From contig CP070719.1 in assembly GCA_020350725.1 (NCBI GenBank), positions 2,628,779-2,662,326 on the forward strand: a stretch of 33,548 bases of DNA, in the 5' to 3' direction. This stretch comes from a bacterium. Its GTDB lineage: Bacteria > BMS3Abin14. The notes under the pieces are model-generated. The model was given only the letters and a program-made list of their open reading frames with translations. It did no database searches and had not been told where the DNA came from. Every line of letters begins with the position of its first letter. The first letter of the stretch is position 1. A program made the position numbers and the translations under genes. Shown piece after piece: positions 1 to 33,548 of this stretch.

Positions 1-147
1 AGGATCTTCCCGGTGCGGGGGGACGGCGGATGGGAGGATGAGGACCCTGTCGAGCTCCATCGTTTCGGCGAACTCCTCGGCGGCCCTCAGATGGCCCATG
101 TGCACGGGGTCGAACGTCCCGCCGAATATGCCCATTTTCTTCATCAT
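1..147 (-). CDS. nadD: Nicotinate-nucleotide adenylyltransferase NadD, N-terminal fragment
   Basis: The first 48 or so codons of a minus-strand gene whose remainder lies left of the window. The product begins [20 protein letters not shown], which carries the GGTFDPxHxGH nucleotidyltransferase motif of NadD. The family transfers AMP from ATP to nicotinate mononucleotide in cytosolic NAD synthesis. Three in-frame ATGs (147, 144, 135) are possible starts and none has a clear ribosome binding site; 144 or 147 gives the usual MKK-type N-terminus. It lies 105 bp downstream of proA on the same strand, matching the common proB-proA-nadD order. The gap is filled with seven-base repeats. Identity is sure from the motif; the C-terminus cannot be judged. 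Confidence 0.93.
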
Positions 148-154
148 GGCCAAT

Positions 155-250
155 CTAAAATCCAAAACCCAAAAAATATGCCAGACGAATTGATGTCGCT
201 CCCAAAACCATATCAGACTTTGGACTTTGGACTTTCGACTTTGGATTCGA
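155..250. repeat. Heptanucleotide repeats between proA and nadD
   Basis: Two period-7 arrays. At 155-175 the units are CTAAAAT, CCAAAAC, CCAAAAA. At 216-250 the units are GACTTTG, GACTTTG, GACTTTC, GACTTTG, GATTCGA. The second array begins directly at the proA stop codon (253-255, minus strand). Seven is not a multiple of three, so these are non-coding arrays. They belong to the repeat family seen in many gaps of this window. Confidence 0.85.
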
Positions 251-252
251 AT

Positions 253-1509
253 TCATTCGCGCAGGTGTCCCTCCCCGAGGACGATGAATTTCTGGCACGT
301 CAGCTCCTCCAGACCCATGGGTCCCCTGGCGTGGAGTTTATCAGTGCTGATGCCGATCTCAGCACCCAACCCGAAAACAAAGCCGTCGTGGAGCCGGGAC
401 GATGCATTCACCATGACAGCCGCCGAATCCACCTCCCGGACGAATCGTTCCGCATGGCGGTGGTTTTCGGTGATGATGACGTCGGTGTGGGCGGACCCGT
501 ATTCAGCGATGTGGTCCATTGCCTCGTCCATGTCCGCGACGACCTTGACCGAGAGGATCAAGTCAAGATACTCGGTGCCCCAATCCTCATCGGTCGCCTC
601 CTGCACCCACGGGGCCAGCTTTCTGGTTGCCGGACATCCCCGGATCTGGACACCCTCTTCCTTCATCCTCTCCAGGAGGCCGGGAAGAAACCCTTCCGCC
701 ACGCCGGTGTGGACAAGAAGGGTCTCCATGGCGTTGCACGTTCCCGGCCTGTTCAGTTTGGCGTTCAGGCAGATCTGACCGGCCATTTCCAGATCGGACC
801 CGGCGTCGACGTAAGTGTGACAGACGCCATCAAGGTGCTTGATCACGGGAATGGTGGAGTTTTCGAGGATCATCCTGATCAGAGGCTTTCCCCCGCGGGG
901 GATGATCAGGTCAACCTGCTCGTCCATGGTGAGCAGGGCCCTGACGGCGGCCCGGTCGGTGACCGGTACAACCTGGGCCACATCCTCCGGGAGGCCTGCG
1001 CCTTTGACCCCCTCCTGGAATACGGCGGCGAGCGCCCGATTGGAGTGGATGGCCTCTGAACCGCCCCGGAGGATACAGGCATTCCCGGATTTGAGGCAGA
1101 GGGCCGCGGCATCGATGGTGACGTTGGGACGCGACTCATAGATGATCCCTATGACGCCGATGGGGACCCTCATGCGGCCCACTCGGAATCCGGCCGGTCT
1201 GTTCCATATACGGGTGACCTCTCCCACCGGATCGGGCAGGGAGATGATCTCCTCGACGGACCTGGCCATGTCCTCAATGCGCCCGTCGGTCAATGTAAGC
1301 CTGTCCAGCATCGCCGGCGACAGCCCCTCCTTCCTGCCGGCCTCGATGTCCTTGGCGTTCTCTTCCCTGAGGATCGGAGCCGAATCCCTCAGCTTTGCCG
1401 CCACGATCTCCAGGGCCCTGTCCTTGACCCCGGTAGGGGTTCCGGAGAGGACTCGCGCCGCGCGACGCGCCCTTACACCCATCTCCTGCATCAGTTTACC
1501 GATGTCCAT
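253..1509 (-). CDS. proA: Gamma-glutamyl phosphate reductase ProA
   Basis: NADPH-dependent reduction of gamma-glutamyl phosphate to glutamate-5-semialdehyde, the second step of proline synthesis. The 418-residue product has normal family length and carries the aldehyde-dehydrogenase-fold active-site segment LNRPGTCNAMETLL, with the catalytic Cys near residue 258. I chose the ATG at 1509 (MDIGKLMQEMG) because AGAGGTG lies about 6 bp upstream. A longer reading from 1530 would add seven residues out of intergenic sequence. It follows proB on the same strand after 97 bp, and nadD follows, so proB-proA-nadD are probably cotranscribed. Nothing is missing or truncated. Confidence 0.97.
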   Translation of the reverse strand: MDIGKLMQEMGVRARRAARVLSGTPTGVKDRALEIVAAKLRDSAPILREENAKDIEAGRKEGLSPAMLDRLTLTDGRIEDMARSVEEIISLPDPVGEVTRIWNRPAGFRVGRMRVPIGVIGIIYESRPNVTIDAAALCLKSGNACILRGGSEAIHSNRALAAVFQEGVKGAGLPEDVAQVVPVTDRAAVRALLTMDEQVDLIIPRGGKPLIRMILENSTIPVIKHLDGVCHTYVDAGSDLEMAGQICLNAKLNRPGTCNAMETLLVHTGVAEGFLPGLLERMKEEGVQIRGCPATRKLAPWVQEATDEDWGTEYLDLILSVKVVADMDEAMDHIAEYGSAHTDVIITENHRHAERFVREVDSAAVMVNASSRLHDGFVFGLGAEIGISTDKLHARGPMGLEELTCQKFIVLGEGHLRE

Positions 1510-1523
1510 TGCACACCTCTTTG

Positions 1524-1550
1524 GTTCCACATTTCAGGTTCCAGGTTTCC
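1524..1550. repeat. Heptanucleotide repeat between proB and proA
   Basis: Short degenerate array with period close to 7 (GTTCCAC, ATTTCA, GGTTCCA, GGTTTCC). The word CCAGGTTTC is shared with the array before the N-acyltransferase gene at 5551-5585. The rest of the 97-bp gap shows nothing else. Confidence 0.55.
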
Positions 1551-1606
1551 GACAAACCCTTTCGATCCCTTTTTGGAATGGGAAATGGGTATCGGGGATT
1601 TGAAAG

Positions 1607-2734
1607 CTACTCTTTAAGAACCAGATGATCCCTGTGGATGATCTCCTCACTCGCATCAGCGCCGACCAATTCCTCGACATCTCTGCTGTGCCTTCCCATG
1701 ACAAGCCGGACCTGGTCGGATGAGAAGGAAGTCACACCGCGGGCCACCTCGTGGCCCTCGCTGTCCACGCAGGACACCAGCATTCCCTGCTCGAATTCCC
1801 CCCGGACCTCCAGGATGCCCGCGGGGAGAAGGCTCCTTTTCTTCTGACAGATCGCCCGCACAGCCCCATCATCTATGACCAGAATTCCCTTGGTCCGTCC
1901 CGAATAGGCGATCCAGTGCTTCCTCGAGGCCAGCTTCTCCCGGGACGGAAGAAAGATGGTGCCCACCGGCTCCCCCGCCAGGATCCGCGACAGATTGCCT
2001 CTGCCTCGGCCGTCGGCTATTACCGTGGGTATACCCATGTGGGCGGTCCTCTTCGCCGCCAGCACCTTGGAGGACATTCCGCCTGATCCTGCATGCCCCG
2101 CACCGCCGGCCATCTCCATGATCCTGTCATCGACCTGGCCCACCACTTCAACGAGGCGACCCTCACCCAGCCGGGGATCCCGATCGTACAGACCGGCAAT
2201 ATCCGTCATGATGACGAGGAGGTCCGCATCCGTGAGGTTGACGACCATCGACGAGAGAAAGTCATTGTCACCGAAGCGGATCTCCTCGACGGCCACAGAA
2301 TCGTTCTCGTTGATCACCGGAAGGACACCCATGCGGAGAAGAGCTTCCATGGTATTCCGGGAGTTGACAAACCTCCTGCGGTCCTCCAGTCCCTCCCTGG
2401 TCAGGAGAACCTGACCCACCTTAATGCCGTGGGCTCCAAAGGCACTGTCGTAGGCGTTCATCAATTTACTCTGGCCGACCGCGGCCAGGGCCTGCTTGAC
2501 CTTCATGGTGTTGGACATGGATTTTCTGCCCATCTCCCTCATACCCATGAGGATCGCACCTGAGCTGACGATAACGAAGACGTATCCGGCCTTTCTGAGT
2601 ACGGCGACCTCCGAGGCCAGGGAATCGATGAGGTTCTGGTCCACCCCTCCTTCGGGCGAGGCGAGCACCATGCTGCCGAGCTTGAGAATGATCCTCTTGC
2701 GGCCCTTGAGAATGTCGCGTCGGTCAGATGGCAT
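1607..2734 (-). CDS. proB: Glutamate 5-kinase ProB with C-terminal PUA domain
   Basis: Phosphorylates glutamate to gamma-glutamyl phosphate, the first and normally proline-inhibited step of proline synthesis. The 375-residue protein has an amino-acid-kinase domain (about 12-260), with RIILKLGS at the N-terminus, NENDSVAVEEIRFGDND near the middle and the SGGMSSKVLAAKRT segment that binds nucleotide. A PUA domain follows (about 280-370), as in full-length ProB. The ATG at 2734 has no obvious ribosome binding site because the upstream 300 bp is a repeat mosaic. It is followed by proA. The promoter must lie in or beyond the repeats, or transcription reads through from azlC. Confidence 0.97.
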   Translation of the reverse strand: MPSDRRDILKGRKRIILKLGSMVLASPEGGVDQNLIDSLASEVAVLRKAGYVFVIVSSGAILMGMREMGRKSMSNTMKVKQALAAVGQSKLMNAYDSAFGAHGIKVGQVLLTREGLEDRRRFVNSRNTMEALLRMGVLPVINENDSVAVEEIRFGDNDFLSSMVVNLTDADLLVIMTDIAGLYDRDPRLGEGRLVEVVGQVDDRIMEMAGGAGHAGSGGMSSKVLAAKRTAHMGIPTVIADGRGRGNLSRILAGEPVGTIFLPSREKLASRKHWIAYSGRTKGILVIDDGAVRAICQKKRSLLPAGILEVRGEFEQGMLVSCVDSEGHEVARGVTSFSSDQVRLVMGRHSRDVEELVGADASEEIIHRDHLVLKE

Positions 2735-2740
2735 GGTTCA

Positions 2741-3083
2741 AATCCAAAGTCCAAAATCCGAAAGGATAGTTCACAGTTCACGGTTTCCTGTTCACGGTTG
2801 GAAAACAGCCGTGATTAGTGACTCGTGATTCGTGATTAGTTAAAGAATCCAAAATCCAACGTCCAAAATCCAAAAGGATAGTTCACAGTTCACGGTTGGG
2901 AAACCGCCGTGATCAGTGATCCGTAATTTGTGATTCGGAAAGACTCGTTCACCGTTCACAGATATAGATTGCTTCACCCGGGGATCGGTTCGCAATGACA
3001 ACCGTTTTTTCTTCCCGTGTCTCCGCGCTCCCTCTGGACGCTGGCCTCTGGCCTCTGGACTCATTTCTCCCCGCGTCCGCTCT
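2741..3083 (-). repeat. Composite heptamer-repeat element, copy A
   Basis: The whole gap upstream of proB is made of period-7 word families: TCCAAAA, GTTCACG, GTGATTC and CTCTGGA types. Two tandem half-copies share GGATAGTTCACAGTTCACGG at 2764 and 2876. Read on the minus strand from 3083, the modules run in this order: CGGACGCGGGG with an AAATGAGTCC edge, GTCCAGAGG units, a GCGGAGACACGGG unit, an A-run, CGAATCACAAATTACG units, ATCACGGCGGT, GTGAAC units, and TTTGGATTTTGGA units. The same order occurs in plus orientation at 21094-21350. The outer edge supplies the last codons and stop of azlC. No protein or transposase is encoded. Confidence 0.85.
2966..2999. repeat. Small palindromic element (GTCATTGCGA / GAAGCAATCT type) inside copy A
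   Basis: On the minus strand this reads GTCATTGCGAACC, a short GC-rich centre, then GAAGCAATCT, with ATTGC and GCAAT arms facing each other. I recall similar GTCATTGCGA...GAAGCAATCT elements dispersed in other bacterial genomes, but I cannot search for them here. It sits inside the composite repeat at a point where the second copy (near 21228) has no such sequence, so it looks like an insertion into the repeat. Confidence 0.5.
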
Positions 3084-3780
3084 TCTCCCCTGCCCGTGGC
3101 CTCCCATCGAGAACGAGGCCGACAGTGGCCCCAATAATAGAGGCCGATATGACGAACCACGTTCCCCCCATGAAAAAGGAGAACAGGACGGACAGGGCGG
3201 CGGAGATCAGGGCGACAACCAGATGGAGCCTCTTTGACACCTGGAGAACGAGCAGCCCGACAAACATTGAGTAGAGGGCAAATTCGAGACTGCTCTGCAG
3301 GACAGCCGGGACGATCGAACCGGCGCCGGCGCCCAGTAACGTGCCGGACACCCAGCTCGCGTAGGCCGTGTAGTGCAGGGCCAGGCTGTACCGATAATCG
3401 ACGTCTCCACCGGCATAACCGCCGATGGAGATGGCGTAGGTCTCATCCGTGATGCCCCACGCGACAAAGGGGATGGAAGATCTCGGTGCGCTGCTGAAAA
3501 AGGGCGCCAGGGAGGCGCTCATGAGAGTGTGCCTGAGATTGATGAAAAAGGTGGCGAGGACGACCTCTACACCGGTCGCCCCCGCCGCCAGCAGGCCGAC
3601 CGCTATGAACTGACTGGCCCCCGCGAAGACGATCAGGGACATGAGGATGGTGGGGAAGAGTTCCATTCCGCTCTGTCTGGCGAGGATCCCGTAGGCGGCT
3701 CCCATGGGTATGTACCCGAAGATAATGGGCAGGGCGTCGGAAAGGGCCTTGCGAACCATGTCATTGGTGTCAGCGGTCAT
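3061..3780 (-). CDS. azlC: AzlC-family branched-chain amino acid permease
   Basis: A 239-residue inner-membrane protein with about six hydrophobic segments. The N-terminal region ALPIIFGYIPMGAAYGILA and the FAGASQF segment near residue 53 are typical of AzlC, the large subunit of the AzlCD branched-chain amino acid exporter. The family usually works with a small AzlD partner of about 100 residues; none is present here, and the upstream gene is a lipid-kinase-like protein instead. The start at 3780 is 14 bp from the end of that gene, so the two are likely cotranscribed. The last five or six codons and the TGA lie in the composite repeat element, so the C-terminal tail (GEKSGRGEK) is probably acquired. 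The substrate is not certain. Confidence 0.88.
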   Translation of the reverse strand: MTADTNDMVRKALSDALPIIFGYIPMGAAYGILARQSGMELFPTILMSLIVFAGASQFIAVGLLAAGATGVEVVLATFFINLRHTLMSASLAPFFSSAPRSSIPFVAWGITDETYAISIGGYAGGDVDYRYSLALHYTAYASWVSGTLLGAGAGSIVPAVLQSSLEFALYSMFVGLLVLQVSKRLHLVVALISAALSVLFSFFMGGTWFVISASIIGATVGLVLDGRPRAGEKSGRGEK

Positions 3781-3794
3781 AGCCTTCGAAGATC

Positions 3795-4415
3795 TCAGGA
3801 CAGGTGAGAGAAAATCCGGCCGACGAGGACCAGGAACCCGCCGGTGGCCAGAGGAATGGTCAGGTTATCGTCCATCGGGCGGGGCAGCAGTTCCGCCAAC
3901 GCCCCAACCACCGAAGCGGCCAGCAGGATGGTCCATGGGAAGGGGAAGGCGTGGGGAACGATCGACGACACGACCAGGTATGTGATGAAGCTGGCCGCGA
4001 TGAAGGCCAGGCTTCCCTCGAGGGTTCTATCCCCCATTTTGACCCTGCCAAAACCCTTTCCGGCAAGGACGGCGGCCCGGTCACCCGCAAGCAGGGGGAT
4101 CAGGGAGGCCAGGGCAATCTCCTTCGAAAAGAGAAGAAACGCAAGGAAAACACCGCATGTGAAAGCAGGGGTTCCCGTCACTCCGTCGAATTCGGATGGA
4201 CGCATGAGAACACCGAGAAGGCGGTTTGTAAGATCCTTGATAAACGGCACATATCGTCGCCCACCCTCGACAATAAGTGTGGTCAGAAAGATGCCCCCGA
4301 GAAGCGCCCTGTTCAGGGGTGACGGGAGGAAGTAGCCGAGACACGCCAGGAACACGCCCCCGAGGACGTGGAAGATGGTCCGCGGGACCTCCTTTCTCAC
4401 CTGGGCCAATGCCAT
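3795..4415 (-). CDS. Sec59/Dgk1/Vte5-family lipid kinase-like membrane protein
   Basis: An integral membrane protein of 206 residues with about six or seven hydrophobic segments. It carries the family-typical segment GDRAAVLAGKGFGRVKMGD followed by KTLEGS-like RTLEGSLAF, and LPRPMDDNLTIPLATG near the C-terminus. These features mark the dolichol kinase / CTP-dependent diacylglycerol kinase / phytol kinase family. Known members phosphorylate a lipid alcohol with CTP. The ATG at 4415 is preferred since family members start shortly before an ExRKxxFH-like stretch (here EVPRTIFHVLGG). A GTG at 4472 with AAGGTG upstream would overlap the previous gene by 47 bp. It follows the N-acyltransferase by 10 bp, suggesting a lipid substrate made by the upstream enzymes. 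The substrate is an inference. Confidence 0.75.
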   Translation of the reverse strand: MALAQVRKEVPRTIFHVLGGVFLACLGYFLPSPLNRALLGGIFLTTLIVEGGRRYVPFIKDLTNRLLGVLMRPSEFDGVTGTPAFTCGVFLAFLLFSKEIALASLIPLLAGDRAAVLAGKGFGRVKMGDRTLEGSLAFIAASFITYLVVSSIVPHAFPFPWTILLAASVVGALAELLPRPMDDNLTIPLATGGFLVLVGRIFSHLS

Positions 4416-4425
4416 GGGAACGAAC

Positions 4426-5544
4426 TCAAAGGGGTTTATCGTAAATCCGATAGGTCTTGTATAGACTGGCACCGAACACCTTGACGACGGTCTCGTTGAT
4501 CAGCCTGTTGTCCTCAAGGAGCCAGGAAAACTCACCGTAGAGGTCCCCTCTCTCGATCCCCTTTCCCCAGGCGTAGGCGAAGAGGGGGGCCTCGAGACCC
4601 TTCTTGCGGAACTTCTCCCGCACCCCCAGTGTGACAATACGCGGATTTCTGATCCGCCTGGCCACCCGTAGGGCTTTTACTATCCTCGGTGTGATCAGCC
4701 GGCCGTTGAGGATCCGGAGCACCTGGTTGAAATCGGGCAGAGCCATGAGGAAGGCGGCAGGCTCCTGTCCTATGAACGCCAGGACCACCATGTCGGGCAC
4801 TGCGAGAGGCTTGAGTTTCTTTGCCATGTGGTCCATCTCTTCGTCGGTCATGGGGACGAAACCCCAGTTCTTCTCCCACGCCTCATTGTAGATCCTCTTG
4901 ACCGTTTCGATCTCCCTGGAGAATTCTTTCAGGTCCACCGGCCTGATGGTCAGGTCCTTTTCCCGATCCCGGATAATCCGGTCAAGCCTCACCAGGCGGT
5001 CAGGGAGCTTCTGTCCCACATCGAAGAAATAGGCGTAAAGATCCTTGGCCTTTCGGTAGCCCGACCGCTCCACGAGGGAGGCATAGTAGGGCTGATTGTA
5101 GGTCATCATCACGAAGGGCGGGGCGAGGAAGTTGTCCACAAGGAGGCCGCATTCCTCGTTGGTACTCGGGTTGACCGGCCCGCGGGACAGATCCATACCC
5201 CTCCGAACCAGCCAGTCCTCAGCCGCCCGGAACAGGGCATCGGCAACAGCATATTCGGGAAGGGACTCGAAGAATCCGAAAAATCCGGTCTTTTCCCCAT
5301 GGAACTCGTTGTGTCGATGATTGATGATCCCGGCGATCCTGCCCACCGGTGTGCTTCCATCCAGGCAAAGGAAGAGATTTCTCTCGGCGTGGCGGTAGAA
5401 AGGGTGTCTGAGGGAGAGAAGCGACCTGACCTCTCTTTTCAGCGGGGGGACCCAGACAGGGTCCCCCCGGTAAATGGTCCAAGGAAGATCGATGAAGTCC
5501 CGGAAGTGTCTTCCGGACTCGGCGGAGACGATTCGAAGGGACAT
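4426..5544 (-). CDS. GNAT-fold N-acyltransferase of the BcerS/YghO-like family
   Basis: A soluble 372-residue protein. Near residues 20-35 it has PWTIYRGDPVWVPPL, near 45-60 HPFYRHAERNLFL, near 67-95 VGRIAGIINHRHNE and GFFGFFES, then RGPVNPSTNEECGLLVD and PPFVMMTYNQPYY. This order of motifs is that of the YghO-like GNAT family, which includes the bacterial ceramide synthase described in Caulobacter. That enzyme N-acylates a long-chain base or its keto form. The ATG at 5544 is chosen; a longer reading from 5610 would translate period-7 repeats (5551-5585). It lies between the serine-palmitoyltransferase-like gene and a lipid kinase, which supports a ceramide role. E. coli YghO shows that not every member makes ceramide, so substrate is inferred. 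Confidence 0.8.
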   Translation of the reverse strand: MSLRIVSAESGRHFRDFIDLPWTIYRGDPVWVPPLKREVRSLLSLRHPFYRHAERNLFLCLDGSTPVGRIAGIINHRHNEFHGEKTGFFGFFESLPEYAVADALFRAAEDWLVRRGMDLSRGPVNPSTNEECGLLVDNFLAPPFVMMTYNQPYYASLVERSGYRKAKDLYAYFFDVGQKLPDRLVRLDRIIRDREKDLTIRPVDLKEFSREIETVKRIYNEAWEKNWGFVPMTDEEMDHMAKKLKPLAVPDMVVLAFIGQEPAAFLMALPDFNQVLRILNGRLITPRIVKALRVARRIRNPRIVTLGVREKFRKKGLEAPLFAYAWGKGIERGDLYGEFSWLLEDNRLINETVVKVFGASLYKTYRIYDKPL

Positions 5545-5550
5545 GGAGAA

Positions 5551-5585
5551 CCAGTTCCTGGTATCAGGTTTCAGGTGCCAGGTTA
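5551..5585. repeat. Heptanucleotide repeat before the N-acyltransferase
   Basis: Exact period-7 units CAGGTTT (5565), CAGGTGC (5572), CAGGTTA (5579), with weaker units to the left. It lies just upstream of the chosen start codon of the N-acyltransferase gene. Confidence 0.7.
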
Positions 5586-5594
5586 TTGATGTTG

Positions 5595-5731
5595 ACACCA
5601 CGCACGCCAATGGTGTGCCGCAAATCGCTGGACACCCGGGATTTTAAACAGCTTCTCTCGGGTTAGAAACACAATGCGCCGACGTGAGTACCGTTACTTA
5701 TACCCCCGCTTGTAGGGAGGTAATTATCTCC
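5595..5731. promoter_or_regulatory. Inverted repeats in the 230-bp gap before the N-acyltransferase
   Basis: The gap between the serine-palmitoyltransferase-like gene and the N-acyltransferase gene holds two symmetrical sites. At 5595-5616, ACACCA and TGGTGT arms flank 10 bp. At 5716-5731, GGAGGTAATTATCTCC is palindromic except for one pair. On the minus strand a TATAAG sequence follows the second palindrome but no good -35 is spaced to it. These could be operator sites for a separate promoter of the downstream lipid genes. This is suggestive only. Confidence 0.35.
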
Positions 5732-5774
5732 TGACAGGGTTAAACCAATATGAAACCTGGAATGTGGTGCTTGC

Positions 5775-6956
5775 TCAGCTGATCAACCCCACCGTCTTGC
5801 CCACCTTGACAAAGGCATCCAGCACCCTGTCCAGGTGCTCGTCGGTGTGGGTGGCCATGTAGCTGGTCCTTATCAGCGCCCTGCCCGGCGGGGTGGCCGG
5901 GCTGATAACGGGGTTGGCGAACACGCCCTCCTCCTGAAGCATGAGAGCGACCTTGAACGCGAGGAGGTCCTCCCCGACCACGATAGGGATGATGGGAGTG
6001 GCTGCGTCTCCGATATCGAAGCCGAAGGACCGGAAGCCGTCCATCATGCGCTGAGTATTCTCCCAGAGGCGTGCCCGGCGCTCCGGTTCCTGGTCGATGA
6101 TGTCCAGAGCGGCGCTGACCGCGGCCACCAGGGCCGGGGCGAGGCTGGCCGAGAAGATCATGGACCGGCTGAAGTGCTTCAGATAATCGATGATCTCCTC
6201 GGAGGCTGCCACGAAACCACCGATGGTGGCCAGCGACTTGCTGTATGTGCCCATGATGACGTCCATCTCGTTCTCCAGGCCGAAGTGCTCGGCGGTCCCC
6301 CTGCCGGTCTTGCCCAGGACACCGACTCCATGGGCATCGTCAAGCATGATGCCGAAATCGTGTTTTTCCCTCAGGGCGACAATGTCCGGCAGGGGGGCGA
6401 TGTCCCCCTCCATGGAGAACACACCGTCGATAATGACCAGTTTGTCCTTATCCCGGTGACTTTCGAGAAGACGGTCGAGATCCTCGGGATCGTTGTGGCG
6501 GAACTTCTTGATCTCCCCGTAGGACAGCCGGCATCCGTCCACGATGGAGGCGTGGTTGAGCCGGTCGCTGATGGCGATATCGCCCCTGCCCACCAGGGCG
6601 GAGATCACTCCGAGGTTCGTCTGGTATCCGGTGGCGTACACGAGGGCGGCCTCCTTGCTGAAAAAGTCTGCCAGCTTCTCCTCCAGCTCGACGTGGATGT
6701 CCAGCGTACCGTTCAGGAACCTGGAACCGGCGCAGCCGGTACCGTACTTCATGACGGCTTGGGCGGCTGCCTCCTTGACCTTGGGGTGAGACGCAAGCCC
6801 CAGGTAGTTGTTGGAACCGCACATGACCACCTCTTTACCGTCCATCATCACCACGGGATCCTGCTGGGAGGTGATCACCCTGAAATACGGGTAGATGCCG
6901 GCAGCGCGAACTTTCCCGAGTTCTTCGAACTGGTGACATTTATCGAAAATTCCCAC
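5775..6956 (-). CDS. Alpha-oxoamine synthase, probably serine palmitoyltransferase (alternatively Kbl-like)
   Basis: A cytosolic PLP enzyme of 393 residues. It has the fold-type I signature of the family: NNYLGL (49-54), GSRFLNGT (77-84), H135 for ring stacking, LDDAHGVG (205-212) and the PLP lysine K240 in GTYSKSLATIGGF. The SKS-T-GGF form of the lysine motif and NPVISPATPPG...RTSYMATHT near 348-371 resemble bacterial serine palmitoyltransferases more than BioF or Kbl (which have GKALGG). That enzyme condenses serine with an acyl thioester to 3-ketosphinganine. The start is GTG with AGGAGG five bases upstream. It lies 19 bp after the SDR reductase gene. Automated annotation would often call it Kbl; the neighbourhood argues for a sphingoid base. 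Confidence 0.8.
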   Translation of the reverse strand: MGIFDKCHQFEELGKVRAAGIYPYFRVITSQQDPVVMMDGKEVVMCGSNNYLGLASHPKVKEAAAQAVMKYGTGCAGSRFLNGTLDIHVELEEKLADFFSKEAALVYATGYQTNLGVISALVGRGDIAISDRLNHASIVDGCRLSYGEIKKFRHNDPEDLDRLLESHRDKDKLVIIDGVFSMEGDIAPLPDIVALREKHDFGIMLDDAHGVGVLGKTGRGTAEHFGLENEMDVIMGTYSKSLATIGGFVAASEEIIDYLKHFSRSMIFSASLAPALVAAVSAALDIIDQEPERRARLWENTQRMMDGFRSFGFDIGDAATPIIPIVVGEDLLAFKVALMLQEEGVFANPVISPATPPGRALIRTSYMATHTDEHLDRVLDAFVKVGKTVGLIS

Positions 6957-6975
6957 TTTTTCCTCCTGTGAAGAT

Positions 6976-7983
6976 TTATCTGATCCAACGGCTCTTGAGG
7001 TACCAGTCGGTCGTCTCCCTTATGCCCGAGGCCGTGTCGATGATCGCCTGAAAGGATAGCTCCCTTCGGGCCTTTCCCGTATTGCACACCCAACCGGGTG
7101 CGGCCAGTTCCTTCACTTTTTCCCGGTTGAACACCGGCAACCTGCCTGCAACCCTGCCCAGAAGCTCCGAAGCGGCAGCGGCCGTCCAGAGCGCCGAAAC
7201 CGGGATGGTTACGTTTCTCACTTTGCGCCCCAGAGCGCCCGCCAGATGGACCGAGAGGTCGGCGATAACTACCGGCTCGTCATGGGCCAGGAAATAGGTT
7301 CCTCCCGTCGGGCTCCTTTCGGCGGCGAGGACTATTCCCCTCACCAGGTCCCTGACATGGATCAGACTGACCTCGGCCCCGCCGCCGACCACGGGAAAGA
7401 ATCCCCTGCTCGCTAACCGGAAGAAGGCCAGGGTCTCCCGATCTCTGGGCCCGTACACAGCCGGCGGGCGGAGGACGATGAGAGGCAGATCTCCCATCGC
7501 TCTCAGGGTTTTCTCTCCCTCCAGCTTGCTTCGGCCGTAATCGGTCAGAGGAGACGGCGGAGTATCCTCATCAACGGCCTTCCCCGGCTGGCTGGGCCCC
7601 ACTGCGGCCAGGCTGGATACATACGCGACCACCTGGGGGGGATCCGGGCACTTCAGGGCCGCCTCTCCGACGTTTCTGCAGCCGATGGCGTTGATCCTGA
7701 AGTACTCCTCACGGCTTCCCGCCGCCGTCGCTCCTGCCAGGTGAAACACGGCGTCCGCGCCGGAAATCCCCTCCCGGAGAACATCGGTGGAGTCCAGATC
7801 CCCGGAGTAAAGGGCAATGGGCTTACCCGTCAGCCATCCGAGACTCTCAGGGTTGCGCACCAGGCACCGCACCTCCCAGCCCTGCTCGATGAGGAGATCC
7901 ACCAGATGGCTGCCGATAAAACCCGTACCTCCGGTGACAAAGCAGGAGCGGATATGCCCGGGAAGCATATTGGAATCTAACAT
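6976..7983 (-). CDS. NAD(P)-dependent SDR epimerase/reductase, candidate ceramide-pathway reductase
   Basis: An extended short-chain dehydrogenase of 335 residues. The nucleotide-binding TGGTGFIGSHL lies at 17-27, the catalytic serine in YVSSLAAVG (121-129), and Y149 with K153 in the YGRSK motif. Substrate-side residues follow RPPAVYGPRD. Members of this family act on nucleotide sugars, steroids or, in Caulobacter, the keto group of the ceramide precursor (CerR). It is transcribed directly before the serine-palmitoyltransferase-like gene, which makes a keto-sphingoid reductase role attractive. The start may be 7983 or the ATG at 7968; neither has a good ribosome binding site. The precise substrate cannot be read from sequence. 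Confidence 0.8.
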   Translation of the reverse strand: MLDSNMLPGHIRSCFVTGGTGFIGSHLVDLLIEQGWEVRCLVRNPESLGWLTGKPIALYSGDLDSTDVLREGISGADAVFHLAGATAAGSREEYFRINAIGCRNVGEAALKCPDPPQVVAYVSSLAAVGPSQPGKAVDEDTPPSPLTDYGRSKLEGEKTLRAMGDLPLIVLRPPAVYGPRDRETLAFFRLASRGFFPVVGGGAEVSLIHVRDLVRGIVLAAERSPTGGTYFLAHDEPVVIADLSVHLAGALGRKVRNVTIPVSALWTAAAASELLGRVAGRLPVFNREKVKELAAPGWVCNTGKARRELSFQAIIDTASGIRETTDWYLKSRWIR

Positions 7984-8009
7984 ATCGTGAAATCAACGGT
8001 CAATGTAAG

Positions 8010-8080
8010 TGGAAAGTGACCGGTAGGCGGTCATCGGTAATCTCTCCTTTTGAAACACCGATAACTGATCACCGATCATT
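8010..8080. repeat. Inverted heptamer arrays between polA and the SDR gene
   Basis: The 100-bp gap holds two short period-7 arrays in opposite orientation: ACCGGTA-GGCGGTC-ATCGGTA near 8018-8039, and ACCGATA-ACTGATC-ACCGATC near 8057-8077. A transcript through them could fold on itself. No promoter is evident. Confidence 0.6.
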
Positions 8081-8084
8081 GAGC

Positions 8085-10769
8085 TCAATGCGCTTGGGCC
8101 CAGTTCCTGCCCCACCCGACCTCGACGACGAGAGGAACGCTTAAATCCACAACACTTTCCATGCCATCCCTGATCAGTGCAGCTGCCTCCTCAATTCCAT
8201 CCTCCGGTACCTCGAACAGGAGTTCATCGTGAACCTGGAGGATCATCCTGGCGTCCGGCAGGTTCTCGGCGAGGGACCGGTGAACGTCGATCATTGCCAC
8301 CTTGATGAGATCGGCCGCTGTCCCCTGGATCGGAGTGTTGACAGCCATCCTTTCCCCGAGCTGTCTCTGGTTGGGATTTGACGAACTGAGTTCCGGAAGG
8401 TATCTCCGGCGATTCAGGAGGGTGGTCACGAAGCCCCTTTCCCCAGCCTCCCGGAGCGTCCTGTCGATAAACTCCCTGACTCCCACGTAGGTGGAGAAAT
8501 AGCCGTCGATGATCTCGCCGGCATCTTTCGGGTGGATTCCAAGTTCCTTGGACAGTCCGAAGGCGCTCATCCCGTAAATGATCCCGAAATTGACGACCTT
8601 GGCACGCTGTCTGAGTTCCGGGTCGACCGGATCCCCGGAAGCTCCCAGAACCTGTTTCGCCGTCCGGGCGTGGATATCCTCTCCGGCGGTAAAGGCATCG
8701 AGGAGATTCCGGTCCCCTGACAGGTGGGCGAGAATGCGCAGTTCGATCTGGGAATAGTCCGCGGACAGGAGAACAGCTCCCTCACCGGGGACAAAGGCCT
8801 CTCTGATCCGCCTTCCTATCTCGGTCCTTACCGGGATGTTCTGTAGATTGGGAGCGGAGGATGACAGCCGTCCTGTCGCCGTGACGGTCTGGTTGAAGGA
8901 GGTGTGGATGCGGCCGGTCTCAGGATGAAGGAGGGCGGGCAGGGCGTCCAGGTAGGTTGATTTGAGTTTGGCCAGGCTCCGGTATTCCAGGACCATGGCG
9001 GGAAGGTGATGGCGGGAGGAGAGTTCCTGGAGGACATCTCCGTCGGTTGAAAAGCCGGTTTTGGTCTTTCTGACCGGCGGAAGCTTGAGTTCCTCGAAGA
9101 GAACCTGAGCCAGCTGGCGGGGTGAGTTGACATTGAAGCTCCTCCCCGCCTCTCTTTGGATCCTCGCCTCAAGTTCCGCCAGCTGATCCCGGAGGGTAGT
9201 GGAGAGATCCTCCAGCAATCCTCTGTCAAGGCGGATCCCGGTCATCTCCATGTCCATGAGGACACGGATGAGGGGCAGCTCCACATTCTCCATCAATGGG
9301 AGCATGCCCAGATCCTTTACCCTGGTGACCAGTGGACCAGCCACCCGAAGGGTGACATCCGCATCCTCGCAGGAATATCGGGAGGCCTCCTCGAGGGGCA
9401 CCTCCGAGAAAAGGATCCTCTTCCTCCCCCTCTTGGTGACATCGTCGTAGGTGATCATGGTGTGATTGAGGACATCAACGGCGATCTCGTTGAGGCTGTG
9501 GTTCCGGCGGGACGGGTTGGCGAGATAGGAGGCCACCATTGTGTCACAGCCGACGGAGGGGATCTCCCATCCTGCCCTGGCGAGCACCTCCAGATCGTAT
9601 TTGATATTCTGACCGATAACCTCCGAGGAAGGGTCCGACAGGACGGGGCCCAGGATGCCGCGGACCCTTTCCTCCGGGATCTGATCCGGCGCTCCCAGGT
9701 AACGATGGGCGACTGGAATATAGGCCGCATCTCCCGGTTTCCACGAGAAGGAGATCCCCACCAGGTTGGCCCTCATGGGTTCCCTGCTGTCCGTCTCGAC
9801 GTCCATGGCGAAGCGACCGGCTTTCCTGAGCTCGGCGGCGATCCGGACCAGAGTTTCCTCATCGGTGACGAGCAGGTATCCCTTCCGGCTCAGGACCGAC
9901 TGCGGCACCAGGTCCCTGATGAGCCTGGTGAACTCCAGTTCGGTGAAGAGGTTCCGCAGCGAATGGTCGTCGGGATCCCGCCTTTTCAGGTCCTCCAGGT
10001 CGTCATCCAGTTCCACGTCCCCGACGAGGGTCACCAGGGACAGGCTCATGCGGACCTGATCCTCCTCCCTTTCGAGATTTTCCGCCAGCTTCCCCCCCAC
10101 GTCCGATCTGTGGGCGAGGAGCTCCTCCAAACCGCCATAGGTCGAGATGAGTTTGCCTGCGGTCTTCGGGCCGACCCCTGTCACGCCCGGTACGTTGTCG
10201 CTGCTGTCACCGATCAGGGCCAGGACATCCGGAACCTTCTCCGGACCGACCCCGAACCGATCACTGACCGCCTCGACATCGATCCTCCGGTCCTTCATTG
10301 AATCGAGCATTTCAATCCTGGGCGAGATCAGCTGCATGAGATCCTTGTCGGATGAAACGATCACCGTGAGGTCCACATCGTCGGCGTAGCGGTTCACCAG
10401 GGTGGCGATCACGTCGTCGGCCTCGTAACCCTCCCTCCTGAGGACAGGGATCCGGAAAGCCTCGATGATCTGTTCGATCCGGGGGATCTGAACCTTCAGG
10501 TCGTCGGGCATGGACGGCCGATTGGCCTTGTATTGAGGGAATATCCCGTGTCTGAACGTGGGTCCCTTCGAGTCCATGACCACGGCGACATAATCCGGCC
10601 GGTTGTCTTTCAGGACCTTGAGGAGCATGTTGGCAAAACCGAAAACGGCGTTGGTGGGAAAGCCTTCGCGGGTGGCCAAGCCCCGGATGGCGTGGTAAGC
10701 GCGGTAGATATACGAACTACCGTCAACAAGATACAGAGTGGTCTTCGACTGGTCTGAGGGTTGGTTCAA
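8085..10769 (-). CDS. polA: DNA polymerase I PolA with 5'-3' and 3'-5' exonuclease domains
   Basis: Gap-filling and Okazaki-fragment-processing polymerase, 894 residues. The N-terminal FEN-like 5'-3' exonuclease (about 10-300) has YLVDGSSYIYRAYHA and ALIGDSSDNVPGVTGVGPKT. The 3'-5' exonuclease domain keeps the metal-binding DxE (MDVETDS near residue 321), so proofreading looks active. Polymerase motif A (SADYSQIELR, near 670), motif B (KVVNFGIIYGMSAFGL) and motif C (QVHDELLFE, near 845) are all present. The start codon is TTG at 10769, with a perfect AGGAGG seven bases upstream. It lies 66 bp downstream of ilvE, and a short repeat array sits in the gap. Confidence 0.97.
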   Translation of the reverse strand: MNQPSDQSKTTLYLVDGSSYIYRAYHAIRGLATREGFPTNAVFGFANMLLKVLKDNRPDYVAVVMDSKGPTFRHGIFPQYKANRPSMPDDLKVQIPRIEQIIEAFRIPVLRREGYEADDVIATLVNRYADDVDLTVIVSSDKDLMQLISPRIEMLDSMKDRRIDVEAVSDRFGVGPEKVPDVLALIGDSSDNVPGVTGVGPKTAGKLISTYGGLEELLAHRSDVGGKLAENLEREEDQVRMSLSLVTLVGDVELDDDLEDLKRRDPDDHSLRNLFTELEFTRLIRDLVPQSVLSRKGYLLVTDEETLVRIAAELRKAGRFAMDVETDSREPMRANLVGISFSWKPGDAAYIPVAHRYLGAPDQIPEERVRGILGPVLSDPSSEVIGQNIKYDLEVLARAGWEIPSVGCDTMVASYLANPSRRNHSLNEIAVDVLNHTMITYDDVTKRGRKRILFSEVPLEEASRYSCEDADVTLRVAGPLVTRVKDLGMLPLMENVELPLIRVLMDMEMTGIRLDRGLLEDLSTTLRDQLAELEARIQREAGRSFNVNSPRQLAQVLFEELKLPPVRKTKTGFSTDGDVLQELSSRHHLPAMVLEYRSLAKLKSTYLDALPALLHPETGRIHTSFNQTVTATGRLSSSAPNLQNIPVRTEIGRRIREAFVPGEGAVLLSADYSQIELRILAHLSGDRNLLDAFTAGEDIHARTAKQVLGASGDPVDPELRQRAKVVNFGIIYGMSAFGLSKELGIHPKDAGEIIDGYFSTYVGVREFIDRTLREAGERGFVTTLLNRRRYLPELSSSNPNQRQLGERMAVNTPIQGTAADLIKVAMIDVHRSLAENLPDARMILQVHDELLFEVPEDGIEEAAALIRDGMESVVDLSVPLVVEVGWGRNWAQAH

Positions 10770-10805
10770 AGGGGAACCTCCTGAGATCCGGGCCTGGAGT
10801 GTGGT

Positions 10806-10826
10806 CTCCAGAATCCAGACTCTGGA
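10806..10826. repeat. Heptanucleotide repeat between ilvE and polA
   Basis: Three period-7 units CTCCAGA, ATCCAGA, CTCTGGA. The first and third are partly complementary, so the array can also fold. It occupies most of the 66-bp gap just before the polA ribosome binding site. Confidence 0.6.
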
Positions 10827-10835
10827 GAACCGCCC

Positions 10836-11753
10836 CTATACAACCGTGATCCAGTCCCTGTGGCGGGGTTCCTCACCGTGGACGACCCTGAAATATGACT
10901 CCTGGATGGCCTTCGTCACCGGACCCGGCTTTCCCTCACCGATGGGCCGGTCATCCACCTCACGGATGGGGGTGATCTCCGCTGCCGTGCCCGTAAAGAA
11001 GGCCTCATCGGCGATGTACAGCTCATCCCGGGTGAATCGGTCCTCGGTGATCTCAAGGCCGAGTTCACCTGCCAAGGTGAACACGGTATCCCTGGTGATC
11101 CCACTGAGGATGGAGGTCAGTGAGGTGGTCTTGATTCGACCGTCCTTGACAATAAAGAGGTTCTCACCGCTTCCCTCGCTGACGAAGCCCTCCGTGTCGA
11201 GCATGATGGTCTCGTCGTATCCGGCCTGTATCGCTTCCCTCTTCGCCAGGATGGAGTTGACGTAGGCCCCGTTGATCTTCGCCTTGGTCATCACGGCATT
11301 GACGTGATTCCTGGCAAAGGACGCTATTTTGGTGCGGATTCCCTTCCTGAGCCCCTCCTCACCCAGGTAGGCGCCCCAGGCCCAGGTGGCGATAAAAACA
11401 CCCACCGGATGATCGTCGGTGACGAGCAGCCCCATGGGACCGTCCTTGAGGTAAACGACCGGCCTGATGTAGCCGTCCTCGAGCCTGTTCGTGCGGACCA
11501 CTTCGAGGTGGGCGTCCCAGATGGCTTTTCTGTCGTAGGGGATGCTGATCCTGCAGATGTGGCAGGAGTCGTAAAGACGGTCAATGTGCTCCCTCAGCCG
11601 AAAGATCCCGGGGCCCTCGGGAGTCTTGTAAAATCGGATCCCCTCGAAGACCCCCAGGCCGTAATGGAGCGTGTGGGTCAGGACGTGGACATTGGCGTCG
11701 GCCCAGTCGACCATCCGGCCGTTCATCCAGATCTTAGCTACCGGTGTAACCAT
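10836..11753 (-). CDS. ilvE: Branched-chain amino acid aminotransferase IlvE
   Basis: PLP fold-type IV aminotransferase of 305 residues that interconverts leucine, isoleucine or valine with their 2-oxo acids, using glutamate. The motif HYGLGVFEGIRFY lies near 30-42. The PLP lysine is K159 in the TKAKINGAYVNSILAKREA stretch, aligned with K159 of the E. coli enzyme. The phosphate-binding EGSGENLF follows near 190-200. The ATG at 11753 has AGAGGG about seven bases upstream. It lies 64 bp after glnE and before polA on the same strand. Length and motifs are typical, so this is a confident call. A D-amino acid aminotransferase is unlikely given the FEGIRFY form. Confidence 0.95.
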   Translation of the reverse strand: MVTPVAKIWMNGRMVDWADANVHVLTHTLHYGLGVFEGIRFYKTPEGPGIFRLREHIDRLYDSCHICRISIPYDRKAIWDAHLEVVRTNRLEDGYIRPVVYLKDGPMGLLVTDDHPVGVFIATWAWGAYLGEEGLRKGIRTKIASFARNHVNAVMTKAKINGAYVNSILAKREAIQAGYDETIMLDTEGFVSEGSGENLFIVKDGRIKTTSLTSILSGITRDTVFTLAGELGLEITEDRFTRDELYIADEAFFTGTAAEITPIREVDDRPIGEGKPGPVTKAIQESYFRVVHGEEPRHRDWITVV

Positions 11754-11817
11754 GATCGATCCCTCTTCACAATATTATTATGGGTCAATGGGAGCGGGTT
11801 GCGGGGTCCCGGACCTG

Positions 11818-14800
11818 TTACGGTTCACGTACTGACCCTGACAATGCCTTCTTGGTGGCATGCATCAGGAAATCGTAGAGTCCCCTCACCTGTTCCCTGA
11901 CAGTCCTGATCTCCTCGAGAAAGTCTCCGGGAGTTCGACCATCCTTCACATATCCCATCCTGCGACCCAGGGACTGGATCTTCTCTTCGTCAGCCGGGAT
12001 CCTGGGATCCGAACGATCCTGATAGATCTGGGACCTGTTCTCGATTTCCCTGTAGAAAATATACGCGCGGCGGAGAGTATTATACTGGTTTTCATCGACA
12101 AGTCCAGCGTGCCTGAGGGCCGAGAGTGCCTTGAGGGTGGACTGGGTGCGAAGGGAGGGATCCTGCTCCCCGAAGGAGAGCTGAAGGACCTGGACAGCGA
12201 ACTCGATATCGACCAGCCCTCCGCGTCCTGTTTTGATGTCGAAAAACTCACCCTCCCTCTCTTCGGCGATCTCCTTCTCCATCCGAACCCTGACGCGGAG
12301 GATCTCCCTCAGTTCTTCGGCGGAAAGCCGCCTAGCGTAGACCAGATCCGACAGGTAACGGTCCACTTCCCCTGCAAAATCCTCCGTTCCGGCCACCATG
12401 CGGGCTTTGGTCAGCGCCTGTCGCTCCCACACCATCGCGTCCTCTCTGTGGTACCGGTTAAACGCCTCGATGGTGCTCACGAGAGGACCGGCATGCCCGG
12501 ATGGCCTTAATCTCATGTCAATGCGGTAGAGACTCCCCTCTCCTGTAGCACTGGTCAGGATAGTGATGATCCTCTGGGCAACCCTGGTGAAATGGTCCCT
12601 GCTCCCTTCCCCACCGGAAAAGAGAAAGATCAGATCGAGGTCGGAGCTGTAGTTCATCTCCCTGCCCCCGGCCTTTCCCATGGCCACCACGCCGAAGGCC
12701 CCCGGCGCCCCCCCGGTCTTTTCCGATACGTCCCTGTCGGCCATGCGGAAAGAGGCCTGAAGCAGGGCCTCGGCAAGATCCGTCAATTCGTCGTTCACCC
12801 CCTGGACATCCTTGAAACCCAGAAGGTCCCCGAGTCCTACCCGCAGGATCTCACTGTGGCGGTACCTCCTGAGCATGATGAGCTCGTCCTCGAACGAGGG
12901 GCTGGATGCCAGGATGCCCGCGACCTCCTCGACCATCCCGTCCGAGGGCTTCCTCATGGACACGTCCGTATCGGAGACCATCAGGTCCAGGAGGTCGGGC
13001 TGATGGATGAGATGACGGGAAAGAAAGGGGCTTGAACCGAAGAGGACGGCCAGGAGCCTTATGGAATCGGGATTATCGGCAAGCATCGTATAGTAAGATG
13101 CCCTGGCCCCGACCCGGTTGATAAACCGGTTGAGGTTGATGAGGACGGCGTCGGGATCGGGCACCTCCTTGAGCTCGGCGAGCAGCCTGGGAGCGATCTG
13201 ACGGATGAGGTGCCGACAGGTATCGGTGAAGTGTCCGAGATCGGGACCGTCCCTGAGGAGGACGAGGTTCCTGTACCCGTCTTCGGGGTCGGAGAATCCG
13301 GCGTCCTCGAGTTCGGCGATGGCCTCCTCCCGCGACAGGGATTCCCTGAGGAGATTCGGCTCTCTGTCTGACGGCGCAGAGGGGGCCGCCCGCTGAAAGA
13401 AGAACAGCCTGTCGTAGCAGGCTCTGACTCCGTCCGTGACCTCCTCGAGCTTTCTCTCCAGGCCCTGGATGTCCCCGCCGCCGTCTTCCCTGAACCCCAG
13501 GACGTAGGCGAGCCTGGTCAGGTCCTCCCGGCCCGTGGGCAGGGTGTGGGTCTGCCGCTCCTCCACGAGCTGGACCCGGTGTTCTATTGTCCTGAGAAAG
13601 ACGTAGGCGTCATGGAGGAACTCGGCGTCCCTCTCTGAGAGGAAACCGTTCCTCATCAGTCTGTCCAGGGCGCGCAGGGTGTTTCTCTCCCTGATAGCCG
13701 GCGTCCTCCCTCCGTGGATCAGCTGAAGGCTCTGGACCAGGAACTCGATCTCCCGTATCCCTCCCCTCCCCAGCTTGATATCCCTCACACGACGATGCCC
13801 CTCATCGACCTTGCGGTCTATCTTCTCCTTGAGAATGCCGATCTCTTCCAGTGCCGCGTAGTCGAGGTGCCGGCGGTAGGTAAAAGGCAGCATGAGTTCG
13901 AGAAATTCCTCTCCGAGGCGCCTGTCCCCACCCAGGGGTTTTGCCTTCAAAAGGGCCAGGCGATCCGTTGTCCTTCCCCATGACTGATAGTACACCTCAA
14001 GGCTTGGCAGCGAATAGGCGATCTCTCCCTGTTCCCCCTCCGGCCTGAGGCGAAGATCGACCCGGAAAACGATGCCCTCTTCCGTCCGATCGTTGAGGAG
14101 TTTGGTGACGATCTCTCCCAGCCTGACGAAGAACCGGTGATTCTCTATTGCATCCCTGTATCCACCGGATGGGGACGGCCGTCCGGTGGTCATGCCCTCA
14201 TGGGTGGAGTACAGGTAGAAGAGATCGACATCGGAACTGTAGTTCAGCTCCTCGCCGCCCAGTTTGCCCAACCCTAGGACGCAGAATTTACCGGGCCTCG
14301 TAATGCCGCGATCGGTGACCTGGAGGGGCACCCCGTGCCTGCTCCGGAGGTTCTGGTACGCGATTTCCACTGCGGCGTCGATGGAGGCCTCGGCGAGGTT
14401 CGAGATATCATGTACGGTCTCTTCCAGGGAGGATTTACCGAGGAGATCCCTCACTCCGATTCGGAGCATCTCCCGGTACTTGTTGATCCTGAGAATGCGT
14501 GATGCCTCCTCAAGACCAACCGCCTGCGGCAGACGCTCGGTCAGATCGGACCTCATGGACGAGGAGTAACGGCCGCCCGTCAAGCCGACGTCCCTCATGA
14601 GCCACACATAATCCTCCGGCGATCTAACGATGAGGGAGGAAAGGAAGTTGCTGTAGCCGAGAATGGCCAGCAGGGATCTCAACGCCTCGTGGTCCTCCAG
14701 GAGAGAGTAGAAGTTGGGGTCATCCACCATGGTGAGGATTCTGGCGAGGCGGTTAAGTGCAGACTGGGGATCGGACGTCTTGAGGGCCCCTTTTATCGAC

Positions 14801-14943
14801 TCCTGGGGAAGATTCTGGGGAAGGCCCCTTTCCCCGACGGCCGATATTATGGACACGACAAGCTGCCGCAGGGAGTCGGCATCGGGGAAGCGGCCGCTTT
14901 TCCTGATGAGCTGGATGAGAGAATCTATATCCGATACCGGCAT
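11818..14943 (-). CDS. glnE: Glutamine synthetase adenylyltransferase / adenylyl-removing enzyme GlnE
   Basis: A 1041-residue bifunctional regulator that adenylylates and deadenylylates glutamine synthetase according to nitrogen status signalled by PII. It has two nucleotidyltransferase domains: GLGKLGGEELNYSSDVDLFYLY near residue 220 and AMGKAGGREMNYSSDLDLIFLF near 755, each followed by a four-helix regulatory segment (RDIKLGRGGIREIEFLVQ and FDIKTGRGGLVDIEFAVQ). Both domains keep the GS and DxD features, so both activities should be present. The ATG at 14943 lies six bases after the mtnA stop, so translational coupling is likely. No PII gene or glnA is in the window. Confidence 0.97.
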   Translation of the reverse strand: MPVSDIDSLIQLIRKSGRFPDADSLRQLVVSIISAVGERGLPQNLPQESIKGALKTSDPQSALNRLARILTMVDDPNFYSLLEDHEALRSLLAILGYSNFLSSLIVRSPEDYVWLMRDVGLTGGRYSSSMRSDLTERLPQAVGLEEASRILRINKYREMLRIGVRDLLGKSSLEETVHDISNLAEASIDAAVEIAYQNLRSRHGVPLQVTDRGITRPGKFCVLGLGKLGGEELNYSSDVDLFYLYSTHEGMTTGRPSPSGGYRDAIENHRFFVRLGEIVTKLLNDRTEEGIVFRVDLRLRPEGEQGEIAYSLPSLEVYYQSWGRTTDRLALLKAKPLGGDRRLGEEFLELMLPFTYRRHLDYAALEEIGILKEKIDRKVDEGHRRVRDIKLGRGGIREIEFLVQSLQLIHGGRTPAIRERNTLRALDRLMRNGFLSERDAEFLHDAYVFLRTIEHRVQLVEERQTHTLPTGREDLTRLAYVLGFREDGGGDIQGLERKLEEVTDGVRACYDRLFFFQRAAPSAPSDREPNLLRESLSREEAIAELEDAGFSDPEDGYRNLVLLRDGPDLGHFTDTCRHLIRQIAPRLLAELKEVPDPDAVLINLNRFINRVGARASYYTMLADNPDSIRLLAVLFGSSPFLSRHLIHQPDLLDLMVSDTDVSMRKPSDGMVEEVAGILASSPSFEDELIMLRRYRHSEILRVGLGDLLGFKDVQGVNDELTDLAEALLQASFRMADRDVSEKTGGAPGAFGVVAMGKAGGREMNYSSDLDLIFLFSGGEGSRDHFTRVAQRIITILTSATGEGSLYRIDMRLRPSGHAGPLVSTIEAFNRYHREDAMVWERQALTKARMVAGTEDFAGEVDRYLSDLVYARRLSAEELREILRVRVRMEKEIAEEREGEFFDIKTGRGGLVDIEFAVQVLQLSFGEQDPSLRTQSTLKALSALRHAGLVDENQYNTLRRAYIFYREIENRSQIYQDRSDPRIPADEEKIQSLGRRMGYVKDGRTPGDFLEEIRTVREQVRGLYDFLMHATKKALSGSVREP

Positions 14944-14949
14944 TTTGAA

Positions 14950-16002
14950 TTATCCCGTCCGGAGGATCTCTGAGAGAGCCGGACCAAAAGGAGGACGGAC
15001 GATCCCCCTCTCCGTTACGATGGCGGTGACCAGTTCAGCCGGTGTGACATCGAAAGCGGGATTGTACACCCTCACCTGTTCAGGCGCCCACACCTCGCTC
15101 CTGAATCCAATGACCTCATCCCGCTCCCTCTCCTCTATGGGGATCGATCCGCCCGAGACAAGTGACAGGTCCACGGTCGATATGGGCGCGGCCACGACGA
15201 AGGGTATTCCGTGATGGTGCGCCAGGACGGCGATGCTGTAGGTGCCTATCTTGTTCGCCACGTCCCCGTTGGCCGCGATCCTGTCCGCCCCGACGACCAC
15301 GAGGTCCACGTCACCGGCAGCCATGAGGGCACCCGCCATGCTGTCTGTGATCAAGGTCGCCGGAATGCCCTCACGCACCATTTCCCAGGCGGTTAAGCGG
15401 GCTCCCTGGAGCACGGGCCGCGTCTCGTCGACCCAGACCATTGAGACCTTGCCGCGGGAAAAGGCGGAACGGACAACACCTAGAGCCGTGCCGTAGCCGG
15501 CGGTCGCAAGCGCCCCGGCGTTGCAGTGGGTCAGGATCTTGGCGCTTTCCGGAACGAGACCAGCCCCCAGGTCACCCATCTCCCGGCAGGCCGCAAGATC
15601 ATCACGGTATATCGCCAAAGCCTCTCTCTCCAGTTCTGACCTGATGGCGCCGCATGACTGCCCGGCGCTCCCGGCAAGGGTCCTTCCCATCCTGTCCAGA
15701 GCCCAGAAGAGGTTCACCGCCGTTGGCCTGGTCCCTGCGAGGTCGTCCATCGCCTCGGCCACCACCGCCCCCAGCCCGGCGGCCTCCGATCCGGTGTATC
15801 GATAGGCAGCAAGAACCACCCCGAACGCGGCCGTGCAGCCGATGGCCGGAGCGCCACGGACGACGAGAGAGCGTATAGCCTCAGCCACCTCACCTGATTC
15901 GCTGTACCCGCGATAGACCTCCTCGGCCGGCAAAAGGCTCTGGTCGAGGAGGATCAACTGCTTGGCGTCGGGATCCCACCGGATGGGCTGGATAGCTTTC
16001 AA
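14950..16002 (-). CDS. mtnA: S-methyl-5-thioribose-1-phosphate isomerase MtnA
   Basis: Converts methylthioribose-1-phosphate to methylthioribulose-1-phosphate in methionine salvage. The 350-residue protein shows VRGAPAIG near residue 50, the catalytic cysteine in THCNAGALATAGYGTALG near 158-175, and the aspartate in VVGADRIAANGDVANKIGTY near 237-256. These separate MtnA from eIF2B-like relatives. The start is TTG at 16002, with GAGGAT upstream; the nearby ATG is out of frame. It lies between gatB (77 bp upstream) and glnE (6 bp downstream). No other methionine-salvage gene is visible here, as is common where MtnA is linked to gat genes. Confidence 0.95.
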   Translation of the reverse strand: MKAIQPIRWDPDAKQLILLDQSLLPAEEVYRGYSESGEVAEAIRSLVVRGAPAIGCTAAFGVVLAAYRYTGSEAAGLGAVVAEAMDDLAGTRPTAVNLFWALDRMGRTLAGSAGQSCGAIRSELEREALAIYRDDLAACREMGDLGAGLVPESAKILTHCNAGALATAGYGTALGVVRSAFSRGKVSMVWVDETRPVLQGARLTAWEMVREGIPATLITDSMAGALMAAGDVDLVVVGADRIAANGDVANKIGTYSIAVLAHHHGIPFVVAAPISTVDLSLVSGGSIPIEERERDEVIGFRSEVWAPEQVRVYNPAFDVTPAELVTAIVTERGIVRPPFGPALSEILRTG

Positions 16003-16079
16003 ATCATATCCTCACAGGGAAATAGGGGCCATACAGGAAATGTCAGCCCCCCGTCTCCTTTTCCCCTCCCCTTTCCCCC

Positions 16080-17513
16080 TTATTTGGAAAGCAGATCGCG
16101 GAGGATCTCGTTGACCATTTTGGGATTTGCTTTCCCCTTGGTGGCCTTCATGACCCGGCCGACGAGGAATCCGAGGATCTTCTCCTTCCCGGCCCTGAAC
16201 TGGGCCGCCTCATCAGGGTGATCCTCCAGGACCTTTCGGACCTCTTCCCTTAAGGCCCCCTCATCGGAGACCTGCGTCAGCCCCTTCTCCTCGATGACCC
16301 TTTCCGGATCGCGCCCGGTTTCGAAGATCTCCTCGAAGACCTCCTTGGCCGCCGAGGTGGATATGGTCTGCGAATCCACAAGGGCTATGATCCGGGCGAC
16401 CTGCACAGGGCTTATCCTGCCTGCCTCCGGCCCCCTGTCCTTGACGAGGCGGATGAACTCACCCATCACCCAGTTGCTGGCGGCTTTGGGATGGGCTCCG
16501 GCTTCAACCACCGCCTCGAAGAAATCGGCGATGGCCCTATCGCCGGTGAGGACCTCTGCATCGTAGGCTGGAAGATCCAGATCGGTGATGTATCGATGGA
16601 TCTTTTCACTCCTGAGCTCGGGAATGTTTTCCCTGGCCCGGGAGATCCAATCCCCGTCGATCCGGAGAGGTACGAGATCGGGCTCCGGGAAATATCGGTA
16701 ATCGTGTGCCTCCTCCTTTCCCCTCATGCTGACGGTGACGCCGCGATCGGAGTCGAAAAGCCGGGTCTCCTGCACCACCCGGCCCCCGCCCTCGACAACC
16801 TCGATCTGTCTGTCGATCTCGTACTCCAGAGCCTGGTGCAGAAATCTGAAGGAGTTCATGTTCTTGATCTCGGTGCGGGTTCCGAAGGTATCCGCCCCCT
16901 TGGGCATCACGGAGATGTTGGCGTCACACCGCAGTGACCCCTCCTCCATGTTTCCATCACAGATCCCCAGATAGACGACGATATCCCTCAGCGTCTGCAT
17001 GTAGGAACGGGCCTCCTCCGGTGACCGGATATCAGGCTCGCTTACGATCTCTATTAGGGGGACACAGGCCCTGTTGAAGTCCACGAAGCTGGCTCTGGAC
17101 ATGTCGAAACCGCTCTCATGGACAAGTTTACCGGCATCCTCCTCCATGTGAATGCGGGTGATCCCGATCCGTTTCACACCGCCCCTTACGGGAACCTCGA
17201 TCCAGCCGTCCTCACAGACGGGTTTCTCGTACTGGCTGATCTGATAACCCTTTGGCAGGTCGGGATAGAAGTAATTCTTGCGGGCGAAGACACTCTCCTC
17301 GGCGATCCGGCAGTGGGTGGCAAGTCCCATCATGACGGTGTACTCGACAACCCGGCGGTTCAGGACGGGAAGAACACCCGGCATCCCGAGGCAGACGGGA
17401 CAGGTGTTGCGGTTGGGAGAACCGCCGAATTCGGTGCTGCACCCGCAGAAGAGCTTGCTTTTGGTCCTCAGCTGGGCGTGGACCTCGAGACCGATGACCG
17501 CTGTGTAGTCCAT
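16080..17513 (-). CDS. gatB: Aspartyl/glutamyl-tRNA amidotransferase subunit B
   Basis: The tRNA-binding and kinase-like subunit of GatCAB, which amidates misacylated Glu-tRNA(Gln) and/or Asp-tRNA(Asn). The 477-residue product begins [23 protein letters not shown], with the zinc-site region [22 protein letters not shown], then [14 protein letters not shown] and the acidic cradle. A YqeY-like tail ends near [23 protein letters not shown]. The ATG at 17513 has GGAGAAA seven bases upstream. It follows gatA after a 179-bp gap that contains repeats and a hairpin. Confidence 0.97.
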
Positions 17514-17536
17514 GAACTTTCTCCAAAAGAAAGTTA

Positions 17537-17560
17537 GAACTGAGAACTGAGAGCTAAGAG
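17537..17560. repeat. Heptanucleotide repeat between gatA and gatB
   Basis: Units GAACTGA (17537), GAACTGA (17544), GAGCTAA (17551), then GAGCC. Period is exactly seven. The same GAACTGA word occurs in the composite element near 21296. Confidence 0.75.
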
Positions 17561-17646
17561 CCGGGGAAAAGGACGACCTTCAGTTCTCGTTTCAAATAGC
17601 TCCAGGATCCCCACCGGCGCTCAGAACTCCGTATTTCGGAATATTA

Positions 17647-17672
17647 CTTGGCACATAGGACTTTGTGCCAAG
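17647..17672. other. Perfect 9-bp inverted repeat between gatA and gatB
   Basis: CTTGGCACA and TGTGCCAAG flank an eight-base loop. It lies 21 bp downstream of the gatA stop. On the transcribed (minus) strand the stem is followed by TAATATT rather than a U-run, so it is not a classical terminator. It may be an RNA stability or processing hairpin, or a protein-binding site. Confidence 0.6.
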
Positions 17673-17692
17673 CACTCGTTCCCCATCTCCTA

Positions 17693-19150
17693 CTAGAGTG
17701 GACAGTTGGGAAACGTACCCCTCTCCTGCTCGTAGGCGAATGCGACATTGAGGAGTACCTCTTCTCCGAACGGGGGCGAGATGAGTTGAACGCCCACCGG
17801 CAGACCGTCCGGCGTGATGCCGCAGGGAACGGATATGGCCGCCACGCCGGCAATATTGACAGGGATGGTGTAGACGTCGGACATGTACATCTGGAGAGGA
17901 TCGTCCATCTTCTCGCCTATGGGGAATGCCGCTGTCGGCGCGGTGGGGGCCAGGAGGACGTCTACCTTGGAAAAAGCCTCGTCCATCTCCCGCCGGATGA
18001 GGGTCCTGATCTTCTGGGCTTTTCCATAATAGGCGTCGTAATAGCCTGCCGAGAGGGCAAACGTACCGAGCATGATCCGCCTCTGGACCTCTGCCCCGAA
18101 CCCGCGGCTCCTCGATCTCTTGTACATCTCCATGAGGCTTTCGGCATCGGGAACCCTCACACCGTAGCGGACGCCGTCGTAACGGGCCAGATTCGAGGAC
18201 GCCTCGGCCGGGGCGATGATGTAATAGGTCGCCACGGCGTAACGGCTGCTGGGCAAGGAGACCGGAACCATTTTCATTCCTCTCCTTTCCAGCGCATGGG
18301 CCGCCTCGCGCACCAGCCGCTCAACCTCAGGGTCCAGACCTTCGCTGAAGTATTCCTCCGGCAGGCCGACTTTCATCCCTTCCACTTTACCGTCCAGCAG
18401 AGAAGGGTAATCCGGGACCGGGACCTCGGCGGAGGTGGAATCGGCGGGATCGTGACCGGCAATGGTCCTGAGAAGGATGGAACAGTCGGTGACGGTACGG
18501 GCGAGGGGACCGACCTGATCCAGAGAGGATGCGAAGGCGATAATACCGTATCGGCTCACCCGGCCGTAAGTCGGTTTCATGCCCACAACCCCGCAGTGGG
18601 AGGCCGGCTGCCGAATGGAGCCTCCCGTATCGGTCCCCAGGGCTCCGATGGCCTCCCCTGCGGCCACAGAAGCCGCTGAGCCGCCCGAGGATCCTCCGGG
18701 CACGTATTGGGTGTTCCACGGGTTGTGTGTCGGGAAGAAACCCGAGTTCTCGTTGGAGGACCCCATGGCGAATTCATCCATGTTGAGCTTTCCGGTGATC
18801 ACGGCTCCGGCCTCCTTGAGCCGCACCACCGGTGTGCCGTCATAGGGCGGGATGAAATTCTCGAGGACCTTAGAAGCGCATGTCGTCCGGATGCCCTCCG
18901 TGAGGAAGATATCCTTCAGGGCGATGGGTATCCCGTCCAGGGGCCCCAGAAAATCCCCCCTACGGTATCTCTCGTCGGAACGCGCGGCCGCTTCCAGGGC
19001 CGCTTCTTTGGTGAGAGTGAGATAAGCCCGAACCCTGCCGTCCACTTCCGCGATGCGGTCGAAAACGCTCTCGGTGATCTGGTTGGAAGTAACGCGGCCC
19101 TCTCTCAGTTCCTCGTGCAGGTCGTGGATGGTGAGCCTGTACAGGTCCAT
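17693..19150 (-). CDS. gatA: Aspartyl/glutamyl-tRNA amidotransferase subunit A
   Basis: Amidase-signature subunit that releases ammonia from glutamine for GatCAB. The 485-residue protein has the Ser-Ser-Lys triad at positions matching the S. aureus enzyme: K79 in [11 protein letters not shown]154 in [10 protein letters not shown] and S178 in [12 protein letters not shown]. The ATG at 19150 has AAGGA six bases upstream. thiC stands immediately upstream in transcription order, separating gatA from gatC, which is not the usual gatC-gatA-gatB arrangement. No oddity in the protein itself. Confidence 0.97.
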
Positions 19151-19182
19151 TGAGGTCCTTTCGGAGAGATTCGGCGGAACGC

Positions 19183-19203
19183 AGTCAGAAGTCCGAAGTC
19201 AGC
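19183..19203. repeat. Heptanucleotide repeat between thiC and gatA
   Basis: Exact period-7 units AGTCAGA, AGTCCGA, AGTCAGC. The rest of the 147-bp gap contains a GC-rich inverted repeat (GGCCG and CGGCC arms near 19230) without a U-run. No promoter was recognised. Confidence 0.65.
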
Positions 19204-19297
19204 ACGGATCGAGCGGAATTTCAGGGGAGCGGCCGGAGTGGCGGCCCAGTCTATCTCCTCGGTTCCGCCTGCCGGCCATAGGCTGCCGACTTGCCCC

Positions 19298-20566
19298 TTA
19301 AGCGAAGACTTTCATGGCGCACAGCTGCCCACACATGGAACATTCTTCGTCCAGTTCACGCCTTTCCTTAAGTCTGTTCCTGACCTCTACGGGGTCCAGG
19401 GCCAGATTCACCTGGCCCTGCCAGTCGAGCGCCGCGCGGCATTTTGACATCTGGAGGTCCCGTTCGATCGCCGAACGTCTCCCTCTCGCGATGTCCACCG
19501 CGTGGGCAGCGATCCGGGTGGCGACCACTCCCCTTCGCACGTCATCGACATCCGGGAGGGCGAGGTGCTCGGCCGGAGTCACGTAACAGAGGAAGTCGGC
19601 CCCGGACATCCCCGCCAGCGCACCGCCGATGGCACCCGTGATATGGTCGTATCCCGCCCCTACATCGGTCACCAGGGGACCGAGGACGTAGAACGGGGCT
19701 CCGTGGCAGAGCCTCTTCTGGAGGACGACGTTGGCCTGAACCTGATGAAGCGGGACGTGCCCCGGCCCCTCCACCATTACCTGGACCCCCGCCTCCCAGG
19801 CGCGCTTGGTCAGCTCACCCAGGGTAACGAGTTCCTCGATCTGGGCCGGGTCGGTGGCGTCGGCGAGGCTTCCCGGCCTCAGGCCGTCACCGAGGCTTAT
19901 CGTCACATCGTGCTGCCTCAGGATCTCCAGGACCTCGTCGTACCTCGTATAGAGCGGATTCTCCTCGTTCTCCCTTTCCATCCACGCCGCCAGCAGCGAG
20001 CCGCCGCGGCTGACTATTCGTGTGATCCTTCCCGATTCCCTGACCCTCTTCACGGCCGATCTCGTCACACCGCAGTGAAGGGTGACAAAATCCACCCCGT
20101 CCTCGGCATGGCGTATCACGGCATCGATCATCTCGTCGGCCGTGATAGAGGAGGGATCGCCGCGCATCTCGTAGGCCCTTACGGCAGCGTCGTATATAGG
20201 CACTGTCCCGACCGGCACCGTGGACCGCCTGACGATCTCCCGGCGCAGATCGTCCATGTCACCGCCGGTGGAAAGGTCCATTACGGCATCGGCACCCGCT
20301 TCGATAGCGACCTGGAGCTTGACGAGTTCCTGCTCCGGATCGTTGCATGCCAGGCTGGTACCGATGTTGGCGTTAACCTTTACCGAGAAAGGCCCCCCGA
20401 CACCTCTGGGCTTGAGAGATATGTGCGCCGGATTGGCAGGAATGGCTGCTGCACCGCTGGCCAGGGCAGCGCGGACCTCCTCTACCTCAAGGCCTTCCTG
20501 CTCAGCCACATACCTCATGACCTCCGTTATGCGACCCTCAAGGGCCGCCATTCGCTGGGTACTCAT
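19298..20566 (-). CDS. thiC: Phosphomethylpyrimidine synthase ThiC
   Basis: Radical-SAM enzyme that rearranges aminoimidazole ribotide to HMP phosphate, the pyrimidine of thiamine. The 422-residue product is the short form without the long N-terminal domain of E. coli ThiC. It has NPAHISLKPRGVGGPFSVKVNANIGTS near 45-70, the EGPGHVPLHQ segment, and ends with the 4Fe-4S cluster motif CSMCGQLCAMK. The ATG at 20566 follows GGAGGA by nine bases. The 130 bp upstream show no TPP riboswitch motifs, unlike many thiC genes. It is inserted between gatC and gatA, and no other thiamine gene is in the window. Confidence 0.97.
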   Translation of the reverse strand: MSTQRMAALEGRITEVMRYVAEQEGLEVEEVRAALASGAAAIPANPAHISLKPRGVGGPFSVKVNANIGTSLACNDPEQELVKLQVAIEAGADAVMDLSTGGDMDDLRREIVRRSTVPVGTVPIYDAAVRAYEMRGDPSSITADEMIDAVIRHAEDGVDFVTLHCGVTRSAVKRVRESGRITRIVSRGGSLLAAWMERENEENPLYTRYDEVLEILRQHDVTISLGDGLRPGSLADATDPAQIEELVTLGELTKRAWEAGVQVMVEGPGHVPLHQVQANVVLQKRLCHGAPFYVLGPLVTDVGAGYDHITGAIGGALAGMSGADFLCYVTPAEHLALPDVDDVRRGVVATRIAAHAVDIARGRRSAIERDLQMSKCRAALDWQGQVNLALDPVEVRNRLKERRELDEECSMCGQLCAMKVFA

Positions 20567-20696
20567 GAAAATTCATCCTCCATCTTGCCGGAAATCAGAA
20601 GTCGGAGTGCACTCAAGACCATTACCTGCGGTGGTTCCCTAACGCGGTTAAGCGCTGTCCTCTGACTGCTGACAGGCGGCTGCTTTTTGTTTCGAT

Positions 20697-20987
20697 CTAT
20701 CCCTCGATGATCCGTGGCACCCTGAAGGCCGTACCGGCCTTTTCCGGGGCGTTGGCAAGTCCCTTGTCCACTGGAAGGGATGGTCTGACTTCATCCTCTC
20801 TGAAGACATTGTACACGTCCATGACATGGGACGTCGGTGGCACATCCGAAGTGTCCAGTTCGTCCAGCAATCCTATATAATCTAGGATATCAGCCAGTTG
20901 AGCCTCCATTCGGACCTTTTCCTCGCCGGACAGCTCGAGGCGTGCGAGATGGGCAATGTGTTCAACCAGTTCCGGGGTGATTTTCAA
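20697..20987 (-). CDS. gatC: Aspartyl/glutamyl-tRNA amidotransferase subunit C
   Basis: The 96-residue linker subunit that stabilises GatA against GatB. The N-terminus KITPELVEHIAHLARLEL and the region MDVYNVFREDEVRPSL, ending in AFRVPRIIEG, are typical of GatC. The start is TTG at 20987, with AGGAGG about nine bases upstream and a TATAGT hexamer just before that on the minus strand. The -35 match is poor. It is the first gene of the long minus-strand run and is separated from gatA by thiC. Confidence 0.93.
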   Translation of the reverse strand: MKITPELVEHIAHLARLELSGEEKVRMEAQLADILDYIGLLDELDTSDVPPTSHVMDVYNVFREDEVRPSLPVDKGLANAPEKAGTAFRVPRIIEG

Positions 20988-21093
20988 ACCGTCCGGCCTC
21001 CTACTATAAGTTTAACCCAAGAACAAGGGAACGTAACACAGTTGAATTGATTATTGAAGAGTGCAAAGTCAACATACCCGAGGGGGGGAGACC

Positions 21094-21465
21094 GGACGCG
21101 GGGACAAATGAGTCCAGAGTCCAGAGGCCGGGGTCCAGAGGGGAGAAGAACAGACGCGGAGACACGGGGACGCGGAAATGCGAGGGGGCGGTGGGGCGAA
21201 AGACCGAAGCGGAGACGCGGAGAAAAAACGAATCACAAATTACGAATCACCAATCACGGCGGTCTCAACTGTGAACCGGGAACCGGGAACGGTGAACTGA
21301 GAACTATCATTTTGGATTTTGGATTTGGGGCTTTGGATTGATCTCTAATCTCTAATTTCTAATGCTCTAATGATCTGCTTTTGAACTGTGAACCGGGAAC
21401 TGTCCTTTTCGAATCACGAATCACAAATCACCAATCACGGCGGTCTCAACTGTTAACCGGGATCC
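21094..21465 (+). repeat. Composite heptamer-repeat element, copy B with a partial second copy
   Basis: About 370 bp of period-7 words without a gene. In order: CGGACGCGGGG with an AAATGAGTCC edge, GTCCAGAG units (21111-21140), GACGCGGAGACACGGGG units (21153-21222), A-run, CGAATCACAAATTACGAATC units, ATCACGGCGGT (21253), GTGAACCGGGAACC units, GAACTATC and TTTGGATTTTGGA units (21300-21340), and CTCTAAT units (21343-21370). A partial repeat of the second half follows (GTGAACCGGGAACTG, then CGAATCACGAATCAC and ATCACGGCGGT, 21382-21450). The order matches copy A at 2741-3083 in opposite orientation. The cupin promoter begins 24 bp after the element. Confidence 0.85.
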
Positions 21466-21488
21466 GTATGCCGGACACCCCCCCATTT

Positions 21489-21517
21489 TTCACACCGGCC
21501 GAAAGGGATGCTATAGT
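21489..21517 (+). promoter_or_regulatory. Sigma-70-type promoter for the cupin gene
   Basis: TTCACA at 21489-21494, a 17-bp spacer, and TATAGT at 21512-21517. Each hexamer has one mismatch from consensus. The expected transcript start is near 21524, followed by AGGAGG at 21535 and the ATG at 21546. Confidence 0.7.
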
Positions 21518-21545
21518 TAAGGTAGACTTTAACCAGGAGGGGGAT

Positions 21546-21890
21546 ATGGAATCTAGGTTTTCCCATCTTGAGGTGGTGGATATCAATCCTATTAGCGATT
21601 CCTGGACCACCGGTGACTGGATGAACATACCCCTGACCCAGGTGAACGACTCTTTGGTCAGGCTCGGGGTCATCAAGGGGGAGTATCACTGGCACAGACA
21701 CGAGGCGGAGGACGAGTTTTTCATTGTCATCGAGGGCCAGCTGAGAGTCGAACTGGAGGGAAGGTCCTTTACACTGCGTCCCCTGCAGGGGATCACCGTG
21801 CCGGCCGGTACTGTACACAGAACTCTCGCCACCGAAAAGACGGTCATTCTCATGGTCGAGAAGGCGACCACCAGACCGGAGGGGGACTGA
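21546..21890 (+). CDS. Small cupin-fold protein
   Basis: A 114-residue single-domain cupin. Metal-ligand pattern H50, H52, E57 in EYHWHRHEAEDEFF and H91 in VPAGTVHRT is complete, with the G(X)5HXH-type first motif and PxGxxH-type second motif. Such small cupins bind a metal; some are isomerases or dioxygenases, many are uncharacterised, so no reaction is assigned. The start is the ATG at 21546, with AGGAGG five bases upstream and a promoter just before. An upstream in-frame stretch is a translation of the repeat element and is not counted. The next gene is an ABC-class ATPase on the same strand after 169 bp. Confidence 0.85.
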   Translation: MESRFSHLEVVDINPISDSWTTGDWMNIPLTQVNDSLVRLGVIKGEYHWHRHEAEDEFFIVIEGQLRVELEGRSFTLRPLQGITVPAGTVHRTLATEKTVILMVEKATTRPEGD

Positions 21891-22059
21891 CCTCCGATCG
21901 TCCTGACGGGTCGATCGAAGAGTGCATTTGGGGGGAGAAGTCCAAGGGGAAACCCGACTGCACCGAAGGCAGGTGGATCGTCATCCTTTCCCTTCTTTCC
22001 ATCACCTCCACTGCTTCCATTTGTCCGTCGATTTCCCACATCCGGAAGGAGACCAGGCC

Positions 22060-23778
22060 TTGAAGACAGCCGATGATCTCGGGCGGGAGCTGCATCGCCT
22101 GGATGGAAAGCCCTACCCCGCATACAAGGATCTGTCCGGAAACGTCCGGTTTGAGGATTTCGTTCTGTTCATCGATCACGTCCAGGGAGATCCCTTCGCC
22201 GCTCCAAGTCGGCTGCGATTGAGGATACCACTGGAAAGAGCCGGGTTCCCAAAGAGATGCTGGGAGGACCGGTCCCGCAGGAAAGGTTTCTGTTCCCTTC
22301 TTGCCCATGCCTTTTCAAACGCCTGCCGGGTCAAGTCGAAAGCACGGGGGTCGGGGAGGAGCGGTCAGATCTTCAACGACGCCCCGGGCCAGGAGGTCCT
22401 TTCCACGTCGGCGGTTCAGATCACCGACGGTGAGATCGACGCGCGTTTTTTCGTTGGCCTGCCCGCCGCGGGCCGCAGGATCCTCGGCGGCGAAGCGGCA
22501 GGGATCCTCTGCGTGGACCTGCCTCAGATCGCCCGGGAAAGCCTCTTCGCGGCCGGCCTCGACGAAAAGGAGGCGGACCGCTGGGCCGACACGGCCCAGG
22601 ACGCTGACATCCTGCGACAGAAGCTCGCCGACCTGGGACTGGCGGCTTTTGTCGCAGATGGAGCGGTGCTTCCGAGAAAATCAGGGGTAGACCAGCATCC
22701 CCTGAGAAGGGGAGCCGTTCCCTTCCGGAGCCCGGAGGGGCTCAGGGTGGAGGTGAACCTGCCCAACTCGGGCAGGGTGACCGGAATGGGGATCCCGAGG
22801 GGGGTGACTCTGATCGTAGGGGGCGGATTCCATGGGAAATCCACCCTCCTCCAGGCCCTGGAACGAGGCGTGTACAATCACCGGCCCGGCGATGGGAGGG
22901 AACTGGTGGTCTCCGACCCCACCGCGGTCAAGATACGGGCGGAGGACGGCCGTGCCATCACCGGAGTGGACATCTCGCCCTTCATCGGCCATCTTCCCCA
23001 GGGTGTGGACACACGGTTCTTCTCCACAGGGAACGCCTCGGGATCCACCTCCCAGGCGGCCAACATCCTCGAGGCCCTCGAGGCCGGTTCGACACTGCTG
23101 CTGGTGGACGAGGACACCTCAGCGACGAACTTCATGATCCGCGATCATCGCATGCAGAAGCTGATCTCCAAGGAGAAAGAGCCCATCACTCCCTTTATCG
23201 ACCGGGTGCGACAGCTCTGGCAATGTCATGGGGTGTCCACGATCCTGGTCATGGGTGGATCGGGGGACTACTTCGAGACGGCCGACACCGTGATCGCAAT
23301 GGAGGATTACCTCCCGCGGGAGGTGACCGAAGAGGCCAGGCGCATCGCTGAGCGATACCGGCTGGAGAGGAAGTCCGAGGGTAACAGTGGGTTCAACCCT
23401 CCCACAGCCCGCATCCCGCTGGGATCCAGCCTCGATCCTCGAAAGGGCAGGCGGGAGGAAAGTGTCAAAGCCCGGGGGATCAAGACCGTCCACTTCGGAA
23501 CAGAGGAGATCGAGCTGGATGCCGTGGAACAGGTCGTTCACCCGGGACAGCTCAGGGCCGTGGGCGCGGCGCTCCTCAGCATCAAGACCCTCGCCGACGG
23601 CCGCCTCACCCTCTCCGAGCTCCTGGACACCCTCGGGAGGGAAATAGACTCCCGAGGGCTGGATTTTCTCACCGACAGGCCGATGCCGGACTTGGCGGAG
23701 TTTCGCCGGTTCGAACTGGCAGCAGCCCTCAACCGACTTCGCACCCTCGCTGTCCAATTTCCTCGCAAAGGAATATAA
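22060..23778 (+). CDS. ABC-class ATPase of unknown role (ABC_ATPase family)
   Basis: A soluble 572-residue protein. Walker A is GGGFHGKST near residue 255, an ABC-like signature is ASGSTSQAANILEAL near 330, and Walker B is STLLLVDEDTSATNFM near 345. The N-terminal region LGRELHRLDGKPYPAYKDLSG and the whole architecture match a conserved family described only as predicted ATPases of the ABC class. It has no membrane segments, so it is not a transporter subunit itself. The start is TTG at 22060, with AAGGAG eight bases upstream; a longer reading to 21922 would add 46 residues of unconvincing sequence. A terminator between the cupin and this gene is not evident, so both may share the cupin promoter. 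Confidence 0.85.
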   Translation: MKTADDLGRELHRLDGKPYPAYKDLSGNVRFEDFVLFIDHVQGDPFAAPSRLRLRIPLERAGFPKRCWEDRSRRKGFCSLLAHAFSNACRVKSKARGSGRSGQIFNDAPGQEVLSTSAVQITDGEIDARFFVGLPAAGRRILGGEAAGILCVDLPQIARESLFAAGLDEKEADRWADTAQDADILRQKLADLGLAAFVADGAVLPRKSGVDQHPLRRGAVPFRSPEGLRVEVNLPNSGRVTGMGIPRGVTLIVGGGFHGKSTLLQALERGVYNHRPGDGRELVVSDPTAVKIRAEDGRAITGVDISPFIGHLPQGVDTRFFSTGNASGSTSQAANILEALEAGSTLLLVDEDTSATNFMIRDHRMQKLISKEKEPITPFIDRVRQLWQCHGVSTILVMGGSGDYFETADTVIAMEDYLPREVTEEARRIAERYRLERKSEGNSGFNPPTARIPLGSSLDPRKGRREESVKARGIKTVHFGTEEIELDAVEQVVHPGQLRAVGAALLSIKTLADGRLTLSELLDTLGREIDSRGLDFLTDRPMPDLAEFRRFELAAALNRLRTLAVQFPRKGI

Positions 23779-23783
23779 TAATA

Positions 23784-23811
23784 TTGACGTTTATTAAATT
23801 TCCTTTAAACT
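23784..23811 (+). promoter_or_regulatory. Likely promoter for purU
   Basis: TTGACG at 23784-23789, a 16-bp AT-rich spacer and TAAACT at 23806-23811. It begins six bases after the ATPase stop codon and 89 bp before purU. Confidence 0.55.
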
Positions 23812-23830
23812 ACACCATCTTATCATGACA

Positions 23831-23846
23831 GTCAGTCAACACTGAC
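23831..23846 (+). other. Hairpin in the purU leader
   Basis: GTCAGT and ACTGAC arms with a four-base loop, perfect, about 13-15 bases after the expected transcript start. No U-run follows. It could stabilise the leader or influence initiation, since purU lacks a recognisable Shine-Dalgarno sequence. Confidence 0.45.
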
Positions 23847-23872
23847 CGCTGCAGAAACGAGAGTTCACGCCA

Positions 23873-24739
23873 ATGACGGAAAAAGCCCCCATTGTCACCG
23901 CGCTCATCCAGGGCAAGGACACCAAGGGAATCATCGCCACCATCACCAGCTGGATCTTCGACAATGGCGGAAACATCGTCTACCTCGACCAGCACACGGA
24001 CCCGGTGGAGGACATGTTCTTCATGCGCATCCGCTGGGACATGGACGGTTTCCAGGTTGCCCGTGAGGAGCTCGATGAAGAGTTCGGCAAGGTGTGCTGG
24101 CGCCTGGGAATGGCACACAGGCTTTTCTTCTCCGACAGGAGGAAGCGCCTGGCCATTATGGTGTCCAAGCAGGGCCACTGTCTTCTGGATATCCTCTACC
24201 GCTGGCGGAGCGGCCAGCTCGAGATCGACATCCCCTGCATCATAAGCAACCATGAGGACCTGCGGGATATGGCGGGATACTACAACATCCCCTACCATTA
24301 CCTGACCGTGGACAAAACATCCAAACCCGAACAGGAGGCGAAGGTGTTGGAGATCTTCCGTGAGATGAAAGTGGACACCATCATCCTCGCCCGCTATATG
24401 CAGATCCTCACAGCCAAATTCGTCCACGCCTACCGGAACAGCATCATCAACATTCACCACTCCTTTCTTCCCGCCTTCGTGGGCGCGAATCCCTACCTGC
24501 AGGCTTTCAAGCGGGGAGTCAAGATCATCGGGGCAACGAGCCACTATGTCACCGAGGAGCTTGACCAGGGGCCGATCATTTACCAGGACGTCGTCACGGT
24601 GACACACCGGGACAACGTGGAAACCCTCAAGCGAAAAGGACAGGACATAGAGCGGGTCGTGCTTGCCCGGGCTGTGTCCATGCACGTGGAGAACCGGGTG
24701 CTTATTCACAACGGCAAAACGGTCATCTTCGGCGGCTGA
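23873..24739 (+). CDS. purU: Formyltetrahydrofolate deformylase PurU
   Basis: Hydrolyses 10-formyltetrahydrofolate to formate and tetrahydrofolate, balancing one-carbon units and supplying formate. The 288-residue protein has an N-terminal ACT domain (about 6-85; DTKGIIATITSWIFDNGGNI) and a formyltransferase-fold domain (about 90-288). Catalytic residues of the family are present: N193 and H195 in IINIHHSFLPAF, and D231 in TEELDQGPII. The ATG at 23873 has no clear ribosome binding site. The gene has its own promoter and a strong terminator downstream, so it is probably a single-gene unit. Length and motifs are standard. Confidence 0.96.
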   Translation: MTEKAPIVTALIQGKDTKGIIATITSWIFDNGGNIVYLDQHTDPVEDMFFMRIRWDMDGFQVAREELDEEFGKVCWRLGMAHRLFFSDRRKRLAIMVSKQGHCLLDILYRWRSGQLEIDIPCIISNHEDLRDMAGYYNIPYHYLTVDKTSKPEQEAKVLEIFREMKVDTIILARYMQILTAKFVHAYRNSIINIHHSFLPAFVGANPYLQAFKRGVKIIGATSHYVTEELDQGPIIYQDVVTVTHRDNVETLKRKGQDIERVVLARAVSMHVENRVLIHNGKTVIFGG

Positions 24740-24770
24740 TGCCGCACGATTGGGGGGGCAGGGACCGGGA

Positions 24771-24937
24771 GTCGGGAGTCAGCATTCGGAAAATAAAGAG
24801 CAAGGGGCCGCATGGCCCCTTTTTTTCCCTTCAGTCCTCTATCTCTCGGCCTTCCACATATCGATCCCGCTGCGGCACTCAGGATCCATTTCCCGGTTAT
24901 CGTAACCACTTCCTGCTCCTGAATCCTGACTCCCGAC
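24771..24937. repeat. Inverted heptamer arrays flanking the purU terminator
   Basis: GTCGGGAGTCAGCATTC (24771-24787) faces GAATCCTGACTCCCGAC (24921-24937); the arms match at 16 of 17 positions. Units of GGGAGTC (24767, 24774) are period-7. The terminator at 24802 sits between the arms, and the rest of the gap (24827-24920) shows no gene. Confidence 0.65.
24802..24826 (+). terminator. Intrinsic terminator after purU
   Basis: AAGGGGCC and GGCCCCTT arms (8 bp) around a GCAT loop, followed by a run of T to 24826. It closes purU, and its opposite face has a moderately T-rich tail that could also stop the convergent HAD gene. Confidence 0.92.
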
Positions 24938-24944
24938 TGCTCCG

Positions 24945-25412
24945 TTATGAGCGTAAAGTGGCCTTGAGTCTCACCGGATTCAGAAGAAGATCCAGACCGT
25001 CGATCGTATCCCGCACGACGATATCAGCCAGGGCCAGGGTCTCGGCCGCAGCCCCCTCGGGGCCGACGACCGCTATGCCAAGGTCGGCCTCCTTGAGCAT
25101 CATCATGTCGTTTCGCCCGTTGCCCATGGCTGCCGTTTTGAGGGGGAGGCCGCTGATGAACTTCCCCTTTGCCTCGATCTGTTCCCTCTCCGGTATCAGC
25201 TGGAGGTTCACCGGGAGATCCCTGACCAGCTCCTTGGCCCTGCCAAAGGTGTCGGCGGTGAGGATGTGGATGTCGAGGTCGCCGGCGAGGGCCCGGATCC
25301 TCTCCTCGACCCCGTGCATGAGGACTCCTCCCAGGGCCAGAGTGCCGTTGAGGTCAAGGACGAGGTGACGGATGGGGAACGTCCCCCAACCGGGGATATC
25401 GAGACGGAGCAT
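24945..25412 (-). CDS. Small HAD-superfamily protein (soluble P-type-ATPase-like)
   Basis: A 155-residue cytosolic HAD-fold protein without a cap domain. Motif I is DLNGTLA (D20 to T24), where the usual second Asp is Asn. Motif II is LTADTFG, the lysine is in EAKGKF, and motif III is MGNGRNDMMML. This set, with the C-terminal RLKATLR, fits the conserved group named for its likeness to the phosphorylation domain of P-type ATPases. The nucleophile D20 is kept, so a phosphatase is possible, but the Asn suggests slow dephosphorylation and no substrate is known. The ATG at 25412 has an AGGGGG-like site upstream. It follows the GntR regulator by 157 bp on the same strand. Confidence 0.85.
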   Translation of the reverse strand: MLRLDIPGWGTFPIRHLVLDLNGTLALGGVLMHGVEERIRALAGDLDIHILTADTFGRAKELVRDLPVNLQLIPEREQIEAKGKFISGLPLKTAAMGNGRNDMMMLKEADLGIAVVGPEGAAAETLALADIVVRDTIDGLDLLLNPVRLKATLRS

Positions 25413-25569
25413 GAGGCCCCCCTTTCTCCGGATGATCGGACGTTCTATTATAGCAAATACTGCCGATGCGCGAGGAATGTTCCTCGAACCAAAATCTCAG
25501 GGTGTCATGGCATGGGCAAAGGGGCCAGCGGGGTCCCTTAGGATGAAAGGATCCGGCGGAAACAGGCCG

Positions 25570-26355
25570 TCAGAACACCTTGTCCCCATCATCCTCCCCT
25601 CTCCCCACTCGAAGAGAGACGAATCCGCCCCTCCCGTCCAGGCCGCGGCCCTCCAATGCCTCCAGCCCCAGGTCCTTGTAGAGACTGTCCTCGACATCTT
25701 CGAGGTGCTCGCGCATGATCCTGGCGGCAAGCTCTCTGTCCCCTGCCCTCACGGCGCTTAATATCTCCCTGTGGCCCGCAAGGGAGATCTCCGGTCTTCC
25801 CTCCGTCTGCAGGTATTTGTCCCGGCTCTCCGCAAGGGACTCCATGATCGTTTCCATGGTGCGGATGAGAATGGTGTTCTTTGTCGCGTCGGCCAGAAGG
25901 TCGTGGAAAGTCCTGTCGAGGTCCGCACCGGGCTCTCCCCTGGAGATACAGTCCTCCTGGTTTTCCAGCAACCTCTCCATCTCCGCGATATCGTCAGGTG
26001 TCGCCCTCTCTGCCGCCAGGAAGGCGAGCTGAGGCTCTATGAGTCGGCGCATCTCGAAGAGTTCTGCCTGATAGTCTTTTTCATTAAGGATAGCGGAAGC
26101 CAGGTCGGCGACGATGAGTTCACTGGGCTGTTGGGTGACGAAGGTTCCGTTTCCCTGCCTGCTCGCCAGCAATCCCTGGCTCTCCAGGGCGCGGAGGGCC
26201 TCCCGAACCGATGAACGGCTCACCCTGAAGGCCTCTGAAAGCTCCCTTTCCGTGGGAAGCTGATCTCCGGACCTGAGCCGGCCCTCCTCGATCATACCCT
26301 TGATCTTGGAGACGATCTCCTCGTAGATCCTCTTCTTCCTTACGGGCTGGAACAT
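25570..26355 (-). CDS. FadR-subfamily GntR transcriptional regulator
   Basis: A 261-residue DNA-binding protein. The winged helix-turn-helix (about 8-75) includes GDQLPTERELSEAFRVSRSSVREALRALE-type GntR sequence and GNGTFV. The C-terminal helical FCD domain (about 95-225) retains the Asp/His metal-site pattern DLDRTFHDLL, LAGHREIL and MREHLEDVE. Such regulators bind a small carboxylate or similar effector. The ATG at 26355 has GGAGGTG about eight bases upstream. Candidate targets are its own gene, the HAD gene behind it, or the divergent TlpA-TPR gene. A TATAAT hexamer lies upstream on the minus strand (26673-26678, facing left), with a TTGACA at 21-bp spacing, longer than optimal. Confidence 0.93.
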   Translation of the reverse strand: MFQPVRKKRIYEEIVSKIKGMIEEGRLRSGDQLPTERELSEAFRVSRSSVREALRALESQGLLASRQGNGTFVTQQPSELIVADLASAILNEKDYQAELFEMRRLIEPQLAFLAAERATPDDIAEMERLLENQEDCISRGEPGADLDRTFHDLLADATKNTILIRTMETIMESLAESRDKYLQTEGRPEISLAGHREILSAVRAGDRELAARIMREHLEDVEDSLYKDLGLEALEGRGLDGRGGFVSLRVGRGEDDGDKVF

Positions 26356-26906
26356 CGCGGCACACCTCCATAGACCCCTAGCGAGCAGGGGAATCGGGGA
26401 TTAAGTGCCCTGAGTGCCGTACGCATTCTGCGCTGGAAACCCCGATCAAGCGGCCGGACCGGATCGCCGTCTCGTCACCCTCCCCGACGGCAAGCGGCGG
26501 AGGACATCCCGAAGGTCCCTCAGTTCGCCCGAAGAGGGAATTTCCGACAAAGAAATGTCTGTGAGGATTATAGGCCCCGGAAGGATCTGCCGCACACGGG
26601 TAATACTCCGCCCGGCCCGGGATTGAGAATCCCCCAAACCCCCGATTCAAAAGGCAATCTCCCCTCCACCAATTCTCCTATAGATTATAAAGAACACGAA
26701 ACACCGGCTCTGTCAAGGACCGCCGGCTGAGAATAGGGTCATACCTGCACGGGGTCTTTGCCCTCCTGCGCCGGGCCACCGTCCAGTCGGACTGGTCCCT
26801 CCTGTTGCATTTCACCCGCCCGGAATGTAAGGAACGCGGGACGGTCCGGTGTCCCCGGAAGAGGTCAGGAGGGGAGCATCCCCCACGGGTCGCGGCGAAC
26901 AGACTG
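26356..26906. other. Non-coding divergent region between the GntR regulator and the TlpA-TPR gene
   Basis: No convincing gene. It holds an inverted repeat GGGATT-GAG-AATCCC at 26618-26632 and another, CCAGTC-G-GACTGG, at 26783-26795; either could be an operator. Leftward promoter parts TATAAT (26673-26678) and TTGACA (26710-26715 region) lie in the minus strand. I saw no heptamer arrays here, unlike other gaps. Confidence 0.4.
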
Positions 26907-26935
26907 TTGACGCGATATTAACCCGCATGTATGAT
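26907..26935 (+). promoter_or_regulatory. Strong sigma-70-type promoter for the TlpA-TPR transcript
   Basis: TTGACG at 26907-26912, a 17-bp spacer, and TATGAT at 26930-26935. Each hexamer has one mismatch. Transcription should start near 26942, giving an 85-base leader before the ATG at 27028. Confidence 0.75.
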
Positions 26936-26969
26936 CTGCATGAAATCGTTTCAGTTTGGTGCCCCTCGG

Positions 26970-27001
26970 CTCGGTGGAAAGCTGTATCCGCCGGGTTTTT
27001 T
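26970..27001 (+). terminator. Terminator-like hairpin in the leader (attenuator or short RNA end)
   Basis: CTCGGTGGA (26970-26978) pairs with TCCGCCGGG (26987-26995) as nine base pairs including two G-U pairs, with an eight-base loop, followed directly by six T. A smaller hairpin TGAAA-TCG-TTTCA lies at 26941-26953 near the expected 5' end. The stop signal stands between a strong promoter and the gene, so it would either attenuate the gene or end a short RNA of about 60 bases. Confidence 0.65.
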
Positions 27002-27027
27002 CCTTTAATGTCTAGAGGAACCTGTCG

Positions 27028-27990
27028 ATGGCCCGAGAAAAGAATCCCAGAAAACACCCTTTGCATGGCGGGCCGGTCAGGGTCCTCCTCCTCACCCTCA
27101 TGATCTCCGGGATCGGGGTGAAGGCAGCTCAGGCTTTTCATGCTGTCAGCGATCGGGAGGTCATGGTCGGTGACACCCTTCCCGTGCGGTCCCTTCTGAC
27201 CCTGGACAGTCAGTCAATGGAGGTTCCCGCCGGTACCGGCCTGACCGTAGTCCTCTTCTGGGCCATGTGGAGTCCCCGCTCCATGCCCGCCCTGGACCTC
27301 TGGCAGGAGTTGGGTCGTGACTACTCGGGCCATCCTCTCCATATCGTCGCCGTGAACGCCGAACGGGAGGACCTTTCACCTTCCGATCGGGAGGAGATCC
27401 TCCGTTTTGTGGAGGACAAAGAGATCGATCTTCCCGTGGTCATGGACGATGGGCTCCTGCTCTACGACGAATTCGGGCTCAAGGCGATCCCGACGGCGTT
27501 CTTCCTGAACGGCGAGGGCGTGATCCTCTACCGCTATGCCAGCTTTCCCACAAGCGCCCCGGAGGATCTGAGGGAAGAAGTCGAGATCCATCTCGGCCTC
27601 AGGGAGAGAGAAACGGAAGAGGAGAGGGACAAGCGGGGCAAGCTGGCCTACCAGCCCAAGAACAACGCCCTCCTTTACTACAACATGGGGGTTCAGCTGC
27701 ACAAGAAGGGGCTCAGGGACAAGGCCCTGGAACGATTCTTCACCGCCCTTCAGCTCGATCCCGAATATACCGATCCCATCCGGACTCTTGAGGGGATCTA
27801 CTTCGCCGACGGCCGGACACCGGGGGCCGAGGAAGAGCTCGGGTCCCTTCTTACACAGAACGGGCTCGAGATGCTTGTGGAACGGATCGGCGAGGGAGAT
27901 CCGATCGTCCTGGAGACGAGGGAAAGGACCGATCCCGGGGAAAGGATGCGCCGGCTCATGGGCGATCCTGAACCCGGTTCCGGAGAGTAA
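27028..27990 (+). CDS. Exported or membrane-anchored TlpA-like thioredoxin-fold protein with TPR tail, cysteines replaced
   Basis: A 320-residue protein. A basic N-terminus and hydrophobic stretch (about 18-36) form a signal or anchor ending near AAQAF. A thioredoxin/TlpA fold spans about 47-190 (VVLFWAMW...IPTAFFLNGEGVILYRY). A TPR-like helical segment spans about 215-265 (NALLYYNMGVQLHKKGLRDKAL). At the redox site the sequence is WSPRSMPAL, so both cysteines of WCxxC are serine (S82, S85). The cis-proline region IPTAFF is kept. It cannot therefore do dithiol exchange and may be a binding or scaffold protein. The ATG at 27028 has AGAGGA eight bases upstream. The next gene, a Sel1 lipoprotein, is also helical-repeat. 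Confidence 0.85.
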   Translation: MAREKNPRKHPLHGGPVRVLLLTLMISGIGVKAAQAFHAVSDREVMVGDTLPVRSLLTLDSQSMEVPAGTGLTVVLFWAMWSPRSMPALDLWQELGRDYSGHPLHIVAVNAEREDLSPSDREEILRFVEDKEIDLPVVMDDGLLLYDEFGLKAIPTAFFLNGEGVILYRYASFPTSAPEDLREEVEIHLGLRERETEEERDKRGKLAYQPKNNALLYYNMGVQLHKKGLRDKALERFFTALQLDPEYTDPIRTLEGIYFADGRTPGAEEELGSLLTQNGLEMLVERIGEGDPIVLETRERTDPGERMRRLMGDPEPGSGE

Positions 27991-28368
27991 TGTAAGGAGT
28001 AAAGGCCTGAGAGCGATCGCACCTCGCCTCTGCTGCTGGTAAAAGCCCCTTGCCATCAAAAGGACGATCGCCCTTTCCCGATCTTGGGTGCCATAGGGCT
28101 GATCCGACCGACCGCTTCTCGGTTTGTTCGTCTCACTCTGATGAATATCACCCTGATGAAACAGCCTGTTGGTGGCGCTTTACCCGACATTAGAAATCAG
28201 GACTTGCTTTTCAGGCAGGCCTATTGACGATCAGACGAACGCCATTGGCGGTCCCCCGAAACCAAGATCCGAACCGGGGGAAGGGAATAAATCCTCCACC
28301 GCTTCACCGGAACAATATATAATCTTTCGAGCCGTGCGTTCACCGCTTTTCATGCCTGGGAGAAACAG
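27991..28368. other. Non-coding gap before the Sel1 lipoprotein
   Basis: 378 bp without a credible gene. An inverted repeat TCCCCCG / CGGGGGA lies at 28252-28281 with a 16-base loop and no U-run. A perfect TATAAT lies at 28318-28323 without a recognisable -35 at normal spacing; it may be the promoter of the following gene with an activator. GCGATCG near 28011 faces CGATCGC near 28064. Confidence 0.4.
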
Positions 28369-29073
28369 ATGAGGACTTTTACCGTTGCAGGCCTGATCCT
28401 CGTGGTCCTCGCCAGTCTGACTGCCTGCCCCTCCGCTCAGAGAGGATCGCTGGAGGAAGGACTGGACGCCTGGTCTGAGGGCGACTACCCCGAGGCCCTT
28501 CGGCTGTTTGAACCCCTGGCGGAGAAGGGAAACGCAGAGGCTCAGTTCCACCTTGGCATGATGTACGAAGAGGGGAAAGGGAAGCCGCAGAACCACGCCG
28601 AAGCGGCCTCCTGGTATTCCCGGTCCGCCCAACAGGACCACGCCAAGGCTCAGAATCACCTCGGCATCCTCTACGTCAGGGGCATGGGTGTCGTCCAGGA
28701 CCCGGAACAGGCCAGGAAGTGGTTCCAGATGGCCGCTGACCAGGGATATGCTGAAGCCCGTTACAACCTCGGCCTCATCTATTATCTTGGCGAGGGTGTC
28801 CCCCAGGATGACGTCGAGGCGGTCAGGTGGATTCGAATGGCGGCTGAGCAGGGGCTACCCCGGGCCCAGGTGAGCATGGGGATGGCCTATCTGTCTGGAA
28901 GAGGAGTTGAACAGGAAAGCGTCCTGGCGTACATGTGGTTCGATCTGGGCGCGGCCCAGGGTGATTTCCAGGGAATGGCGGCCAGAGAGAACCTCTCCCA
29001 GATCATGACCCCCGAGCAGATCGAGGAGGCTCAGAGACTCGCCCGCCAGTGGGAAGCGGAGCACGCCCAGTGA
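28369..29073 (+). CDS. Sel1-repeat lipoprotein
   Basis: A 234-residue protein starting with a lipoprotein signal peptide; the lipobox is LTAC with Cys20 as the lipidated residue. It then has about four or five Sel1-like repeats of about 36 residues (AEAQFHLGMMYEEGKG, AKAQNHLGILYVRGMG, AEARYNLGLIYYLGEG, PRAQVSMGMAYLSGRG), followed by a helical tail. Sel1 repeats are adaptor surfaces that bind other proteins; no enzyme domain is present. The ATG at 28369 has GGGAGA about seven bases upstream. It is probably anchored in the envelope and may act with the preceding TlpA-TPR protein, though a 378-bp gap separates them. Confidence 0.92.
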   Translation: MRTFTVAGLILVVLASLTACPSAQRGSLEEGLDAWSEGDYPEALRLFEPLAEKGNAEAQFHLGMMYEEGKGKPQNHAEAASWYSRSAQQDHAKAQNHLGILYVRGMGVVQDPEQARKWFQMAADQGYAEARYNLGLIYYLGEGVPQDDVEAVRWIRMAAEQGLPRAQVSMGMAYLSGRGVEQESVLAYMWFDLGAAQGDFQGMAARENLSQIMTPEQIEEAQRLARQWEAEHAQ

Positions 29074-29110
29074 GGTGGACAGCGTCCCCCCGACCGACAG
29101 GATTCCCTGA

Positions 29111-29153
29111 ATCGGACCTCCGATGCCGGGTTTTGGGTATTGGAGGATCCTCC
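29111..29153. promoter_or_regulatory. Paired palindromes downstream of the Sel1 gene
   Basis: ATCGG-ACCT-CCGAT at 29111-29124 and the perfect palindrome GGAGGATCCTCC at 29142-29153. Both contain CCTCCGATG-like half sites about 30 bp apart. They could be an operator for the following envelope operon or part of a weak terminator region; there is no T-run directly after either stem. Confidence 0.35.
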
Positions 29154-29198
29154 GATGTGCCCCTGAGAATTTACGGGTCTACTGGAAGAGCCTTCACG

Positions 29199-29254
29199 GC
29201 CTGTCTCCAGATCACATGAAACCTGGAAAAGACAGGCATCTGTATCTCGGTTTC
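29199..29254 (+). other. Overlapping alternative hairpins in the leader of the LtaS-like gene
   Basis: Structure one pairs GCCTGTCT (29199-29206) with AGACAGGC (29230-29237) and CCAG with CTGG inside. Structure two pairs GAAACC (29218-29223) with GGTTTC (29249-29254) and encloses ACAG-GCAT-CTGT. The two share bases and exclude each other. The remaining 120 bases to the gene hold a TATGCT hexamer (29310) with a poor -35. Confidence 0.35.
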
Positions 29255-29371
29255 ACCCTCCATGAAATTATCCCGGTCGGAGGATTTCCATGTATACCGT
29301 CCGCCTGATTATGCTATTTTGTGGGCCGGCCTGTGCTCCGGGAGCCACGGTAAACAACCGACACCAGATCC

Positions 29372-31165
29372 ATGAGAAACATTAAGACAGAGTCCTTTTA
29401 CGCACGGATACCGATCTTCTTTCTCGCAGGCTTCGCCCTGCTGTCGATGGTCGTGCTCGTCATCCGTGTTTTCCTTGTCCGGACGCGTTTAAACGCCATA
29501 ACGGGGAGCGGAGACGACTATGCCCTGGCGGTGATCAGGCACGATTCGACCGTTATCGCCCTTCTTCTGTCCCTCTTTCTCCTGTCCGGCGAAATACGGA
29601 ACCGGACCCTGGCAATTCCCCTGAGAATCGCGGGACTGCTCCTTACCTGCTTCTATTTTTCCGATCTTATGGTCTTTAACCTGTTCAACCTGAGGCTGCA
29701 TTGGGGGGATGTCCTCATCTACGGCAAGGATGTAAAAGCGGTCTATTTCCAGCTGTTCTCCATGATGGGATCGGGCGGAAAAATGCTCATGCCCATCCTG
29801 CTCCTCCTTCTCGGCGCCGCCTTCCTCGCCTATCTTCTGATCCCCTTCCGGATTCCCAACAGGGTGCTTGTTGCCGGAGTGATGATATCCGCCTTATTCC
29901 TGATCATGAGCGTGACCGTCTCCGACGTCCGCGGCTCGCATGCCTGGACGGTCAGGAATATTCTCGAAACCAACTGGCCCAACGGCGCGAGCCGGGATTT
30001 CAGTCCCGAGTTCGAAGCCGGGATCCGGGCCGGACTGTGCAGGCAGGACCAGCGGACGATCAACAGTTCGTCGGCAGCAAAACGGCCCAACATCATCCTT
30101 GTCATCTTCGAATCCCTGTCCGTCTATCACACAGGGAGTTTTCTGGAACAGGACAGCGTGGTGCCTCGGTTCGATGCCATTTCCCGCAAGGGTACCGTCT
30201 TTGAGGATTTTTTCTCCAACAGTTACAACACTGACGGAGGCCTGATCGCCCTTTTAACGGGGAATCCTCCTCTTCCGGCCGCGGGTAACGGGCTCATGGG
30301 GACAATGGGAGGTTTCGAGGGTTACTTCGGTGTCGAGGACACACTCCCTGCGAACCTGAAAATGATCGGATATCACACCGTATTCGCCACATCCGGAGAC
30401 CTCTCCTTCTCAAGAAAGGGGGAGTGGTTAAGGTCCATTGGATTCGACGGGATCCTGGGCCACGATGAACCCTATTACGAGGGCACCGAGAGGTTCCAGT
30501 TCCGATCCGTGTCGGACGGGATGCTCTACGAGAATATCGTCCGCAACGTTCTACCGGATCTCGAAGAACGTCAGCCTTATTTTCTCGTTATCGAAAACGT
30601 CTCTACCCATCACCCCTTCATCGAGCCCGAGGGAAGGTCCACAAGAGAGAGAGATGTTTTCCTCTACGCCGACAGACAGCTGGGGAGGTTCCACGACGCC
30701 CTTGAAGAGAGGGGATTTCTCGAGGACGGCCTGCTTGTCGTGACCAGTGACCACAGGAGCATGACGCCCCTGAGAAGGGATGAATACGACCGATATGGGG
30801 AAGAGTCGCCGGCTCGGGTCCCTCTGACCGTCATGGGTTTGGACGTTGAAGCGGGGCGGACCATCGAGGGGTATTTTCAGCAGAGCGACCTGAAGGGATC
30901 CATCGAATATCTCACAGGCAATGCAAGAGCAACCTTCGATAAGGGGGGCAACCTTTTTTCCGAACCGCCGGCTCCCTCGAAATATGTTCTCTACTACAGT
31001 GGAAACGAGCGTGATCGGGTCGACGTGTTCACGCCAGACGGAGCCCACGCCATCAGACTAAGGGGGGATGAGACGGCCTTCGCCGGGAACCGGCCGGAGG
31101 ATGCAAAAGAGATCCTGGATTTTGTCAATTGCGTCCGGACCAGAGCCGGCGACAGGATAGATTGA
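29372..31165 (+). CDS. LtaS-like membrane sulfatase-fold phosphotransferase
   Basis: A 597-residue inner-membrane protein. About five membrane helices lie between residues 13 and 185 and are followed by a large periplasmic alkaline-phosphatase/sulfatase-fold domain (about 238-550). The lipoteichoic-acid-synthase pattern is present: metal ligand E247 in ILVIFESLS, catalytic threonine T287 in NSYNTDGG, STHHPF near 411-416, and D460-H461 in VTSDHRS. Relatives transfer phosphoglycerol or phosphoethanolamine from phospholipid to glycans or lipids. In a diderm cell the acceptor may be a periplasmic glycan or an envelope lipid; this is not readable here. The ATG lies at 29372. It is followed without a gap by a CPBP protein, so it leads a three-gene unit. 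Confidence 0.87.
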   Translation: MRNIKTESFYARIPIFFLAGFALLSMVVLVIRVFLVRTRLNAITGSGDDYALAVIRHDSTVIALLLSLFLLSGEIRNRTLAIPLRIAGLLLTCFYFSDLMVFNLFNLRLHWGDVLIYGKDVKAVYFQLFSMMGSGGKMLMPILLLLLGAAFLAYLLIPFRIPNRVLVAGVMISALFLIMSVTVSDVRGSHAWTVRNILETNWPNGASRDFSPEFEAGIRAGLCRQDQRTINSSSAAKRPNIILVIFESLSVYHTGSFLEQDSVVPRFDAISRKGTVFEDFFSNSYNTDGGLIALLTGNPPLPAAGNGLMGTMGGFEGYFGVEDTLPANLKMIGYHTVFATSGDLSFSRKGEWLRSIGFDGILGHDEPYYEGTERFQFRSVSDGMLYENIVRNVLPDLEERQPYFLVIENVSTHHPFIEPEGRSTRERDVFLYADRQLGRFHDALEERGFLEDGLLVVTSDHRSMTPLRRDEYDRYGEESPARVPLTVMGLDVEAGRTIEGYFQQSDLKGSIEYLTGNARATFDKGGNLFSEPPAPSKYVLYYSGNERDRVDVFTPDGAHAIRLRGDETAFAGNRPEDAKEILDFVNCVRTRAGDRID

Positions 31166-31879
31166 TTGGAAAAAATCCTCCGTGAAATCGGATACGAATC
31201 GGAAAGACTGGACACGTATGTCGTCCTCCTGTCTGCGCCCCTGCTGTTGACTCTCTACCGGACCCGGGGCTCGATCGAGAGCTTCAGCGGCTGGTTCCCC
31301 GGACTCGTCAACCATCCTCTCTCCGGACTGCTGGCAGTAATCTTTCAATGGTGTGCATTCTTTCTTCTCGTTGGCCTCATTCCGGCTCTTTACGCCCGGT
31401 TGCGGAGGGGCGTCCCCCTTTCGGGTCTCGGGTCCGGAGCCGGAGATCTCAGGTTCGGGTTGCCCTTGGTGGTTTTCGCCCTGCCTTTCATCATCATACC
31501 CATCGCATATCTTTCATCCCGCATGCCTGAGATCAGGGCCGAGTACCCAATGGCGAGAATTCTTTTCCATCGCTCTGACCTTGTCCTCTGGTACGAACTG
31601 GCCTACGTCCTCATCTATTACACAGCCTGGGAATTCTTCTTTCGCGGATTCCTCCTTTTCAGTCTCGAGAAGGTTTTCGGCGGGTTCAACGCGGTCCTCG
31701 TCCAGACAATTTCCTCCTCCCTGGTCCATATAGGAAAGCCTGAAAGCGAGATTTTGGGTTCCATTGTCGCCGGTGTGGTGTTCGGATCTCTTGCCTTGAG
31801 AACCCGGTCCTTCTGGTACGGATGGCTGCTGCACGCGGCCATCGGGGTGTCGGTGGACCTTTTCGTCCTCTTCCTGTGA
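31166..31879 (+). CDS. CPBP-family (Abi/Rce1-like) membrane protein
   Basis: A 237-residue membrane protein with about six or seven hydrophobic segments. The CPBP motifs are WEFFFRG (W155, E156, R160) in place of EExxxRG, SSLVH (H188) followed by IGKPESE, and H223 in WLLHAAIG. The first glutamate of motif 1 is Trp and the Asn of HxxxN is Gly. The family contains prenyl-protein endopeptidases and many bacterial members of unknown role. The start is TTG at 31166, directly after the stop of the sulfatase gene, with AGGAT about ten bases upstream. Tight coupling suggests a shared membrane function with the LtaS-like enzyme. Confidence 0.83.
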   Translation: MEKILREIGYESERLDTYVVLLSAPLLLTLYRTRGSIESFSGWFPGLVNHPLSGLLAVIFQWCAFFLLVGLIPALYARLRRGVPLSGLGSGAGDLRFGLPLVVFALPFIIIPIAYLSSRMPEIRAEYPMARILFHRSDLVLWYELAYVLIYYTAWEFFFRGFLLFSLEKVFGGFNAVLVQTISSSLVHIGKPESEILGSIVAGVVFGSLALRTRSFWYGWLLHAAIGVSVDLFVLFL

Positions 31880-31891
31880 ACAGAGGGATAA

Positions 31892-32881
31892 TTGAAGACG
31901 ATCCTGATCACGGGAGTGAACGGTTTTATCGGGAGCCACCTGGCGCGGCGCTTCATCTCCCTTGGCCACCGGGTAAAGGGGATCGTGCGTCCCACCTCTG
32001 AACTTTCCCTGATCGACGGTCTTGAGCTGGAACTGTTCTTCGGTGACATAACCCTCCCCCAGAGCCTCAGAGACCCAACACGGGGATCAGACATCGTGGT
32101 CCATGTGGCGGCCCTGGCAAGTGATTGGGGCCCCTACCGCCGTTTTTACCAGGTCAACGTGGAGGGAACCCGGAATACGGCGGGGGCGGCCCTGCAGGAG
32201 GGTGTAAACCGCTTCGTCTACATAGGGACGACGGCGGTTCACGGGTTCGGTGGTTTTGCCGATCTGGAGGAGTCGGCCGCAATGGCCAGGACGCCCTTCC
32301 ATTACTGCGAGACAAAAAAGATCGCCGAGCAGTGGCTTTTCAACCGGGTTCGAGGCATGGAGGTCACGTCAGTCAGGCCCGGAAACGTGTACGGTCCTGA
32401 TGACCACACCTTCATCGACAAGTACATTGATGCCCTGATAAGAGGGAGACTGGCCTACGTGGATGGAGGAAGACGCCTCACCGCACCGACTTACATTCAG
32501 AACCTGGTGGACGGTACCGTGGCTGCGTGCCTCGAGCCGAAGGCCGCTGGAGAGGCGTTTTTCATCACCGATGGGCTTGACATCACGTGGAGGGCCTTCA
32601 CCGAACGGTTCGCCGATGAACTGGGAGTGAGGCCGCCAAAGCTGTCCGTTCCCTACCCGGCTGCCTACACCCTCGGATATCTCGCGGAGAAGCTTTACCG
32701 GGTCGCGGGATCAAGCTCGCCTCCCGCGATCACCCGTTACCGGGCCTGTAACGCCGGCCGGGACTATCACTTCTCCATCGAAAAGGCCGGGAGGCTTCTC
32801 GGTTACAGCCCTGCGGTGGATTTCGACGCGTCAGTGGCAAGAACGGTGCACTGGTACAGGGAAAAGTATGGTGAGGGTTAG
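31892..32881 (+). CDS. NAD(P)-dependent SDR epimerase/dehydratase (3-beta-HSD-like)
   Basis: An extended SDR of 329 residues. TGVNGFIGSHL lies at 7-17, YIGTTAVHG at 110-118, and the catalytic Y138/K142 in YCETKK; SVRPGNVYGPDD follows. The C-terminal half (AITRYRACNAGRDYHFSIEKAGRLLGY) resembles 3-beta-hydroxysteroid-dehydrogenase-like members that act on lipid alcohols. The start is TTG at 31892, with GAGGG upstream and 12 bp after the CPBP stop. It completes the three-gene unit. A role on a lipid or envelope sugar is likely from context, but the substrate is unknown. It is clearly different from the SDR at 6976-7983. Confidence 0.85.
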   Translation: MKTILITGVNGFIGSHLARRFISLGHRVKGIVRPTSELSLIDGLELELFFGDITLPQSLRDPTRGSDIVVHVAALASDWGPYRRFYQVNVEGTRNTAGAALQEGVNRFVYIGTTAVHGFGGFADLEESAAMARTPFHYCETKKIAEQWLFNRVRGMEVTSVRPGNVYGPDDHTFIDKYIDALIRGRLAYVDGGRRLTAPTYIQNLVDGTVAACLEPKAAGEAFFITDGLDITWRAFTERFADELGVRPPKLSVPYPAAYTLGYLAEKLYRVAGSSSPPAITRYRACNAGRDYHFSIEKAGRLLGYSPAVDFDASVARTVHWYREKYGEG

Positions 32882-32967
32882 ATAAGGGGGATCAGTGGCT
32901 CTGCCTTGAATGGCGGTTGAGGAAGACCTGACTGAGCCGGATTTGAGGTAGCGTTTCTGGACCGAAA

Positions 32968-33261
32968 CTAATCCCTGCTTTTGCTTAGCTTTCTAAGGAG
33001 ATCGAGATTGTCGGATATGAGGGCTAGTATTTTCTGACCACTCCAGCGTTTGATTTGATTTTCCCCATTAATGGCAGAACCTTCATCAGGATGTTCCTCT
33101 GTGTAGACCAGTTTGACTGGAAGGCGTGCAGATGTGTGACGTGAGGCGAATCCAGAACGATGCCAGAACAAGCGATTCTTAATGTTGCTCGTGTGACCAA
33201 CGTAAAGTGTGTTGTCGGAGCATCCCAGGATATAGACGTAGTATTTATGTTTATTTGTCAT
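32968..33261 (-). CDS. Small GIY-YIG nuclease-fold protein
   Basis: A 97-residue single-domain protein. The motif pair is YYVYILGCSDNTLYVGHT, with R in KNRLFWHRSG and the metal-binding Glu in AINGENQIKRW. It matches the small UPF0213/YhbQ-like GIY-YIG family whose cellular role is unclear. The chosen start is the ATG at 33261 (MTNKHKYYVYIL); a longer reading to 33333 adds residues not typical of the family. Base composition is visibly more AT-rich than the neighbouring genes, which points to transfer. It lies just downstream of the ssrA terminator. Confidence 0.85.
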   Translation of the reverse strand: MTNKHKYYVYILGCSDNTLYVGHTSNIKNRLFWHRSGFASRHTSARLPVKLVYTEEHPDEGSAINGENQIKRWSGQKILALISDNLDLLRKLSKSRD

Positions 33262-33419
33262 AGGCAAATAGGATGCAAACAATTTGCCAGAAGCTGTAAT
33301 CATAGAGTGCCCCTCGACGCGTCGCCCGTTCAATCAGCGACTTGCTCAGGGCATACGACGCGCTCATGTCTCTAAAACGGGCCACTCGAAAATACTTTGT
33401 GGCCTGCCATGAGCAAGCA

Positions 33420-33454
33420 AAAAAAGCTTCACCCACTTGTTGGGAAGCTTTTTT
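33420..33454 (-). terminator. Intrinsic terminator of ssrA
   Basis: AAAAAAGCTT (33420-33429) pairs with AAGCTTTTTT (33445-33454), with a smaller CCCA/TGGG stem inside. It starts about 10 bases after the CCA end of the tmRNA and is symmetrical, so it could act on both strands. Confidence 0.88.
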
Positions 33455-33464
33455 GCGCGTCGAA

Positions 33465-33548
33465 TGGTGGAGGCGGCGGGAGTCGAACCCGCGTCCGGAA
33501 GCCTTCGGCCTCGCGGCCCTACATGCTTATTCCGTGTTTTCTGTCTCC
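33465..33548 (-). ncRNA. ssrA: tmRNA (ssrA), 3' end
   Basis: On the minus strand the segment contains AAGCATGTAGGGCCGCGAGG and ends GGTTCGACTCCCGCCGCC followed by TCCACCA. The T-arm with GTTCGA, the encoded CCA and the upstream AAGCATGTAG element identify the 3' part of tmRNA, which with SmpB rescues stalled ribosomes. The tag-coding part and 5' end lie outside the window. It could be mistaken for a tRNA, but the sequence before the T-arm is not a tRNA anticodon arm. Confidence 0.93.

Follow-up and report, generated by a model that had tools for sequence, protein, structure and literature searches.

Two composite repeats in the window, by which we mean the whole 33,548-nucleotide stretch analyzed here, lie 18 kb apart in opposite orientation, and they raise the question of whether a series of short words shared by both was copied as an ordered unit or arose separately at each place. 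An earlier note on this DNA had claimed that the same module order runs through the element at 2741-3083 (minus) and the one at 21094-21465 (plus), that this pointed to a copied or mobile unit and not to independent slippage, and that a lack of further copies would speak against it. Aligning element A (2735-3085, minus) with element B (21081-21470, plus) gave a single collinear local alignment scoring 161; in ∼290 random windows drawn from the same DNA, the median score was 19 and the highest 40. Searching the genome itself (2.78 Mb, one scaffold) with A returned ∼100 matches and with B 98, at identities that were typically 70 to 85%. The collinear alignment and the further genomic copies thus confirm the A/B observation. 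The listed words are present in both elements in the stated order, and it is correct that neither element encodes a transposase. The list of modules was incomplete, omitting the GTCATTGCGA...GAAGCAATC module of A (at ∼2967-2999), which B lacks, and the TCTAATC module, which is extra in B. The partial repetition of each element's latter half was also borne out, as a block of GTGAAC, TTTTGGA, AATCAC, and CACGGCGGTTTCCCAAC that is reiterated one to three times. The two elements are laid out as follows.

2735 to 3083, minus strand: element A, a composite heptad repeat between azlC and proB and a probable chimera of two genomic copies.
3030 to 3083, minus strand: head of A, in which TCCAGAG/GCCAGAG heptamers come after a G-rich lead GGACGCGGGGAGAAATGA; it is conserved across 48 heads.
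3005 to 3029, minus strand: GCGGAGACACGGG heptamers and an A-run, identical to the azlD-side copy at 1108827.
2984 to 3004, minus strand: CGGTTGTCATTGCGAACCGAT, 21 bases exactly common to A and to the copies beside obgE and azlD; probable chimera junction.
2967 to 2999, minus strand: q-r module of A, GTCATTGCGA...GAAGCAATC, a short imperfect hairpin.
2894 to 2960, minus strand: exact 67-base match to the obgE-side copy (279705-279771), where that copy stops at a scaffold gap.
2881 to 2939, minus strand: AATCACN array, CACGGCGGTTTCCCAAC linker, and GTGAACN array (the first c-g-n block).
2741 to 2876, minus strand: TTTTGGA array, a second AATCACN, linker, and GTGAACN block, and a terminal TTTTGGA array.
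21088 to 21465, plus strand: element B, upstream of the conserved gatC promoter region; head, TCCAGAG, GACGCGG, AATCACN, the CACGGCGGT linker, GTGAACN, and TTTTGGA, and after these TCTAATC, GTGAACN, AATCACN, and linker.
21094 to 21142, plus strand: head of B and TCCAGAG heptamers.
21229 to 21340, plus strand: AATCACN, linker, GTGAACN, and TTTTGGA block of B.
21341 to 21462, plus strand: TCTAATC module of B, then the second GTGAACN, AATCACN, and linker block.

The azlC stop codon (TGA, 3061-3063) falls inside the head of A, and the ATG of proB is at 2734. The 21341 to 21462 region of B is common to a copy at 659002 (78% over 238 bases), and B gave no sign of a chimeric join.

The word series in the earlier note is real, but the rule behind it had been overlooked: nearly all of the words are heptamers or arrays of heptamers, the main ones being TTTTGGA, GTGAACN, AATCACN, TCCAGAG, TCTAATC, and GACGCGG. 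Autocorrelation at lag 7 was 0.47 to 0.48 in A and B, with harmonics at 14 and 21, versus ∼0.25 for the majority of other lags. In the intergenic DNA of an unbiased 280 kb sample, we counted 36 exact 7-base tandem duplicates versus 0 to 7 in five shuffles, while duplicates of 5, 6, 9, and 10 bases were at chance and those of 8 bases marginally above it.

The modules follow one order, predominantly on one strand. Within the 0.72 Mb sampled of the 2.78 Mb genome, there were 91 chains of at least three modules each (counts that rest on these sampled stretches and on searches), running from the head and TCCAGAG/GACGCGG through GTCATTGCGA...GAAGCAATC to at least one round of GTGAACN, TTTTGGA, AATCACN, and the linker CACGGCGGTTTCCCAAC. 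Neighboring modules lay on the same strand in 495/509 pairs and on opposite strands in 14/509. Adjacencies fitted the grammar in 480/564 cases, whereas 1000 shuffles gave 182 on average and never more than 211; the comparison is descriptive because the order was read from the same data. Several transitions were directional, including GTCATTGCGA to GAAGCAATC (q>r, 75:0), GTGAACN to TTTTGGA (n>t, 40:6), and TTTTGGA to AATCACN (t>c, 40:8). The chains are confined to intergenic DNA, as an overlap of more than 60 bases with a called gene was seen in none of the 82 scorable chains.

Indels between copies are preferentially of whole heptads. Indels of 7 bases numbered 375 versus 97 of size 6 and 114 of size 8, and those of 14 bases numbered 46 versus 9 of size 13 and 10 of size 15. 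The claim that the pattern is not independent slippage therefore holds for the module order, but slippage does shape the copies, since the indel sizes peak at exactly 7 and 14. At distant loci, blocks of up to 350 bases were 94 to 100% identical, and many of the near-identical blocks abut 100-N scaffold gaps. In the gap-free near-identical blocks examined (627762/652578 and 280174/1306421), both ends fell within heptad arrays or homopolymer runs. This pattern resembles recombination more closely than it does excision and insertion, a reading of recombinational copying drawn from few block ends. Between two head-to-head copies, there is also an almost pure C/G low-complexity stretch (L002 ∼1438-1505; G000 ∼1393143-1393210), which adjoins a scaffold gap and is probably assembly noise.

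We consider it probable, if not strongly so, that these ordered composites belong, as a multi-word type, to the known class of heptameric intergenic repeats and arose by slippage together with block copying, with A probably chimeric. The family consists of a head (G-rich, ATGAGTCC), TCCAGAG/GACGCGG, GTCATTGCGA...GAAGCAATC, and one to three rounds of GTGAACN, TTTTGGA, AATCACN, and CACGGCGGTTTCCCAAC. Its heptad arrays would grow and shrink by replication slippage in 7-base steps or by unequal exchange. Whole blocks would be copied to other intergenic sites via recombination or template switching, with the process beginning and ending within such arrays. Because whole blocks would be copied, the module order would be inherited by descent from earlier copies. 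Selection would tolerate the repeats in the gaps between genes; there, the upstream gene often has its stop codon in the head.

The earlier note had proposed that the unit is a non-autonomous mobile element, and the ends of the composites bear on this directly. The 48 heads have GGGGAGAAATGAGTCCAGAG in common, and their conservation drops ∼14 bases upstream of ATGAGTCC, giving a fairly sharp left end that fits a mobile element with a defined end. The head TGA coincided precisely with the upstream gene's stop codon in 5/25 co-directional cases and in no opposite-strand case, which fits a target preference. Presence/absence polymorphism at a single site, as expected of miniature inverted-repeat transposable elements (MITEs), was found at obgE/proB and azlC/azlD, sites that hold nothing or almost nothing in several relatives. 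These observations would suit a MITE-like or site-specific element with left end GGGGAGAAATGAGTCC, mobilized in trans and inserted at gene 3' ends or ATGA stop/start overlaps. Against it, the right end is neither consistent nor fixed, the body repeats vary in number, and no inverted repeats of at least 12 bases, and so none of the terminal inverted repeats of a MITE, were found in A or B. There was no clear target duplication at the obgE/proB and azlC/azlD sites, a test that the unfixed right end makes unreliable. Given the lack of terminal inverted repeats, of a consistent right end, and of a linked transposase, a conventional MITE is unsupported, and we regard a mobile element as unlikely.

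Candidate mobilizing enzymes did not fit. Two Y1_Tnp genes are present, neither of them bracketed by modules, so that the REP/RAYT arrangement of palindromes flanking a Y1 transposase gene was not found. A GIY-YIG nuclease was rejected as the mobilizer of GTCATTGCGA, with proximity or bracketing in only 3 of ∼13 short copies in relatives and in none in this genome, the window included. The three genes in relatives lie within ∼150 bases of GTCATTGCGA...GAAGCAATC modules (L195, L196, and L220), and in L220, the modules form an inverted pair around the gene; a GIY-YIG gene with such a pair is possibly a small mobile element of those relatives. Within the window, a GIY-YIG nuclease gene (32968-33333, minus) adjoins the tmRNA gene (33465-33548, minus) at the window end and is not bracketed by repeat modules. 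Spread by plasmids or phages was likewise rejected, with no match in the plasmid or phage collection, and the GTGAAC-TTTTGGA (n-t) junction had no match in viral contigs.

The relatives that we compared are of the same family but of other genera. In their intergenic DNA, 7-base duplicates are likewise abundant, with words that differ by genus; arrays of GTGAACN and TTTTGGA are dense only in this genome, and the head order TCCAGAG, GACGCGG, GTCATTGCGA is common to this genome and genus g4. Turnover is rapid, with intercistronic sites either empty or occupied by other heptad words. In two g4 species whose genes are ∼85% identical, most intergenic segments of a collinear stretch have been replaced. 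At azlC/azlD, the genes join directly or overlap in two relatives and are separated by different heptad tracts in others, so the site was filled independently. Empty sites were thus present in relatives at obgE/proB and azlC/azlD, with the qualification that azlC/azlD holds other heptad tracts in some of them. Together with the dozens of copies and the nonrandom order and strand, absence at these two sites upholds the part of the earlier claim that concerned a copied ordered unit. Genus g4 also carries a 155-base repeat, GGGTCGCAAAAAGTC...GACTTTTTGCGAAGTCATC (L238 4622-4790), at more than 40 places in G003, with copies 82 to 91% identical and clean presence/absence between congeneric species; it is a good candidate for a MITE. 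In another relative (L301, G004 azlC), a heptad tract has apparently been read through into the azlC C terminus (..SKVQSPKGN..), repeats turning coding.

The GTGAAC-TTTTGGA (n-t) junction was absent from all other species of the public genome collection, in which this genome itself was left out. AATCACN arrays ending in CACGGC were found in more than 100 stretches, mostly in Lysobacteraceae and also in Bacteroidales, Bryobacterales, Betaproteobacteria, Desulfuromonadales, Gastranaerophilales, Caldilineaceae, and Limisphaerales; because CACGGC was part of the query pattern, this ending in other phyla is not independent evidence. DNA upstream of the AATCACN array in other phyla showed a lag-7 excess too. 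In Luteimonas, Lysobacter, and Pseudoxanthomonas (L089-L168), the arrays are arranged as inverted pairs (GCCGTGATT..CGAAAGAGC ... GCTCTTTCGAATCAC..GGC), in many cases shortly upstream of a start codon. Since the words change from lineage to lineage but the period does not, and since AATCACN-CACGGC recurs in Gammaproteobacteria, Betaproteobacteria, Acidobacteriota, Bacteroidota, Chloroflexota, and others, a dedicated process could write or spread seven-base-phased tracts into intercistronic gaps in many phyla, here as ordered composites whose head doubles as a stop codon. Such a process seems to us distinctly unlikely.

Element A as assembled joins azlC to proB, an adjacency that is probably not genuine. 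In the relatives, proB directly follows obgE in 11/11, and azlC is followed by azlD in 8/8 that have an intact close azlC homologue. Elsewhere in this genome, obgE (278298-279312) is followed by an element copy that runs into a scaffold gap at 279771, and azlD (1109217) is preceded by one that starts right after a gap at 1108826. These two copies, which end at 100-N gaps, match opposite halves of A: the left half is exact to the azlD-side copy over 48 bases (window 2984-3031), and the right half is exact to the obgE-side copy over 67 bases (2894-2960), with one mismatch over the 111 bases 2894-3004. The 21 bases 2984-3004 are exact in all three. A is therefore probably a chimera of the azlC-azlD and obgE-proB copies that crosses at 2984-3004. 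A true rearrangement, by ectopic crossover between the same two copies, would draw on the contiguity of azlC, A, and proB in the window without any N, on the fact that repeats are natural crossover sites, and on the common 21 bases as a possible site of exchange. We consider it improbable. The obgE-side contig runs past the junction with the right half of A, and the azlD-side contig begins with its left half, which in each case is the parental and not the reciprocal connection. Because both gap-ending contigs keep their parental connections, an assembly join is the likelier origin of A. The azlC-proB adjacency (window 2735-3780) is thus probably an assembly join inside a repeat and not real gene order, and this neighborhood should not serve as gene-order evidence. 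More broadly, 36/51 scaffold gaps lay within 200 bases of a module versus 16% of random positions; such repeats break assemblies and probably mis-join them.

We also asked whether the heptad arrays could be selected regulatory elements, acting on the downstream gene as binding sites or structured RNA. Downstream genes showed a slight bias toward the co-directional arrangement (51 versus 31 opposed, 82 chains), A ends one base before the proB ATG, and heptamers near start codons have been proposed as translational sites in Beggiatoaceae (PMC4679880). However, the link of A to proB is probably an assembly artifact, the distance to start codons ranges from 8 to more than 1000 bases, and the sites are not conserved between congeneric species. 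RNA structure was rejected as the cause of conservation, as folding (z of −0.79) was no stronger than in ordinary intergenic DNA (−0.74). Rfam covariance models run against the window matched neither element, their sole match being the tmRNA (33465-33548), and a literal search of the literature for the heptamers returned nothing relevant. A regulatory role appears quite improbable, and the composite repeats are probably for the most part selfish or neutral, lacking a transposase of their own. Had chance seeds slipped independently at each locus, without copying, the 7-base indels and the lineage-specific words would be accounted for, but as the sole cause such slippage is very improbable and effectively refuted by the order statistics, given six to eight unrelated modules in fixed order on the same strand, conserved non-heptad linkers (GGCGGTTTCCCAAC and GTCATTGCGA), and blocks 94 to 97% identical between distant loci.

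The predominance of heptanucleotide units among the intergenic tandem repeats of bacteria is a long-standing puzzle. Dozens of ordered multi-word composites in one genome, together with relatives in which the period is fixed and the words change, make it testable, as the junctions and indels to be expected differ between slippage, recombination, and dedicated copying.

Among known systems, the short tandemly repeated repetitive (STRR) sequences of cyanobacteria are heptameric. The repeats described here resemble these and the long simple sequence repeats (LSSR) in having seven-base tandem units that are dispersed, intergenic, and variable in copy number. They differ in that several unrelated heptamers and non-heptad linkers are ordered and copied as a block, whereas an STRR or LSSR array consists of one word without a larger ordered unit; the inner arrays qualify, and the whole is a variant. 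A passage in PMC4679880, citing Mrazek 2007, gives heptanucleotides as the commonest class of LSSR. The GGGNATC heptamer repeats of Xanthomonas and Nostoc are intergenic and scattered, and in Xanthomonas they often form convergent inverted pairs (Rehm et al. 2015, PMC4692102), a layout shared by AATCACN arrays in Lysobacteraceae (51/62). In contrast, our genome uses a different word, its AATCACN arrays are rarely paired (2/23) and sit inside a larger composite, and its words are not of the G-quadruplex type. TAACTGA direct repeats, found in Beggiatoaceae, Cyanobacteria, and Bacteroidetes, are intergenic and often upstream of start codons (MacGregor 2015, PMC4679880); like ours, they are heptamers scattered across phyla, with congeners differing by 7-nt indels, but they comprise one word in short arrays, with related heptamers rarely repeated and no composite order. 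MITEs and REP/BIME share with our composites a short, dispersed, noncoding, intergenic character, and GTCATTGCGA...GAAGCAATC forms a small hairpin; unlike them, A and B have no terminal inverted repeats and no fixed length, and their body consists of heptad arrays.
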